Assembly (NCBI RefSeq): GCF_009765225.1
Contig: NZ_VMSF01000001.1
Location: 620,001 to 684,000, forward strand
DNA from: Leifsonia sp. AG29
GTDB lineage: Bacteria; Actinomycetota; Actinomycetes; Actinomycetales; Microbacteriaceae
Length of the DNA: 64,000 nt
Reading direction: 5' to 3'
The notes beneath the pieces are model-generated. The model had not been told where the DNA came from. It did no database searches and saw only the letters and a list, made by a program, of their open reading frames with translations. Position numbers and translations under genes: made by a program. Of the stretch, positions 1 to 64,000 are shown piece after piece. Within the stretch, counting starts at the first letter, position 1. Each line of letters starts with the position of its first letter.

Positions 1-1
1 G

Positions 2-601
2 GACTGGCAGGGCAAGGAGCTGTCCTACGCCACGCAGACGGTCGACGACTGGGTGAACAAGGGCTACATCTCCAAGGACTCCTCGGGGCTCAAGGCCGAG
101 GACGCCGGCACCTCGTTCATCTCCGGGAAGTACCCGATTTTCTTCTCGGGCAGCTGGTGGTACGGCCGGTTCCAGACCGAGATCAAGGACTACCAGTGGG
201 GCACGTTCCTCTTCCCGGGCGCGAAGATGTCGCCCGGATCCGCCGGCAACATGTGGGTCGTCCCGCAGAACGCGAAGAACAAGGCGCTCGCCGAGAAGTT
301 CATCGACATCACGATGACCCCGAAGATCCAGGCGATCATCGGCAACAACGGCGGCGTGCCCGTCGCGGCGAAGACGAGCGACATCACCGACGCCAAGTCG
401 AAGGAGCTCATCGCGAACTTCAACGCCCTGACCGGTGAGGACGGCATCGCCTACTACCCCGACTGGCCCACGCCGACGTTCTACGACCAGCTCAACGCCG
501 GCCTCCAGGAGCTGATCAACGGGACGAAGTCCCCGGCCGCCGTCAACAAGGAGCTCGGCGGCGAGTATCAGGACGGCGTCGACCAGATCGTCAACCAGTA
601 G
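2..601 (+). CDS. Carbohydrate ABC transporter substrate-binding protein (C-terminal part)
   Basis: Partial gene: the reading frame is open from base 2, so the true start lies outside the window. The visible 199 residues look like the C-terminal lobe of a family 1 extracellular sugar-binding protein, with an aromatic GSWWYGRF stretch and a closing segment (MWVVPQNAKNKALAEKFIDI) typical of these proteins. It would bind an oligosaccharide outside the cell and deliver it to the two permeases encoded next. The GTG at 53 is an internal valine codon, not a start. A strong stem-loop follows the stop. The exact sugar cannot be read from this fragment; the downstream GH31 enzyme suggests an alpha-xylosyl or alpha-glucosyl oligosaccharide (inference). 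Confidence 0.85.
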   Translation, partial: DWQGKELSYATQTVDDWVNKGYISKDSSGLKAEDAGTSFISGKYPIFFSGSWWYGRFQTEIKDYQWGTFLFPGAKMSPGSAGNMWVVPQNAKNKALAEKFIDITMTPKIQAIIGNNGGVPVAAKTSDITDAKSKELIANFNALTGEDGIAYYPDWPTPTFYDQLNAGLQELINGTKSPAAVNKELGGEYQDGVDQIVNQ

Positions 602-614
602 CACCCGTCGCGGT

Positions 615-648
615 CGCTGCCGTCCCTCCCGCCGGAGGGACGGCAGCG
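615..648 (+). promoter_or_regulatory. Stem-loop between binding-protein and permease genes
   Basis: Perfect 15-bp arms (615-629 and 634-648) with a 4-base loop and no T-run. A hairpin at this place in sugar ABC operons commonly stabilises the upstream mRNA or partly stops transcription, so the binding protein is made in excess over the permeases; that role here is inference. Confidence 0.7.
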
Positions 649-667
649 GCCGGGCAAGGAGAGAGTC

Positions 668-1612
668 ATGAGTATCGCGGTGAAGGAACGCGGGCGCAGC
701 GAGTCGCTGCTGCCGGCGAGCGGGCGCGGTTCGTTCTGGTGGTATCTGCTGCCGGGCTTCGTGCTGCTGGCGGTGATCGTCCTGATCCCGCTCGTGTGGA
801 ACGTCTACCTGAGCTTCACGAGCTACCGGGGCATCCGGCCGCCGAAGTTCATCGGCCTGCATAACTGGGTGCGCCTGTTCCAGGACGAGAAGTTCTGGAC
901 CTCGTTCGGCAACTCGATCGCGATGATCCTCGCGATGGTGATCATCCCGACCCTTGTCGGCCTCATCCTCGCGGCGATGCTGTTCGACCTCGTCGGCAAG
1001 AAGTTCGGCGGGAGGCTCGCGAGCTTCCTGCGCGCGACCTACTACCTCCCGCAGATCCTCCCCGTGGTGATCGCCGCCATCGTCATCGGCTGGATCCTCC
1101 GGCCCGACAACGGCGCGCTCAACCAGATCCTCGCGGCGGTCGGGCTCGGCGAGCTGCAGCACAACTGGCTCGGCAGCCCGGACACGGCTCTCGCGTCGAT
1201 CATGGCGGTGATGGTCTGGGTGCAGATCGGCTACCCGGTCGTCATCTTCATGGCCGCGCTCCAGCGGGTCGACCCCGAGCTCTACGAGGCGGCCGAATTG
1301 GACGGGGCCAACTGGTTCCAGCGGTTCCGGTCGATCACCGTCACGATCATCCGGCCGGAGATCTTCGTCGTGACCCTCACCTGCACGATCGCGGCGCTCA
1401 AAGTGTTCGGACCCGTCTACACGCTGACCCGCGGCGGTCCCGGCACGGCGACGATGGTGCCGAGCTACTACTCGTACAGCGAGTTCTTCCAGAGCCAGCA
1501 GGTGGGTTACGGCGCGACGATCGCGACCGCTCTGACGGTCGTCATCATCGCCGTCTCCATCCTCTTCATCGTCGCCCAGAACCGGGCCGAGCGCAGGGAG
1601 AACGAGCGCTGA
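668..1612 (+). CDS. Carbohydrate ABC transporter permease, MalF/UgpA type
   Basis: A 314-residue inner-membrane permease of the binding-protein-dependent sugar transporter family. About six hydrophobic segments are visible, the first at residues 25-50. The cytoplasmic EAA loop that contacts the ATPase reads EAAELDGANWFQRFRSIT near residues 215-232. An AAGGAGAG ribosome site lies just before the ATG. The stop overlaps the ATG of the second permease by one base, so the two are translationally coupled. No ATPase gene follows, so the transporter probably uses a shared MsmK/MsiK-type ATPase encoded elsewhere (family knowledge, not visible here). Confidence 0.9.
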   Translation: MSIAVKERGRSESLLPASGRGSFWWYLLPGFVLLAVIVLIPLVWNVYLSFTSYRGIRPPKFIGLHNWVRLFQDEKFWTSFGNSIAMILAMVIIPTLVGLILAAMLFDLVGKKFGGRLASFLRATYYLPQILPVVIAAIVIGWILRPDNGALNQILAAVGLGELQHNWLGSPDTALASIMAVMVWVQIGYPVVIFMAALQRVDPELYEAAELDGANWFQRFRSITVTIIRPEIFVVTLTCTIAALKVFGPVYTLTRGGPGTATMVPSYYSYSEFFQSQQVGYGATIATALTVVIIAVSILFIVAQNRAERRENER

Positions 1613-2508
1613 TGTCCACGACCATCGCCCGCCCCGAGTCGAGCACGGCCACCCCTCCGGAGCGCCGGCTCACCCGGCAGAAGCCGCGCAAGACGACCGC
1701 CGACTGCGTCATCCTCGCCGTCGCGATCGTGATCGGCGTCGCCATCGCCTTCCCGTTCCTGCTCATCCTGATCAACTCGTTCAAGAGCCCGGCGGACTAC
1801 AACGCGGGCGGCCCCCTCCAGCTGCCGACGTCGTTCTACACGGACGGCATCGTGAACTTCTGGAACCGGGTGAACTTCCCCGAGAAGCTGTGGAACTCGG
1901 TCTTCATCTCCGGCGTGGTGTCGATCCTCGCGGTCGTCATCTCGGTGCTCAACGCCTACGCGCTCGGTATCGGGAGGGTGAAGGCGCGCACCTGGATCAT
2001 CGTCCTGTTCCTGCTGGCCAACATGCTCCCGCAGGAGGCGCTGCTCTACCCGCTGTACTTCATGTTCAAGCAGGTGGGCCTGTACGACAACGTGTGGAGC
2101 GTCATCATCATCTTCACGGTGATCCAGAGCGCGTTCGGCACCTATCTGCTGTCGAGCGTCTACGGCACCTTCCCGAAGGAGGTGCTCGAGGCGGCTTCGC
2201 TCGACGGCGCGGGCAAGTGGCGCATCCTGTGGCGCGTCGTCGTGCCGATCTCGCGCCCGACCCTCAGCGTGCTCCTCATCTTCTTCTTCATCTGGACCTG
2301 GAACGAGTTCCTGATCCCGCTCACCTTCCTCGTGTCGAACGACAACCAGACGGTGCCCGTGGCGATCAGCGTGCTGCAGGGCGACCGCCTCATGGACGTG
2401 ACCACCACCTCCGCGTCGGCGCTGCTCGGCCTCATCCCGACGCTCGTCTTCTTCCTCATCTTCCAGCGCACCCTGACCCGCGGCATCACGGCCGGCGCGG
2501 TCAAGTAA
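1612..2508 (+). CDS. Carbohydrate ABC transporter permease, MalG type
   Basis: Second membrane subunit, 298 residues, starting at an ATG that shares a base with the previous stop codon. It has a cytoplasmic N-terminus with basic and proline residues, a first membrane helix around residues 35-60, several more helices, and an EAA loop (EVLEAASLDGAGKWRILWRV) near residues 185-205 for the ATPase contact. It would pair with the product of 668-1612 to form the channel. Substrate is inferred from the neighbours only. Length and layout are normal for the MalG family. Confidence 0.9.
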   Translation: MSTTIARPESSTATPPERRLTRQKPRKTTADCVILAVAIVIGVAIAFPFLLILINSFKSPADYNAGGPLQLPTSFYTDGIVNFWNRVNFPEKLWNSVFISGVVSILAVVISVLNAYALGIGRVKARTWIIVLFLLANMLPQEALLYPLYFMFKQVGLYDNVWSVIIIFTVIQSAFGTYLLSSVYGTFPKEVLEAASLDGAGKWRILWRVVVPISRPTLSVLLIFFFIWTWNEFLIPLTFLVSNDNQTVPVAISVLQGDRLMDVTTTSASALLGLIPTLVFFLIFQRTLTRGITAGAVK

Positions 2509-2524
2509 AGGACACGACCCCCGC

Positions 2525-4789
2525 ATGAAGTTCACCGACGGTTTCTGGATGCTCCGCGACGGCGTCACGCCGGTCTACGCCCAGGAGGCGTACGACGTGT
2601 GCGCCGGCGACGGCACCCTCACGGTCACCGCGCCCGGCAAGGTCATCGAGCGGCGCGGCGACACGCTCAACCGCCCGACCCTGACGGTCACCCTGTCGTC
2701 GCCGCTCGCGAACGTGGTCCGGGTGCGCGTCGACCACTGGCAGGGCGCCCGGGAGGGACGCGGCTTCGAACTGCGGGCCGAGCCCGGTCACGCCAGCGTG
2801 AGCGTCGACGACGAGTCCGGGATGCTCCGCAGCGGTGATCTGTCCGCGACCGTCCGTCGCGGTGCGCCCTGGTCGCTGACGTTCTCGGCGGGGGAGCCCG
2901 GATCGGGCGAGGAGCGCGTGCTCACCGCGAGCGGGGCCAAATCCCTCGGCTATCTGACGGTAGCGGGCGATGGCCCCTACGTGCACGAGCAGCTCTCGCT
3001 CGGCGTCGGCGAGCTCGTCTACGGCCTCGGAGAGAGATTCGGGCCGCTCGTGAAGAACGGCCAGGTCGTCGACGTGTGGAACGCCGACGGGGGCACCTCC
3101 AGCGAGCAGGCCTATAAGAACGTCCCCTTCTATCTGACGAACCGCGGGTATGGCGTGTTCGTGAACCACCCCGGCCACGTCTCCTACGAGGTCGGGTCCG
3201 AGACGGTCGAGCGGGTGCAGTTCTCGGTGGCCGGCGAGTCGCTCGAGTACTTCCTCATCTACGGGCCGAGCCCGAAGCAGATCCTCGAGCGGTACACCGC
3301 ACTGACCGGTCGCCCGGCGTCCGTCCCGGCCTGGTCGTACGGGCTGTGGCTGTCGACGAGCTTCACCACCTCCTACGACGAGGAGACGGTCAACTCGTTC
3401 ATCGACGGCATGGCCGAGCGCGACCTCCCGCTGAGCGTGTTCCACTTCGACTGCTTCTGGATGCGCGAGTTCAACTGGTGCGACTTCGAGTGGGACCCGC
3501 GCACCTTCCCCGACCCCGAGGGGATGCTCGCGCGCCTCCACGGCAAGGACCTCCGCGTGTGCGTCTGGCTGAACCCGTACATCGGGCAACGGTCGCCGCT
3601 GTTCGCCGAGGCGGCGGCCGCCGGCTACCTCGTCAAGCGCCCGAACGGCGACGTCTGGCAGTGGGACATGTGGCAGGCGGGCATGGGGCTCGTCGACTTC
3701 ACGAACCCGGAGGCGACCCGCTGGTTCCAGGAGAAGCTCCGGCATCTCGTGGCGCAGGGCGTCGACTGCTTCAAGACCGACTTCGGCGAGCGGATCCCGC
3801 TCGAGGTGGAGTACTTCGACGGCACCTCGCCGGAGCGCATGCACAACCTCTACACGCAGCTCTACAATGAGGCCGTCTTCGAGGTGCTCGAGGAGGCGCG
3901 CGGCGAGGGCGAGGCCGTGCTCTTCGCCCGGTCCGCGACCACCGGCGGGCAGCGCCTCCCGGTGCACTGGGGAGGGGACAACACCTCCAGCTACGAGTCG
4001 ATGGCGGAGACCCTGCGCGGCGGGCTGTCGCTCGCCTTCAGCGGGTTCGGCTTCTGGAGCCATGACATCGGCGGCTTCGAGGGGACGCCCGACCCCGGCG
4101 TGTTCAAGCGCTGGACGGCGTTCGGCCTCCTCTCGAGCCACTCGCGCCTCCACGGGAGCGACTCGGTGCGCGTGCCGTGGGCGTTCGACGAGGAGGCGGT
4201 GGAGGTCACCCGCCGCTTCACGAAGCTGAAGCTGCGCCTCATGCCGTACCTGTTCGCCGCGGGCGGGGAGGCGCACGCCCACGGGACCCCGCTCATGCGC
4301 CCGATACAGCTGGAGTTCCCCGGCGATCCGGCCGTCGAGTACCTGGACCGCCAGTACATGCTCGGCAGCGACCTGCTCGTGGCCCCCGTCTTCTCGCCGT
4401 CGGAGGTGTCGTTCTACCTCCCGGCCGGCCGCTGGACCGAGTTCTTCTCGGGACGCGTCGTCGAGGGCGGACGCTGGCTCCACGAGTCGCACGGATTCGA
4501 CAGCCTGCCGCTGTATGTGCGCGAAGGGGCGGTCCTGCCGCTCAGCGCCCGGGAGGATCGGCCCGACCACGACTACCGGGAAGGGCTGACCCTCGCTGTC
4601 TATCCCGGTGAGGACGGCGAACGCAGCGTCACCGTGACGACGCCCGAGGGCGCGGTCGCCGAGTACACCGTTGTCCGGTCCGGTGACGCGCTGGGGGCGA
4701 CCGGCCCGGGGGAGTACCCGTTCCGGCTCGTGGACGTCGCCACGGGACGCGAGGTCGTCGCCTCGGGCGGTCGCGCCTCCATCGGGTAA
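2525..4789 (+). CDS. GH31 alpha-glycosidase, alpha-xylosidase (YicI) type
   Basis: A 754-residue glycoside hydrolase family 31 enzyme, close in length to E. coli YicI (772). The nucleophile region KTDFGERIP places the catalytic Asp at about residue 419, and the acid/base motif HWGGDN places Asp at about 485; both sit three residues from the YicI positions 416 and 482. Such enzymes release alpha-linked xylose, or sometimes glucose, from the non-reducing end of oligosaccharides. No signal peptide is seen, so it would act in the cytoplasm on sugar imported by the preceding transporter. It starts 16 bases after the permease stop with an AAGGA site. Alpha-xylosidase is the best call; alpha-glucosidase is the alternative. 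Confidence 0.88.
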   Translation: MKFTDGFWMLRDGVTPVYAQEAYDVCAGDGTLTVTAPGKVIERRGDTLNRPTLTVTLSSPLANVVRVRVDHWQGAREGRGFELRAEPGHASVSVDDESGMLRSGDLSATVRRGAPWSLTFSAGEPGSGEERVLTASGAKSLGYLTVAGDGPYVHEQLSLGVGELVYGLGERFGPLVKNGQVVDVWNADGGTSSEQAYKNVPFYLTNRGYGVFVNHPGHVSYEVGSETVERVQFSVAGESLEYFLIYGPSPKQILERYTALTGRPASVPAWSYGLWLSTSFTTSYDEETVNSFIDGMAERDLPLSVFHFDCFWMREFNWCDFEWDPRTFPDPEGMLARLHGKDLRVCVWLNPYIGQRSPLFAEAAAAGYLVKRPNGDVWQWDMWQAGMGLVDFTNPEATRWFQEKLRHLVAQGVDCFKTDFGERIPLEVEYFDGTSPERMHNLYTQLYNEAVFEVLEEARGEGEAVLFARSATTGGQRLPVHWGGDNTSSYESMAETLRGGLSLAFSGFGFWSHDIGGFEGTPDPGVFKRWTAFGLLSSHSRLHGSDSVRVPWAFDEEAVEVTRRFTKLKLRLMPYLFAAGGEAHAHGTPLMRPIQLEFPGDPAVEYLDRQYMLGSDLLVAPVFSPSEVSFYLPAGRWTEFFSGRVVEGGRWLHESHGFDSLPLYVREGAVLPLSAREDRPDHDYREGLTLAVYPGEDGERSVTVTTPEGAVAEYTVVRSGDALGATGPGEYPFRLVDVATGREVVASGGRASIG

Positions 4790-4956
4790 CGGGTGGTGGC
4801 CGTCGGCGGAGGTCGTCGCCTCCCGGCCGTGTGCCGTCGAGGTGCTCGCAGGTGCGCCCGCGTGCGGCGTGTCGGCAGCATCTGCGTGCACCTCGAGTCA
4901 GGGGGTGCGAGGACGGGCCGGGAGGCCGGCCCGCGGGACCGGTACAGTTGCGAGGA

Positions 4957-6138
4957 ATGAACGGCAGGACGACGGCGGGGAACAACCTCGACACGGTGCG
5001 CAGGCACAACCTGTCGATCGTGCTCGGGATCGTCCACCGCCGCGGCCCCGTCGCCCGCTCGGTGCTCACGCAGGAGACCGGCCTCAACCGCTCGACGATC
5101 GGCGCGCTGGTCGCGGAGCTCGTCGAGCTCGGTCTCGTGGTCGAGCGCGACCCCGAGACGAGCAACCGGGTCGGCCGGCCCTCGCCGCTCATCGCGGCGA
5201 ACGGGCGTGTCGTGGCGATCGCGGTGAACCCGGAGATCGACGCCGTCACCGTCGGCGTCGTCGGGCTCGACGCCCGCGTTCACCGGCGCGTGCGGTACCC
5301 CACCGGACACGTCCCGACGGCGAGGGAGGCGGCGGCCATCGCAGCCGCCGTGGTCGACGGATTGCGGCCCGACCTCGCGGCCGCGACCCGGGTCGTCGGC
5401 GTCGGCGTGGCCGTTCCGGGGCTGGTCCGCGAGGAGGACGGCGTCGTCCGCCTGGCCCCGCATCTCGAGTGGGCGGAGGAGCCGTTCGCCGCGGAGCTCG
5501 CCGCAGCCACGGGCTACCCGGCGCTCGCGGCGAACGACGCCAGCCTCGGCGCGAACGCCGAACGCCTGTTCGGGGCGGGCCGAGGTGCGTCCGACATCGT
5601 CTATCTCAACGGCGGTGCCTCCGGCATCGGCGCGGGCGTGATCGTCGGCGGGGAGCCCCTGACCGGCATCAGCGGCTACGCGGGCGAGCTCGGGCACACG
5701 CTGGTGAACTCGTCGGGTATCCGCTGCCACTGCGGCGCGATCGGCTGTCTCGAGACCGAGGTGAGCCAGCGTTCCCTGCTGCGAGTGCTGGGGATGGAGG
5801 CGGCCGACAACGACGAGCTCGCCCGTGCACTCTCGGCCGCCGTCGCCCGCGGCGATGCATCCGTCATCGCCGAAGTGGACCGCCAGCTCGGGTACCTCTC
5901 CACCGCCCTCCGCAATGCGACGAACGTCTTCGATCCGGAGCGCATCGTCCTGGGCGGCTTCCTCGGGGCGCTGCACGCGCTCGCCCCGGAACGGCTCCCG
6001 GCGATGGTGGCGGAGCAGGCGCTCGCCGCATCGGCGGAGCGTCTCTCCATCGTCCGCGCCGCCCTCGGCTCCGACATCCTGATGATCGGCGCGGCCGAGC
6101 TCGCGTTCTCCCCGCTGCTCGCGGCGCCCGCCTCCTGA
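4957..6138 (+). CDS. ROK-family transcriptional regulator
   Basis: A 393-residue repressor of the NagC/XylR type. The N-terminus carries a winged helix-turn-helix (LTQETGLNRSTIGALVAELV, around residues 37-56). The C-terminal ROK domain has the zinc-binding signature CHCGAIGCLE beginning at about residue 257. The ATG at 4957 was chosen over an upstream start at 4831 because the homologous sequence begins there and a TACAGT box lies 14 bases before it (4943-4948), suggesting a leaderless transcript. It most likely senses a sugar and controls the adjacent uptake and GH31 genes; the operator was not identified. Confidence 0.88.
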   Translation: MNGRTTAGNNLDTVRRHNLSIVLGIVHRRGPVARSVLTQETGLNRSTIGALVAELVELGLVVERDPETSNRVGRPSPLIAANGRVVAIAVNPEIDAVTVGVVGLDARVHRRVRYPTGHVPTAREAAAIAAAVVDGLRPDLAAATRVVGVGVAVPGLVREEDGVVRLAPHLEWAEEPFAAELAAATGYPALAANDASLGANAERLFGAGRGASDIVYLNGGASGIGAGVIVGGEPLTGISGYAGELGHTLVNSSGIRCHCGAIGCLETEVSQRSLLRVLGMEAADNDELARALSAAVARGDASVIAEVDRQLGYLSTALRNATNVFDPERIVLGGFLGALHALAPERLPAMVAEQALAASAERLSIVRAALGSDILMIGAAELAFSPLLAAPAS

Positions 6139-6150
6139 CGCCCACGCCGC

Positions 6151-6557
6151 TGCATTCGTGCCGAATGTGGGCGTGGACGGTGCGTTGCGCTGCATTCGTG
6201 CCGAATGTGGCAACGCTGCTGGGCGCAGGCGGCGCTGCATTCGTGCTGAATGTAGGCGTGGGCTAGGCGTTGCGCTGCATTCGTGCCGAATGTGGCAACG
6301 CTGCTGGGCGCAGGCGGAGGCGGACTGCATTCGTGCTGAATGTAGGCGTGGGCTAGGCGTTGCGCTGCATTCGTGCCGAATGTGGCAACGCTGCTGGGCG
6401 CAGGCGCAGGCGGACTGCATTCGGGCCGAATGTGGGCCCGGGCTAGGCGTTGCGCTGCATTCGTGCCGAATGCGGCAACGCTGCTCGGTGGAGGCGGACT
6501 GCATTCGTGCTGAATGTGGGCCCGGGTTAGGCGTTGCGCTGCATTCGTGCCGAATGT
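6151..6557 (+). repeat. Ten-copy array of an 18-bp palindromic element
   Basis: The core TGCATTCGTGCCGAATGT contains a perfect inverted repeat, CATTCG-TGC-CGAATG. Copies start at 6151, 6191, 6236, 6276, 6326, 6366, 6416, 6456, 6500 and 6540. Spacing alternates between 40 and 44-50 bases, so the elements form pairs in a higher-order tandem unit of 84-90 bases. Several left copies have TGCTGAATG, breaking one pair next to the loop. Sequence between copies is itself repeated. No gene is evident on either strand; long antisense reading frames here are artefacts of the repeat. Half copies (GCATTCGTG) recur at 6712 and at the start codon of the next gene. Confidence 0.9.
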
Positions 6558-6559
6558 GG

Positions 6560-6696
6560 CGAGGGCACGCGAGGGCACGGGAGGCTCGGGAGGCACGGGA
6601 GGCACGGGAGGCACGGGAGGCACGCGAGGGCACGGGAGGCACGGGAGGCACGGGAGGCGCGGGAGGCACGCGAGGGCACGGGAGGCACGGGAGGCG
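6560..6696 (+). repeat. G-rich 9-bp minisatellite
   Basis: Imperfect tandem copies of GGGAGGCAC with variants GCGAGGGCAC, GGGAGGCTC and GGGAGGCGC, immediately after the palindrome array. Regularly spaced G-runs on the top strand could form G-quadruplex or R-loop structures. Nothing coding is evident. It separates the ROK gene from the promoter region of the exporter gene. Confidence 0.85.
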
Positions 6697-6788
6697 GCCG
6701 AGGGGCCCTCTGCATTCGTGGGAAGAAAAGCAACAATGTTCACGTTCACATTTCCGACGCGATTCGTTGTAGAGTAGTAAGCAGTTTC

Positions 6789-6808
6789 CCCTCGAATCGA
6801 TTCGAGGG
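6789..6808. promoter_or_regulatory. Perfect 20-bp palindrome upstream of MFS exporter
   Basis: CCCTCGAATCGATTCGAGGG is fully self-complementary. It lies about 100 bases before the exporter start and just after an AT-richer, promoter-like stretch (about 6735-6780). This is a typical position for a repressor operator of the TetR or MarR kind. No regulator gene is adjacent, so the protein that would bind it is unknown. Confidence 0.6.
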
Positions 6809-6905
6809 CATCCACGAGCACCGCGGCGACGACCGCGGTGTCGTCGTTTGCGCCCTGCTGCGCCGCCCTCCCTGCCAGCCTCCCCGACAGCCAAGGACCC
6901 CATTC

Positions 6906-8171
6906 GTGACCACCGTCACTTCCGCCACCCCCGTCACCACAGGGACCACCGTCGTGCATCCCGGCGATTCGCTCACCGGTCGCCAGCGCCTGACGTACAT
7001 CCTCATCCTGGGTGCCCTCACGGCACTCGGTCCGTTCACCATCGACACCTACCTCCCGGCGCTGCCGACCCTCCAGCAGGACTTCGCCGTCTCGACCGCC
7101 GCGATCCAGCTCACCCTGACCGCCACGACGATCGGGTTCGGCCTCGGGCAGCTGCTCGTGGGGCCGTGGTCCGACAAGATCGGCCGGCGGACCCCGCTCA
7201 TGATCGCCACGGGCGTGCACATCGTCTCGTGCCTGTGCGCCTCCGTCGCTCCGAACGTCGAGCTCCTCGGCGTCGCCCGCACGCTGCAGGGAATCGGCGC
7301 CGCGGCGGGCGGCGTCGTGGCGATGGCCATGGTGCGCGACCTCTTCGGCGGCCGGCCGCTCGTGCGGATGCTCAGCCGCCTGGCGCTGGTCAACGGGCTG
7401 GCACCCGTCCTCGCGCCGGTCGTCGGATCGTCCCTCCTGCTCGTGATGCCGTGGCGCGGGATCTTCGTCGTGCTGGCCGCCTACGGCCTGTTCGTGGTCG
7501 CCTGCGTCGCGCTCTGGATCCGCGAGACGCTCCCGAAGGAGCGCCGGCACGACAGCGGGCACGCGACGGTCGGGCAGCGCTACCGGGCGGTGCTCTCCGA
7601 CCGCGTGTTCGTGGGCATCGCGATCGTGGGGGCCGCGAACTTCACCGGCCTGTTCTCGTACCTGTCGTCGAGCTCGTTCATCTTCCAGGAGATCTACCGC
7701 TTCAACGCACAGCAGTACGGCCTCCTCTTCGCCGTGAACTCGATCGGCATCATCATCGGCGTGCAGAGCGCGGCGCGGCTGACGAAGTACATCGGCCCGC
7801 AGTGGATCCTCGCGGGCTCGACCGTCGTGATGTTCCTCTCCTCCGTGCTCATCGTGGTGCTCGATCAGGCCCATGCCGGGCTGCTCGGCACGGCGGTCCC
7901 GCTGTGGTTCTTCATCGCGGCCTGCGGCTTCGGCTTCCCGTGCGTCCAGGTGCTCGCGCTCAACGGCCACGGCCACGAGGCGGGCACGGCGGCGAGTCTC
8001 CTCGGAGCGCTCAACTTCGGCACGGCCGGCATCATCTCGCCGATCGTGGGCGTCCTCGGCGTGGGCAGCGCAGCTCCGATGGGGGCGGTGATGGCGATCT
8101 GCGCGCTCGTCTCCATCTCCTCCCTCTGGCTCATCGTCCGGCCGCGGACGGTTCCCGAGCTCGCGCACTGA
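6906..8171 (+). CDS. Bcr/CflA-type MFS drug exporter
   Basis: A 421-residue major facilitator with about twelve membrane segments. The family-typical opening ALGPFTIDTYLPALP lies in the first helix, and the loop motif GPWSDKIGRRTP follows helix 2. Proteins of this DHA1 group export drugs such as bicyclomycin, chloramphenicol or sulfonamides using the proton gradient. The GTG at 6906 is chosen because an AAGGA ribosome site (6893-6897) sits eight bases upstream and translation further upstream would run through repeats. The gene is preceded by a palindromic operator candidate and the repeat block. The substrate cannot be predicted from sequence. Confidence 0.85.
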   Translation: MTTVTSATPVTTGTTVVHPGDSLTGRQRLTYILILGALTALGPFTIDTYLPALPTLQQDFAVSTAAIQLTLTATTIGFGLGQLLVGPWSDKIGRRTPLMIATGVHIVSCLCASVAPNVELLGVARTLQGIGAAAGGVVAMAMVRDLFGGRPLVRMLSRLALVNGLAPVLAPVVGSSLLLVMPWRGIFVVLAAYGLFVVACVALWIRETLPKERRHDSGHATVGQRYRAVLSDRVFVGIAIVGAANFTGLFSYLSSSSFIFQEIYRFNAQQYGLLFAVNSIGIIIGVQSAARLTKYIGPQWILAGSTVVMFLSSVLIVVLDQAHAGLLGTAVPLWFFIAACGFGFPCVQVLALNGHGHEAGTAASLLGALNFGTAGIISPIVGVLGVGSAAPMGAVMAICALVSISSLWLIVRPRTVPELAH

Positions 8172-8203
8172 GTCGCCGCCCGAAGCGAGGGTACGGTGGC
8201 AGC

Positions 8204-9010
8204 ATGACGTCAGGGGAGGAGCCGGCCGGACCGGAGAGCACGCCGCCCGCCGAGGACCCGGCGGACACCGGCAGCATCGGGTCCGCCGAGGACCCCGACA
8301 GGCCGCCGTCCCCCGACGACAAGGAGGCGGTCCGCCAGGCGGCCAGGATCAGCACGGTGTGGCCGGTCGTCTCCGCATCGGTCGCCATCCTCGTGACGGT
8401 CCTGGTCGGCGCGATCATCGCGTTCCGGCCGCACGAGCCCTTCACGTTCGACATCCAGTGGATGGACGAGATCATCGAGCACCGCTCGCCGTTCTGGACC
8501 GTCCCCGCGCTGTTCTTCAACTATGCGGGCGGCAGCATCTACGGGTCGGTGATCATCCCCGTGCTGATCTTCCTGCTCCTGCTCGCCTTCCGTCGGCCCT
8601 GGGGGGCGGTGTACTTCGCCGTGGCGAGCGCGCTCTCCGGAATCTGCGTGCAGATCCTGAAGAACATCGTCGACCGGTCGCGCCCGACCACGATCCTGGT
8701 CCACGTCGACACCGGTTCATTCCCGTCCGGGCATACGGCCAATGCCGCGACGATGGTGGTCGTCCTCGGCATCCTGTTCCCGCGCGTGTGGGTGTGGTGC
8801 GCGGGTGCCGTCTGGGCCGTCCTCATGGCGATCAGCCGCACCTACCTCGGCGCCCACTGGCTGAGCGACACGATCGGGGGGCTGCTGCTCGGCGCGGGTG
8901 TCGCCGTGATCGTCTGGGCGCCCCTCGCGTACCGTCTCGCCAAGGAGCGACGGCAACCGCATCCGTTCTTCCTTTCGCAGCGCGCGCGAGCGGAGCGCGC
9001 TTCCCGCTGA
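8204..9010 (+). CDS. PAP2-superfamily membrane phosphatase
   Basis: A 268-residue integral membrane phosphatase. All three signature motifs are present: KNIVDRSRP at residues 153-161, PSGH at 174-177 and SRTYLGAHWLSD at 211-222, with catalytic histidines in the last two. The first 45 residues are acidic and proline-rich, followed by a membrane helix near residues 53-75 and four or five more. Likely substrates are lipid phosphates such as phosphatidic acid or undecaprenyl pyrophosphate, with the active site outside. A TACGGT box (8192-8197) ends six bases before the ATG and no ribosome site is seen, so the message is probably leaderless. Confidence 0.85.
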   Translation: MTSGEEPAGPESTPPAEDPADTGSIGSAEDPDRPPSPDDKEAVRQAARISTVWPVVSASVAILVTVLVGAIIAFRPHEPFTFDIQWMDEIIEHRSPFWTVPALFFNYAGGSIYGSVIIPVLIFLLLLAFRRPWGAVYFAVASALSGICVQILKNIVDRSRPTTILVHVDTGSFPSGHTANAATMVVVLGILFPRVWVWCAGAVWAVLMAISRTYLGAHWLSDTIGGLLLGAGVAVIVWAPLAYRLAKERRQPHPFFLSQRARAERASR

Positions 9011-9192
9011 CGCGCCGGTCGCGCGATCCGCGCGCGCCACTTCACGAGGCCGCGCTAGCGAGGCCGCGCGTAACGGAGGAACTTCCGCTCCGCCACGCCA
9101 CTTGTTCCCTCCCTGGGCCGCGCAACCCCGGCGTGTCGCGCCGCTTCTCCTCCCTCCCCGCCACCAACCCGCGGCCGCGGCCCGCGGCCTCC

Positions 9193-9993
9193 TCAGCCCG
9201 CGCCGCCGGGGAGGGGCCGCACCGTCAGCATCTGCTCCACGGTCCCGACCGGTCCGTCCGCGTCGTGGAGGATCGAGCTCGTGAGCCCTTGCCCGGTCGG
9301 CCCGAACGACACCGTGGTGTCGAGCCCGACCCACCGGCCGGCGGGCTTCCGGAACAGGTGCACCGTGAGGTCGACGTTCGGGAACATGAGCGTCTGCGGG
9401 TGCGCACGCACGGCGATCCCGTTCGCCGTGTCGATGAGCTTGATGAAGGAGGCGAGCGGTCCCGCCTCCTCGCCGGCCACCAGGGCGACGTCGGTCGTGA
9501 TCCACGCGGCGGCACGTCCGGGCCGGTAGGGGCGCGCCTCCCGGATGTCGACCGACCGGATGTAGCCGCCGCCCCAGTGCTCCTCGATCGCCCGGCGCGG
9601 GAGGCTGTCCGGCGCAGGCAGGGGCTCCCAGTCGGTCCCCGCGATCACATCCGTCTCCTCGTCGGCGAGCAGCCACGCGCGCGCGGACACGACATCGCGG
9701 CCCGCGATGGTGGCCACCGCCTCCACGAGCTCGATGGTGCGGCCGGGCCGGAGGGTGCGCACCCGGATCGTGGTGTCCTCGCTCGCGATGCGGCCGAGGA
9801 TGTCGAAGGACACGCGTCCGATGGTCATCGGAGGCCGTCCGATGCGCGAGAGCTCCAGCTCGTGAACGATCAGGCCGCCCAGCGGGCTCATGTGCTGGTC
9901 GCCCGGGTCCCACGCCCCTCCGACGTGCTCGGTCGGCGCGTACACGCCGTCGCCGATCCTCCGGAAGTAGCTCGGCTGCGCGTCGTCGGTCAC
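9193..9993 (-). CDS. Thioesterase-family protein (double hotdog)
   Basis: A 266-residue acyl-CoA thioesterase-like protein of the TesB-related type common in actinobacteria, probably two hotdog halves. The N-terminal half has GGAWDPGDQHMSPLGGLIVHEL and the second half IKLIDTANGIAVRAHPQTLMFPNVDLTVHLFRKP, where the hydrolytic Asp and Gln/Thr positions are expected. It would release fatty acid from acyl-CoA in the cytoplasm. The GTG at 9993 fits the beginning of homology; a longer reading frame upstream is low-complexity. It converges with the PAP2 gene across a 182-base GC-rich gap in which nothing else is evident. Confidence 0.7.
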   Translation of the reverse strand: MTDDAQPSYFRRIGDGVYAPTEHVGGAWDPGDQHMSPLGGLIVHELELSRIGRPPMTIGRVSFDILGRIASEDTTIRVRTLRPGRTIELVEAVATIAGRDVVSARAWLLADEETDVIAGTDWEPLPAPDSLPRRAIEEHWGGGYIRSVDIREARPYRPGRAAAWITTDVALVAGEEAGPLASFIKLIDTANGIAVRAHPQTLMFPNVDLTVHLFRKPAGRWVGLDTTVSFGPTGQGLTSSILHDADGPVGTVEQMLTVRPLPGGAG

Positions 9994-10103
9994 TCGGTCC
10001 CCGCCTTCAGGTCTCGTCCGTTGTCGAGCGTAGGCGGTGCCCGCCGGGGTGGGCAAAACGGGTGGCCCCGGCGCCTGCCGCCGGCCCGACGGGGGAGGGA
10101 CGA

Positions 10104-10673
10104 TCAGCGGCCGACGCGGGGAAGCCGCTCGAACCACGACAGGAGTTGGGGCGAGGACCGCCGGAGCTGCTTCATCGTCATCGACTCCTCAGGCCGGGTG
10201 ACGGGCACCTCGAACTCCTCCGCCACCCGCTCCATGGCCTCGGGCGACCAGAACTGACCGCGGAGCCGCAGCCGGTTGCGTCCGTCCTTCCCGGTCACGA
10301 ACAGCTGCGGCAGCGTGTCGAGCGTGCTGCCCTCGTAAAGGTGGACGAGCGTCACCGAGGAGACGTCCGACGGGTGGGTCACCACCTCGTGCCCGGGGAA
10401 GCGCCGCTCGCGGACAACGCCGGGACCGACCGTCACGGTGGTGCTGAAGAAGGAGTACACAGCGAGGATCGTGACGAGGGTCACGACGACGTGCGCGACG
10501 AGCACCGCCGGCCAGGCGCCGCTCGGCTCGGCCAGCCAGTAGAGGACGGCGAACACCGGCATCGTCAGCGCGAGCACTGCCACGATTCCGCGCGAGAGGA
10601 GGTGCGCATGCGGTCGCAAGACCGTCTCACGGGCCACGTCCGTCTCCGTCCCCAGGGGTCGTCGTCCATCCAT
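10104..10673 (-). CDS. Membrane protein of unknown function, two TM helices
   Basis: A 189-residue protein not recognised by name. Two hydrophobic helices lie at about residues 29-48 and 52-75, then a soluble domain of about 110 residues with alternating strands (TTVTVGPGVVRERRFPGHEVVTHPSDVSSV and on) that resembles a small PH-like membrane-associated domain. The ATG at 10673 has a GAAGG site four bases away. It is transcribed away from a 127-base gap with an AT-richer patch (about 10745-10760) that could hold its promoter. No function is proposed. Confidence 0.7.
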   Translation of the reverse strand: MDGRRPLGTETDVARETVLRPHAHLLSRGIVAVLALTMPVFAVLYWLAEPSGAWPAVLVAHVVVTLVTILAVYSFFSTTVTVGPGVVRERRFPGHEVVTHPSDVSSVTLVHLYEGSTLDTLPQLFVTGKDGRNRLRLRGQFWSPEAMERVAEEFEVPVTRPEESMTMKQLRRSSPQLLSWFERLPRVGR

Positions 10674-10800
10674 CGCCTTCGAGCCTTACCGATGGACGCC
10701 TCTGCGCGATAGCGGCATTTTGGGGGACACGACGACCGGACGTTCGTTTAATACACACCCCGCAGGGCAGATGAGCAGCGGCTGCGGCCGAGAGCCCCGC

Positions 10801-11046
10801 TCAGGTCAGCTTCGCCCGCATCGTGGCGGTGTCCTCGTGCCAGACGCGCGCATCGGCGCGGAGCACCACGAGCCGCTCCTCCAGGATCCCGGTGCGGATC
10901 TGCACCCCCGCCTCCCGGGCGAGCCGCCTGATCTCAGCGCGGACGGCGTCGAGGTCGCCGATCGCGCTCAGGGGCTCGGTGGTCTGCTCCTCGCGTCGCG
11001 CGGACTCGAACAGTCTGCGCGCCAGTTCTTCCGTCGATTCCGTCAT
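10801..11046 (-). CDS. Small hypothetical protein
   Basis: An 81-residue, highly charged, mostly helical protein with no membrane segment. The ATG at 11046 is preferred over an upstream start because it has a clear GGAGG site eight bases before it. It follows the polymer-forming protein gene by 67 bases on the same strand and could be co-transcribed with it. Family not recognised. Confidence 0.65.
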   Translation of the reverse strand: MTESTEELARRLFESARREEQTTEPLSAIGDLDAVRAEIRRLAREAGVQIRTGILEERLVVLRADARVWHEDTATMRAKLT

Positions 11047-11113
11047 GCTCGATCGCCTCCGGAGCCAACTCTGCCGCGCGCAGCGCACTCGCGGAAGACC
11101 GAGGGCCGCGAGG

Positions 11114-12274
11114 TCACACCGGAGGCTGGACCGGCTGCACGGGCTCCGTGGGCGCGGGAGGCGCGGTCGGCGCCGCCACGACGGGTTGCGCCGGGCCCAC
11201 CATCCGGGCGCCTCCCCACGGCCGTTGCCGGTACAGCTCGAGCAGCTCCGCCCCCAGCCCGAAGAGCACCATCGCGATCCAGACGAGCACGTTCAGGATC
11301 GGGATCTGCAGGCCCACGATCAGGATCACACCGCCGACGAACGAGGTCAGCACCGGGTGATGGGAACCGCGGAGGATCAGCCGCCCGAGGTAATGCGCGC
11401 CGAAGACGAAGGTGGCGAGGGTCAGAACGGTCCAGATGAGGATTCCGGCCAGAGCGAGCGGGGCGCCGATCACCGTCACGAGCAGGAAGAGCAGGGCGAA
11501 CGGCATGGCGATGGCCGCCACGAAGCCGACGAGCAGCGCCCGCCACGGCGACGGCATCAACCGGTCGGTCACCCGGTCCAGGGTCCGCGGAATGAGCAGG
11601 CCCGCCGCGACCGTGACGATGCTCAGCGCGATCAGCGCGTAGAGGGCGCCGAGGAACCAGGCGAGCACGCCCGCCCAGGGCGAGATCTGGGGCGCCGGCC
11701 GCGTCTGAGGCTCGACGTGCTGCACGGTGCCGCTGACCGCGCCGTTGGAGATGTGCGCGGTGTTCGCGCTGGTGTAGGTGACGTCGCCGCCGACCGAGCC
11801 GTCGATCGTCAGGTCGGTGGCGCTGACGAGCAGGTCGCGACCGACGTTGCCGGCGATCCGGATCGATGTCCCCGTCGCGACGATGTCCGTCCCCACGGTG
11901 CCCTGGTCGGCGACGTCGACCGTGGAGGCGAAGATCGTCCCGCTGCGCGCCACATCGCCGGTGATCGAGACGGTCTGGCCCGCGAGGCGGACGTTGCCGT
12001 CGACCTTGCCGCTGATGATGATCGTCTGGCCGGCCGCGATGACGTCGCCCGTCACGTCGCCGCTCACGGTCACCGTCTGCCCGGCGGCGTAGACGTCGCC
12101 GTCGACGGGACCGGAGACGTCGACCGTCGCGCCCGCGTAGAAGTGCGGGCCGGAGGCCCCGTTCACGGCGGCGCCGGCGCTCGAGGGGAGGGCCGCACCT
12201 CCCGTTCCGAGGATGGCGAACCCCGCCAATGCCGCCGCAGCGAACAGCCGTACCGTTCTCGATCGAACGCTCAT
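11114..12274 (-). CDS. Polymer-forming (bactofilin-like) membrane protein
   Basis: A 386-residue protein with an N-terminal signal segment (residues 5-35, ending near SSAGAAV). A repetitive region follows (about 36-165) with recurring units such as DVSGPVDGDVYAAGQTVTVSGDVTGDV; this beta-helix pattern is typical of bactofilin and polymer-forming cytoskeletal domains. The C-terminal half has several membrane helices (about 185-330), then a proline/alanine tail. The repeats probably form a scaffold on the outer face of the membrane, since they follow the signal segment. The ATG at 12274 has a GGGGGTC site; an in-frame start ten codons upstream is less likely. Confidence 0.75.
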   Translation of the reverse strand: MSVRSRTVRLFAAAALAGFAILGTGGAALPSSAGAAVNGASGPHFYAGATVDVSGPVDGDVYAAGQTVTVSGDVTGDVIAAGQTIIISGKVDGNVRLAGQTVSITGDVARSGTIFASTVDVADQGTVGTDIVATGTSIRIAGNVGRDLLVSATDLTIDGSVGGDVTYTSANTAHISNGAVSGTVQHVEPQTRPAPQISPWAGVLAWFLGALYALIALSIVTVAAGLLIPRTLDRVTDRLMPSPWRALLVGFVAAIAMPFALLFLLVTVIGAPLALAGILIWTVLTLATFVFGAHYLGRLILRGSHHPVLTSFVGGVILIVGLQIPILNVLVWIAMVLFGLGAELLELYRQRPWGGARMVGPAQPVVAAPTAPPAPTEPVQPVQPPV

Positions 12275-12356
12275 GTCAGCGACCCCCTGGACTCGAGCAC
12301 ACACCGGTCGCGCGGAACGACCGCCTCACCAGGATGAGGGCGCGGGGTCTCCGGGG

Positions 12357-13379
12357 CTAGGGTCGTTGGTCCCTGCCGCGCGGGCGAGCCCCTGCCGTGG
12401 TTCCTTCCTCCATCGGACGCGGCTCGGTCGTGTCGGGCCCCGGAGGGCGGCTCGGCGCCTCCGGAGGCTCGACCGGGGCCGGGCCGTTCCGCAGCAAGCG
12501 CGCGTGCAGGATGTCGCCGATGAACAGGTCGTACACGACGACGCCGATCACCCCGCCGATCAGCGGACCGACGATCGGCACCCACATGTACCACGCGAAC
12601 CACGGCCCGTCTCCGGGGACAGCGAGGTTCCCCCATCCCGCCACCCAGGCGAGCAGGCGCGGGCCGAGGTCGCGGGCCGGGTTGATGGCGTACCCGGCGT
12701 TCGCCCCGTAGGACATGCCGATCGCCGCCACGGCGAACCCGATGATCAGCGGACCGAGGTTCGCCTGCACGGCCGTGTTGCGCAGATCGATGACGGCCAC
12801 GATCAGCAGCACGAGGAACATCGTGCCCACGATCTGGTCGAGGAGCGGTCCCCACATGTTGCCGTCGAAGTAGGGCGCGGGGAAGGTCGCGAAGATCGAG
12901 AAGGAGGCGAGGGTGTGCCCGTTGACCTTGGGCGGCTTGCTGGCCGCGTCGAAGGCGCCGATCGCCGCGGCATAGACGCCGAGCACGAGCGCCGCACCGA
13001 CGAAGGCCCCCAGCAGCTGCGAGAGCATGTACGGGAGCACCTTCACCCAGGCGAATCCTCGCCGGAACGCGAACGCGAGGGTGACCGCGGGATTGAGGTG
13101 GGCGCCGCTGACGCCGCCGGCGACGTACACGCCGAACACCACCGCCATGGCCCAGCCCCAAGTGATCAGGAGCCAGTCCCCGGTGCCCAGGAAGAAGGTC
13201 GTCGGGCCTGCCGTGCGCCCTGATCCGGGAAGGGCGGCCACCGCCATCGCGACCACGCCGTCGCCGAACGCGATCAGAACCAGGGTGCCGAGGAACTCCG
13301 CGAGGCACTCGCCCCACAGGCCGCCCCGGCGTTTCAGACCCCAGCCTCGGATGAGGACAGGGATCGAGTCTTCTGTCAT
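12357..13379 (-). CDS. MIP-family channel (aquaglyceroporin type)
   Basis: A 340-residue major intrinsic protein. Both pore signatures are intact: HLNPAVT at residues 95-100 and INPARD at 232-237. The aspartate after the second NPAR is typical of glycerol facilitators such as GlpF, so glycerol or other small neutral solutes are likely besides water. A charged, proline-rich tail of about 50 residues extends the C-terminus beyond the usual length. The ATG is preceded by GGGAGGTG. It is divergent from the small gene at 13558, across a gap with three palindromes that may control one or both genes. Confidence 0.88.
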   Translation of the reverse strand: MTEDSIPVLIRGWGLKRRGGLWGECLAEFLGTLVLIAFGDGVVAMAVAALPGSGRTAGPTTFFLGTGDWLLITWGWAMAVVFGVYVAGGVSGAHLNPAVTLAFAFRRGFAWVKVLPYMLSQLLGAFVGAALVLGVYAAAIGAFDAASKPPKVNGHTLASFSIFATFPAPYFDGNMWGPLLDQIVGTMFLVLLIVAVIDLRNTAVQANLGPLIIGFAVAAIGMSYGANAGYAINPARDLGPRLLAWVAGWGNLAVPGDGPWFAWYMWVPIVGPLIGGVIGVVVYDLFIGDILHARLLRNGPAPVEPPEAPSRPPGPDTTEPRPMEEGTTAGARPRGRDQRP

Positions 13380-13442
13380 CGCACACCTCCCTGAGAGGCG
13401 CGGCGCACCGCTGCGTCGTCGTACGACCAGTGTCCCGCAGTG

Positions 13443-13509
13443 CTTGCGTCAGTGCAAGGGATTGTGAATATTCATCTATTTATCGGGGAATCGTCCGGTC
13501 ACAATTGTG
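13443..13509. promoter_or_regulatory. Three palindromes in a divergent promoter region
   Basis: CTTGC-N6-GCAAG (13443-13458), TGAATATTCA (13465-13474) and CACAATTGTG (13500-13509) lie in the AT-richer centre of the gap between the divergent channel gene and the small gene at 13558. ACAATTGC (13522) and GCAATTGA (13536) are related to the third site. They are candidate operators; the binding protein is unknown. Confidence 0.5.
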
Positions 13510-13557
13510 TGCGATGGTGGGACAATTGCTTTATCGCAATTGAAGGAGGCGGTGATC

Positions 13558-13806
13558 ATGACCGATCCGATCGGACGTGACGCTGTCGAAGGGCGCTACA
13601 CCCAGCGAGAGCCCGAGATCGCCGAACCGAGGAACGTGCACGGGCAGTACACGGAGCGCGAGGGGGCGGGTCCCGAGCCCGACGTCGCCGGCACCTACGT
13701 CGGTGCCGAACGAGAAGGCTCCAAGCCGCTGGTCCGCAGCACCCACCAGCGCAGCGGCAACTATCCCAAGGCCGAGCACGAGTCGTCGCGCGACGCGAGA
13801 AGGTGA
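13558..13806 (+). CDS. Small protein with GxY repeats
   Basis: An 82-residue hydrophilic protein with no membrane segment or cysteine. It contains four spaced repeats around a glycine-X-tyrosine core: EGRYTQRE, HGQYTERE, AGTYVGAERE and SGNYPKAEHE. A near-ideal AAGGAGG site (13543-13549) stands nine bases before the ATG at 13558; an upstream in-frame start at 13507 is less likely. The strong ribosome site and separate promoter region suggest it is well expressed. Function unknown; the repeats suggest a binding or structural role (inference). Confidence 0.75.
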   Translation: MTDPIGRDAVEGRYTQREPEIAEPRNVHGQYTEREGAGPEPDVAGTYVGAEREGSKPLVRSTHQRSGNYPKAEHESSRDARR

Positions 13807-13893
13807 TCCTCGCCCCGGTCGGCCCCGTCACGCGTCCGCGCGGTCGTACCTCCTCCGCGTCGGGCAACTGCGAGGGGCCGGCCGGTGCGCGCC

Positions 13894-14457
13894 TCAGCGC
13901 CGAGCCGCCACGAGCCCGTCGATGAGCAGCTCGATCAGGCGGCTGGCCAGCTCGCGCTGATCCTCGTGACGGGTCACCATCGCGATCCCGCCGAGAGCCA
14001 TCAGGACGTCCGACGAGTCGACGTCGGGACGCAGGCCGCCGGTCGCGCGGCCGGTGTCGATGAGGGTCGCGACCGCTCCCTCGAGCGCCTCCCTGCTGTG
14101 GGCGCGAAGACCGTCGTGGGCTGCCAGGATGGCGGGCAGCGCATCCGACATCCCCTGCTTCGTGAGCATGTAGTCGACGAAGGCCTCCATCCACTCGCGC
14201 AGGGCCGCGGTCGGCTCGCGATCCTCGAGGAGCTCGGCCGCGGCGGCCGCCAGGCGATCCGTCTCCGTCCGGTACACGGCCTCGATCAGGTCCTCCCGGG
14301 TGGGGAAGCGGCGGTACAGCGTGCCGATGCCGACCCCGGCCTCGCCGGCGATCGCCTTGAGGGAGGCCTCCGGTCCGTCTGCCGCGAAGGCGGCGGCCGC
14401 CACCTCGAGCAGGCGCTCTTGATTGGCCTGAGCGTCTGAGCGCAATCGCCGGGGCAT
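13894..14457 (-). CDS. TetR-family transcriptional repressor
   Basis: A 187-residue regulator with an N-terminal helix-turn-helix (IAGEAGVGIGTLYRRFPTREDLIEAV, about residues 34-60) and a ligand-binding C-terminal helical domain. The ATG at 14457 is preceded by AAGGAGG; an upstream start would extend translation through the ribosome site and into one of the operators. It is divergent from an SDR dehydrogenase, with two matching inverted repeats between the genes, so it most likely represses both itself and the SDR gene until an inducer binds. Confidence 0.9.
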   Translation of the reverse strand: MPRRLRSDAQANQERLLEVAAAAFAADGPEASLKAIAGEAGVGIGTLYRRFPTREDLIEAVYRTETDRLAAAAAELLEDREPTAALREWMEAFVDYMLTKQGMSDALPAILAAHDGLRAHSREALEGAVATLIDTGRATGGLRPDVDSSDVLMALGGIAMVTRHEDQRELASRLIELLIDGLVAARR

Positions 14458-14468
14458 GATCCTCCTTG

Positions 14469-14524
14469 CTAAACGGACTTGGCTCCGCTTAGGTTGGAAC
14501 ATAAACGGACCCGAATCCGTTTAT
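14469..14524. promoter_or_regulatory. Twin TetR operators between tetR and SDR genes
   Basis: Two inverted repeats of the same design: CTAAACGGA-N6-TCCGCTTAG at 14469-14492 (one mismatch) and ATAAACGGA-N6-TCCGTTTAT at 14501-14524 (perfect 9-bp arms). Their centres are 32 bases apart, about three helical turns, so two dimers could bind the same face. Position and design point to the adjacent TetR protein. Confidence 0.8.
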
Positions 14525-14570
14525 AGCAGGCGACGCCGGTCATGGCGCCAGGGAAGAGGGAATCGACATC

Positions 14571-15515
14571 ATGGTTCAGCAGCGAGTGACGACACCGTTC
14601 GGGGCCCGATCGACCGCCGAGGAGGTCATCGCCGGGGTGGATCTGACGCGCCGCAGGGCGATCGTGACGGGCGGCGCCGCGGGACTGGGCTACGAGACCG
14701 CCCGTGCGCTGGCATCGGCCGGCGCAGAGGTGACGATCGCCGCTCGACGTCCCGATGCCGCGAGCGAAGCAGCGGAAAGGATCGCGGCCGAGACGGGCAA
14801 CGAGCTCGTTCATCCCGCGGTCATGGACCTCGCAGATCTCGACTCCGTGGCGAGGTTCGCGAGCGCATGGACGGGTCCTCTGCACATCCTCGTGAACAAT
14901 GCCGGGATCATGGCGACGCCGGAGCAGCGGACGCCGCAGGGGCGCGAGCTGCAGTTCGCGACCAACCACCTCGGCCACTTCGCGCTCACGGTCCGGCTCT
15001 TCGAGGCCCTGAAGGCGGCGCACGGGGCCCGGGTGGTCGTCGTCAGCTCCGTCGGTCATGTCAACGGACCGGTTCGCTTCGACGATCCGGACTTCACCTC
15101 GGAACCGTACGACCCGTGGCTCGCCTATGCGCAGTCGAAGACCGCCAACATCCTGTTCGCGGTCGAGGCGAGCCGGCGCTGGGCCGAGGATGAGATCGCG
15201 GTCAACGCCCTCAATCCGGGGCGCATCTGGGGCACGGGACTGGGCCGGCACATCCAGGCCCCGCCCGCCTCCTTCGACCCCTCGGGCACCACGGGTGTGT
15301 CCGTGAAGACCGTCGAGCAGGGAGCGGCGACCTCGGTCCTCTTGGCCGCGTCGCCACTCGTGGAGGGTGTGACCGGCCTCTACTTCGAGGATGCGCAGCA
15401 GGCGGAGCCGTTCACTCCGGGAGTGCGGCGTGGAGTGGCCGACTACGCCCTCGACCCGGGCAATGCGAGGCGGTTGTGGGAGCTCTCGGTGCGATACACC
15501 GGCGTCGATGGCTGA
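14571..15515 (+). CDS. Short-chain dehydrogenase/reductase
   Basis: A 314-residue NAD(P)-dependent oxidoreductase with a classical SDR Rossmann domain. The cofactor motif TGGAAGLG is at residues 33-40, NNAG at 109-112, catalytic Ser at about 160 and YAQSK at 186-190. Its length and the NHLGHFALT segment resemble the retinol-dehydrogenase/protochlorophyllide-reductase-like branch. The substrate is unknown. It is divergent from the TetR gene with twin operators between, so it is probably induced by a small molecule that it may reduce or oxidise (inference). A bidirectional terminator follows. Confidence 0.88.
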   Translation: MVQQRVTTPFGARSTAEEVIAGVDLTRRRAIVTGGAAGLGYETARALASAGAEVTIAARRPDAASEAAERIAAETGNELVHPAVMDLADLDSVARFASAWTGPLHILVNNAGIMATPEQRTPQGRELQFATNHLGHFALTVRLFEALKAAHGARVVVVSSVGHVNGPVRFDDPDFTSEPYDPWLAYAQSKTANILFAVEASRRWAEDEIAVNALNPGRIWGTGLGRHIQAPPASFDPSGTTGVSVKTVEQGAATSVLLAASPLVEGVTGLYFEDAQQAEPFTPGVRRGVADYALDPGNARRLWELSVRYTGVDG

Positions 15516-15535
15516 GCCCCCGGGCGAAGATCGAA

Positions 15536-15573
15536 GGCCCCGGCTTCCGCGTAATTACGCGGATCTCGGGGCC
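15536..15573. terminator. Bidirectional hairpin between SDR gene and tRNA-Ser
   Basis: Outer arms GGCCCCG/CGGGGCC enclose an 18-bp perfect inner palindrome (TCCGCGTAATTACGCGGA), followed by TTT on the top strand. It can end both the SDR transcript and the converging tRNA transcript. Confidence 0.75.
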
Positions 15574-15590
15574 TTTGCCATCTACGACAC

Positions 15591-15678
15591 TGGCGGAGAA
15601 TGGGGGATTCGAACCCCCGAGGGCTTGCACCCAACACGCTTTCCAAGCGTGCGCCATAGGCCACTAGGCGAATTCTCC
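15591..15678 (-). tRNA. tRNA-Ser(GGA)
   Basis: Read on the minus strand the sequence opens GGAGAATTCGCC and closes with GAATTCTCC-complementary acceptor bases, G discriminator and encoded CCA (15591-15593). The anticodon stem-loop GCTTGGAAAGC gives anticodon GGA. A long variable arm (about 15 bases) and a GGGGG-TTCGAAT-CCCCC T arm confirm a class II serine tRNA. Neighbouring the SRP RNA gene is a common actinobacterial arrangement. Confidence 0.95.
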
Positions 15679-15767
15679 TGGGTCGCCATCACCTCGCGGG
15701 CGACGGCTCCGAATATCTTACCGGACGCCGGCGGGGCCCGTGTGCACGGCCTCCCAGCCGCACCCGC

Positions 15768-15773
15768 TAGACT
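15768..15773 (+). promoter_or_regulatory. -10 box of the SRP RNA gene
   Basis: TAGACT ends seven bases before the inferred 5' end of the SRP RNA (about 15780). No clear -35 hexamer is seen. Confidence 0.5.
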
Positions 15774-15779
15774 GGTACC

Positions 15780-15871
15780 CGGCTCCCCACGTGGCGCCAT
15801 CCAGGCCAACTCCCCCAGGGCGGAAACGCAGCAAGGGTAACCGGGCTCTGGCGGGTGCGTGGGGGGTCTTT
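15780..15871 (+). ncRNA. ffs: Small (4.5S-type) signal recognition particle RNA
   Basis: The segment around 15815-15845 matches the SRP RNA apical domain: CCAGG on the 5' side, a GGAA tetraloop (CAGGGCGGAAACGCAGC), and the GCAGC side of the symmetric loop that Ffh binds. Flanking arms CCCCACG (15784-15790) and CGTGGGG (near 15858-15864) close the long hairpin, and a TCTTTTTCGTTT tract ends it. The form is the short, Alu-less kind found in high-GC actinobacteria. It works with Ffh and FtsY in membrane-protein targeting. Confidence 0.9.
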
Positions 15872-15938
15872 TTCGTTTCTTCTGCGATTCTCCTTCGTGT
15901 CACCGGCGCCGCGTAGAGTGTGGACAGCGACCCCGTCC

Positions 15939-15956
15939 TTCTACGGTTTGTAGAAT
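15939..15956. promoter_or_regulatory. Inverted repeat over the -10 box of the DUF1254-pta region
   Basis: TTCTAC-GGTTT-GTAGAA (15939-15955) overlaps a near-consensus -10 box TAGAAT (15951-15956), 28 bases before the DUF1254 start. A repressor bound here would block the promoter. No adjacent regulator is evident. Confidence 0.5.
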
Positions 15957-15983
15957 AAGGATTCCGACGAGTTCGAGGTGCAC

Positions 15984-17366
15984 ATGACCGAGCAGGGGAT
16001 CACTCAGCCGCCGGCCACCGGCACGACCAGTGACGAGGCCGTCCTGGCATCGGAGGCGTTCGTCGTCGGCTTCCCGCTGGTGTTCGACCTGGAGCAGGTC
16101 GACCGGTTCGTCCGCGAGGGGATCGGCAGCACGCCGGCGACGCCGTTCAACGCCTTCGGTCACGCCCGTTCGCTGGCGGGTCCCGACGACACCTTCGTCT
16201 CCATCAACAACGACACCGTCTATTCGATCGCGCAGATCGACCTGGGCACCGGCCCGCTGCTGCTCCGCATCCCGGATTCGGGCGACCGCTACCGCGTCCT
16301 CCAGTTCGTCGACGCCTGGACGGAGAACTTCGCCTACGTCGGGACACGTGCCACCGGGAACGGCGCGGGGGAGTTCCTCCTCGTCCCGCCGGACTGGCAG
16401 GGGGAGGCGCCCGCTGACACGACGCTCATCCGTTTCCCCACGCGGATCGGCTCCATCGTCGGCCGCTGGGCCGTCGACGGCGCGGCCGACCTGCCCGCCG
16501 TCCGTGCGCTGCAGGACGCCCTGACGCTGACTCCGACCCGGGAGACCTTCGCTGCACCGGAGGGCGTACCCGCCGTGCCGCAGGGACCGAGCGACGCGCT
16601 GACCTTCTTCGAGCGCCTCCGCGTGTGGTCGCGGGCCTTTCCTGCCGCGCCCCACGACACGGCGGCGCTCGAATCGTACGAGCCGCTCGGGCTCACCGGC
16701 GATGTGCCCGTCTCCGAGTTGCCCGCTGCCACGCAGGCGGCGCTCGAGGCCGGGTACGCGGTCGGCAACGAGGCGCTGGAGGCGGCCCTGCGCGCGGGTG
16801 CCGCCGTCGACGGCTGGCAGCTCAACCTCCACGCCTTCGACTACAACGTCGACTTCTTCGAGGTGGGCACCCTCCGCGACGACGCCTGGATGATGACCGA
16901 CACGAGCACGCGGTACGCGAACCGCGCCGCGGCGGCGCTCGGTGGTCTGTGGGGCAACCACGGCTACGAGGCGGCGTACGCGTCGACGTACGTCGACGCC
17001 GACGGCCGGGCGCTCGACGGCGCGAACGAATACCGGCTCCGGCTCAGCCCGACGCCGCCGGTCGGCGCCTTCTGGTCGCTGACCATGTACGACCTTCCGG
17101 ACTACTACCTGGTCCGCAACGAGCTCGACCGCTACTCGCTCGGCGACCGCACGCCGGGCCTCGTGCACGACGACGACGGAGGACTGACGATCACGATGAG
17201 CGCGACCCGACCGGCCGACCCGAAGGCCGCGGCGAACTGGCTGCCGGCACCCGCGGGTCCGTTCCGCCCGCTGCTGCGGATGTACCTCCCCGGCGCCGAC
17301 GTGCTCTCGGGCGAGTACCGCCTCCCGGCGATCGAACGCGTCGACGCGAGCGAGAGGACGGCCTGA
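15984..17366 (+). CDS. DUF1254/DUF1214 domain protein
   Basis: A 460-residue protein with an N-terminal DUF1254 domain (residues about 20-160; VSINNDTVYSIAQIDLGTGPLLL) and a C-terminal DUF1214 domain (about 320-455; GAFWSLTMYDLPDYYLVRNELDRYSLGDRT). The biochemical role of this widespread family is unknown. Many members are exported but no signal peptide is seen here, so this one is probably cytoplasmic. The ATG at 15984 has a GAGGT site; a GTG two codons earlier overlaps that site. It ends two bases before pta and probably heads a multi-gene transcript. Confidence 0.8.
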   Translation: MTEQGITQPPATGTTSDEAVLASEAFVVGFPLVFDLEQVDRFVREGIGSTPATPFNAFGHARSLAGPDDTFVSINNDTVYSIAQIDLGTGPLLLRIPDSGDRYRVLQFVDAWTENFAYVGTRATGNGAGEFLLVPPDWQGEAPADTTLIRFPTRIGSIVGRWAVDGAADLPAVRALQDALTLTPTRETFAAPEGVPAVPQGPSDALTFFERLRVWSRAFPAAPHDTAALESYEPLGLTGDVPVSELPAATQAALEAGYAVGNEALEAALRAGAAVDGWQLNLHAFDYNVDFFEVGTLRDDAWMMTDTSTRYANRAAAALGGLWGNHGYEAAYASTYVDADGRALDGANEYRLRLSPTPPVGAFWSLTMYDLPDYYLVRNELDRYSLGDRTPGLVHDDDGGLTITMSATRPADPKAAANWLPAPAGPFRPLLRMYLPGADVLSGEYRLPAIERVDASERTA

Positions 17367-17368
17367 GG

Positions 17369-19504
17369 GTGGCGCGCTCGCTCTACATCACCTCGGCGGA
17401 GGGGCACACCGGCAAGTCGACGGTCGCTCTCGGTGTGCTCGAGGCACTGCGCCATTCCGTCGGCCGAGTGGGCGTCTTCCGGCCGATCTCCCGATCGATC
17501 GTCGAGCGCGACTACGTGCTCGAACTGCTCCTCCAGCGCGTGACGGCCGACCTCTCGTACGACGACGCCCTCGGCGTCACCTACGAGGACGTCCACACCG
17601 ACGCCGAGGCCGCCCTGGGCGAGATCGTGCGGCGGTTCCGCGAGGTGGAGGCGCGCTGCGACACGGTCGTCATCCTCGGCTCGGATTACACCGACGTCGG
17701 CAGCCCGACCGAGCTCGGCTACAACGCGCGCATCGCGGCGAACCTCGGAGCCCCGGTGCTCCTCGTTCTCGGCGGCCGGGTCGGCCAGGGCTACGGCGAG
17801 CGGCTCGGTCAGGCCGACCCGCGCTCTCCGGAGGAGCTGCGCCAGCTCGCCGAGCTCGCGGTGACCGAGCTCAAGGCCGAGCACGTGAGCCTGCTCGGCG
17901 TGGTCGCCAACCGGGCCGACGCCGACCGGCTCGACGAGATCGTCGCGGCCGTCGGCTCCGTGATCGGCGCGGCGGCGGCTGCGGCTGGCACGCCCGACCG
18001 GCCTCCCGTGTGGGCGATCCCGGAGGACCTCTTCCTCGTCGCTCCCAGCATCCGCTCCATCATGGAGGCGACCGACGCGACCCTGGTGGCGGGCGACGAG
18101 GCCCTCCTCGCCCGCGAGGCGCTCGGGGTGGTCGTCGCCGGGATGTCGATGAACAACGTCCTCCCCCGGCTGATCGAGGGGTCCGTCGTCGTCGTGCCCG
18201 GCGACCGCACGGAGGTGCTGCTCGCCGTCCTCATGGCCAACGCCTCGGGCACGTTCCCCTCCATCGCCGGCATCGTGCTGAACGGCGGGTTCGACCTGCC
18301 GGAGCCGATCGAACGCCTCCTCGCGGGGCTGCGGTCGCCGCTGCCGATCGGCCGCACCACGCTCGACACCTACGAGACCGTGCTCCGCATCACGCACGCC
18401 CGGGGGAGGCTCGCCGCCGACTCGCAGCGCAAGTACGACACCGCGCTGGCGCTGTTCGAGCGTCACGTCGACGCCGCCGCCCTGCTCGCGCGCCTCGATG
18501 TGACGCGGCACAACGTGGTCACGCCGCTGATGTTCGAGTACGACCTCATCGAGCGGGCGCGCCGGGCGGACAAGCACATCGTGCTCCCGGAGGGCGAGGA
18601 CGACCGCATCCTCCGGGCCGCTCACACCCTCCTCGCGCGCCGCGTGGCCCGGCTGACGATCCTCGGCGAGCCGTTCGAGGTGCGCTCCCGGGCGATCGAG
18701 CTGGGCCTCGACATCTCGGCGGCCGAGGTCCTGAGCCCGTTCGACGACGTCCTCCGGCTGCGCTTCGCGGAGGAGTACGCGCGGCTGCGCGCCCACAAGG
18801 GCATCACCGTCGACCAGGCCGCCGACACGGTGACCGACTCCTCCTACTTCGGCACGATGATGGTCCACCTCGGTCTCGCCGACGGCATGGTCTCCGGCGC
18901 CGCGCACACCACCGCGCACACGATCAGGCCGGCGTTCGAGATCATCAAGACCCGGCCGGGCGTCTCGGTCGTGTCGAGCGTGTTCCTCATGGCGCTGGCC
19001 GACAAGGTGCTCGTCTACGGCGACTGCGCGGTCATCCCCGACCCGACGTCCGAGCAGCTGGCCGACATCGCGGTGTCGTCCGCACGGACCGCCGAGCAGT
19101 TCGGCATCGAGCCGCGCGTCGCGATGCTGTCGTACTCGACCGGCGACTCGGGCGCCGGCGCCGACGTCGTGAAGGTCCGCGAGGCCACCGAACTCGTCCG
19201 CGAGCGGGCTCCGCAGCTCGCCGTCGACGGGCCGATCCAGTACGACGCCGCCGCGGACGCGGCCGTCGCGGCGGCGAAGATGCCGGGGTCGGAGGTGGCG
19301 GGCCGCGCGACGGTGTTCATCTTCCCCGACCTCAACACCGGCAACAACACGTACAAGGCGGTCCAGCGGAGTGCGGGCGCCGTCGCGATCGGACCGATCC
19401 TGCAGGGCCTGCGCAAGCCGATCAACGACCTCTCCCGCGGAGCGACCGTCGACGACATCGTCAACACGGTGGCGATCACAGCGATCCAGGCGGCGCTGTC
19501 ATGA
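17369..19504 (+). CDS. pta: Phosphate acetyltransferase (long, DRTGG type)
   Basis: A 711-residue enzyme that interconverts acetyl-CoA and acetyl phosphate. It has the long bacterial layout: an N-terminal cobyrinate-synthase-like P-loop domain (SAEGHTGKST at residues 9-18), a middle DRTGG regulatory domain, and the C-terminal PTA_PTB catalytic domain (about 385-705) with YFGTMMVHLGLADGMVSG and FPDLNTGNNTYK. The GTG start lies two bases after the DUF1254 stop, and the stop overlaps the ackA ATG (ATGA). With AckA it makes ATP and acetate from acetyl-CoA during overflow, or activates acetate in reverse. Confidence 0.95.
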   Translation: MARSLYITSAEGHTGKSTVALGVLEALRHSVGRVGVFRPISRSIVERDYVLELLLQRVTADLSYDDALGVTYEDVHTDAEAALGEIVRRFREVEARCDTVVILGSDYTDVGSPTELGYNARIAANLGAPVLLVLGGRVGQGYGERLGQADPRSPEELRQLAELAVTELKAEHVSLLGVVANRADADRLDEIVAAVGSVIGAAAAAAGTPDRPPVWAIPEDLFLVAPSIRSIMEATDATLVAGDEALLAREALGVVVAGMSMNNVLPRLIEGSVVVVPGDRTEVLLAVLMANASGTFPSIAGIVLNGGFDLPEPIERLLAGLRSPLPIGRTTLDTYETVLRITHARGRLAADSQRKYDTALALFERHVDAAALLARLDVTRHNVVTPLMFEYDLIERARRADKHIVLPEGEDDRILRAAHTLLARRVARLTILGEPFEVRSRAIELGLDISAAEVLSPFDDVLRLRFAEEYARLRAHKGITVDQAADTVTDSSYFGTMMVHLGLADGMVSGAAHTTAHTIRPAFEIIKTRPGVSVVSSVFLMALADKVLVYGDCAVIPDPTSEQLADIAVSSARTAEQFGIEPRVAMLSYSTGDSGAGADVVKVREATELVRERAPQLAVDGPIQYDAAADAAVAAAKMPGSEVAGRATVFIFPDLNTGNNTYKAVQRSAGAVAIGPILQGLRKPINDLSRGATVDDIVNTVAITAIQAALS

Positions 19505-20703
19505 GCGCCGTCCTCGTCGTCAACAGCGGCTCGTCGTCGTTCAAGTACCAGCTGATCGACAGCGAGTCGGAGGAGTCCCTCGCGTCCGGCCTCGTCGAGC
19601 GGATCGGCGAGGCGAGCGGTCGGACCTCCCATCGCGGACCGGACGGCACCAGCGAGCGCACCCTGCAGATCCCCGACCACACGGCCGGGTTCCGCGCGAT
19701 GCTGGACGCCTTCGCCGAGCACGGCCCGAGCCTCGACGAGAACCCGCTCGACGCCGTCGGCCACCGCGTGGTGCACGGCGGCAAGCGGTTCTTCGAGCCG
19801 ACTGTCGTGACACCCCTCGTCGAGATCAACATCGAGGATCTCTCCGATCTCGCGCCCCTCCACAACCCGGCGAACCTCCAGGGCATCCGCGCCGCCCGGG
19901 CCGCGTTCCCGGATGTCCCGCACGTGGCCGTCTTCGACACGGCGTTCCACCAGACGCTGCCACCGGCGGCCTACACCTACGCGATCGACGCGGGGCTCGC
20001 CGAGCGCCACCGGGTCCGCCGCTACGGCTTCCACGGCACCTCCCACAAGTACGTGTCGGAGGCGGCGGCCCGCTTCCTCGGCCGGCCGATCGAGGAGCTG
20101 CGCCAGATCGTCCTCCATCTGGGCAACGGGGCGTCGGCATGCGCCGTCCGTGGCGGACGGTCGGTGGAGACGTCGATGGGCATGACACCGCTCGAGGGGC
20201 TCGTCATGGGCACGCGCTCGGGCGACCTCGACCCGGCGGTGCTCCTGCATCTCGCGCGGCGTGCGCACCTCGGCACGGACGAGCTCGACGAACTGCTCAA
20301 CCGCCGCAGCGGACTGCTCGGTCTCTCCGGCCGAGGCGACATGAGAGATGTGCGCCAGGCCGCCGAGAACGGTGACGAGGCCGCCCGTCTGGCCCTCGAC
20401 ACGACGATCCACCGGCTGAAGCACTACATCGGCGCGTACACCGCCCTGCTCGGCGGTCTCGACGTGCTCGTCTTCACCGCCGGTATCGGCGAGAACGACG
20501 CGAGGCTGCGCGAGGAGACGCTGGAGGGGCTCGGATTCCTCGGCATCGAGCTCGATCCCGAGCGCAACGCGGCGTCCGATCGCGGGGCCCGGGTGATCTC
20601 GACGGACGGGTCCGCCGTGACGGTGCTCGTCGTCCCGACCAACGAGGAGCTCGAGATCGCGCGCCAGTCGCTCCAGGCGGTCGCGCGGGAGCGGGCCGAC
20701 TGA
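19501..20703 (+). CDS. ackA: Acetate kinase
   Basis: A 400-residue ASKHA-fold kinase converting acetyl phosphate and ADP to acetate and ATP. The N-terminal NSGSSSFKYQ motif, HRVVHGG, the FHGTSHKYV segment and the MGTRSGDLDP and FTAGIGEN motifs are all present, so it looks fully active. It overlaps pta by four bases and is surely co-transcribed with it. The next gene, a lipoprotein, begins 25 bases downstream on the same strand, so the transcript may continue through three more genes. Confidence 0.96.
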   Translation: MSAVLVVNSGSSSFKYQLIDSESEESLASGLVERIGEASGRTSHRGPDGTSERTLQIPDHTAGFRAMLDAFAEHGPSLDENPLDAVGHRVVHGGKRFFEPTVVTPLVEINIEDLSDLAPLHNPANLQGIRAARAAFPDVPHVAVFDTAFHQTLPPAAYTYAIDAGLAERHRVRRYGFHGTSHKYVSEAAARFLGRPIEELRQIVLHLGNGASACAVRGGRSVETSMGMTPLEGLVMGTRSGDLDPAVLLHLARRAHLGTDELDELLNRRSGLLGLSGRGDMRDVRQAAENGDEAARLALDTTIHRLKHYIGAYTALLGGLDVLVFTAGIGENDARLREETLEGLGFLGIELDPERNAASDRGARVISTDGSAVTVLVVPTNEELEIARQSLQAVARERAD

Positions 20704-20728
20704 GGCGAACAGGGCCGGGAGGCGCGAG

Positions 20729-22072
20729 ATGCTGCGACGGAGCGGCGAACAGGCGCGGCGGGGCGGCCCGGCGGCGCGGTTCGTCGCCGTGCTCGCCGCC
20801 TCCCTGCTCGCCCTCGCGGCGCTCGCAGGGTGCAGCACGTCGCCCTACTCCGAGGGCCCTCACTTCGTCACGCCGCCGCTCATCCGCTACAGCTCCGTGC
20901 TGTGGCCGGTTCCGCTCGAGCTCGTCGGCGCCGAGCCCGGAGCGACGCTCCGGCTGCGCTCATCCCTGAGCACGAGCCGGGGCGTCTGGAGTTCGGCGGC
21001 GACCTACCAGGTGCCCGCGTCGGGCATCCTCGACATGGCGACCGCGCGGCCGCAGCTCGCCCCCTACGCCCAGCCCGACTCGGCCGGCCTGTTCTGGTCG
21101 CTCCGCGGTCCGCAGCTCAGCCCGAGCGACCAGGTGCGCCAGTGGATGACCAGCACCGTCACCCTCACCCTCTCGGCGTGGGACGGCGCCCGGCTGGTCG
21201 CCGAGCGCACCTTCCGATTGCAGGGGCTGGCGGCCGACCTGCACCCGCGGACCGTCCGCACGCGAGACCTCCTGGGGGATGCGCCCGGCATGCTGCCGCC
21301 GCAGACCCACGAGGACGGGCCGGTCGGCACCTTCTGGAGCGCCGCCTCCCTCGAGCGGCCCGCCACCCCCGCGGTCGTGATGTTCGACGATCCGTCGGCC
21401 GGTGCATCCTCGGCGTACACCGCACCGCTGCTCGCCGAGTTCGGTGCCTCGGTCTTCGTCGTACCGCTCGCCGGCGCCCGCGACGGGGTCCGGCTGACGG
21501 GCGCGATCGACGACTCGACGGTGGAGGCGGTGCTCGCCTGGCTGCAGGAGCGCCCGGACGTCCTGAGCCGCCGGGTCTTCGTCTACGGGACGGGCGCGGC
21601 CGGCGCCGTCGCGGTCTGGGCGGCCACGCACTTCGCCTCGCGGATCGCCGGGCTGTTCGAGGCGGGCGGCACGCCCGTGGTGCTGTGCTCCCCGGACGGC
21701 GGCGCGAGCCCGATCCGGGAAGGCGGCGTCCCGGTCCCGTGCAACGGAGCGACCGAGCCCGTGTCGCGGGCCTTCGCCCGGTCGATCGATGTCGTGCGGG
21801 GCCCGGTCGTGCTCGCGTGCGGCGGGCGCGACGCGGTGCTCCCGTCGGCGTGCGCGTGGCAGGAGGCGCTCGCCGAGACGCGAGCGCATCGGGCGTCCGA
21901 CAGCGTGCAGGAGGCGGCGGTCGCCGGGCACGCGGTGTCCGTCCCTCCCGGACTGCCGATCGCGCTCGACACGGGAGGCGCGGCGGGCTTCTCGCCGCAG
22001 GCGACCGAGAAGGCCCGGGTGGCGTTCTGGAACGCCGTCGGCCAGATCATCCTGAGGGCGGCGATCTCGTGA
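20729..22072 (+). CDS. Acyl-CoA thioesterase/BAAT-like lipoprotein, paralogue 1 (no nucleophile)
   Basis: A 447-residue lipoprotein with lipobox LAGC (Cys about 35). Residues 45-165 resemble the N-terminal beta-sandwich of acyl-CoA thioester hydrolases and bile-acid-CoA:amino-acid N-acyltransferases, including the SAGLFWSLRGP signature. An alpha/beta-hydrolase BAAT_C-like domain follows (about 200-440). Where family members have the GxSxG nucleophile elbow, this protein reads GTGAA (287-291), so the catalytic Ser/Cys is missing, while later Asp (GRDAVLP) and His (AGHAVSVPP) positions remain. It is probably inactive as a hydrolase and may bind ligand. First of three tandem paralogues. Confidence 0.75.
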   Translation: MLRRSGEQARRGGPAARFVAVLAASLLALAALAGCSTSPYSEGPHFVTPPLIRYSSVLWPVPLELVGAEPGATLRLRSSLSTSRGVWSSAATYQVPASGILDMATARPQLAPYAQPDSAGLFWSLRGPQLSPSDQVRQWMTSTVTLTLSAWDGARLVAERTFRLQGLAADLHPRTVRTRDLLGDAPGMLPPQTHEDGPVGTFWSAASLERPATPAVVMFDDPSAGASSAYTAPLLAEFGASVFVVPLAGARDGVRLTGAIDDSTVEAVLAWLQERPDVLSRRVFVYGTGAAGAVAVWAATHFASRIAGLFEAGGTPVVLCSPDGGASPIREGGVPVPCNGATEPVSRAFARSIDVVRGPVVLACGGRDAVLPSACAWQEALAETRAHRASDSVQEAAVAGHAVSVPPGLPIALDTGGAAGFSPQATEKARVAFWNAVGQIILRAAIS

Positions 22073-23382
22073 GCGCCGCGGGTCGGGGCGCGCCAGTGCG
22101 GCGCATGGCCGGTGCTCTCCGGTCGGCCGCTTCGCTGATCGTGATCGGCCTCCTGCTGACCGCCTGCTCGGTCGCCGCGGGAGGCGGTCCCCGGTTCACG
22201 CTCAGCCGTTTCGGCGACGGGATCGCCGACCCGCTCGCCATCGAGATCTCGGGGCTCCAGCCGGGGGAGAACGTGACGCTCACCGCGACAGCCCGGACGG
22301 TCTCCGGAGTCTGGCGGTCGCGCGCGGTCTACGCGGTCCCGCCGGACGGCCGGGTTCAGCTCTGGGCCGAGAAGCCCCTCCTCGCCCCGTACGTCCGCCC
22401 CGACCCGGCCGCGCTGCTGTGGAGCATGTCCGGGCCCGCCCTGAGCCAGGCGGAGCTCGAACGCACGTGGGCCCTGTCGGGCGCCCGCGTCGCCTTCACC
22501 GCCGAGCAGGGCGGGCACCTCGCCGCGTCCGCGTCCCTCCAGCGGGCGGCGCTCTCGGACGGAAGCCAGGTCCGTCCCGTGTTCGACGCCGACCTGGCCG
22601 CCGGCGGCCTGGCGCCGACCGGGGACCCGGCCCTGGCGCAGGTAGGGACGTACTTCTCGCCGCAGCCGCCGAGAAGCGGACCCCAGCCGGGTGTGCTCAT
22701 CGTGGACGGCGACGAGGCCGGCGCTTCGGCGGCATTCGCCGCCCGGACGCTCGCCGCCGCCGGGTTCGCCGTCATCGTCGTGCCGGCCTTTGGACCGGAG
22801 GGCCAGATCCCGGGGTCGTCTGCGCTCGCCGTGGAGAGGCTGGACGCGGCGCTCCGCTGGTTCACCGCGCGGCCCGCGGTCGACCCGGAACGCGTCTTCA
22901 CCTACGGCACCGGGGCTGCGGCACCGATCGCCCTGTGGTTCGCGACGCACGAGCCCGACGCCGTCTACGGTGCCATCGCGGCCTCGGGGCCGACCGCGCT
23001 CCTCTGCGCCGCCTCGGACGGGTCGCCGACCCTCACCGCTGAAGGCGCCGCGGTGCCTTGCGAGCCCCTCGGCCGCAGCGTGGCCGACACCACGATCCTT
23101 CCGCTGGAGCAGATCCGCGGACCGGTGCTCCTGGCGTGCGGGACTGCGGATCAACTGCTGCCCGCGGCGTGCGACTGGACGCGGGCAGGAGCGCTCCGGC
23201 GCGGCCTCCGCGCGGGGCAGGCGTTCCTGGCCCAGGGCGCGTCGCACGAGATCACCGCGCCGCCCCTCCTGCCCATCGGCCTGAGCGACCTCGCCCCGTC
23301 GGCGGCGCAGGCCACCGAGGACGCCCGGGCAGGATTCTGGTCGCGGGTGGACACCCTTCTCGAGAATGCGATCCGGCGATGA
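22069..23382 (+). CDS. Acyl-CoA thioesterase/BAAT-like lipoprotein, paralogue 2 (no nucleophile)
   Basis: A 437-residue paralogue of its neighbours. The GTG at 22069 overlaps the previous stop (GTGA); an internal ATG 12 codons later is possible. The lipobox is LTAC (Cys about 33). The thioesterase-type N-domain (AALLWSMSGPALS near residues 114-126) precedes a BAAT_C-like hydrolase domain. The nucleophile elbow again reads GTGAA (280-284) in place of GxSxG, while the Asp (GTADQLLP) and His (GASHEITAPP) regions are kept. It would be anchored on the outer face of the membrane. The coupled translation suggests it acts with its two neighbours, perhaps as a complex (inference). Confidence 0.75.
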   Translation: MSAAGRGAPVRRMAGALRSAASLIVIGLLLTACSVAAGGGPRFTLSRFGDGIADPLAIEISGLQPGENVTLTATARTVSGVWRSRAVYAVPPDGRVQLWAEKPLLAPYVRPDPAALLWSMSGPALSQAELERTWALSGARVAFTAEQGGHLAASASLQRAALSDGSQVRPVFDADLAAGGLAPTGDPALAQVGTYFSPQPPRSGPQPGVLIVDGDEAGASAAFAARTLAAAGFAVIVVPAFGPEGQIPGSSALAVERLDAALRWFTARPAVDPERVFTYGTGAAAPIALWFATHEPDAVYGAIAASGPTALLCAASDGSPTLTAEGAAVPCEPLGRSVADTTILPLEQIRGPVLLACGTADQLLPAACDWTRAGALRRGLRAGQAFLAQGASHEITAPPLLPIGLSDLAPSAAQATEDARAGFWSRVDTLLENAIRR

Positions 23383-24635
23383 GGCGGGGACGGTTCGGGA
23401 CGCTCGCCGTCCTCGGCGCCGCACTCTTTGCGGTGGTGGCGCTTCTCGGAGGCTGCTCCGCCTCCTCGGGAGCGGCCGGTCCCCGCTTCGTCCTGGATCA
23501 GAACCCCACGGGCGTGTGGGAGCCGGTCCACATCCGTCTGGTGGCTCTGCCGCCGGGGGAGCGCGTGGCGATCACCGCCACGGCACGGGTCGGAGCGGTC
23601 TGGAGCTCGCGCGCCGTGTACATCGTCCCTCCGGACGGCGTCGTGGACCTCGACCGGGCGACGCCCGCCGATGCGCCGTGGACGGGCGCCGACGGCATGG
23701 GGCTGTTCTGGTCGCTCCGGAGCGCATCGGGCGCTGCAGCGACCTCCGACGAGACGTGGGGAGGCGCGTCGATCGCCGTGAGGCTCGACGCCGTCGTCGG
23801 CGGACGCCGTGCGGCGACGACCACGGTCCAGCGGATCGGCCTCGCGACGGCCGCGCCGTCGCGAGCGGTGTACGAAGACGGGATCTCGGGCGACTACTTC
23901 GCTCCGACCGTCGGCTCGGAGGCGCTGCGCCCCGGAGTCGTCGTGCTCGACGGAACGGACCCGGGGTCGTCGTCGGGCGTGCTCATCGCCTCCACGCTCT
24001 CGGCGCTCGGCTACCCGGCGCTGGCGCTCTCGACGTACGGGCCGTCCGGAGCTCTGGACCCGCGCCGGATCTTCCCGGCCGAGCGGTTCCTCGCGGCGCT
24101 CGACTGGCTGCGCACCCAGCCCGGTGTCGACGATCAGCGCATGTTCGTCCTGGGGACATCCCGCGGGGCGCCGCTCGCGCTCTGGGCGGCGGCCGCGTAC
24201 CCCGGCACGGTGTACGGCGCGATCGCTCCGGGAGGGACGACGGGCCTCATCTGCGCGTCCCCCGTCCCGTCGCCCGCGGTCACCGTCGACGGCGACTGGG
24301 TGCCCTGCACTCCGGGGACCCGGGTCGTGTCGCCGGCGACCGTGCTGGATCTCCGCGGCATTCCGGGCCCCGTCGTGCTCGGCTGCGCGGGGGCGGACGA
24401 ACAGCTCGACAACGGGTGCGAGTGGATGGACGCGGCGGCGCGGATCCGCCCCGCCCGGGAGGGGGATGCGTACCTGCGTGCGGCCGACGCCACGCACCTG
24501 TTCTTCCTGCCTCCCTACACGCCGCTCGACCTCCCTCCCGCACCGCACGCGCAGGCCACCGAGGACGCCCGGGCAGCCCTCTGGCGCGCCATTGAGGAGG
24601 CGCTCGCCGGGCCGTCCGTGGTGCCCGGACGCTGA
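23379..24635 (+). CDS. Acyl-CoA thioesterase/BAAT-like lipoprotein, paralogue 3 (apparently active)
   Basis: A 418-residue third paralogue, overlapping the second by ATGA. The lipobox is LGGC (Cys 26). The N-domain has GADGMGLFWSLRS (103-115). The hydrolase domain keeps the full nucleophile elbow GTSRG (259-263, Ser 261), with candidate triad partners Asp 340 (GADEQLD) and His 373 (ATHLFF). It is therefore the only one of the three likely to hydrolyse or transfer acyl groups. The lipoprotein location argues against intracellular acyl-CoA as the real substrate; an extracellular thioester or ester is more likely (inference). It ends about 70 bases before dnaX. Confidence 0.75.
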   Translation: MRRGRFGTLAVLGAALFAVVALLGGCSASSGAAGPRFVLDQNPTGVWEPVHIRLVALPPGERVAITATARVGAVWSSRAVYIVPPDGVVDLDRATPADAPWTGADGMGLFWSLRSASGAAATSDETWGGASIAVRLDAVVGGRRAATTTVQRIGLATAAPSRAVYEDGISGDYFAPTVGSEALRPGVVVLDGTDPGSSSGVLIASTLSALGYPALALSTYGPSGALDPRRIFPAERFLAALDWLRTQPGVDDQRMFVLGTSRGAPLALWAAAAYPGTVYGAIAPGGTTGLICASPVPSPAVTVDGDWVPCTPGTRVVSPATVLDLRGIPGPVVLGCAGADEQLDNGCEWMDAAARIRPAREGDAYLRAADATHLFFLPPYTPLDLPPAPHAQATEDARAALWRAIEEALAGPSVVPGR

Positions 24636-24693
24636 TCGCGCCGGAGCGTCCGCGCGAGCCCCCGCCACCCGGGGAAATGTCGGCCGCGCAAAG

Positions 24694-24699
24694 TAGCAT
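24694..24699 (+). promoter_or_regulatory. -10 box giving a probably leaderless dnaX mRNA
   Basis: TAGCAT ends six bases before the GTG start and no ribosome site is visible, so transcription probably begins at the start codon. Confidence 0.5.
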
Positions 24700-24705
24700 G
24701 TGTGA

Positions 24706-27180
24706 GTGGTAACCGCTCTCTATCGCCGCTATCGGCCCGACACCTTCGCCGACATGATCGGCCAATCGCAGGTGACCGAGCCGTTGATGACGGCGCTGCG
24801 CACCAATCGCGTGAACCACGCCTACCTCTTCTCCGGCCCCCGGGGCTGCGGCAAGACGACGTCCGCGCGCATCCTCGCCCGCTGCCTCAACTGCGCCGAG
24901 GGCCCGACCGACACCCCGTGCGGCGTGTGCGCGAGCTGCGTCGAGCTCAGCCGCGACGGCGCCGGATCGCTCGACGTCGTCGAGATCGACGCCGCGAGCC
25001 ACAACGGCGTCGACGACGCGCGCGACATCCGCGAGCGCGCCGTCTTCGCCCCCGCGCGCGACCGCTACAAGATCTTCATCCTCGACGAGGCGCACATGGT
25101 CACCCCGCAGGGCTTCAACGCCCTGCTGAAGATCGTGGAGGAGCCGCCGGAGCACGTGAAGTTCATCTTCGCGACCACGGAGCCCGAGAAGGTGATCGGC
25201 ACCATCCGGTCCCGGACCCACCACTACCCGTTCCGGCTCGTGCCCCCCGCGCAGATGCTCGCCTACGTCCAGTCGCTCTGCGACACCGAGGGCATGACCG
25301 TCGCGCCGGGCGTCCTCCCGCTCGTGGTGCGTGCGGGTGGAGGCTCGCCCCGAGACACCCTGTCGCTCCTCGACCAGCTGATGGCGGGTTCCGAGGGCAG
25401 CTCGATCGACTACGAGCGCGCCGTCGCGCTCCTCGGCTACACGCACGCGGCCCTCCTCGACGAGGTGGTCGACGCGATCGCTGCGCGCGACGCCGCCGGT
25501 GCCTTCGCGGCGGTCGACCGTGTCGTCCAGACCGGCCAGGATCCGCGCCGCTTCGTCGAAGACCTGCTCGAGCGGCTGCGCGACCTCATCGTCGTCGCCG
25601 CGACCAGCGTCGAGGGCGCCGCCGCCGTGCTGCGCGGCGTCCCGCAGGACGAGCTCGACCGGATGGGCGTGCAGGCCATGAAGTTCGGCGCCGCCGAGCT
25701 GAGCCGCGCCGCCGACATCGTCAACGCAGCCCTGACCGAGATGACCGGGGCGACCTCGCCGCGCCTCCATCTCGAACTCATGATCGCCCGCGTCCTCGTC
25801 CCGTCGAGCGACGACACCGAGCGTGGCGCCCTCGCGCGGGTGGAGCGCCTCGAGCGCCGTGTCGGCGTCGGGGACGCGCTGGGTGCGGGTGCGCCCGCCG
25901 CGCCGTCGGCTCCGGCCGCTCCCGTGGTGAGCGTGCCGGCCCCGGCACCTGTCGAGCCTGCTGCGCCACCGGCGCGGAGGGAGCCCCCGACGGCCCCCGC
26001 CGCCCCGGCTCGACGTGGGAGCGCGCCGACCGAGCGCGAGACGCCCGCTGCGGCTGCCCGCGTTCCGGCCGCGGTCGAAGAGCCTGCGCCCGCAGCCGAG
26101 CCCTCAGCCACGGCCGCGGCTGCGGCCGCTGCCGTGCCGGTCGGGCCCGTGAGCACCCAGCAGGTCAAAGACGCGTGGCCCCAGATCCTCGACGCCGTCC
26201 AGCGGGCGAAGCGAAGTGCCTGGATGGTGGTCTTCACGGCCCAGGTGCGCTCCCTCGCCGGCGATGTCCTGACGCTCTCGTTCCCGAGCGAGAACGATGT
26301 GCAGAGCTTCCGCCAGCCCGAGGCGGGAGGGTCGCAGGGCGTGAGCGAGTACCTCCGCCAGGCGATCGTCGACATCCTCGGCATCCGGGTCAAGTTCATC
26401 GCGCGCGCCGACTCGGCGCCCGCGGCCGCCTCCGGTTCTGCGCCACGCCCTGTCTCCGGTGCGCCGTCCGTCCCGGTAGCCGACCCGTGGCCCGGCGCTG
26501 ACGGAGGATCTGCGGCTTCGACCACGGCACCGGCTGCGCCCTCGCGCGGGTCATCCGCCCCTGCTGCATCGGCTCCCGCGCCCCGCGCCTCCTCGGCGCC
26601 GGCTGCACCGTCCCAGGGATCGTCCGCGCCGGCGACGCCGTCCGGCGCTGCGGTGACCGATTGGGTGACCGTGGCCATCCCGGGTAGTGGCGCGGCCTCC
26701 GCTGGCGCGGCCGAGGGGGCCGTCGCGACGCTCGAGCGCCCAGCACCCGCTGCTCCGGCCGCCGCGGGGGAGTCTCAGCGACCGGTTCCGACTGCGACCG
26801 CTGCCGCCACCGTCGCAGCACCGGTGGCCGCTCCGGTCGACGACGAGCCGCCGTTCGACGACGTCCCGCCGCCGGAGATCGAGCCCGACATCGAGCCGCC
26901 GGTGCCCGAAGAGCCCGCCGACTGGGCTGACGCCCCCGTCGAGGCGATCGTGGGCGCTCCTGCTGCCGTTCCGGCCGCCGCCGCTCCTGCGCGTCCCGCC
27001 TCGGCGCCCACGGGCGGCGCACCGGCCGCGGCCGAACCCTCCCGGAGCGCACCGGCCCGCGGCAGCCGCACGCCCACCTTCCAGGAGCCGCAGCGGTACG
27101 GCGAGGCCGTCGTCCGCGAGATCCTCGGCGCGACGTTCCTCGAAGAGAAGCCCGCCCCTCCCACCCCGGGAATGAGGTAG
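24706..27180 (+). CDS. dnaX: DNA polymerase III subunits gamma and tau
   Basis: An 824-residue clamp-loader ATPase. The N-terminal AAA+ domain has Walker [10 protein letters not shown] (44-52), a four-cysteine zinc module ([19 protein letters not shown], about 62-80) and Walker B ILDEAH. The arginine-finger position reads [10 protein letters not shown], a normal SRC-like segment. From about residue 390 the protein becomes long, alanine- and proline-rich, broken by a conserved tau-type block near 480-570 ([20 protein letters not shown]). No slippery A-run like that of E. coli is seen, so a separate short gamma form is not supported. The gene ends four bases before recR. Confidence 0.95.
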
Positions 27181-27184
27181 CCCC

Positions 27185-27781
27185 GTGTACGAGGGCATCG
27201 TCCAGGAGCTGATCGACGAGCTCGGGCGCCTTCCGGGCATCGGCCCCAAGTCGGCTCAGCGCATCGCGTTCCACATCCTCCAGACCGAGAGCTTCGATGT
27301 GACCCGTCTCGCCGAGGTGCTGATGGAGGTGCGCGACAAGGTCCGCTTCTGCGCAATCTGCGGCAACGTCTCCGAGGAGGAGACCTGCTCGATCTGCCGT
27401 GACCCCCGCCGCAACCCGGCCCTGATCTGCGTCGTCGAAGAGGCGAAGGACGTCGTCGCGATCGAGCGCACCCGCGAGTTCCGCGGCCTCTATCACGTGC
27501 TCGGCGGCGCGATCAGCCCGATCGACGGCGTCGGCCCCGACGACCTCCGCATCCGCCAGCTGATGCAGCGCCTCGCCGACGGCACGGTGCAGGAGGTCAT
27601 CATCGCCACCGACCCCAACCTCGAGGGCGAGGCCACCGCGACCTACCTCAGCCGGCTGCTCACGACCCTCGACATCCGCGTCACACGGCTGGCTTCCGGC
27701 CTCCCCGTCGGAGGCGACCTCGAGTACGCCGACGAGGTCACCCTCGGCCGTGCCTTCGAGGGCCGCCGCCAGGTCTCCTGA
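27185..27781 (+). CDS. recR: Recombination mediator RecR
   Basis: A 198-residue protein of standard length. It shows the N-terminal helix-hairpin-helix ([17 protein letters not shown]), a C4 zinc finger ([16 protein letters not shown], about 57-72) and a Toprim domain ([12 protein letters not shown] onwards). It loads RecA at gaps with RecF/RecO. The GTG start lies four bases after the dnaX stop, so the genes are co-transcribed. The ybaB/ebfC gene that commonly separates dnaX from recR is absent at this place. Confidence 0.95.
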
Positions 27782-27831
27782 CCGGTAGCGGGGGGCGCCG
27801 TCACATGGAGGAACGCGAATATCACGGCCGG

Positions 27832-27837
27832 TAGGAT
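27832..27837 (+). promoter_or_regulatory. -10 box upstream of lysC
   Basis: TAGGAT lies 33 bases before the lysC ATG, leaving room for a short leader with a GGAG site. A convincing -35 is not evident. No lysine riboswitch fold fits in the 83-base gap. Confidence 0.4.
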
Positions 27838-27864
27838 GGGAATCCCCGTGAGTTCTGGAGTGCC

Positions 27865-30281
<2,417 letters not shown>

Positions 30282-30286
30282 TCGTC

Positions 30287-30328
30287 ACCGGGGTCGACTG
30301 TCTCGATATCGAGACAGTCGACCCCGGT
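30287..30328. terminator. Perfect 42-bp palindromic terminator after asd
   Basis: The arms 30287-30307 and 30308-30328 are perfectly complementary, with no spacer, followed by a short T-run (GGTTTTCC). In RNA it forms a long hairpin with a tiny loop. It separates asd from the mqo promoter and could work in either direction. Confidence 0.85.
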
Positions 30329-30354
30329 TTTCCGGGGGTCTCGCGGGTGCGGCA

Positions 30355-30360
30355 TAGGAT
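30355..30360 (+). promoter_or_regulatory. -10 box of mqo, leaderless
   Basis: TAGGAT stands 12 bases before the mqo GTG, placing the expected transcription start at or next to the start codon. No ribosome site is seen. Confidence 0.5.
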
Positions 30361-30366
30361 TGCAGG

Positions 30367-31857
30367 GTGAGCAGTGATCCCATCGACGTCGTCCTGATCG
30401 GCGGCGGCATCATGAGTGCGACGCTCGGAGCGATGCTCCAGCGCGTGCAGCCCGACTGGAGCATCCGCATCTACGAGAGCCTGGGTGAGGTCGCCCAGGA
30501 GAGCTCGAACCCGTGGAACAACGCCGGAACCGGGCACGCCGCGCTCTGCGAGCTGAACTACATGCCCGAGGCGTCCGACGGGTCCGTCGACCCGGCGAAG
30601 GCCATCAGCATCAACGAGCAGTTCCAGCTGAGCCGCCAGTTCTGGGCGGCCCTCGTGGCGGCCGGCGACCTGCCCGACCCGAAGAACTTCATCAACCCGA
30701 CCCCGCACATGACGTTCGTTCGCGGCCGCGACAACGTCACGTACCTCCGGAAGCGCTACGAGGCCCTCAAGGACGAGCCCCTGTTCGCGGGCATGGAGTA
30801 CTCGGAGGACCCGGACGTCATCGCCGAGTGGACGCCCCTCCTCGTCAAAAAGCGGAACCGCAAGGAGCGCATCGCGGCGACCCGGCAGGTCTCCGGGACC
30901 GACGTCGACTTCGGCGCCCTCACGCGCGCGCTGATCGACAACCTCGTCGACAACGGCGCCGAACTGGTCCTCAACCACAGGGTTCGCAGCATCAAGCGGA
31001 CGAAGGACGGCCTCTGGCGCATCACGGTCCGCCACGAGGTCGGTCACACCCCGCACGTGGCGACCGCCCGTTTCGTGTTCGTCGGTGCCGGTGGAGGCGC
31101 CCTCCACCTCCTGCAGAAGTCCGGCATCCCCGAGATCCAGGGCTTCGGCGGATTCCCGATCTCGGGCCAGTTCCTCCGGACGACCAACCCCGCGATCGTG
31201 TCCCAGCACCAGGCGAAGGTGTACGGCAAGGCCGCCGTCGGGGCCCCGCCGATGTCGGTGCCCCACCTCGACACGCGCGTCGTCGATGGTGAGTCGTCCC
31301 TCCTGTTCGGCCCGTATGCCGGCTTCAGCCCCAAGTTCCTCAAGACGGGCTCCTGGTTCGACCTGCCCGGCTCGGTCCGCCCGGGCAACATCGGGCCGAT
31401 GCTCGCCGTCGCGCGCGACAACTTCGACCTCATCAAGTACCTGGTCGGTGAAGTGCTCGCCAACCGCGAGAAGAAGATGAAGGCGCTGCGCGAGTTCATG
31501 CCGACCGCGAAGACCGAGGACTGGGAACTGATCACCGCCGGCCAGCGCGTCCAGGTCATGAAGAAGGACCCGAAGCGCGGCGGCGTGCTCCAGTTCGGCA
31601 CCGAGGTCGTGGCCGCGGCCGACGGGTCGATCGCCGGCCTCCTCGGCGCGTCACCGGGCGCCTCCACTGCCGTTCCGATCATGGTCGACCTGCTCAAGCG
31701 CTGTTTCCCCGACCGCTGGGACTCCTGGCTGCCGAAGCTCGAGGCGCTCATCCCCACGATCGGCACGACGCTCAACGACCGGCCGAAGGAGGCGCAGCGC
31801 GTGCTGTCCTCGACGGCCGAAGTGCTGCAGCTCACGCGCGAGCAGGTGGCGCGGTAG
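30367..31857 (+). CDS. mqo: Malate:quinone oxidoreductase
   Basis: A 496-residue FAD-dependent, membrane-associated enzyme that oxidises malate to oxaloacetate and passes electrons to quinone. The FAD-binding motif [14 protein letters not shown] is at residues 8-21, followed by the family segment [18 protein letters not shown]. Length is normal. It works in the TCA cycle beside or instead of malate dehydrogenase, as is common in actinobacteria. It has its own promoter and is bracketed by terminators, so it is a single-gene unit. Confidence 0.96.
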
Positions 31858-31880
31858 GGCGCGAGACGCGTCGCGATACT

Positions 31881-31925
31881 AGGAGGTGCGCTCCGGACTT
31901 TGGCCGGGGCGCACCTCCCTTTCGG
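31881..31925 (+). terminator. Rho-independent terminator after mqo
   Basis: GGAGGTGCGC (31882-31891) pairs with GCGCACCTCC (31909-31918) and is followed by CTTTC. The gap from here to 32086 holds no recognisable gene. Confidence 0.75.
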
Positions 31926-32086
31926 TTGTGGCGCGTGGCTGTTACCGCGGCTCGTTGTCCGCAGGCCCGCGCCTCCGGACCGTCGCGAGATGCCACCAAT
32001 CGCCCCCTCACGCCCCGATCTGCGCATGTGGGGGCCATTAGCGAGCGTTCAGCTGTTGGGGGCGGCGTCCGGCCCCGGGATCTCGG

Positions 32087-32470
32087 TCATCCGTCGTCGT
32101 GGCTCACCAGTCGGACCGCGGAATTCGCGCAAGCCGCGGCGATCAGAAGGCTCGCGAACCCGGCGACGAGCCCGGCGGAGCCAGTGATCATGTTCAGAGC
32201 ACCGCCGATCGCGAAGATCCCAGCTAGGACGATGCTGCCGGTACGGGAGGCGGTCATCTTCCACCACGGTCGAGGTCCGCTGGCCTCGTGAGTGCCCCGG
32301 AAGCATCTCGCAGCGACCGTGACCGCAATAACCGTGACGAGCGTCCCCGCAATCCCACCGAGAGCCGGTTCCGTCGTCAGTCCGATAGCCAGCGACGCCG
32401 TCATCACCATTGCGAAGCTGACGACCACGAACGAGGCCTGAGCTGCCCGGGACCGAATGCGGATCGGCAT
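32087..32470 (-). CDS. Small four-helix membrane protein, unknown
   Basis: A 127-residue protein with about four hydrophobic helices (residues 12-30, 36-54, 78-95 and 98-118) and short polar loops. It is not recognised as a named family. It starts three bases after the stop of the secreted-protein gene at 32474 and is transcribed from it, so the two are surely an operon. Both genes use a less GC-rich codon set than the rest of the window, which suggests recent acquisition. A possible role is self-protection against or export of the secreted partner (inference only). Confidence 0.65.
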   Translation of the reverse strand: MPIRIRSRAAQASFVVVSFAMVMTASLAIGLTTEPALGGIAGTLVTVIAVTVAARCFRGTHEASGPRPWWKMTASRTGSIVLAGIFAIGGALNMITGSAGLVAGFASLLIAAACANSAVRLVSHDDG

Positions 32471-32473
32471 CAG

Positions 32474-33394
32474 TCACGAGACCACTGCGTACGTGTAGTA
32501 CGAGCAGTAGTTGTATCCGCAATCCCAGTAGGTAGCCCTGACTCGCTTGCTTTGGTAGTGAGCCTGCGAGACGGCAGAAGACAAAGCAGCGGGCGCCGAA
32601 CAGGCAATCGATCCGAGGTAGGGGAGCGGAACGAAGTGGCAGATGTTATTGATGTTGTTGATCATCTTCCACATCTGTTCAACATCAGCGCGTGAGTACG
32701 TGATGACATAGGTCTTGTAGGTGGGATCGGCCACGATGGGGAATACCGCTTCGGTCGAGAAGTCGACCATCTGGGTCAGGGTGTCGCCTTTCACTTCGTA
32801 CCATGTGGGCACCGGGTTGCCGTCGGCGTCCTTGGCCCACGGAGCGTCGAAGTGGCCAAGCGTTGTTCCATCGGAAGCGACGAGGTCGATACTGTGGTCC
32901 GGATTGGCGCGGAGGCGTTCACCGGGCCCGAGATCCATGGGGTAGTCGTATCGCTTCGGCGCCCCCGGATCGGCGAGAACAGTGCTGATGCGGATCGAAC
33001 CGTCGGATTGAATCGCAGGCACCGTCGAAGACCCATTTCGGTTGTCGTAGACGACGACACCGGGAGTGTGAACTTCCGCCGCTGGGCGTGCCTGGTCAGA
33101 ATATGGCAATCCGATCGTTAGCTCATGGCTTCCGGTGGAGACTTCGATTCCGCCGGAGGCTGTAACGGGAAGGCTGATGTCCGTTCCGCCCACCTCAGCT
33201 CGCATCGCGTCGCTCTCACCTGTGCCGTTTGGACTGCCGATCGTCTGTTCCAGCACCTCCGGCGCCACGTGGTTCACGGCGGCTAGCGCTTCCGACGCGG
33301 TAAGACTGTCAGGCTCGGCTGGCGCGAACCCGACCAAAGTGGTCCCCATGGCGAAGGCGACGGTGATTCCCGCGGCAATCTTTGAACGACGCAT
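32474..33394 (-). CDS. Secreted protein of unknown function
   Basis: A 306-residue protein with a clear Sec signal peptide (about residues 1-26, MRRSKIAAGITVAFAMGTTL). The middle (about 90-225) resembles a domain seen in many actinobacterial secreted proteins, with DGNPVPTWYEVKGDTLTQMV and a closing PIVADPTYKTY. The last 75 residues form a separate module with an ADVEQMWK helix, a hydrophobic stretch and four cysteines (NNICHF, SIACSAP, DCGYNYC), possibly disulfide-bonded. This layout recalls precursors with a C-terminal active module. Upstream lies AT-rich DNA likely to hold its promoter. Confidence 0.7.
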   Translation of the reverse strand: MRRSKIAAGITVAFAMGTTLVGFAPAEPDSLTASEALAAVNHVAPEVLEQTIGSPNGTGESDAMRAEVGGTDISLPVTASGGIEVSTGSHELTIGLPYSDQARPAAEVHTPGVVVYDNRNGSSTVPAIQSDGSIRISTVLADPGAPKRYDYPMDLGPGERLRANPDHSIDLVASDGTTLGHFDAPWAKDADGNPVPTWYEVKGDTLTQMVDFSTEAVFPIVADPTYKTYVITYSRADVEQMWKMINNINNICHFVPLPYLGSIACSAPAALSSAVSQAHYQSKRVRATYWDCGYNYCSYYTYAVVS

Positions 33395-33490
33395 GTCTAC
33401 TCCTTTTCGCTCGTCCTCGAGTGGTTCGCGTTCCTGCAGGAGGCAAGGTCACGAGCCCACTCATAGGGAAATGTAGGAGCTGAGCAATAA

Positions 33491-33503
33491 CAATACTGTA
33501 TTG
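33491..33503. promoter_or_regulatory. AT-rich palindrome upstream of secreted-protein gene
   Basis: CAATAC-T-GTATTG, a perfect 6-bp inverted repeat, lies in the most AT-rich patch of the neighbourhood, about 100 bases before the gene at 33394. It may be an operator; unproven. Confidence 0.4.
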
Positions 33504-33513
33504 AAATTTAACA

Positions 33514-33522
33514 TGTGGATAA
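33514..33522 (-). other. Perfect DnaA-box sequence 1
   Basis: TGTGGATAA is the reverse complement of the consensus DnaA box TTATCCACA. It lies beside an AT-rich tract in a 584-base region without genes. Confidence 0.5.
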
Positions 33523-33611
33523 CTTGATGCATGCTCGCTGTGTGGACGGCCCACCCTGCGCTTCGCGCGCCCGGCCCCTTGGCCGGCGGCGACCGAGGGC
33601 TGATCCGGCCG

Positions 33612-33620
33612 TTATCCACA
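33612..33620 (+). other. Perfect DnaA-box sequence 2
   Basis: TTATCCACA, the exact consensus, on the opposite strand from the box at 33514 and 98 bases away. No replication initiator or partition gene is near, so an origin is not claimed. Confidence 0.5.
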
Positions 33621-33652
33621 GGGCCGCGCCTCCTGTGCGCACTGAGACGTCA

Positions 33653-33733
33653 CTCGTGGCCCCCTCCGGGGGCCGATTCGCCCTCATAGGGGCCACGAGC
33701 GACCGTTCAACCGTTCAACCGTTCAACCGTTCA
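33653..33733. repeat. Inverted repeat and four-copy 8-bp tandem repeat
   Basis: CTCGTGGCCCC (33653-33663) pairs with GGGGCCACGAG (33689-33699). It is followed at once by four exact tandem copies of ACCGTTCA (33702-33733). Nothing coding is evident between 33395 and the ABC-F gene. Confidence 0.75.
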
Positions 33734-33797
33734 AGGCGCACAAGAGGCCGAGTACCGACGCGGGTCCCGGGCCTCGACAACCCAGCCCCGCGCCTGC

Positions 33798-33978
33798 TAA
33801 TCTCGTCCACGCTATGAAGTGACCACCTCCTCTCGTCCCGCGCCCGAGGCGCCGTCGACTGGAGTGAGGGTGAGCACCGGCTCTCCGCGTTCGCCGCGTT
33901 CTTCGCGCTCCGACGCCCTCCTGACGGATGATCGCCCGGCGGGAGCAGGCTCTCAGGAGCGCCTGGAAGGCGGTTGCC
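33798..33978 (+). promoter_or_regulatory. Possible attenuating leader of the ABC-F gene
   Basis: A -10-like TAATCT (33798-33803) is followed by a minimal reading frame ATG-AAG-TGA (33814-33822). A hairpin with CTCCTGA/TCAGGAG arms (33918-33924 and 33953-33959) lies just before the ribosome site GGAAGG. Leader ORF plus hairpin is the usual layout for antibiotic-inducible ABC-F genes, but these elements are short and could be chance. Confidence 0.35.
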
Positions 33979-35592
33979 ATGCGAACATCCACACTCATCC
34001 CTCTCCGAGCCGACGGGGTCTCGGTCCGTTACGGCGAGCGGCGCGTTCTCAGCGACGTCTCGATGACCGCGGGGCCCGGCACGCGGCTCGGCCTGATCGG
34101 CGAGAACGGGGCGGGCAAGTCGACTCTGCTCCGCGTCCTCGCCGGAGCGGAGGAGCCCGAGAAGGGCGTCGTCGCGCGTCCCGAGCGCGTCGGTTTCCTC
34201 TGGCAGGAGGTGCGATTCCCGCCGGGCGACACGCTCGGCGCTCTCCTCGAGCACGCCCTCGCCGATGTGAGGGCGATCGAGCGGGAGCTCGAAGCCGCGG
34301 CCTCGGCCCTCGCCGGCGCCGAACCGGGCTCCGATGCCCGCTACGATCGCGCCCTCGCGGCGGCCGAACGCGCGGAGATCTGGAGCATCGACGCACGACG
34401 GGACGAACTGCTCGACGGCCTCGGTGTCGGCGGGATCCCGCTGGCCCGGCGGATCGGGGAGGTGTCGGGCGGTCAGCGCAGCCGCTTCGCCCTCGCGGCG
34501 CTCCTGCTGAGACGGCCCGACGCGCTCCTCCTCGACGAGCCGACCAATCACCTCGACGATTCGGCGGCCGAGTTCCTCCAGGCGCAGCTGCTCGGCTGGG
34601 AGGGGCCGGTCGTCTTCGCGAGCCACGATCGCGCTTTCCTCGACGCGGTCGCAACGACCCTCCTGGACCTCGACCCGACCCGCTCGGGCGCGACCGTGTT
34701 CGGGGGAGGCTACAGCGACTATCTGCAGGCCAAGGCCGACGAGCGGGCGCGCTGGGAGAAGCAGTACGCGGACGAGCAGGCCGAGTTGGCGTCGCTCCGG
34801 CACTCGGTCGACGTCACGGCGCGCTCCATCGCCTGGTCCGGCAAGATCCGCGACAACGACAAGTTCGTGAAGTCGGTGAAGGGCAACGCGCTCGACCGCC
34901 AGATCAGCCGTCGGATCAAGAACGCCTCCGGGCGGCTGGAGGAGCTCCAGCGGGCGCAGGTCCGCAAGCCGCCGGCGCCGCTCGAGTTCGCGGGGATCCC
35001 TTCGGGGTTCCAGGCGCTCTCGGACGAGTCCGGCCTTCTGCTCCACGCTGCCGACGTCTCGGTGCCGGGAAGGCTCGGCGGCGCGTCGTTCGCCGTGGCG
35101 CCCGAGTCGCGGATCCTGGTGACTGGCGCCAACGGCTCCGGGAAGTCGACCCTCCTCGGTGTGCTCGCCGGGCGGATCGAACCGATGGGAGGCACGGTCC
35201 AGCGGAGGCGCGGACTGCGGGTCGGGCTGCTCGAGCAGGACGTGCGATACGCGGACCCGTCCGCGTCGCCGCGGCGCATCTACGAGACCGCGGTCGGCGA
35301 CCGGCGGGCCGAAGCCGTGCCGCTGGTCTCGCTCGGGCTGATCGCCCCGCGCGATCTCGACCGGGCCGTGGGGGATCTCTCGGTGGGGCAGCAGCGCCGG
35401 CTGGCGCTTGCCCTCATCCTCGCCCGGCCGCCGCACGTGTTCCTCCTCGACGAGCCGACGAACCACCTCTCGCTCGCGCTCGCGACCGAGCTGGAGGCGG
35501 CGCTCGGCCGGTACCCGGGCGCGGTCGTGGTCGCCAGTCACGACCGCTGGCTCCGGGCCGGATGGCAGGGGGAGGAGGTGCGGCTCGGGTGA
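33979..35592 (+). CDS. ABC-F family ribosome-associated ATPase
   Basis: A 537-residue protein with two nucleotide-binding domains on one chain and no membrane part, the ABC-F layout. Walker A motifs are GENGAGKST (41-49) and GANGSGKST (383-391); signature motifs are SGGQRSRFALAALLL and SVGQQRRLALALIL; Walker B segments are LLLDEPTNHLDD and FLLDEPTNHLS. A charged linker (about 235-320) is the P-site tRNA-interacting arm that reaches the ribosome. Such proteins either protect ribosomes from macrolide-, lincosamide- or pleuromutilin-type drugs or act as translation factors; the sequence alone does not decide. The ATG at 33979 has a GGAAGG site and fits the family start. Confidence 0.88.
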   Translation: MRTSTLIPLRADGVSVRYGERRVLSDVSMTAGPGTRLGLIGENGAGKSTLLRVLAGAEEPEKGVVARPERVGFLWQEVRFPPGDTLGALLEHALADVRAIERELEAAASALAGAEPGSDARYDRALAAAERAEIWSIDARRDELLDGLGVGGIPLARRIGEVSGGQRSRFALAALLLRRPDALLLDEPTNHLDDSAAEFLQAQLLGWEGPVVFASHDRAFLDAVATTLLDLDPTRSGATVFGGGYSDYLQAKADERARWEKQYADEQAELASLRHSVDVTARSIAWSGKIRDNDKFVKSVKGNALDRQISRRIKNASGRLEELQRAQVRKPPAPLEFAGIPSGFQALSDESGLLLHAADVSVPGRLGGASFAVAPESRILVTGANGSGKSTLLGVLAGRIEPMGGTVQRRRGLRVGLLEQDVRYADPSASPRRIYETAVGDRRAEAVPLVSLGLIAPRDLDRAVGDLSVGQQRRLALALILARPPHVFLLDEPTNHLSLALATELEAALGRYPGAVVVASHDRWLRAGWQGEEVRLG

Positions 35593-35611
35593 CGCCACCC
35601 CGCGGAGGCGC

Positions 35612-35640
35612 TTGCATCCGGTTCGAACATATGTTCGAAT
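35612..35640 (+). promoter_or_regulatory. Promoter with LexA-type SOS box
   Basis: A -35 TTGCAT (35612-35617) and -10 TCGAAT (35635-35640) are exactly 17 bases apart. The palindrome TTCGAACATATGTTCGAA (35622-35639) fills the spacer and overlaps the -10. Its core CGAAC-N4-GTTCG is the Gram-positive/actinobacterial LexA consensus. The start codon lies six bases after the -10, so transcription is probably leaderless and LexA-repressed. Confidence 0.85.
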
Positions 35641-35646
35641 AGGGAC

Positions 35647-36744
35647 ATGAGGTGGAGCGGGCAGGAGCTGGCGGTCGAAGAGCCGTCAGCCCTCCCCGGC
35701 CTCGCCCGGCTCAACAACCTGGTGCGGTCCGTCCGGACTCCCGACTTCGCCGGCATCACGTTCCACGAGGTGCTGGCGAAGTCGGCGCTCAACCGCATCC
35801 CGGGCGGGGGAGGCCCGATGCCGTTCGGCTGGACGATCAACCCCTACCGCGGGTGCTCGCACGCGTGCGTCTACTGCTTCGCGCGGCCCACCCACACGTA
35901 CCTCGAACTCGGCCCGGGGAAGGACTTCGACCAGGAGATCGTCGTCAAGGTCAACGTCGCCGAGGTGCTCCGCAAAGAGCTGTCCAAGCCGAGCTGGGGG
36001 CGGCATCCGGTGGCGCTCGGCACCAACACCGACCCGTATCAGCGAGCGGAGGGGCGCTACGGGCTCATACCGGGCATCATCGACGCGCTCGCCGACTCGG
36101 GCACGCCGTTCAGCATCCTGACCAAGGGGTCGCTGCTGAGGCGCGATCTGGATCGGCTGGCAGAGGCGGCGACCCGCGTTCCCGTCGATCTGGCCATGTC
36201 GATCGCCGTCTACGACGACGAGCTCCAGCAGTCGGTCGAGCCCGGCACGCCGACGACGAAGGCGCGGCTGGCCACGGTGACGGCGGTGCGCGAGAAGGGG
36301 CTCGACTGCGCCGTGTTCCTGATGCCGATCCTCCCGTACCTGACGGACACCCGGGAGCACCTGGATGAGGCGCTGCGTCAGGCCGCCGAGGCGGGCGCCA
36401 CCTCGGTCCTGTACACGGCCCTCCATCTGAAGCCCGGCGTCAAGGAGTGGTACTACCTCTGGCTCGGCCGCGAGCACCCCGAGCTTCTCCCGGCCTACCG
36501 GCGCATGTACGACCGGGGCACGTTCGCCCCGAAGGAGTACCGCCAGTGGCTCGCCGCCCGCATCAAGCCCCTGATCCGTCGGCACGGGCTCGACGAGGGG
36601 AAGGAGGCGCCGATCACCGGCGGGGTCCGGTCGTCGGCACTCGGCATGCTCCGCGACGGCGAGGGAGAGCGCCAGACGCTCGCTCCGGCCGACCGGGTCG
36701 GAGCGTCGCTGACCGCGCTCGGGGTGCAGCCCACCCTGTTCTGA
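35647..36744 (+). CDS. Radical SAM protein, Rv2578c-like
   Basis: A 365-residue radical S-adenosylmethionine enzyme with the cluster motif CSHACVYC (Cys 70, 74 and 77, spaced CX3CX2C) after INPYRGC, typical of the Rv2578c/spore-photoproduct-lyase-like group. The SAM-domain barrel continues to about residue 270, with TNTDPYQ and LTKGSLLRRD. The reaction is unknown. A perfect LexA-type box sits in its promoter, so the gene should be induced by DNA damage, which supports a repair-related role (inference). It is a single-gene unit, ended by a hairpin at 36779. Confidence 0.85.
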   Translation: MRWSGQELAVEEPSALPGLARLNNLVRSVRTPDFAGITFHEVLAKSALNRIPGGGGPMPFGWTINPYRGCSHACVYCFARPTHTYLELGPGKDFDQEIVVKVNVAEVLRKELSKPSWGRHPVALGTNTDPYQRAEGRYGLIPGIIDALADSGTPFSILTKGSLLRRDLDRLAEAATRVPVDLAMSIAVYDDELQQSVEPGTPTTKARLATVTAVREKGLDCAVFLMPILPYLTDTREHLDEALRQAAEAGATSVLYTALHLKPGVKEWYYLWLGREHPELLPAYRRMYDRGTFAPKEYRQWLAARIKPLIRRHGLDEGKEAPITGGVRSSALGMLRDGEGERQTLAPADRVGASLTALGVQPTLF

Positions 36745-36778
36745 CCCCGAGACGGGTCGCCTCCGACTCGTGGCGGGT

Positions 36779-36816
36779 GCGGCGTACCCCGGCCGCGGCC
36801 GGTCGGGGTACGCCGC
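36779..36816. terminator. Hairpin after radical SAM gene
   Basis: GCGGCGTACCCCG (36779-36791) pairs perfectly with CGGGGTACGCCGC (36804-36816). No T-run follows, so it may be a weak or factor-dependent terminator. Confidence 0.6.
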
Positions 36817-36831
36817 GCGCCACCCGGATGC

Positions 36832-36837
36832 CATAAT
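36832..36837 (+). promoter_or_regulatory. -10 box of the kinase operon
   Basis: CATAAT, close to the consensus TATAAT, stands 78 bases before the kinase GTG. A -35 could not be assigned. Confidence 0.45.
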
Positions 36838-36909
36838 CCGTGGGAGGGCCGGACACTCCCGGCTTCGCCGGCGCCGCCTGCCGGCCCGACCGCGCTCGAA
36901 GGGGATCAC

Positions 36910-38118
36910 GTGTCGCTCGGCCTTCCCAGCCACCTGGCACGGGAGGCGAACTCGCGCGCGCTCGCCGCTGGCGCCCGGTGGGCCGGACTCGTCTGCCTCG
37001 GGTCCGCGGTCGTGAACGTGGGCATCAGCTCGGCACGGGCGCCGGGCGCCTCCCCGTGGGTGGCGATCCTCGTCCTGGCTCCGATGGTCGGCCTCCTGAT
37101 CGCGCTCCTGCGCGGGCGAACCCTCGCGCTGACCGTCGCGTACCTCCTCGTCGGGTCGGTGTGCACCTACTTCTACGCGGTCGCGCTCTTCATCAGCACG
37201 CCCGCCTACCGCGACAGCAGCCTCTTCGTCATCGCGCTCCCCGTCGTCGCCATGACGCTCGTCGGCGGCGCCGGGACGGGGTCGCTCCGGGGCATCCTCT
37301 GGGCGACTCTCGGTTACGGGCTCGCCGAGGGCGCCGTCCTGCTGGCGACGACGACGACCCACCGCGTGTACGCACCGAACGCGATCGCCCTCGGCGCCTA
37401 CCTCCTGTTCGTCGCCGTGCTCGCCTTCGACGGTCTGACCCGGGGCGCCCGGGCGGGCGCCCAGTCGGCGCTCCACCGGGCGATGCGCGACTCGCGACTG
37501 GTGCAGTTCCGCCTCGAGGGCATCGCGCGGGCGACCGCGGAGGTGCACGACACCTTCTTGAGCGACCTCACGGCGGTGGCCACGGCGACGGCCGGCCCGC
37601 TCGACCCCCGGCTCCGCGACCGGATCGAACAGGATCTGCGTTCCCTGGGGGTCCTGGTCGGCGACGAGGAGGCGCCCGCGGGCCCGAGCCTCCTGGACGC
37701 CTGGGAGGACAGCGAGGTGAGCCGCGCGATCGAGGACGCGCGGGACGAGGGGCTCGCCGTCACCGTCTCGGGTGACCGGGTGACGCTCGCTCTCGTGGGG
37801 AGCGAGGAACGCCGGGCGCTCGGGCTCGCGGTGCGCCAATGCCTCGCCAACGTGCTCAAGCATTCGGGCAGCACCACTGCCGAGGTGGCTCTCTCCGCGG
37901 CCGCCGGCTCGGTTTCGGTGATGGTGGTCGACGGCGGGAGCGGGTTCTCAGCCAGCTCCCCGGCGCCGGACCGACTGGGCCTCAGGCAGTCCGTGCGGGA
38001 CCGCATCGAGCGCGTGGGAGGCACGGTGACCGTGTACTCGAGCGAGGACGTCGGGACGACGGTGATCATGGTGGTTCCGGTCTCCGATGCGGCCTCCGGA
38101 TCCGGAGGCCGGCCGTGA
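36910..38118 (+). CDS. Membrane sensor histidine kinase
   Basis: A 402-residue kinase of the NarL-partner (HisKA_3-like) class. Five or six membrane helices span about residues 20-180. The phosphoacceptor region reads TAEVHDTFLSDL with His about 213. The ATPase domain has the N-box CLANVLKHSGSTTAEV, G1 VDGGSGF and G2 RLGLRQSVRDRIERVGG. No sensor domain other than the membrane bundle is present, so a membrane or small hydrophobic signal is likely. It starts a three-gene run: its stop overlaps the next gene (GTGA), which overlaps the response regulator. Confidence 0.82.
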   Translation: MSLGLPSHLAREANSRALAAGARWAGLVCLGSAVVNVGISSARAPGASPWVAILVLAPMVGLLIALLRGRTLALTVAYLLVGSVCTYFYAVALFISTPAYRDSSLFVIALPVVAMTLVGGAGTGSLRGILWATLGYGLAEGAVLLATTTTHRVYAPNAIALGAYLLFVAVLAFDGLTRGARAGAQSALHRAMRDSRLVQFRLEGIARATAEVHDTFLSDLTAVATATAGPLDPRLRDRIEQDLRSLGVLVGDEEAPAGPSLLDAWEDSEVSRAIEDARDEGLAVTVSGDRVTLALVGSEERRALGLAVRQCLANVLKHSGSTTAEVALSAAAGSVSVMVVDGGSGFSASSPAPDRLGLRQSVRDRIERVGGTVTVYSSEDVGTTVIMVVPVSDAASGSGGRP

Positions 38119-39326
38119 GCGCGCTGACCCCGGCGACGGTCGCTCGGCTGCGAGGCGTGCCGCCCGAGCGGACGCCGCAACGCTTGGATCCGCTCGGAGC
38201 GCAGACCGCGTGGGGCCTCGTCCCTGCGATCGCGGTCCTCTCCGTGGGGTACGCCGTCGTGTCGACGCTTCTCCACGGCCCGCAGGTGGTGGACCCTCCG
38301 GTCGCCGTTGCCGCGATCGTCCTCCTGGCCGTGACGGGCGCCGTCGCCTCCATCAGGACCCGCCCCGGCCTCGTCCCCTTCGGGCGCTGGTCCCATCTGT
38401 CCGTCACCGGCGGTGCGCTCCTGGCGGCCGTCCTCTTCTCGGCCTCGGCGTGGGGCGCCAACCAGCGCATCCAGGACGACTGGGGTCAGATCGCCGTCGG
38501 CCTCTTCCTCATCGCGATGCCGCTGTACCGCCCGGTCGGCGAGGTCATCGCCGTCGGCGCCACATCGGCGCTCGTCCTCGCGGCGCTCGCGGCCTTCCAG
38601 AGCAGCACGCTGCTGATCCACAACAACCCGCTGGTCTACGCGATCGTCGCCGCGACGCCCGTCCTCGCCCTGGCGTGCGGCGGCGCCGGCTACGCCTGGA
38701 CCATGACGGAGGAGGCGCTGCGCTGGAGGCTCGTCGCGCGCGACGGACAGGAGCGGCTCGATCGCGAGCTCCGCCTGACGGCCGAGCGCATGATCGCGCA
38801 GGAGCGGGCCACGGCGCTCAACGCGGATGCCGTGCCGTTCCTCCTCCACCTGCTCGCGCAGGATGCGATCACCGAGAGCGACCGGGAGCGTGCAGAAGCC
38901 GTGGGAGCGGAGCTGCGATCCCTGTCGCTGCGGGCGGTCGAGCGCACCTGGCTCCGCGAGACGGTCCGCCAGGCGCTGAGGAAGCATACCGAAGCGCCAC
39001 TGGCCGCCGCAGCGGGTCGCGTCGACGATCCCGACGGACTGGAGGCGGTGCTCAGCACGGAGCTGCGCGGCGCCGTCGGCGCGCTGGTCGCCGCGGTGGC
39101 CCGCCAGCCGGGACTCGACCCGTCGTCGCTGCGGATCACCGCTTCCCACCCTGAGCAGCCGAGATTCGAGCTCACGGCGACGGTCGCTCAGCCGCGGTCG
39201 GAGCTGCGGCGAGAACTCCTGCCGTTCCTCGGTGCCCTGAGCTCGACCTCGCTCAGCACCGGCATGAGCACGGATGAGGGCCGGCTGGTGGTCCGCTTCG
39301 CGTACCCTGGGAGCAGACGACGATGA
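38115..39326 (+). CDS. Histidine-kinase-like membrane protein, probably kinase-dead
   Basis: A 403-residue protein with the same overall layout and length as the preceding kinase. About six membrane helices (residues 25-190) are followed by a coiled-coil segment (about 205-290). Where the kinase has VHDTFLSDL, this reads NADAVPFLL, with no histidine. The C-terminal region keeps a faint ATPase-like pattern (LRGAVGALVAAVARQ) but lacks the N-box asparagine and the glycine loops. It is read here as a pseudokinase that may control its neighbour by heterodimer formation (inference). It overlaps both flanking genes by four bases. Confidence 0.6.
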   Translation: MSALTPATVARLRGVPPERTPQRLDPLGAQTAWGLVPAIAVLSVGYAVVSTLLHGPQVVDPPVAVAAIVLLAVTGAVASIRTRPGLVPFGRWSHLSVTGGALLAAVLFSASAWGANQRIQDDWGQIAVGLFLIAMPLYRPVGEVIAVGATSALVLAALAAFQSSTLLIHNNPLVYAIVAATPVLALACGGAGYAWTMTEEALRWRLVARDGQERLDRELRLTAERMIAQERATALNADAVPFLLHLLAQDAITESDRERAEAVGAELRSLSLRAVERTWLRETVRQALRKHTEAPLAAAAGRVDDPDGLEAVLSTELRGAVGALVAAVARQPGLDPSSLRITASHPEQPRFELTATVAQPRSELRRELLPFLGALSSTSLSTGMSTDEGRLVVRFAYPGSRRR

Positions 39327-39988
39327 CCAGCACCAAGAACGACGCCCCCTCCCGCATCCGGTTGGCGATCCTCGACGACCACGAGATCCTGCTCGACAGC
39401 CTGGCGGACTGGATCGAGCGCAACGCCCCCGAATTCGACCTCGTGCTCCGCGCCCGGAGCTGGATCGAGTTGGTCCACAGCGAGGCATTCCCCACCGATC
39501 TCGTCATCATGGACCTTCAGCTGCCGGAGTCCGTGTCCATCGGCGCTCGGGTGCGCACCTGCCGGGCGGCGGGGGCGAAGGTGATCGTCCTCAGCGCTGC
39601 GGATGCGCAGGCAGACCGGGAGGCGGCGCTCGCGGCGGGCGCACTCGCCTACGTGAGCAAGGCGCAGCCGATGTCGGACCTCCTCGCGGCCGCGCTCGCC
39701 GCTGTCGGGCGCAGTGAGGCGACCAGTGCACTGCCTCAGGTCTGGCGCCCGAGGCCGGCCCCTGCCCCGGCCGCCCGCCCGCGGTTGAGCGACGGGGAGC
39801 GACAGGCGCTCGTGCTGTATGCCGACGGTCGCACCACCGCGGAGGTCGCCCGCGAGATGAACGTCCAGTACGAGACGGCCAAGACGTACCTCCGCCGGGT
39901 GCGTGAGAAGTACGGCCGCGTGGGCCGTCCGACGAGCTCGCGGGCGGACCTCATCCGCCGTGCCGCTGAAGACGGCTACCTGACCTAG
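39323..39988 (+). CDS. LuxR/NarL-type response regulator
   Basis: A 221-residue two-component regulator. The receiver domain has Asp-Asp at 18-19, phosphoacceptor Asp 64 (VIMDLQLPE) and Lys 113 (YVSKAQP). A proline/alanine linker leads to a C-terminal LuxR helix-turn-helix (LSDGERQALVLYADGRTTAEVAREMNVQYETAKTYLRRV). It overlaps the pseudokinase gene (ATGA) and should be phosphorylated by the kinase at 36910. Its targets are unknown; autoregulation is plausible. Confidence 0.88.
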   Translation: MTSTKNDAPSRIRLAILDDHEILLDSLADWIERNAPEFDLVLRARSWIELVHSEAFPTDLVIMDLQLPESVSIGARVRTCRAAGAKVIVLSAADAQADREAALAAGALAYVSKAQPMSDLLAAALAAVGRSEATSALPQVWRPRPAPAPAARPRLSDGERQALVLYADGRTTAEVAREMNVQYETAKTYLRRVREKYGRVGRPTSSRADLIRRAAEDGYLT

Positions 39989-39993
39989 CCCCC

Positions 39994-39999
39994 TAGGAT
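39994..39999 (+). promoter_or_regulatory. -10 box of tdk, leaderless
   Basis: TAGGAT stands 12 bases before the tdk GTG, with no ribosome site between. Confidence 0.5.
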
Positions 40000-40005
40000 C
40001 GTGTC

Positions 40006-40680
40006 GTGGCAAAACTGTATTTCCGCTACGGGGCGATGAACAGCGGCAAGAGCACGGCGATGCTCCAGGCCGCGTACAACTACGAGGAGCGAGGCCACCG
40101 CGTCCTCCTCGCCAAGCCCTCCATCGACACCAAGGGCGACATGGGCATCCTGTCGCGGCTCGGCGTCACCCGTCAGGTCGACTTCGTGATCAACCCCGAC
40201 ACCGACGCGTACGGCAAGTTCCAGCAGCACCGCGAGCGGGTCATCAAGCGCTTCGACCGGGACGTGAGCGCCCTCCTCGTCGACGAGGCCCAGTTCCTGA
40301 CCGAGGCCCAGGTGGACGACCTGCTGCGGATCGCCCTCCTCGACGACGTCCCGGTGCTGGCCTACGGGATCCGCACCGACTTCCAGACCGTCGCTTTCCC
40401 CGGCAGCAGGCGGCTGCTCGAGGTGGCGCACAGCCTGGAGGAGCTCAAGACCATCTGCCGCTGCGGCCGGAAGGCCATCTTCAATGCCCGGAAGATCAAC
40501 GGCGTGTTCGTCTTCGACGGCGACCAGGTCGCGATCGACGGCGACTCGGTCAGCTACGAGTCCCTGTGCGGCAAGTGCTACCTCCAGGAGAGCCGCGGCG
40601 TGCTCAACAACGGCCGGAGGCAGTGGCCCGTCGAGGCGGCGCCGGCCTACCTGAGCGAGCCCGATCCCGACTTCACCTGA
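40006..40680 (+). CDS. tdk: Thymidine kinase
   Basis: A 224-residue type II thymidine kinase that phosphorylates thymidine (and deoxyuridine) in the salvage pathway. The P-loop GAMNSGKST is at residues 9-17, DEAQF is the Walker B-like motif, and the zinc-binding lasso cysteines occur as CRCG and CGKC in the last third. Length is normal. The GTG start follows a TAGGAT box, so the message is probably leaderless. It is not obviously linked functionally to its neighbours. Confidence 0.95.
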   Translation: MAKLYFRYGAMNSGKSTAMLQAAYNYEERGHRVLLAKPSIDTKGDMGILSRLGVTRQVDFVINPDTDAYGKFQQHRERVIKRFDRDVSALLVDEAQFLTEAQVDDLLRIALLDDVPVLAYGIRTDFQTVAFPGSRRLLEVAHSLEELKTICRCGRKAIFNARKINGVFVFDGDQVAIDGDSVSYESLCGKCYLQESRGVLNNGRRQWPVEAAPAYLSEPDPDFT

Positions 40681-40734
40681 CCCGTCCCGCGATCCCGCGG
40701 CCGACGCCGACGACCAGCCGAGAAGAGTAGGACC

Positions 40735-42045
40735 ATGAGAATCTCCGTGATCGGGTGCGGCTACCTGGGCGCCGTCCACGCCGCCGCGATGGCCCACCTG
40801 GGCCACGAGGTCGTCGGCATCGACGTCGACGCGGAGCGCATCGCCGCTCTGGCGGCAGGGCGTCCTCCGTTCTTCGAGCCGGAGTTCGGCGACATGCTCG
40901 CGTCCTCGCTGGCCTCCGGGAGGCTCCGCTTCTCGACCGACATGGCGGACGCCGAAGGGTACGAGGTGCACTTCGTCGCCGTGGGCACCCCGCAGAGCGC
41001 GGACGGCCAGGCGGCCGACATGCGCTTCGTGGATGCGGCGTTCGGCTCGCTCGCCGGCCACCTCCGGCCGGGCGACGTCGTCGTCGGGAAGAGCACGGTC
41101 CCGGTGGGCACCGCCTCCCGACTGGCCGAGCTGCTGCGCGAGCGCGCTCCGGAGGCGACGCTCGCGTGGAACCCCGAGTTCCTGCGCGAAGGGTTCGCGG
41201 TGAAGGACACGATCGCGCCGGACAGGCTCGTCTACGGTGTTCCCGACGGTGACGCGGGGGAGCGCGCGGTCGGCCGGCTGGACGAGGTCTACGCGTCGGC
41301 CGTCGGTTCGGGCACGCCGCGCATCGTCACCGACTACGCGACGGCGGAGCTCGTGAAGGTGTCGGCGAACGCCTTCCTCGCGACGAAGATCTCGTTCATC
41401 AACGCCATGGCGGAGATCGCCGAGGCGACCGGCGCGGATGTCACGAAACTCGCCGACGCGATCGGTCACGACGCCCGCATCGGCCGCCGCTTCCTCAACG
41501 CGGGCGTCGGGTTCGGCGGCGGCTGCCTGCCCAAGGACATCCGCGCGTTCAGTGCCCGCGCCCACGAGCTGGGGCTCGGCGACTCGGTCAAGTTCCTGGA
41601 CGAGGTCGACAAGATCAACCTGCGGCGGCGCGCGCGTGTGGTCCAGCTGGTCGAGGAGGAGGCCGGGGGCCTCGAGGGAACGAAGGTCGCCGTTCTCGGG
41701 CTCGCCTTCAAACCCCACTCCGACGACATCCGCGATTCGCCGGCACTGACCGTCGCCCAGCAGCTGGCCGCCTCCGGCGCCGTCGTCACGGCCACCGACC
41801 CAGCGGCCATCCCGAACGCCTCCCGCCGCGCGCCCGAGCTGACCTACGCCGAGACCCCGGAGGCGGCTGTCGCCGATGCCGACGTCGTCGTGCTCATTAC
41901 GGAGTGGCCGGATTACGTCGGTATCGATCCCGCCGCTCTGGGCGAGCTCGTGAGGCGGCGCGTCGTCATCGACGGACGGAACGTGCTCGACCCGGCGCGG
42001 TGGCGCGCCGCCGGCTGGACCTACCGCGGACTCGGCAGGCGCTGA
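40735..42045 (+). CDS. ugd: UDP-glucose 6-dehydrogenase
   Basis: A 436-residue NAD-dependent enzyme that oxidises UDP-glucose to UDP-glucuronate. The Rossmann motif is GCGYLGAVHA (7-16), NPEFLREG (146-153) is the substrate loop and the catalytic cysteine is Cys 264 in FGGGCLPKD. UDP-glucuronate would feed cell-surface polysaccharide or glycan synthesis, in line with the envelope proteins encoded next. UDP-ManNAc dehydrogenase is a less likely alternative. A C-rich hairpin lies just after the stop. Confidence 0.9.
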   Translation: MRISVIGCGYLGAVHAAAMAHLGHEVVGIDVDAERIAALAAGRPPFFEPEFGDMLASSLASGRLRFSTDMADAEGYEVHFVAVGTPQSADGQAADMRFVDAAFGSLAGHLRPGDVVVGKSTVPVGTASRLAELLRERAPEATLAWNPEFLREGFAVKDTIAPDRLVYGVPDGDAGERAVGRLDEVYASAVGSGTPRIVTDYATAELVKVSANAFLATKISFINAMAEIAEATGADVTKLADAIGHDARIGRRFLNAGVGFGGGCLPKDIRAFSARAHELGLGDSVKFLDEVDKINLRRRARVVQLVEEEAGGLEGTKVAVLGLAFKPHSDDIRDSPALTVAQQLAASGAVVTATDPAAIPNASRRAPELTYAETPEAAVADADVVVLITEWPDYVGIDPAALGELVRRRVVIDGRNVLDPARWRAAGWTYRGLGRR

Positions 42046-42052
42046 CCTCGTC

Positions 42053-42076
42053 GCGCCCCCTTTTTGGGGGAGGCGC
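42053..42076 (+). terminator. Hairpin after ugd
   Basis: GCGCCCCC-TTTTT-GGGGG-A-GGCGC folds as a short GC stem with one bulge and an A-rich tail (AAAA). It separates ugd from the DUF4012 promoter. Confidence 0.6.
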
Positions 42077-42093
42077 AAAAGATGAGGATTTGT

Positions 42094-42099
42094 TAGTTT
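42094..42099 (+). promoter_or_regulatory. -10 box of DUF4012 gene, leaderless
   Basis: TAGTTT stands 12 bases before the ATG in an AT-richer stretch; no ribosome site is visible. Confidence 0.45.
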
Positions 42100-42105
42100 T
42101 GTGGG

Positions 42106-43977
42106 ATGGCGATCGGTCTCGCGCGCGACCCGGCACCGCCGCGGCCGGCGGAGCCTCCCGCCGAGCCGCGCTCCTCGAGCCGCCGCCGCACCATCGTCAC
42201 CGTCGTGGTCGTCGTCCTGGTGCTCCTCGTGGCCGGCCTCGTGGGGTGGATCGGCTTACGCGGCTACCTCGCGCGACAACAACTGAGCCTCGCCACGCCT
42301 GCGGCCAATGCGGTGGTCGACGCGGTTCGCAGCGGCGACCTCACGAAGGCCACGACGGCCGCCGCCGAACTCCGGCGGAGCGCCGCATCTGCTGCCGATC
42401 TCACGAGCGACCCGGTGTGGAGGAGCGCGGAAGCCGTGCCCTGGGCGGGCCCCAATCTCGCCGCGGTCCGTCGCACGGCGGCCGCCGTCGATACGCTCGC
42501 CTCTGAGGTCGTGGGGCCTCTGGTCGGAGTCGCGAAGCATGCCGACCCCCGGTCCATCGCGGTGAAGAACGGCCGAGTGGACCTCGCCCCGATCCGGGCG
42601 GCCGCCCCCGTCGTCGAGAGCGCCCAGACGGCGTTCCACCGGGCGCAAGCCGATGTTTCGTCGATCGACACCTCTGTCACCATCGGGCAGATCCGGTCGG
42701 CGGTCGATCGCCTGCGCTCCCTCCTCTCCCAGACGGCCCCGTCGATGGACGCCCTCGGCAATGCGGCCCGCCTCCTGCCGCCGATGCTGGGCGCCGACGG
42801 CCCGCGGAACTACCTGATCGTCGCGCAGAACCCGGCCGAGCTCCGGGCCACGGGCGGTCTCATCGGCTCCGTCTCGATGCTGCACGCGGATGACGGAGCC
42901 ATCAGCCTCCCGAGCCACACGGTCGGCGCTACTCTCGGCCCGTGGGACGAACCCGTCGCCTCTCTGCCGGACAGCACCGTCGGACTCTATGGACCGCTGG
43001 TGGGGAGGCTGCTGCAGGATGCGAACGCGACGCCCGACTTCCCGCTCGCGGCCTCCACCGTCTCCACCATGTGGACGAAGACGTACGGCGACCGGGTCGA
43101 CGGCGTCGTGGCGCTCGATCCCGTGGCGCTCTCACAGGTGCTGCGCGCCACAGGGCCCGTCACGCTGTCGACCGGCGAGCGCCTCGGGGCGGACGACGCG
43201 GTCCGCGTGCTGCTGAGTGATGTCTACGCGCGATTCGCGGAGCCGTGGCGGCAGGATCTGTTCTTCTCCTCGTCGGCCGAGGCCATCTTCCATGCCGTGG
43301 TCGGGGGAGGGGTGGACGGGCGCGCCCTCGTCGACTCCCTGGCGGCGGCGGGGGCGTCGCGGCGCGTGCTGATCTGGAGCGCCCATCCGGGCGAGCAGTC
43401 GGTGCTCGCGAGCACGACGCTCTCCGGCGTGCTGCCTTCCTCGACCCCGACGACGGCGGGGATCGGCGTCTACTTCGACGATGCGACCGGCGGCAAGATG
43501 GATTACTACCTCCGCACTCAGGTCTCCGCCGGCGCCGCGGTGTGCCGCGCGGACCGGACCCCTACGTCCGTGGTCGAGGTGACCCTCGCCAACAGGGCGC
43601 CGGCGGACGCCGCCGCGGCCCTGCCTGCATACGTGACCGGCGGCGGCTGGTTCGGGGTGTCGCCGGGCACGGTCCGAACGCGCGTCGTCGTCTACGGCCC
43701 GGCCGGGGGTCTCTTCGCTGGAGCAACGGCCGGGGGTGCGGCCGCCCCGGCTGCTACGGGAACCGACCGGGCTCGTCCCGTCGCGATTGTGACGGTCTCG
43801 CTGGCGCCGGGGCAAGCGACGACCGTGGGCGTGCAGTTCCTCAACATGAGGCAGCGCGCCCCGGGTCTTGCCGTGACGGTCTCGCCGACGCTCCCTGGCG
43901 ATGGTTCGACCCCCGTTGTGGGGGCATCGGTTCCTGTCGCGTCCCTTGCCGTCGATTGCCGATCGGCTATAAAGTGA
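42106..43977 (+). CDS. DUF4012-domain membrane-anchored protein
   Basis: A 623-residue protein with a short basic cytoplasmic N-terminus, one membrane helix (about residues 28-50), and a long extracellular part. Residues about 215-460 match the DUF4012 pattern, including NYLIVAQNPAELRATGGLIGSVSMLH and VDGVVALDPVALSQVL. Members of this family commonly lie in exopolysaccharide or cell-envelope gene clusters, but their reaction is unknown. Its place between ugd and an anchored surface protein fits an envelope role. A promoter-like TATAAA overlaps its last codons. Confidence 0.82.
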   Translation: MAIGLARDPAPPRPAEPPAEPRSSSRRRTIVTVVVVVLVLLVAGLVGWIGLRGYLARQQLSLATPAANAVVDAVRSGDLTKATTAAAELRRSAASAADLTSDPVWRSAEAVPWAGPNLAAVRRTAAAVDTLASEVVGPLVGVAKHADPRSIAVKNGRVDLAPIRAAAPVVESAQTAFHRAQADVSSIDTSVTIGQIRSAVDRLRSLLSQTAPSMDALGNAARLLPPMLGADGPRNYLIVAQNPAELRATGGLIGSVSMLHADDGAISLPSHTVGATLGPWDEPVASLPDSTVGLYGPLVGRLLQDANATPDFPLAASTVSTMWTKTYGDRVDGVVALDPVALSQVLRATGPVTLSTGERLGADDAVRVLLSDVYARFAEPWRQDLFFSSSAEAIFHAVVGGGVDGRALVDSLAAAGASRRVLIWSAHPGEQSVLASTTLSGVLPSSTPTTAGIGVYFDDATGGKMDYYLRTQVSAGAAVCRADRTPTSVVEVTLANRAPADAAAALPAYVTGGGWFGVSPGTVRTRVVVYGPAGGLFAGATAGGAAAPAATGTDRARPVAIVTVSLAPGQATTVGVQFLNMRQRAPGLAVTVSPTLPGDGSTPVVGASVPVASLAVDCRSAIK

Positions 43978-44018
43978 GTAATCGTCACGTAAGACGTGCG
44001 TCTGACGGGGGGCTCCCG

Positions 44019-44579
44019 ATGTTCAGAAAGATCCTCGCCGCGATCGGTGTCGCGGCCGCTCTCGTGCTCTCGGCGCCCCTCGCCGCCCAAGCCGTCGACT
44101 ACACCCAGGGTGCGCCGTGCGCCCTCGACGTGACCACCGTGACCGCCGGGGGGACCGCGCGAGTCATCTGCCAGCCCGGGACCTGGGGACCCTCCGAGCT
44201 CGTGAACTGGACCGTCACCGGCGAGTCCGGGGCCGGAGTCCGGCTCGCTTCGTTCGGCACGACGGTCACCACCGTCCACTTCTCCAAGGCGGCCAACGCC
44301 GACGGCAGCGACGTGCTGACCGTGACCATGCCGACGACCGCCAGCGGAAGCTACACGATCCGGGGCGAGGGGACCACCACGGGTCACGTCTGCACCGTCA
44401 CCCTGACCGTGCTGCCGGCCGACCACGCCGTCACAGCCGTCTCCGACCCGGGGTCCGGCCTGGCGGACACCGGCTCGGTCGTCGCGGAATGGGCCGCCTG
44501 GCTCGGCGGCGGACTCCTCGGAGCGGGGCTCATCACGGTCGCTGTGCTCGCCTGGGTGCGGCGGGTCCATCAGCCCTGA
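44019..44579 (+). CDS. Secreted surface protein with LAxTG sorting signal
   Basis: A 186-residue precursor with a signal peptide (residues 1-25, cleavage after AAQA). A short extracellular domain (about 27-140) resembles an Ig-like fold, with cysteines in the segments GAPCALD, RVICQPG and GHVCTVT. It ends with LADTG, a membrane helix and a basic tail (RRVHQP). LAxTG is the motif cleaved by class E sortases of actinobacteria, so the mature protein should be attached to peptidoglycan. No sortase gene is in the window. A TATAAA box at 43969 could drive it. Confidence 0.75.
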
Positions 44580-44691
44580 GGTCGATGACCGAAGCGGAGG
44601 CGGCTCCCCGCCTCCCGGCCGCCCGCCGCCCACGTCGGCCCTTGGTGAGCCATCGGGAATCCGGCACGCGCGGGAGGGGTTGAACCCCGCT

Positions 44692-45720
44692 GTGAGCACC
44701 AGCATCCCCCTCAACGTCCTCGATCTCGCCAGCCGTCCCGCCGGAGGCACCAACGCCGACGCCGTCGCCGGCACCATTCGTCTGGCGCAGGCCGCGGAAG
44801 CGCTCGGCTACCAGCGGTTCTGGGTCGCGGAGCACCACGGCATGCCGGCGATCGCCTCGAGCGCGCCCGCCGTGCTCATCGCCGGAGTCGCCGCGGCCAC
44901 CGAGCGGATCCGGGTCGGCAGCGGCGGCGTCATGCTGCCCAATCACGCGCCCCTCGTCGTCGCCGAGCAGTTCGGGACCCTCCGCGCGCTTTACGGCGAC
45001 CGCATCGACCTCGGCATCGGCCGCGCGCCGGGAACCGACGGTGCCACCGCGATGGCATTGCGACGGAGCCCCGAAGGGCTCGGGGTGGACGACTTCCCGC
45101 AGCAGCTCCTCGACCTGTTCGGATTCTTCTACGGGATGACCGACGCGAACCCGCTTCACAGCATCACTGCCGTTCCCGGACGCGGCGACGCGCCCCAGAT
45201 CTGGCTGCTCGGATCGAGTGGATTCAGCGCTCAGGTCGCGGCCGCGCTCGGCCTGCCGTTCGCCTTCGCGCATCACTTCGCCGGAGACAACACCGAGGCC
45301 GCGCTCGACCTCTACCGGTCGCGGTTCGAACCGAGCGACCTCCTCTCCGAGCCTCACACGATGATCGCCGTCAACGTCGTCTCTGACGAGGACCCCGAGA
45401 CGGTCCGGGCGCTGTCCCTCCCCGGCCAGTTGTCGTTCCTGCGCATGCGCCGCGGACTCAAGCCCGAGCCGGTCAGCATCGAGGAGGCGCTGGCGCACGA
45501 GTTCACCCCGCTCGAGGAGGAGTTCATCGCGACCCGGAACGCACGGCAGGCGATCGGCACCCCCGACGAGGTGAAGGCGCGGCTCGACTCGCTGCTCGCC
45601 TCCATGCGGGCGGACGAACTGATGATCTCCTCCGGGGCCGCGACGGTGGAGGGACGCATCCACTCGCTCGAGATCGCCGCCGGCCTGCACGCAGCACGAG
45701 AGCCCGTCGTCGGCGCATGA
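44692..45720 (+). CDS. LLM-class flavin-dependent oxidoreductase
   Basis: A 342-residue luciferase-like monooxygenase of the MsnO8 type. Key segments are [54 protein letters not shown] and [29 protein letters not shown]. It uses reduced FMN delivered by a separate reductase, consistent with the reductase-like gene downstream. GTG 44692 is chosen, 12 bases after a GGGAGGGG stretch; a TTG at 44680 would start directly on that site. The substrate is unknown. Confidence 0.85.
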
Positions 45721-45748
45721 GGCTGTCACGGGCGCATCCCGCACCACC

Positions 45749-46276
45749 GTGCTCGTGAGCGAGGTCGCCCGGGCGTACGCCGAGGCCGCGGGCGGGACGG
45801 CCCGGACCATCGAGCTCGCGCCGCTGCTCCCGGAGCTGGGCGCCGGCCCGTTCCGGAACTCCCTCGGGTCCTCCGTGGTCGAGGCGCTGGAGGCGGTCGA
45901 GGCCGCCGACATCCTCGTCGTCGGTTCGCCGGCCTACCGCGCCACGTACACCGGCCTCTTCAAGCTCTTCTTCGACCACGTCGGCCAGTACGCGCTCGTC
46001 GACAAGCCTATCGTGCTGACGGCGACAGGAGGGAGCGACCGGCACGCCCTGCTCGTCGAGCACCAGATGCGGCCGCTGTTCGGGTTCTTCCAGGCGCTGA
46101 CCCTCCCGCTCGGCATCTTCGCGAGCGAGAGCGACTTCGCCGAGTACGCGATCACGTCGGAGGATCTGCGCGAGCGGATCGCGACGGCCGTCTCGCGCAC
46201 CGTCCCGTTGATCCGGGCGAACCTCGATCCGAGGACGCTCGAGGGAGCCGAGTTCGCGCGGCCCGACGCCTTCTGA
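45749..46276 (+). CDS. NADPH-dependent FMN reductase, MsuE-like, doubtful 5' end
   Basis: The reading frame is strongly similar in pattern to MsuE/CE1759-type FMN reductases: VEAADILVVGSPAYRATYTGLFKLFFDHVGQ, KPIVLTATGGSDRHALLVEHQMRPLFGFFQA. It would supply FMNH2 to the monooxygenase just upstream. Oddly, the flavin-phosphate loop SRTTVLV lies partly before the first in-frame start (GTG 45749), in open frame but with no ATG, GTG or TTG. An ATG at 45717, overlapping the previous stop, is one base out of frame. So either the gene is truncated or a one-base deletion or sequence error lies between 45717 and 45740. Confidence 0.7.
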   Translation: MLVSEVARAYAEAAGGTARTIELAPLLPELGAGPFRNSLGSSVVEALEAVEAADILVVGSPAYRATYTGLFKLFFDHVGQYALVDKPIVLTATGGSDRHALLVEHQMRPLFGFFQALTLPLGIFASESDFAEYAITSEDLRERIATAVSRTVPLIRANLDPRTLEGAEFARPDAF

Positions 46277-46294
46277 GGCTGCCTGCCGGGATGC

Positions 46295-46328
46295 GAGAAG
46301 GGCCGGAGCAAGCGCTCCGGCCCTTCTC
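46295..46328. terminator. Bidirectional terminator between FMN reductase and tRNA-Pro
   Basis: GAGAAGGGCCGGAG (46295-46308) pairs perfectly with CTCCGGCCCTTCTC (46315-46328) around a 6-base loop. It is placed between converging genes. Confidence 0.8.
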
Positions 46329-46336
46329 GTCTGTGC

Positions 46337-46413
<77 letters not shown>

Positions 46414-46474
46414 ATGGCCCGAAGGCCTCAACCAGGATACACGAGCCTACGGGGTGCTCTTGACCACCGGACGC

Positions 46475-47455
46475 TCACTCGGCGGCTGTGAGGGTGACCA
46501 GCGCAGCCTCCGGCCGGCACGCGAAACGCACCGGCGCGTAGATCGAGGTGCCGAGGCCGGCGGACACGTTGAGGTAGGCCGAACGGAGGGCGTGGCGCCA
46601 GACGCTGAGGCCCTTCACCTGCGAGCGCGGGATGTCGCAGTTGGTCACGAGCGCGCCGAAGCCCGGCAGGCACACCTGGCCGCCGTGGGTGTGCCCGGCG
46701 AAGATCATCGCTGCGCCGTAGGTGACGAACGCGTCGAGGATGCGGCGGTAGGGGGAGTGCGTGACACCGATCGTGACCGCTTGCCGCTCGGGGCGTGCCT
46801 TGTCGCCGTCGAGCCACGTGGCGTCGTCGGAGAAGGGGTCGCTCTCGCGGAGCTCGTCCAGCGCGCCGGGGATGGCCGACACGCGGTCCTTTCCGATGTG
46901 CGGGTCGTCGACGCCGAAGAGTTCGAGGTGCGTCCCGTTGATATCAAGGGCGGTCGCCGCGTTGTCGAGATCGGTCCAGCCCAGCTCGCGGAGGTAGGTC
47001 GTCAGTGCAGCGGTGTCGACGCGTGTCGCCACACCGCGCTTCTTCGACGGACCCATGAAGTACTTGAGCGGGTTGGTCGGCCGCGGTGCGAAGTAGTCGT
47101 TCGAGCCGTGGACGAAGACGCCGGGGATGCCGCGGAAGCCCTCGTAGGCCGCTCGCACTCCGTCGAGTCCGTCGATGTGGCCGAGAAGGTCTCCGGTCTC
47201 GACGATGAGGTCGGGGCGGTAGCGCGAGAGCGATCGAACCCACTGCTGCTTGTCGCGCTGCCACGGGGCCATGTGCAGATCCGAGAGGTGCAGCACGCGG
47301 ATCGGCTGCGCGCCAGGGGGAAGGACGGGCGCGGTCACCTCGCGGAGGGTGTAGGCGCGGCGCTCGACGAGCGACCCGTACGCGAACGCGGCAGCGCCGG
47401 CTCCGGCGAGCAGGCCGAGGGCCGCGCCCAGCAGCCCGGTCGCGCGCCTCGTCAC
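46475..47455 (-). CDS. Metallophosphoesterase
   Basis: A 326-residue calcineurin-like phosphoesterase with an N-terminal hydrophobic anchor (about residues 7-28) and the active site likely outside the membrane. Metal-binding motifs are HLSDLHM, ETGDLLGH, HGSNDYF (where GNHD is usual), VTHSPYR and FAGHTHGGQV. Its start overlaps the stop of the PBP gene by four bases, so it is translated from the same message. The pair corresponds to mycobacterial Rv3683/ponA2 order. Substrates may include lipid-linked phosphates (inference). Confidence 0.88.
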   Translation of the reverse strand: MTRRATGLLGAALGLLAGAGAAAFAYGSLVERRAYTLREVTAPVLPPGAQPIRVLHLSDLHMAPWQRDKQQWVRSLSRYRPDLIVETGDLLGHIDGLDGVRAAYEGFRGIPGVFVHGSNDYFAPRPTNPLKYFMGPSKKRGVATRVDTAALTTYLRELGWTDLDNAATALDINGTHLELFGVDDPHIGKDRVSAIPGALDELRESDPFSDDATWLDGDKARPERQAVTIGVTHSPYRRILDAFVTYGAAMIFAGHTHGGQVCLPGFGALVTNCDIPRSQVKGLSVWRHALRSAYLNVSAGLGTSIYAPVRFACRPEAALVTLTAAE

Positions 47456-50016
47456 TTGCCCGCGCCGGGGGTCGGCGGAGCGGGCGCCGCAGTGACCGTC
47501 AGCGTGACGGGCGCTCCGGGCTTCGCTCCGGCGGCTGCCGCCGGGTCCTGAGCGGTGACGGGCGCATTCGGGTCGTTGCCGCCGGTGACCTTGACCGTGA
47601 ACCCGGCGTCCGTCAGTGCCTTCTGGGCGTCCGACAGCTTCTGGCCGACCACGTTCGGGACCGCCTTCAGCGAGCCGTTGCTCGTGTAGACCGTGACCAC
47701 GCTGCCCTTGCCGACGGACGAGCCGGCCGGAGGGTTGGTCCCCGCGACGGTTCCCGCGGGCGCGACCGAATCCTGGGGGCCACCGTCCTGCTCGGTCAGA
47801 CCGAGCCCGGTGAGGATCGTGTTCGCCTCGTCGGTGGACTTGCCGGTGAGGTCGGGCAGCGCCACCTGGACGCCGCGTACGAGTTTGTCCGGTGCCGCGG
47901 GGAACGGGTCGCCGCCGTACTTGCCGACCGCGGCCGACATCATCTGCCTCATGACGGCCGTGCGCGCGATCGCCGGCGTCGTGTCGTGCGTGGGATAGAT
48001 CCTTCGCATGTCGACGTGGCCGGTGATGTTGCCCACCCAGTAGGCTCCAGCGACCTTCGTGGTCGACGCGACGAGCCAGAGCTGCTCGTTGCCGTCCGTG
48101 GTTCCCGTCTTACCGAGCATGTCCTTCCCGGTCCGGTTCATGCCGGCAGCCGTACCGCTCTGCAGGGGGCCCTGAAGCGCTTTCGCCATGGTGTTGGCGA
48201 CGGCCGGGTCGATCGACTGGGTGCATTTGGAAGCCGGAGCAGTGATCTCCTTGCCACCCCCGTCGATGATCTTGTCGATCGCGATCGGGGTGCAGGTGTT
48301 CCCGTTGTTGGCGATGCCCGCGAACGCGGTCGCCATGGTCAGCGGCGCGATGTTGTTCGTGCCGAGGACGGATGCGGGGTTCGAGTTGAGCGGGCTGCCC
48401 GTAGCGGTGTGCACCCCGAACGACTCGGCGTCCTTCTTGATCTCGCAGAGGTCGAGTTGGTAGGCCATCGCCACGAAGGCCGTGTTGATCGAGTTCGTGG
48501 TGGCGTCCTGGGCGCTCCGCAGCCCCTCCTCGCCGCCCGAGTCGTTGGTGGGCTTGTAGGGTCCGCCCCAGGCAGCGCCGGGGCACGAGTCCTTGAAGTT
48601 CGCCTGGTTGTAGGTCCGGACGTTCGCGTTCACCGTCTCGTTGAGCGAGTGACCCTGCTTGAGCCATTCGGCGAGCGTGAACACCTTGTAGGTCGAGCCG
48701 ACCTGGAATCCGTTCGATCCGCCGTACGCCTGGTCGGTCGCGTAGTTGATGGAGGTGTACTGGGCCCCCGAGTTCAGGACATCCGGATCCTGGCTGTACT
48801 GCTTGTTCTGCGCCATGTAGAGCACGCGGCCCGTACCGGGCTGGACGCCGACCAGCACGCCGCCGATGTCGGCGCGGTCGTACACCTGCGGGACGTAGGA
48901 GGCGAGGGTCTGCTCGGCGACGTTCTGCAGGTCGGGGTCGAGGCTCGTGTAGATCTTGTAGCCGCCGCGGGCGAAGTTGGCCGAGCGGGTGTCCTCGTCG
49001 GCCCCGAAGGTCGGGTCGTTGAGGATGATCTTCTGCACGTAGTCGCAGAAGTAGGCCGCGCCTCCCGCCGCCTGGCAGCCGCGCACGGAAGGCGTGATCT
49101 GCGGCTGGATCGGGGTCTTGAGCGCCTCGTCGTACTGGGTCTTGGTGAGCTTCTTGTACTCGTACATCTTGCCGAGGATGTAGTCGCGACGCTCTTTGTT
49201 CTTGGCGTAGCCGTTGGCCGCCCCGTTCGTCTTCGAATCGGGGGAGTCGAGTTTGAGGCTCGTGGGCTCGTTCACGATGGCGACGAGGCTCGCGGCCTGC
49301 GCGGGGGTCAGCGCGGCCGCTGTCGTGTTGTAGTAGTAGCGCGCCGCCGCCTCGATGCCGTAGACCGAGCCGCCGAAGCCCGCGATGTTGAGGTAGCCGA
49401 CGAGGATCTGGTCCTTCGAGTACTTCTTCTCGATCCCGATGGCGTACTTCATCTCCTTGACCTTGCGGTCGGGGGAGACGCCCGTCGAGTCGTCGACGCA
49501 GGATTGGTACTTGGCCTTCTGCTCCTTGGTCTTGACCGGCAGCGCCTCGCACTTCTGCAGCAGGACGTTCTTCACGTACTGCTGGGTGATGGAGGAGCCG
49601 CCCTGGACGCCTCCGCCGCTGACGGTCGAGAGCACGCCGCGCATGGTGCCCTGGATGTCGACGCCGCCGTGGCTGTAGAAGCGCGGGTCCTCACCGGCGA
49701 TCGCCGCGTCCTTCGCGGCCTGCGAGATCTGGTCCCACCCGACGGGGAGGCGGTTCTGCGAGTAGAAGGTCGCGAGCACCTTGTCGGAGCCGTCGGCGTT
49801 CTTGGCGTAGATCGTGGAGGGCTGGGCGAGCTGCCCGACGTCGAGGTACTCGGGAAGACCCTCGAACAGGCCGATGCTGTTGTTCGCGGTCATGCCGGTG
49901 ACGGCGATGGCGGGGGTGACGGCAGCCGCGACGAGGAGGCCCGCGACGGCGCTCATGCCGACGAACGCGGCGACGGCTCCGAGCGCACCTCTAGCCTGTG
50001 GTTTTTGCGCAGACAT
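47452..50016 (-). CDS. Class A penicillin-binding protein with PASTA domains
   Basis: An 854-residue bifunctional peptidoglycan synthase. An N-terminal membrane helix (about 15-40) is followed by a GT51 glycosyltransferase domain with catalytic Glu 109 (EDPRFYSHGG) and GGSSITQQYVKN. The transpeptidase domain has STYK (441-444), SIN (509-511) and KTG (636-638). Two PASTA domains follow near 715-845, which may bind muropeptides or beta-lactams. It is the PonA2-like protein of actinobacteria. A divergent promoter pair lies between it and the DUF4177 gene, and its message is probably leaderless. Confidence 0.94.
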   Translation of the reverse strand: MSAQKPQARGALGAVAAFVGMSAVAGLLVAAAVTPAIAVTGMTANNSIGLFEGLPEYLDVGQLAQPSTIYAKNADGSDKVLATFYSQNRLPVGWDQISQAAKDAAIAGEDPRFYSHGGVDIQGTMRGVLSTVSGGGVQGGSSITQQYVKNVLLQKCEALPVKTKEQKAKYQSCVDDSTGVSPDRKVKEMKYAIGIEKKYSKDQILVGYLNIAGFGGSVYGIEAAARYYYNTTAAALTPAQAASLVAIVNEPTSLKLDSPDSKTNGAANGYAKNKERRDYILGKMYEYKKLTKTQYDEALKTPIQPQITPSVRGCQAAGGAAYFCDYVQKIILNDPTFGADEDTRSANFARGGYKIYTSLDPDLQNVAEQTLASYVPQVYDRADIGGVLVGVQPGTGRVLYMAQNKQYSQDPDVLNSGAQYTSINYATDQAYGGSNGFQVGSTYKVFTLAEWLKQGHSLNETVNANVRTYNQANFKDSCPGAAWGGPYKPTNDSGGEEGLRSAQDATTNSINTAFVAMAYQLDLCEIKKDAESFGVHTATGSPLNSNPASVLGTNNIAPLTMATAFAGIANNGNTCTPIAIDKIIDGGGKEITAPASKCTQSIDPAVANTMAKALQGPLQSGTAAGMNRTGKDMLGKTGTTDGNEQLWLVASTTKVAGAYWVGNITGHVDMRRIYPTHDTTPAIARTAVMRQMMSAAVGKYGGDPFPAAPDKLVRGVQVALPDLTGKSTDEANTILTGLGLTEQDGGPQDSVAPAGTVAGTNPPAGSSVGKGSVVTVYTSNGSLKAVPNVVGQKLSDAQKALTDAGFTVKVTGGNDPNAPVTAQDPAAAAGAKPGAPVTLTVTAAPAPPTPGAGK

Positions 50017-50029
50017 AGGATCAAGGCTA
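50016..50029. promoter_or_regulatory. Overlapping divergent -10 boxes
   Basis: On the plus strand TAGGAT (50016-50021) faces the DUF4177 gene. On the minus strand TAGCCT (complement of 50024-50029) lies 7 bases before the PBP ATG. Polymerases at the two sites would exclude each other. Confidence 0.45.
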
Positions 50030-50069
50030 GGTGATGAACCTGATAAACCCCCCGAATGGAAAAGGCACG

Positions 50070-50237
50070 ATGCTGCGCTGGGAATACCTTACGACTCCTC
50101 TCATGATCCACAACACCGCCGCCATATTGAACAACTGGGGCTCCGAGGGCTGGGAGCTGGTGCAGATCGTCACCGGCCCCGAGGGCGGGCTCGTCGCGTA
50201 CCTCAAGCGCCCGATCGCCGACGAGGCGGCCGCCTGA
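50070..50237 (+). CDS. DUF4177 small protein
   Basis: A 55-residue protein beginning MLRWEYLTTPLMIHNT and containing NNWGSEGWELVQIV, the DUF4177 signature (compare mycobacterial Rv3678A). The ATG at 50070 is preferred over GTG 50031 or ATG 50034 because homologues begin at this point and a GGAAAAGG site precedes it. The stop overlaps the next ATG (TGATG). Function unknown; it is conserved next to the RidA-like gene. Confidence 0.82.
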   Translation: MLRWEYLTTPLMIHNTAAILNNWGSEGWELVQIVTGPEGGLVAYLKRPIADEAAA

Positions 50238-50707
50238 TGGCCGGCGTGGAGGCCCGGCTCGCGGAGCTGGGCATCGAGCTGCCGGCCGTCGTCCCGCCGG
50301 TCGCGGCGTACACGCCCGCGGTGGTGGACGGCCGGCTCGTCTTCACCTCGGGCCAGCTCCCGATGGTCGGTGGCGAGCTCCCGGCCACCGGCAAGGTCGG
50401 CGACGGCCCCGGACTCGTGCCCGCGGAGGACGCCAAGGCGCTCGCGCGCATCTGCGCGTTGAACGCCCTCGCCGCGGCGAACAGCGTTCTCGGGTCGCTC
50501 GACCGCGTGACGCGCATCGTGAAGGTCGTGGGCTTCGTCTCCTCCGACCCGGGCTTCACCGGTCAGCCGGGCGTCATCAACGGGGCGTCCGAGGTCCTCG
50601 GCGAGATCTTCGGCGACGCGGGCGTCCACGCCCGCTCCGCCGTCGGCGTCGCGGTGCTCCCGCTCGACGCGCCGGTCGAGGTCGAGCTCGTCCTCGCCTT
50701 CGAGTAA
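50237..50707 (+). CDS. RidA (YjgF/YER057c) family protein
   Basis: A 156-residue member of the RidA family in its longer actinobacterial form (Rv3678c-like). Typical segments are DGRLVFTSGQLPMVGGELPATGKVG, NALAAANSVLGSLDRVTRIVKVVGFV and SAVGVAVLPLDAPVEVELVLAF. RidA proteins deaminate reactive enamine/imine intermediates; whether this branch has that activity is uncertain. It is translationally coupled to the DUF4177 gene, and a terminator follows. Confidence 0.88.
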   Translation: MAGVEARLAELGIELPAVVPPVAAYTPAVVDGRLVFTSGQLPMVGGELPATGKVGDGPGLVPAEDAKALARICALNALAAANSVLGSLDRVTRIVKVVGFVSSDPGFTGQPGVINGASEVLGEIFGDAGVHARSAVGVAVLPLDAPVEVELVLAFE

Positions 50708-50717
50708 CCGTCTGAAG

Positions 50718-50755
50718 ACAGGAGGGGCGGTGCCGGCCGGCGCCGCCCCTCCTGT
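50718..50755. terminator. Terminator between ridA-like gene and acs
   Basis: ACAGGAGGGGCGG (50718-50730) pairs perfectly with CCGCCCCTCCTGT (50743-50755). It lies between converging genes and can serve both. Confidence 0.8.
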
Positions 50756-50769
50756 GTCGAGCGTCGCCG

Positions 50770-52719
<1,950 letters not shown>

Positions 52720-52814
52720 GGGGAGTCTGTTCGCTCCTTTGCGATGCGGTTTCAGTGGTCGTGGCGCGACACTGCCTGACTTTACAACCTCCGATCGCGA
52801 CGCCCGACGGAGAC

Positions 52815-52842
52815 TTGCGTTTGCATTGATTGTGCGTAAACT
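52815..52842 (+). promoter_or_regulatory. Promoter of the 6C RNA
   Basis: TTGCGT (52815-52820) and TAAACT (52837-52842) are separated by 16 bases, one of the best sigma-70-type promoters in the window. It predicts a transcript start near 52849. Confidence 0.75.
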
Positions 52843-52848
52843 AGGGGG

Positions 52849-52951
52849 CGGCCGAATGTTGAATTCTGGCGTGCGGCGCAAACGATTCCCCCCAATCCTG
52901 CGCCGCAGTGGCCGCACCTGTTCCCCCCAATAGGTGCGGCCCCCCCTTTTT
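52849..52951 (+). ncRNA. 6C RNA
   Basis: Two consecutive hairpins each display a C-rich loop. The first has TGCGGCGCA/TGCGCCGCA arms around AACGATTCCCCCCAATCC (about 52872-52907); the second has GGCCGCACCT/AGGTGCGGCC arms around GTTCCCCCCAAT (about 52910-52941). A C-run and TTTTT follow as terminator. Two stem-loops with six or more cytosines define the actinobacterial 6C RNA class. Its position between acs and a tad locus is also as expected. The C-rich loops are thought to pair with G-rich target mRNAs such as Shine-Dalgarno regions. Confidence 0.9.
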
Positions 52952-53102
52952 AACCGGTAGGTCCCGGCTCGCAGCGCGGCGTGCCGGTCACCCGGGTCCG
53001 GCGCTGTCCCTCTCAGGGCCCGGGAGTGTCCCTCCCAAGCGGGCCGCCGCGCCGCGTCTCCACAGATCGAGCCGCGAGCGTCGTGTGCGGAGCCGTCCGC
53101 CT

Positions 53103-53108
53103 TAGTGT
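53103..53108 (+). promoter_or_regulatory. -10 box of tadA, leaderless
   Basis: TAGTGT stands 13 bases before the tadA ATG. No ribosome site is visible. Confidence 0.4.
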
Positions 53109-53115
53109 CGCCGTC

Positions 53116-54111
53116 ATGGCTCACACCTTGCCGCCGACGGCACTCACCCCGTCCGCGGCCGGACCCGAGTCCGTCCGCCCGGGGCTCTGGGCGACGTTCG
53201 GGAGGCTCGCGCCCTACCTCCTGAGGAGGGGGCTCACCGACCTGTTCATCACCGGCTCCGGCGAGCTCTGGTGCAACGGTCCGGACGGCCTGCGGCACGC
53301 GCCCGGGGAAACGTTCGACCCGGCGGAGGCGCGGGCGCTCGCCGTGGCGCTGATCGCCCGCGGAGGACGGCACCTCGACGAAGTGTCTCCATTCGTCGAC
53401 GTCGTGCTGGCGGGCGGCGTGCGGGTGCACGCCGTGCTTCCGCCCGTGTCGACGGGAGGGGCGCTCGTGTCGATCCGGGTGCCGCGCAATGCGGCGCCGA
53501 GCATGCGCGAGCTCCTGAGCGCCCGCTTCCTTACGGTCGAGCAGCACGACGTCCTCCTGCGTGCGGTGCGAGAGCGATCGAACATCCTCATCTCCGGCCC
53601 CGGAGGCGCGGGCAAGACCACGCTGCTCGGGGCTCTGCTGGCGGAGGCGCCCCCGACGGAACGCATCGTCCTCATCGAGGACGTCGCCGAGCTCCGGGTG
53701 ACGCACCCCCATGTCGTCGGCCTGCAGACCCGTCAGCCGAACCTCGAGGGCGCCGGGGGCGTCGACCTGCGGCGTCTGGTCCGCGAGGCCCTGCGGATGC
53801 GGCCCGACCGTCTGGTGCTGGGGGAGTGCCGGGGCGAGGAGGTGCGCGAGCTTCTCTCGGCGCTCAACACGGGCCACGACGGAGGCGCGGGCACGCTTCA
53901 CGCGAACTCGCTCGTCGACGTGCCCGCGCGGCTCGAAGCGCTCGGGAGCCTTGCGGGGCTCGGAGAGTCCGCGCTGGCGCGGCAGGCGGTCAGCGCTCTC
54001 GATCTCCTCGTCCATCTGTCGCGCCCGAGCCGCGGGCGGCGGGTCGAGGCTCTCGGCCGCCCGGCGATCGGTGCGTCGGGACGGCTCGTCGTCGAGCAGG
54101 TACCGGTGTGA
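53116..54111 (+). CDS. tadA: TadA/CpaF-family pilus assembly ATPase
   Basis: A 331-residue secretion ATPase. Walker A is [14 protein letters not shown] (about 157-170), the Asp box IEDVAELRV, Walker [34 protein letters not shown], and the His box follows. It powers assembly of Flp-type pili. The protein is short, with only a brief N-terminal part before the TadA core. The ATG at 53116 follows a TAGTGT box. The stop overlaps the next gene (GTGA), so the locus is translationally coupled. A prepilin peptidase (TadV) and a TadZ-like protein are absent from this window. Confidence 0.88.
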
Positions 54112-55073
54112 GAGCGAGGAACGCGGAAGCGCGTCGTGCTGCCGCCTTCCGTCCCCCACGGCGGTCCGGTCGACGGTCGCCTCCCGGAGACGAGGACGAC
54201 CGGGCGGCAGAGCTCGCAGAGTCTCTCGCCGTGCTGCTCGACGCGGGATTGTCGCCGCGCTCCGCTTGGGAGGCGGTTGCGGAGGAGAGCAAGGACTCGC
54301 GTGTCACCCGGGTGGCGCGGCTTCTCGCCACCGGCGCCGACCTCTCGTCCGGGGTCGTCGCCGCACTGGCCGGAAGCCCGCTCGCGGTCATCGCCGTGGC
54401 TTGGCTGGTCGCGGCCGAGGTGGGTGCGCCGCTCGGAGCAGCAGCCCGAGGCATCTCCGAGCTGTTCCGGGAGCGCGCCCAGACGGCGCGCGACATCGAC
54501 GTGGCCGTCAGCGGCCCGCGCGCGACCGCTCGGCTCGTGAGCGGCCTCCCGCTCGCCGGTCTGGCGATGGGGTGGCTGATGGGCGTCGACGTCCTGGGCG
54601 TCCTGCTCGGCTCACCGGCCGGCCTCGGCCTCCTGGCTGCGGGAGGGGCGCTCGGCATCGCCGGACACCTCTGGTCCCGATCGCAGGTGCGCCGTGCTCT
54701 GCCGGGGGACGAGTCAGTGGGGGTGTACGCGGACCTCCTCGCGGTCGCCCTCCGCGGCGGCATGTCGATCGGCAGGGCGCGGGCCCTGGTCACGGCGTCC
54801 GCCGAGGCCGCTCGGATCGTCCTTCCCGAGCCTGCCGGCGTGGAAGGTGTGCTGCGACTCGCGGAAAGGACGGGTGCGCCCGCTGCCGAGCTCCTGGAGG
54901 CGGCCGGTCGGCGCGACAGGCGCCATCGCCGTGCCGAGGGGGCGCGATCCGCCGGCGTGCTCGGAGTGCGTCTGCTGGCGCCGGTCGGGCTGTGCGTTCT
55001 TCCCAGCTTCATCGCGTGGGGCATCGCCCCGGTGATCCTGGGCCTTCTCTCGTCCACAGGGAGCGTCGCTTGA
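54108..55073 (+). CDS. Fused TadB-TadC type II secretion F-domain protein
   Basis: A 321-residue inner-membrane platform protein. It appears to contain two F-domain halves in one chain: [21 protein letters not shown] (about residues 42-62) with following helices, then [21 protein letters not shown] (about 212-232) with a second helical pair near the C-terminus. Most actinobacterial tad loci encode these as separate TadB and TadC proteins. It would be the membrane base on which TadA acts. The GTG at 54108 overlaps the tadA stop. Confidence 0.75.
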
Positions 55074-55182
55074 TCGGAGTCCACGAGCATCCCGCCTCCG
55101 GCGATGCTGAGCCCCACGCCGCCGAGGATGAATACCAGGGGCCGGTCAGGGCCGCTCCAGACCACATGCAAGGGAGAACCGA

Positions 55183-55359
55183 ATGAACAAGATCATCCGT
55201 CGGCTGCGGGACGACAGCGGCGCCGCCACGGCCGAGTACGCCGTGACGATCATGGCGGCCGTCGGGCTCGCCGGGCTCCTGGTCGCCCTGCTGCGGGGTG
55301 ACGAGGTGCGATCGATGCTGACGGACCTGGTGCACCGTGCGCTCAGTACAGGCGGCTGA
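55183..55359 (+). CDS. DUF4244 Flp-pilin-like protein
   Basis: A 58-residue protein with sequence MNKIIRRLRDDSGAATAEYA at its start, then a hydrophobic helix (VTIMAAVGLAGLLVALL). This matches the DUF4244 family, the putative pilin of actinobacterial tad loci: a basic leader, a processing site near Gly-Ala-Ala, a glutamate five residues into the mature part (TAEYA) and a hydrophobic stalk helix. AGGGAGAAC precedes the ATG. It overlaps the next gene's start by 23 bases. It is likely the major filament subunit. Confidence 0.85.
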   Translation: MNKIIRRLRDDSGAATAEYAVTIMAAVGLAGLLVALLRGDEVRSMLTDLVHRALSTGG

Positions 55360-55684
55360 CCGAGACCGGGGGAGCGTGACAGCGGAGTTCGCGATCGCGC
55401 TCCCCGCGGTGCTCGCCTGCCTGGTCCTGTGTCTTGCCGGGGTTCAGGCCGTCGCGCGTCAGCTGCAGCTCGTCGACGCGGCGGCGACCGTCGCGCGGCT
55501 CGTCGCCCTGGGAGAGGCGATCCCCGCCGGGGTTGTCCGCGGGTCCGCATCCCTGAGCACCGACGTCGCCGACGGGCTCGTCTGCGTGCGCCTGAGCGAG
55601 CCCGCGTCGGTGACCGGGGCCGTTCGCCTCGGGTTCGACCTCTCGGCGCGGGCGTGCGCCCTCGACGAGCGGCCGGCACCGTGA
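55337..55684 (+). CDS. TadE-family pseudopilin
   Basis: A 115-residue minor pilin-like protein. After a short polar leader it shows RGSVTAEFAIALPAVLACLVLCLAGVQAVARQ, the TadE signature: a glutamate five residues into the helix. Two cysteines follow in the exported part. GTG 55337 is the first in-frame start and overlaps the pilin gene; an internal GTG at 55376 would remove the leader. The stop overlaps the next gene (GTGA). Confidence 0.82.
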   Translation: MRSVQAADRDRGSVTAEFAIALPAVLACLVLCLAGVQAVARQLQLVDAAATVARLVALGEAIPAGVVRGSASLSTDVADGLVCVRLSEPASVTGAVRLGFDLSARACALDERPAP

Positions 55685-56055
55685 CGCGCAGCGATGACCG
55701 GGAGGTGCGGCCGCCGCGTCAGCGCGATCAGGGCTCGGGCTCCGTCCTGGCGATCATGTGCGTCGCGTGCGTGGCTGCGCTGCTGTCGGTGCTCCTCGGC
55801 GCCGCCGGGGTTCTGCTGACGCACCGCCGAGCGGTCGCCGCGGCCGAGCTGGCTGCGCTCGCCGGGGCGGAGGTCGCGGTCGGCCGGGTGGCGGGCTCCA
55901 TCTGCGAAGCGGCCGATCGGGTCGCGTCGAGTGCGGGGGCCGTCGTCGACCGGTGCGACGTCGACGGACTCGTCGTCACAGTGACCGCGACCGTGGGCAG
56001 CGGGGCGCTGCGCACGAGCGGCACGGCGCGCGCCGGACCGCCGCACTCCCCGTGA
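55681..56055 (+). CDS. TadE-like protein, Rv3654c type
   Basis: A 124-residue protein with a basic polar N-terminus, the segment QGSGSVLAIMCVACVAALLSVLLGAAGVLLTHRRAVAAAELAALAGAEV, and a small C-terminal domain with two cysteines (SICEAAD, DRCDVDG). It corresponds to the TadG/Rv3654c-like component of actinobacterial tad loci. It is coupled to the TadE gene by GTGA and is the last gene of the locus. Confidence 0.8.
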   Translation: MTRSDDREVRPPRQRDQGSGSVLAIMCVACVAALLSVLLGAAGVLLTHRRAVAAAELAALAGAEVAVGRVAGSICEAADRVASSAGAVVDRCDVDGLVVTVTATVGSGALRTSGTARAGPPHSP

Positions 56056-56087
56056 GGCGGGCCGACCGCGCAGCGAGCCCGAGGCCC

Positions 56088-56336
56088 TCAGCCGAAGACG
56101 GTCTCCAGGTAGCGGTAGGCGATCGCCGTCGGGCGACTGTGGTGGTCGTCGTCCGGCGCGTACTCGGTCTCCCAGGCCGAGGTCCGGACATACAGGTAGC
56201 TCTTCCCGGCCGTGGTGGCCGGGATCTCGATGCGGGGCCTCGGGTCCCCGGAGTCCAAGAAGGAGGTTGCGATGGTCTTGCCCTCGAGCGGTCCGTCGGT
56301 CAGTTTGGCGGTGTACGTCGTCATTGTCGTAGCCAT
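56088..56336 (-). CDS. Small hypothetical protein
   Basis: An 82-residue soluble protein, mostly beta-strand (MTTYTAKLTDGPLEGKTIATS) with no membrane segment or known motif. It runs against the tad locus and away from topA. The start may be Met 1 (56336) or Met 5 (56324). Family not recognised. The 262-base gap to topA shows no other gene. Confidence 0.6.
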   Translation of the reverse strand: MATTMTTYTAKLTDGPLEGKTIATSFLDSGDPRPRIEIPATTAGKSYLYVRTSAWETEYAPDDDHHSRPTAIAYRYLETVFG

Positions 56337-56598
56337 GGACCCATTGTCCTCCCGCGGTCGCCGCCCTCAACCTCCCCAGTTGCGGCGGCTGTCGCATCGG
56401 CCCGTCGCCGGCCTGCGCCCACGGCGAACGCCGACAGGAAGATTAGGCACACAGCGGGTTGAGGTGTGTATGGTTTGCCTGTCGGGCCATGAGGCCCGCG
56501 CTCGCCGCCATCCGGGGCGGCTCTCGGGGGAGCGTGCCGTCGACGTCCACACCGCGCGACCGTGCGCAGCGTCAGCACGTACATATAAGAGGAGTCAG

Positions 56599-59448
56599 GT
56601 GCCCGCCACGAAGAAGCTCGTCATCGTCGAGTCTCCGAACAAGGTGAAGTCGATCGCCCAGTACCTGGGTGACGGCTACGAGGTCATGGCCTCCGTCGGG
56701 CACATCCGCGACTTGATCGAGCCGAAGAACCTCCCGCCGGAGCTCAAGAAGGGCTCGCTGGGCAAGTTCTCGGTCGACGTGGAAAAGGGCTTCGAGCCCT
56801 ATTACGTGGTCTCCGACCAGAAGCGCAAGACGGTCGCCGACCTGAAGCGCGCCCTCAAGAACGCCGACGAGCTCCTGCTCGCCACGGATGAGGACCGCGA
56901 AGGCGAGGCGATCGCCTGGCACCTCGTCGAGGAGCTCAAGCCGAAGATCCCGGTCAAGCGCATGGTGTTCCACGAGATCACCCGCGAGGCCATCGAGAAG
57001 GCCCGCGACAACACCCGCGAGATCGACACAGCCCTGGTCGACGCCCAGGAGACCCGGCGCATCCTCGACCGGCTCTACGGGTACGAGGTGTCGCCGGTGC
57101 TGTGGCGCAAGGTGGGCCCGGGCCTGTCCGCCGGCCGCGTCCAGTCGGCGGCAACGCGGCTCGTCGTCGACCGCGAGCGCGAACGCCTCGCCTTCGTTCC
57201 CGCCTCCTACTGGGGCCTGACCGCGCAGCTGGCTCCCGAGGAGGACGGCAACGCCTTCCAGGCGCGCCTCGCCCGCGTGTCGGGGGACCGTGTCGCGACA
57301 GGTCGCGACTTCGACGACCACGGCACGCTCACGAGCGCGGCCCGCACCCTCGACGAGGAGTCCGCTTCGGCTCTCGCAGCGGCGATCCGCCGGCCGAGCA
57401 CGACCGTGGCGGTCTCGAAGGTCGACTCCAAGCCCTACTCGCGCCGGCCCGCGGCACCGTTCACCACCTCCACCCTGCAGCAGGAGGCCGCCCGCAAGCT
57501 CCGCTTCTCCGCGCGCCAGACCATGAGTGTGGCCCAGGCGCTGTACGAGAACGGCTACATCACCTATATGCGTACCGATTCGGCCTCGCTGTCGCAGCAG
57601 GCGACCAACGCGGCCCGGACTCAGGCCGCGAAGCTTTACGGTCCCGAGACGGTGCCCGACAAGCCCCGTGTCTACGCCTCCAAGAGCAAGAACGCGCAGG
57701 AGGCGCACGAGGCGATCCGCCCCTCCGGCGAGGTCTTCCGTACCCCGGCCGAGCTCGAGAAGTCGTTGCGCGGACCCGAGTTCCGCCTGTACGACCTCAT
57801 CTGGAAGCGCACGGTCGCCTCGCAGATGGCGGACGCCAAGGGCCAGACCGCCTCGGTGACCGTCGAGGCCGCCATCACCGAGGGGCCGCTCGACGGCACG
57901 GTCGCCGAGTTCACGGCGAGCGGCACCGTCATCACCTTCCGCGGCTTCCTCAACGCCTACGAGGAGGGCAAGGACGAGGAGCGCAACTCGGCCGACCCCG
58001 CCGACGCGAAGCTCCCGCCGCTCGCGGCCGGTCAGTCGCTGAGCGTGCGCGAGGTCGAGGCCGACGGCCACGAGACCACGCCGCCGCCCCGCTACACCGA
58101 GGCCAGCCTCGTCAAGACGCTCGAGGAGCTCGGCATCGGCCGCCCGTCGACGTTCGCGAGCATCATCTCGACCATCATCGACCGCGGGTATGTGACCCAG
58201 CGCGGGCAGTCGCTCGTCCCGAGCTGGGTCGCCTTCTCGGTCGTGCGCCTCCTCGAGGACTACTTCGGCGACCTCGTCCAGTACGACTTCACCGCCGAGA
58301 TGGAGGACGACCTCGACCGCATCGCGGCCGGCGAGGCGGAGCGCGTCGACTGGCTCAACAGCTTCTACTTCGGCAGCGACAAGCACAAGGGCCTGCGACG
58401 CGTCATCGACAACCTCGGTGAGATCGACGCCCGCAGCATCAACTCGATCACGATCGACGAGGGCATCACGCTCCGCATCGGCAAGTACGGGCCGTACCTC
58501 GAGGTCTCCGAGCCGGACGCCGCGGCTGATACCCAGCCGCGGCGGGTCAACATCCCGCCGGACCTGGCGCCCGACGAGCTCACCCCGGCGAAGGCGCGCG
58601 AGCTCATCGCGGCGCCGGTGCAGACCGACCGGGTGCTCGGCCTCAACCCGGCGAGCGGCAAGCTCGTCGTCGCGAAGGACGGCCGGTTCGGACCCTACGT
58701 CACCGAAGCCGATCCCGAGGAGGAGCCCGAGGCCGACGCCCGGACCGGCGAGGTTGTCGAGAAGAAGACCGCCAAGAAGGCCGCCGCGGCCAAGCCGCGC
58801 ACCGCCTCCCTGTTCGCGTCGATGGACACCGCCACCATCGACCTGGAGACCGCACTGAAGCTGCTCGACCTGCCCCGCACGGTCGGGGCGGATCCCGAGA
58901 GCGGCGAGGAGATCCAGGCGCAGAACGGGCGGTACGGCCCGTACCTGAAGAAGGGGACCGACACGCGCTCGCTGCCCTCCGAGGACGACATCTTCACGAT
59001 CGACCTGCCCGGCGCGCTCGAGCTGTTCGCGCAGCCCAAGTACGGCAACCGGCGGGCGTCGAGCGCGCTCAAGGAGTTCGACGCCGACCCCGTGAGCGGC
59101 AAGCCGGTCAAGGTGAAGGACGGCCGTTTCGGCCCGTACGTCACCGACGGCGAGACCAACGCGACGATCCCGCGTGGCGAGACGGTCGACGAGGTCGATT
59201 TCGACCGCGCCGTCCAGCTGCTCGCGGACAAGCGCGCCAAAGGCCCGGCCAAGAAGACGACGACTCGGCGGACGGCCGCCAAGACGTCGACGGCCAAGGC
59301 CTCCGGAGCATCGACGGCAGCGGCGAAGACCACGGCGTCTAAGACGACGGCTGCCAAGACGACGGCTGCCAAGGCGACCGCGGCCAAGAAGGCTCCCGCC
59401 AAGAAGGCGCCGGCCAAGACCACGCGCGCTCCGAAGTCGGCCGAGTGA
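56599..59448 (+). CDS. topA: DNA topoisomerase I
   Basis: A 949-residue type IA topoisomerase that relaxes negative supercoils. The Toprim domain opens VIVESPNKVKSIAQYLG and includes ATDEDREGEAIAWHL; the catalytic tyrosine is Tyr 323 in ITYMRTDSAS. Instead of zinc fingers, the C-terminal part has repeated topo-C-type modules (KYGPYLEV, GRFGPYVT, GRYGPYLKKG, GRFGPYVTD), then a long Lys/Ala/Thr-rich tail (about 880-949) as in other actinobacteria. GTG 56599 has a GAGGAG site; upstream in-frame extension is not homologous. It overlaps tmk by four bases. Confidence 0.96.
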   Translation: MPATKKLVIVESPNKVKSIAQYLGDGYEVMASVGHIRDLIEPKNLPPELKKGSLGKFSVDVEKGFEPYYVVSDQKRKTVADLKRALKNADELLLATDEDREGEAIAWHLVEELKPKIPVKRMVFHEITREAIEKARDNTREIDTALVDAQETRRILDRLYGYEVSPVLWRKVGPGLSAGRVQSAATRLVVDRERERLAFVPASYWGLTAQLAPEEDGNAFQARLARVSGDRVATGRDFDDHGTLTSAARTLDEESASALAAAIRRPSTTVAVSKVDSKPYSRRPAAPFTTSTLQQEAARKLRFSARQTMSVAQALYENGYITYMRTDSASLSQQATNAARTQAAKLYGPETVPDKPRVYASKSKNAQEAHEAIRPSGEVFRTPAELEKSLRGPEFRLYDLIWKRTVASQMADAKGQTASVTVEAAITEGPLDGTVAEFTASGTVITFRGFLNAYEEGKDEERNSADPADAKLPPLAAGQSLSVREVEADGHETTPPPRYTEASLVKTLEELGIGRPSTFASIISTIIDRGYVTQRGQSLVPSWVAFSVVRLLEDYFGDLVQYDFTAEMEDDLDRIAAGEAERVDWLNSFYFGSDKHKGLRRVIDNLGEIDARSINSITIDEGITLRIGKYGPYLEVSEPDAAADTQPRRVNIPPDLAPDELTPAKARELIAAPVQTDRVLGLNPASGKLVVAKDGRFGPYVTEADPEEEPEADARTGEVVEKKTAKKAAAAKPRTASLFASMDTATIDLETALKLLDLPRTVGADPESGEEIQAQNGRYGPYLKKGTDTRSLPSEDDIFTIDLPGALELFAQPKYGNRRASSALKEFDADPVSGKPVKVKDGRFGPYVTDGETNATIPRGETVDEVDFDRAVQLLADKRAKGPAKKTTTRRTAAKTSTAKASGASTAAAKTTASKTTAAKTTAAKATAAKKAPAKKAPAKTTRAPKSAE

Positions 59449-60086
59449 GCGGCGCCCCCGGCCGGGCTGCGCCCGGGCTCTTCATCACGCTCGAAGGGGG
59501 CGACGGCTCCGGCAAGACCACGCAGGCCGAGCTCCTCGAGCAGTGGCTCACCGAGCGCGGTCGTGTCGTCGTGCGCACCCGCGAACCGGGAGGCACGGCC
59601 GCCGGCGTGGAAATCCGCGAGATCGTCCTGCACCACCGCGGCGACATCGCGCCGCGTGCGGAGGCGCTGCTCTACGCCGCCGACCGTGCTCACCACGTCG
59701 CGACGGTCGTACGGCCGGCACTGGCCCGGGGCGAGGTCGTCCTGCAGGACAGGTACATCGACTCCTCCGTCGCTTATCAGGGCGCCGGTCGAGTCCTCGA
59801 TCCCGATGAGATCCGCAACCTGTCGCTGTGGGCGGCCGAGGGTCTCCTCCCAGACGTCACGATCCTCCTCGACCTCGATGAGAGTGCCGCCCGCGCCCGG
59901 CTCGACGCGTCCCGCACCCGGTACGACCGGCTGGAGGCGGAGAGGTCCGACTTCCACGCCCGCGTGCGCGCCGCCTACCTGGCGCTCGCCGAGGCCGAGC
60001 CCGAGCGCATCCTCGTCGTCGACGCGGCCCGGCCCGTCGACGAGATCGCCGGCGAGATCCGGAGCCGTCTCGAGGGCCGGGTCTGA
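59445..60086 (+). CDS. tmk: Thymidylate kinase
   Basis: A 213-residue dTMP kinase. The P-loop GGDGSGKTT is at residues 18-26, the DRY segment is QDRYIDSSVAYQG, and the LID region follows with REPGGT earlier in the chain. It is coupled to topA by GTGA and lies 50 bases before holB, a conserved topA-tmk-holB order in high-GC Gram-positives. It makes dTDP for DNA synthesis and complements the thymidine kinase at 40 kb. Confidence 0.96.
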   Translation: MSGAPGRAAPGLFITLEGGDGSGKTTQAELLEQWLTERGRVVVRTREPGGTAAGVEIREIVLHHRGDIAPRAEALLYAADRAHHVATVVRPALARGEVVLQDRYIDSSVAYQGAGRVLDPDEIRNLSLWAAEGLLPDVTILLDLDESAARARLDASRTRYDRLEAERSDFHARVRAAYLALAEAEPERILVVDAARPVDEIAGEIRSRLEGRV

Positions 60087-60123
60087 ACGCACCGCGGCCG
60101 CGTTCCGTGTCCCCGGTGCCAGC

Positions 60124-60129
60124 TAGCCT
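60124..60129 (+). promoter_or_regulatory. -10 box of holB, leaderless
   Basis: TAGCCT stands 13 bases before the holB ATG, suggesting that holB is also transcribed independently of tmk. Confidence 0.4.
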
Positions 60130-60136
60130 GGAGCAC

Positions 60137-61360
60137 ATGGCAGTGTGGGACGACCTGACCGGTCAGGAAGACGCGATCGCGGTCGTCCGCGCCGCCGCCG
60201 AGAGCGGCAAACGAGGTGCGCCGTCCCTCCACGAAGCCGGAGCAGTGGCCGAGGCCGCCGGAGCCGACGGCCGCGGGATGACGCACTCGTGGCTGATCAC
60301 GGGGCCGCCGGGGTCCGGTCGGTCCAACCTCGCCTTCGCGTTCGCCACGGCGCTGCTGAGCCCCGGCACCCCGGAGGGCGACCTCGCGACGCAGCGGCAG
60401 GTAGAGGCGCGGACTCACCCCGACCTCGCCGTGCTCAGCACCGACCGCGTCATCATCTCGATCGACGAGGTGCGGTCGCTCGTCGCCACTTCCCAGTTCG
60501 CGCCGTCGGTCGGGCGCTATCGCGTCATGATCATCGAAGACGCCGACCGGATGACCGAACGCACCTCCAACGTCCTCCTGAAGGCCTTGGAGGAGCCGCC
60601 CGAGCGCACGGTGTGGATCCTCTGCGCGCCGAGCGACGCCGACCTCCTCCCGACGATCCGCTCCCGCGTCCGCACCGTGCGACTGGCGGTGCCCAGCGTC
60701 GACGACGTCGCCCGGCTGATCGAGCGCCGCGACGGGGTCGACCCCGCGACCGCCGAGCGCGCCGCCCGGCACGCCCAGAGCCACATCGGCATGGCGCACC
60801 GGCTCGCCACCCACGAGGAGGCGCGGCGCCGCCGCGAGCGCACCCTCGAGCTCGCCCTCGGCATCCGGTCCGTCTCCGACGCCGTGCTGGCGGCGGCGAG
60901 CCTCCTCGAGATCGCCGGGGCCGACGCCAAGGCGATCACGGAGGAGCGCGACGCCGAGGAGCGCGAACACGCGCTCCGGTCGCTCGGGATCGAGCCCGGG
61001 GGCAGCATCCCGCCCGCGCTCCGCGGCCAGCTGCGGCAGCTCGAAGATGACCAGAAGCGCCGAGCGACGCGAGGCCTCCGCGATGGGATCGACCGCATCC
61101 TCGTCGACCTGCTCTCCGTCTACCGCGACGTCATGATGCTCCAGCTCGACAGCCGCAGCGAACTCGTGAACACCGAGATCCTGGCGCAGCTCCGAGCTCT
61201 CAGCGAGCACACGAGTCCCGCCGATACGCTCGCCGCGATGGACGCCATCGCCACGGCCCGCGAACGGATCGAGGCGAACGTCGCGCCCGTGCTCGCCCTC
61301 GAGGCGATGCTGATCACCATCCTGCGCGGCACGGCCGCTCGAAAGGGGACCGACCTGTGA
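60137..61360 (+). CDS. holB: DNA polymerase III delta' subunit
   Basis: A 407-residue clamp-loader subunit beginning MAVWDDLTGQEDAI. The P-loop is degenerate (GPPGSGRSN, with Arg for the usual Lys), as expected for non-hydrolysing delta'. Conserved segments include SIDEVRSLV, YRVMIIEDADRMTERTSNVLLKALEEPPERTVWIL and IRSRVRTV. It forms the clamp loader with DnaX. ATG 60137 is preferred over an upstream start at 60107 because of homology and the TAGCCT box. It overlaps the lipoprotein gene by four bases. Confidence 0.92.
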   Translation: MAVWDDLTGQEDAIAVVRAAAESGKRGAPSLHEAGAVAEAAGADGRGMTHSWLITGPPGSGRSNLAFAFATALLSPGTPEGDLATQRQVEARTHPDLAVLSTDRVIISIDEVRSLVATSQFAPSVGRYRVMIIEDADRMTERTSNVLLKALEEPPERTVWILCAPSDADLLPTIRSRVRTVRLAVPSVDDVARLIERRDGVDPATAERAARHAQSHIGMAHRLATHEEARRRRERTLELALGIRSVSDAVLAAASLLEIAGADAKAITEERDAEEREHALRSLGIEPGGSIPPALRGQLRQLEDDQKRRATRGLRDGIDRILVDLLSVYRDVMMLQLDSRSELVNTEILAQLRALSEHTSPADTLAAMDAIATARERIEANVAPVLALEAMLITILRGTAARKGTDL

Positions 61361-62916
61361 CCACCCGACCCGGACGGTCCGCTGGCCGACGTCGCGGCGT
61401 CCGTACGGCCATCGTCGCCGTCGCAGCCGTGCTCGCGCTCACCCTGACCGGGTGCGTGACCTGGTTGATACCCCCGAAGTCCGTGCAGACCTCCACACCG
61501 TCTCCCGAGAAGGTGGCCACCGATCTTCAGCCGTTCTACTCGCAGACCCTCACCTGGTCGAACTGCGACTCCGGCAAGCAGTGCGCCACGGCGAAGGCGC
61601 CCCTCGACTGGCAGCACCCGGCGGCAGGCGAGATCGAGCTCGCGCTGATCCGGCAGCAGGCGAAGGGGGACCGGCAGGGCTCCCTGCTGGTCAACCCCGG
61701 TGGCCCCGGCGCCTCCGGCTACGACTTCGTCAAGGACTCGGTCGACTACGCGACCGACAAGACCCTCCAGGACTCGTTCGACGTCGTCGGTTTCGATCCT
61801 CGCGGGGTCGGCCGATCGACCGCCGTCAAGTGCTACGACCCGAAGCAGATGGACGACTACCTGTACGGCATCACGCCCGGCGTGCGCGGCTCTGACGAGT
61901 GGCTCGCGGCGAACACCGAGACGGCGAAGGGGTTCGCCGCCGCTTGCGATCAGAAATCCCAGAAGCTGCTGGCGCACGTCGACACCGTCAGCGCGGCGCG
62001 CGACCTCGACCTGCTGCGCGCGGTGCTCGGCGACAAGAAGCTCAACTATCTCGGTTACTCGTACGGCACCTACCTCGGGGCCACGTATGCCGACCTCTAC
62101 CCCGGCAAGACCGGCCGCCTGGTGCTCGACGGCGCCCTCGACCCCGCCGCGAGCAACGCCGACGTCACCATGGTGCAGGCCCAGGGGTTCGAGAGCGCCC
62201 TCCGCGCCTACCTCAAGGACTGCCTGAGCCAGAAGGGCTGCCCGTTCACCGGAACGGTCGACCAGGCCATGACGACCGTCGGCCAGCTGCTCGCCAGCGT
62301 CGACCGCAGCCCCATCCGCAACTCCGACGGGAGGGAGCTGGGCGCCAACACTCTCCTCACCGCGATCATCACGCCGCTGTACGACGCCACGGCCTGGTCG
62401 TACCTGACCAAGCTGTTCGACTCGGTGATGAAGGGCGACGCCTCCGTGGCCTTCGTGCTGGCCGACTCCTACAACGACCGCAACAGCGACGGCACGTACT
62501 CAGACAACGGCACGGAGGCCTTCACGGCCATCAACTGCCTCGACTACCCGGTCGACGCGAGCGTCCCGGCGATGCGGGCCAACGCCGCTCAGCTCGCCCA
62601 GGTCGCGCCGGTGATCGGGCCGTACATGGCTTACGGGGAGCTCAGCTGCGGCACGTGGCCGTATCAGTCCACTGTGCAGCGCGCCCCGATCCACGCCAAG
62701 GGGTCGGCACCCATCCTCGTCATCGGCACGACCAACGACCCGGCCACCCCGTACGTCTGGGCGAAGAACCTCGCGTCCGAACTCGAGAACGGGCACCTGC
62801 TCACCTACCGCGGCGAAGGCCACACCGCCTACAACAAGTCGAACTCGTGCGTGAACGGAACGGTGGACGACTTCCTCGTCCATGGCACCGTCCCCACGGC
62901 CGGGAAGACCTGCTGA
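61357..62916 (+). CDS. Lipoprotein alpha/beta hydrolase, TAP-like peptidase family
   Basis: A 519-residue lipoprotein (lipobox LTGC near residue 33) of the Slp/TAP C-terminal hydrolase family. The nucleophile elbow is GYSYG, the oxyanion/HGG-like turn is NPGGPGASG, Asp lies in GTTNDPATPY, and His in GEGHTAYN. Related enzymes are extracellular aminopeptidases or proteases releasing short peptides. The GTG overlaps the holB stop, so it is co-transcribed with a replication gene, an arrangement common in actinobacteria. Cysteines in SNCDSGKQCA and near the C-terminus may form disulfides. Confidence 0.88.
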   Translation: MTTRPGRSAGRRRGVRTAIVAVAAVLALTLTGCVTWLIPPKSVQTSTPSPEKVATDLQPFYSQTLTWSNCDSGKQCATAKAPLDWQHPAAGEIELALIRQQAKGDRQGSLLVNPGGPGASGYDFVKDSVDYATDKTLQDSFDVVGFDPRGVGRSTAVKCYDPKQMDDYLYGITPGVRGSDEWLAANTETAKGFAAACDQKSQKLLAHVDTVSAARDLDLLRAVLGDKKLNYLGYSYGTYLGATYADLYPGKTGRLVLDGALDPAASNADVTMVQAQGFESALRAYLKDCLSQKGCPFTGTVDQAMTTVGQLLASVDRSPIRNSDGRELGANTLLTAIITPLYDATAWSYLTKLFDSVMKGDASVAFVLADSYNDRNSDGTYSDNGTEAFTAINCLDYPVDASVPAMRANAAQLAQVAPVIGPYMAYGELSCGTWPYQSTVQRAPIHAKGSAPILVIGTTNDPATPYVWAKNLASELENGHLLTYRGEGHTAYNKSNSCVNGTVDDFLVHGTVPTAGKTC

Positions 62917-62970
62917 TCCACCGAACCCGCGCGTTCGATGCGCGAAGGCCGCACCCGGCCCCGGCGGTGG

Positions 62971-62982
62971 TGCAATTTTGCA
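62971..62982. promoter_or_regulatory. Inverted repeat upstream of TetR gene
   Basis: TGCAA-TT-TTGCA lies 21 bases before the GTG at 63004 in a short AT-rich patch that must also hold the promoter. It may be the binding site for self-repression. Confidence 0.4.
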
Positions 62983-63003
62983 GAGGATGAAATAATCGAG
63001 AGC

Positions 63004-63726
63004 GTGACTCCGGCAACCGAAACCGTCATCGACGGGAGCGAGCTCGGGCTGCGTGAGCGCAAGCGCATCGCTACCCGGCGGGCCATCCAGCTGGCCGCCC
63101 TCGGCCTCGCCACCGAGCGCGGGTTCGACCGCGTCACGATCGACGAGATCAGCCACGCGGCCAACGTCTCGCCTCGCACGTTCTTCAACTATTTCCCCTC
63201 GAAAGAGACGGCGATCATCGGCGAGCTGCCGGAGCTCCCCGGCGAGGAGACGATCGAGCGCTTCATCGCGGCGGGCCCGCAGGAGCCGATCCTCGAGGGC
63301 ATCAGCCACCTCCTCATCGCGGCGATCGTCGGGGGAGACCTCGGCGATCCGGGCATCCCCGTCGACGGGGCCTCGGGCGACGACGCCCTCCACGATCCGG
63401 CCTCGACGATGCAGAAGATGCACACCCTCCGCAGGGCGCTCCTGAAGGACAACCCGGAGCTCTTCGCTCAGCGGATGGCGTCGATGCGCACCTTTGAGGA
63501 GGCTCTGAGCGAAGTCGTCGAGCGTCGTCTCGCCCACGACGACCCCGAGCTCGCCGCCGACCGGGAGGCGCTGCACCAGCGAGCGCGCCTCGTCACCTAC
63601 GTCGCGTTCGCCGGCATGCGGCACGCCTGGTCGTGCTGGGCGGACCACGGGGGAGTGGAGCCGCTCGCCGACCGCCTCCGCACGTCGTTCGAGCAGCTCG
63701 CGAATCTCGGCAGCCAGGTTCGCTGA
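63004..63726 (+). CDS. TetR-family transcriptional regulator
   Basis: A 240-residue regulator. The N-terminal helix-turn-helix is TIDEISHAANVSPRTFFNYFPSKETAII (about residues 43-70), of the type often found upstream of multidrug exporters. The C-terminal domain is helical and not specifically recognised. GTG 63004 was chosen because upstream in-frame sequence is promoter-like (TGCAATTTTGCA, AAATAA). No obvious target gene follows before the window ends; the next feature is a tRNA. Confidence 0.85.
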   Translation: MTPATETVIDGSELGLRERKRIATRRAIQLAALGLATERGFDRVTIDEISHAANVSPRTFFNYFPSKETAIIGELPELPGEETIERFIAAGPQEPILEGISHLLIAAIVGGDLGDPGIPVDGASGDDALHDPASTMQKMHTLRRALLKDNPELFAQRMASMRTFEEALSEVVERRLAHDDPELAADREALHQRARLVTYVAFAGMRHAWSCWADHGGVEPLADRLRTSFEQLANLGSQVR

Positions 63727-63815
63727 CGGGTCGCCCGCGGTGTTCGCCGGTGTCAGCAGCACCCCGCGGGATCGGGTAAGCTATCTGACTGTGCGCCGAG
63801 CGGAAGCCCGGCCAC

Positions 63816-63888
63816 GCCGCCCTAGCTCAGTCGGCAGAGCATCTCACTCGTAATGAGAAGGTCAAGGGTTCGATTCCCTTGGGCGGCT
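63816..63888 (+). tRNA. tRNA-Thr(CGT)
   Basis: The acceptor stem GCCGCCC/GGGCGGC encloses a canonical cloverleaf. The anticodon stem TCTCA/TGAGA holds loop CTCGTAA, giving anticodon CGT. The discriminator is T and CCA is not encoded (CCC follows). Confidence 0.95.
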
Positions 63889-63897
63889 CCCATTCTC

Positions 63898-63922
63898 GGT
63901 CCCGTCCTCGGACGGGGCCTTT
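63898..63922 (+). terminator. Terminator after tRNA-Thr
   Basis: GGTCCCGTCC pairs with GGACGGGGCC (one G-T pair) around a very short loop, followed by TTTCC. The remaining bases to 64000 show no recognisable gene. Confidence 0.65.
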
Positions 63923-64000
63923 CCGCCATTGCAGCGGCTCCAAACGCGCGTCGGCCGAGCGGATTCTCGCGGTGGCTCGCGCCCTCGGCCACGATCGGTT

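Follow-up and report, generated by a model that had tools for sequence, protein, structure and literature searches.

Why should a bacterium keep two apparently disarmed copies of a hydrolase next to an intact one? The question is raised by a 64,000-nucleotide stretch of Leifsonia sp. AG29 DNA (the window), in which three tandem genes, here termed P1, P2 and P3, encode predicted lipoproteins related to the BAAT/ACOT enzymes. An earlier reading of this DNA, made without database searches (the sequence-only reading), had described three tandem lipoprotein genes at this position, and their coordinates, strand and order are correct. The features are as follows.

20729..22072, + strand: P1, BAAT/ACOT-like lipoprotein; Gly289 at the elbow, Asp368 and His401 present
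20831..20833, + strand: lipobox Cys35 of P1
21593..21595, + strand: P1 elbow codon GGC (Gly289), which replaces Ser
22069..22072, + strand: GTGA start/stop overlap of P1 and P2, which holds if P2 starts at GTG 22069
GTG 22069 (or ATG 22105)..23382, + strand: P2, BAAT/ACOT-like lipoprotein; Gly270 at the elbow, Asp349 and His381 present (residue numbers count from ATG 22105)
22165..22167, + strand: lipobox Cys21 of P2
22912..22914, + strand: P2 elbow codon GGG (Gly270), which replaces Ser
23379..23382, + strand: ATGA start/stop overlap of P2 and P3
23379..24635, + strand: P3, BAAT/ACOT-like lipoprotein; Ser261-Asp340-His373 at canonical positions
23454..23456, + strand: lipobox Cys26 of P3
24159..24161, + strand: P3 nucleophile codon TCC (Ser261)
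24706..27180, + strand: dnaX, conserved neighbour 3' of the array, GTG start at 24706

The overlapping genes of the window array are flanked by ackA and dnaX, and the array is found in 26 of 28 genomes of Leifsonia, a genus of soil bacteria, and in 2 Diaminobutyricibacter genomes (28 array genomes), with the order pta-ackA-[array]-dnaX in every one of them. The translational coupling suggested earlier is borne out by the GTGA and ATGA overlaps and by the 48 of 49 gene junctions that are compatible with a 4-nt overlap. A promoter and terminator scan of positions 20500-24900 gave no matches, the shuffles leading one to expect 0.0 and 0.5, respectively. One possibility considered was a functional tie to pta-ackA through the release and activation of acetate, but in one genome (G017) pta-ackA and dnaX lie adjacent without the array, and hence the neighbourhood may be accidental.

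The assignment to the BAAT/ACOT family had also been made from the letters alone, and the fold of the P3 and P2 models bears it out. The N-terminal domain PF04775 scores above its cut-off of 27 bits in all three proteins (P1 45.6, P2 54.8, P3 61.8), and PF08840 (BAAT_C) scores under its cut-off of 20.9 bits in all three (P1 12.2, P2 12.9, P3 15.9). The predicted P3 and P2 models align with human ACOT4/ACOT2 over both domains (VIA-align on Foldseek matches), and both have the full-length two-domain ACOT fold. A PDB sequence search with P2 recovered ACOT4 (E 6e-8 for the whole protein, with no single stretch passing 0.001), and with P1 it returned no solved relative at E 0.001. When the family profile is set against human ACOT4, Ser261, Asp340 and His373 of P3 stand opposite the Ser at the elbow of ACOT4 and the stretches that contain its Asp and its His, residues that we take to be the ACOT4 triad. 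The Ser of P3 with its candidate Asp and His, as first proposed, is thus supported as a triad by sequence and by model topology, and in window P1 and P2 the nucleophile is replaced by Gly. With the type-I acyl-CoA thioesterases ACOT2/ACOT4 and with BAAT (PF04775 plus PF08840) the array has in common the two-domain fold (P3 and P2 models), PF04775 (all three) and the Ser, Asp and His (P3), but it differs from them in its lipobox N-termini, in four Cys common to the three clades, in the sub-cut-off PF08840 of all three proteins and in the lack of a nucleophile in P1 and P2.

The lipoboxes reported on all three proteins are conserved over the genus, and a simple pattern match at the aligned Cys finds them in 117 of 117 P1, 93 of 100 P2 and 104 of 105 P3 sequences. 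P1, P2 and P3 are predicted to be membrane-anchored at the cell surface, and cytosolic acyl-CoA seems unlikely as the substrate of P3 because the protein would be exported.

Three homology searches, each of which scored the best 8000 candidates by shared words, yielded 260 proteins, with 7 of fewer than 390 residues excluded. The alignment comprised 334 sequences, of which 81 came from genomes or from the window itself; both halves of the G005 P1 were dropped for coverage, which left 332 in the tree and, minus 10 outgroups, 322 ingroup sequences. These fall into three separate clades, P1, P2 and P3, each of which includes both genera. The elbow residue is Ser in 104 of 105 P3 sequences, Gly (69), Trp (30) or Ser (1) in the 100 of the P2 clade, and Gly (93), Ser (22) or Ala (2) in the 117 of the P1 clade, with the window proteins and certain genome copies counted twice among the 322; the search proteins alone give Gly 73, Ser 16 and Ala 1 for P1 (n=90), Gly 51, Trp 25 and Ser 1 for P2 (n=77), and Ser 76 and Ala 1 for P3 (n=77). 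The Asp is invariant in P1 (117/117) and P2 (100/100), and the His is present in 113/117 P1 and 88/100 P2 sequences. The GTGAA elbow noticed in window P1 and P2, with Asp and His retained, was thus read correctly, and it recurs across the genus and in the clade-wide alignments, which rules out a chance reading. The claim that two of the proteins lack the nucleophile holds for window P1 and P2 and for 99 of 100 P2 sequences, but it does not extend to the P1 clade, in which 22 of 117 have Ser.

The inferred ancestral elbow residue of P2 is Trp, and by parsimony the nucleophile position of P1 changed four times. P2 is anciently dead, and the loss of Ser from P1 is later and did not occur in all lineages, so that P1 may itself act as an enzyme where it bears Ser. 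In one genome (G012) a solitary P1-like gene that encodes Ser is located away from the array, and one metagenome contig apparently has Ala at the P3 nucleophile together with Gly in P1 and P2.

All 67 scorable relatives in 66 loci of other taxa retain Ser, and 64 of the 66 loci have one family ORF each; the contig scan behind these counts covered the 80 top-ranked of 235 relatives, at 79 loci, and both search patterns were P3-like, so solitary dead copies elsewhere could be missed. Among BAAT-like proteins of other actinobacteria, P0086 of Cellulomonas and P0090 of Micromonospora resemble the array in domain order, in a Cys near the N-terminus and in triad positions, but unlike window P1 and P2 they retain the Ser, and unlike all three window proteins they pass the PF08840 cut-off.

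Within the array, P3 is found by itself in 0 of 28 genomes, and an apparently dead relative is retained beside the putatively active P3 in 28 of 28, including G011, whose P1 was read by eye from a long open frame outside the tree (the per-genome listing therefore gives Ser only for G011). P2 is missing in 5 of the 28 genomes and P1 in 1, which argues against a fixed three-part stoichiometry. The dN/dS values of the pairs tested are 0.06-0.31 for P1, 0.09-0.26 for P2 and 0.08-0.21 for P3, and these ranges overlap. In P1 the constraint has moved away from the active-site core and towards the N-terminal domain; in P2 the core is still the more conserved (entropy 0.92 bits, N-domain 1.20), which is also the case in P3 (0.45 and 1.04 bits), and the shift in P2 is relative only, with the shuffle counts being indicative only as the entropy columns are not independent. 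The conservation of P1 and P2 suggests that they are kept intact by selection for a role for, or jointly with, P3. Gene overlaps and joint inheritance are frequent in operons whose proteins do not interact, and the distance correlation is also compatible with block inheritance of the array.

We propose, with a probability of roughly one half, that P3 is a membrane-anchored enzyme with P1 and P2 as pseudoenzyme partners, an arrangement that in principle parallels ABHD5/ATGL or prozyme. The three genes would encode membrane-anchored lipoproteins of the two-domain acyl-CoA thioesterase/BAAT fold, and P3 (Ser-Asp-His) would be the catalytic subunit, its cell-surface reaction involving an ester, a thioester or an acyl transfer. 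P1 and P2, their translation coupled to that of P3, would bind P3 or its substrate, P1 mainly through its N-terminal domain, and would activate, position or feed P3. In this proposal the surface location, a physical complex, the direction of any regulation, the activity of P3 and its substrate are inferred.

The ABHD5/ATGL system is mammalian and belongs to lipid droplets, with ABHD5 being from a different alpha/beta-hydrolase branch and not a paralogue of ATGL; the trypanosomatid AdoMetDC/prozyme and deoxyhypusine synthase pairs are eukaryotic and have other folds. ABHD5/CGI-58 is reported to be an alpha/beta hydrolase that has Asn153 in place of Ser and retains Asp and His (PMC9694394), and window P1 and P2 resemble it in being Ser-less with Asp and His retained. 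It is also reported to coactivate a lipase, ATGL. In both trypanosomatid pairs a dead paralogue activates the active enzyme, according to the reports (PMC5201418, PMC3663545), and there the activation is biochemically demonstrated, whereas the array is known from sequence and models. A literature search for Leifsonia with BAAT found no papers, and broader ones gave precedents but nothing on this system among the titles and abstract openings listed.

The stronger form of this proposal, a cell-surface hetero-oligomeric serine hydrolase in which P2 (anciently dead) and P1 (disarmed later, probably repeatedly) are obligate partners of P3, is offered tentatively, as a possibility that we would not bet on. 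The idea of a hetero-oligomer fits the conserved overlaps, the co-retention and the purifying selection. If true, it would be a prozyme-like system of bacteria in the BAAT/ACOT family, in which the steps Ser, Trp, Gly and Ala survive in living species.

It is doubtful that P1 and P2 are instead independent surface receptors or scavengers that hold a ligand in the old acyl pocket and make no contact with P3. The lipoboxes, the intact fold of the P2 model and the mostly retained Asp and His would suit such a role, as would the elbow Gly found in the majority of P1 and P2 sequences, a small residue with which the pocket would stay open. However, the bulky Trp inferred for ancestral P2 would occupy that pocket, making the idea weaker for P2, in P1 the elbow core is the relaxed part and the N-domain the retained one, and P3 is never solitary. 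P1 and P2 could also be negative regulators or decoys that titrate the substrate or dimerise with P3 and lower its activity. The genomic facts would be identical, as activation and inhibition are indistinguishable from sequence, but an obligate partner fits the constant company of P3 at least as well, and we regard this role as quite unlikely.

Activity of P1 and P2 through another nucleophile, or other chemistry based on the retained Asp and His, is very unlikely. In its favour are the invariant Asp and mostly present His of both clades, a clade-specific Glu at nucleophile position +3 in 94% of P1 sequences (though Gly in window P1), and an invariant clade-specific Ser238 in P2, which lies in a low-confidence loop of the model. 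Against it, in neither P1 nor P2 does the alignment show a Ser, Cys, Thr or Lys that is specific to the clade (95% level) and lies within 20 columns of the elbow, and a replacement nucleophile there is improbable; the four invariant Cys besides the lipobox Cys are common to P3 as well, and 12 of 100 P2 sequences have lost the His. The presumed oxyanion loop has Asp-Asp in P1 versus Gly-Gly in the outgroups, which is a weak argument because 11 of 105 P3 sequences share the second Asp. Least probable is that P1 and P2 are functionless spare copies in decay, for even with the four changes at the P1 nucleophile, a P1 split into two frames (G005), a P1 with no stop ahead of P3 (G011) and copies lost in 6 of 28 genomes, their dN/dS is well below 1 and overlaps the P3 range, the lipobox and the P2 fold (model) are retained, and the clades each span both genera.

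The names 'acyl-CoA thioesterase' and 'N-acyltransferase family' occur in databases on members of all three clades, but for the majority of P1 and P2 copies they are unlikely to describe an activity. Across related species the array offers at one locus a natural series from enzyme to pseudoenzyme partner, with Ser, Ala or Gly in P1, Trp or Gly in P2 and a nearly constant Ser in P3, and this series makes it testable whether catalysis was lost before or after the enzyme came to depend on its sister.

Three tandem genes for BAAT/ACOT-like lipoproteins, here called P1, P2 and P3, form an array between ackA and dnaX in the window:

20701-20703, + strand, stop codon of ackA, upstream neighbour of the array
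20729-22072, + strand, P1
22069 (GTG) or 22105 (ATG) to 23382, + strand, P2
23379-24635, + strand, P3
24706, + strand, GTG start of dnaX, downstream neighbour of the array

The start and stop codons overlap as GTGA at P1/P2 and as ATGA at P2/P3, and PF04775 (the BAAT/ACOT N-terminal domain) scores above cut-off in all three proteins, with PF08840 (the BAAT C-terminal family) below cut-off in each. The sequence-only reading had placed GTGAA at the nucleophile elbow of P1 and P2 and GTSRG in P3, with the triad Asp and His retained in every copy, and these motifs are confirmed, as is the lipobox Cys that it reported in each protein (for the signal peptides, a simple pattern was the sole criterion). 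Elsewhere in the window, a DUF1254/DUF1214 protein (15978-17366, + strand) lies upstream of pta-ackA, and a TAP-like alpha/beta hydrolase (61357-62916, + strand), adjoining a gene with a DNA polymerase III delta-subunit domain, gives no sign of a connection with the array. The acetyl-CoA synthetase domains of a 1129-aa frame (50770-54159, - strand) start only at residue 509, and its true start is probably far downstream of the called one.

P3 relatives occur in 26 of 28 Leifsonia genomes, the window's own included, and in 10 of 199 sampled Microbacteriaceae genomes, among which only Leifsonia and Diaminobutyricibacter have more than one match per genome. In all 28 genomes that carry the array (26 Leifsonia, the window's own among them, and two Diaminobutyricibacter), it is flanked by ackA and dnaX. 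All three copies are present in 22 of these, including G078, with two P1 copies, and G005; five, including G011, have P1 and P3 without P2, one has P2 and P3 without P1, and a solitary P3 was found in none of the 28. P1 is in two pieces in different reading frames in G005 (locus L054), and no stop separates the P1 frame from P3 in G011 (L060); these are either real breaks or assembly errors. The two array-less Leifsonia genomes measure 2.6-2.7 Mb. About 290 bases separate the aligned portions of ackA and dnaX in G017, with no array match (E under 1) in the gap, and in G022 a search of some 6 kb upstream of dnaX turned up neither ackA nor pta.

In a FastTree phylogeny of 332 sequences, whose root was set by ten relatives belonging to neither array-bearing genus, P1 (n=117, support 1.0), P2 (n=100, 0.997) and P3 (n=105, 0.989) form separate clades, with P1 as the sister clade of P2 (0.978). 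The nucleophile position is Ser in 104 P3 sequences and Ala in one; Gly in 69 P2 sequences, Trp in 30 and, exceptionally, Ser in one; and Gly in 93 P1 sequences, Ser in 22 and Ala in two. The triad Asp is invariant (322/322), and the His is kept in 105/105 P3, 113/117 P1 and 88/100 P2 sequences. Down-pass parsimony reconstructs Trp as the basal state of P2 and Ser as that of P1, and counts three changes within P2 and four within P1, the number of P1 losses resting on a quick tree. These states suggest that P2 was probably dead, that is, without the Ser, before Leifsonia and Diaminobutyricibacter split, and that P1 was disarmed later, probably more than once. Apart from the array, on the minus strand, lies a P1-like copy whose elbow reads GTSQS (L062, G012:C15:690000-697000); it has no P2 or P3 match within the surrounding 7 kb and is a natural example of a P1 with Ser standing alone. 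On a 93,552-base metagenome contig, where P0010, P0141 and P0216 apparently occur together, the Ser is gone from all three copies (Ala in P3, Gly in P1 and P2), and the P2 His is lost too. Three residues past the elbow, 94% of P1 sequences have Glu where P3 has Ala; window P1 differs in having Gly (residue 292).

A control set of 66 loci from other taxa, among them actinomycetes, bacilli, chlamydiae and acidobacteria, comprises 64 with a single family ORF, one with two and one with a split gene; all 67 ORFs whose elbow can be scored have Ser. The sole other tandem pair, L103 of Actinomadura harenae, has Ser in both copies. Since these loci were drawn from the best 80 of 235 relatives, found with two P3-like patterns that omit the elbow, the set is a fair elbow test for P3-like relatives and no census of dead copies.

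By our own Nei-Gojobori count over ten close genome pairs, dN/dS is 0.06-0.31 for P1 (10 pairs), 0.09-0.26 for P2 (8 pairs), 0.08-0.21 for P3 (10 pairs) and 0.03-0.13 for ackA; purifying selection on P1 and P2 is therefore about as strong as on P3, and weaker than on housekeeping ackA. Of 21 P1>P2 junctions, 20 offer a start codon in the -4 register (the remaining one is -1), as do 22/22 P2>P3 and 4/4 P1>P3 junctions, to which the window adds one -4 junction each for P1>P2 and P2>P3. Over 21 genomes carrying P1, P2 and P3 together, the mean entropy per column in these proteins, respectively, is 0.92, 1.20 and 1.04 bits for the N-terminal domain and 1.11, 0.92 and 0.45 bits for the elbow core (P3 residues 250-310). 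P1 alone has the N-terminal domain, and not the active-site core, as its best maintained part, whereas in P2 the core is still ahead; relaxation of the core against the N-domain, relative to P3, is 0.77 bits for P1 (0/10000 shuffles) and 0.30 bits for P2 (92/10000), these counts, like the permutations that follow, taking related sequences as independent. Distances of P1, P2 and P3 correlate beyond those of ackA and dnaX (partial r 0.72-0.74, 0/2000 permutations, 19 genomes), which joint inheritance alone could explain.

Four cysteines, C320, C338, C364 and C375 in window P1 (21686-21853), and their P2 and P3 counterparts are invariant in all three clades and mostly missing from outgroup relatives. 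They suggest disulfides, possibly two, peculiar to this branch, and would fit an extracytoplasmic location. Ser238 is clade-specific and invariant in P2 (100/100); the loop that holds it in the window (residues 232-238, 22798-22818), with pLDDT under 50 in the model, could be an interface, being conserved yet poorly modelled.

The dead P1 and P2 copies are maintained proteins and not debris. That they keep a ligand in the old pocket is an alternative against which the Trp that parsimony places at the former P2 elbow would argue. Precedents in which an enzyme is made more active by a hydrolase that lacks its serine, or by a dead paralogue, are described for ABHD5 (PMC9694394), prozyme (PMC5201418) and deoxyhypusine synthase (PMC3663545). 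Unlike P1, P2 and P3, none of them is known to be a bacterial lipoprotein or to belong to the BAAT/ACOT family. With the maintenance of the dead copies, the conserved N-terminal domain of P1, the Trp of P2, the constant company of P3 and the tight translational coupling, the most economical view is that P1 and P2 are putative partners of P3.
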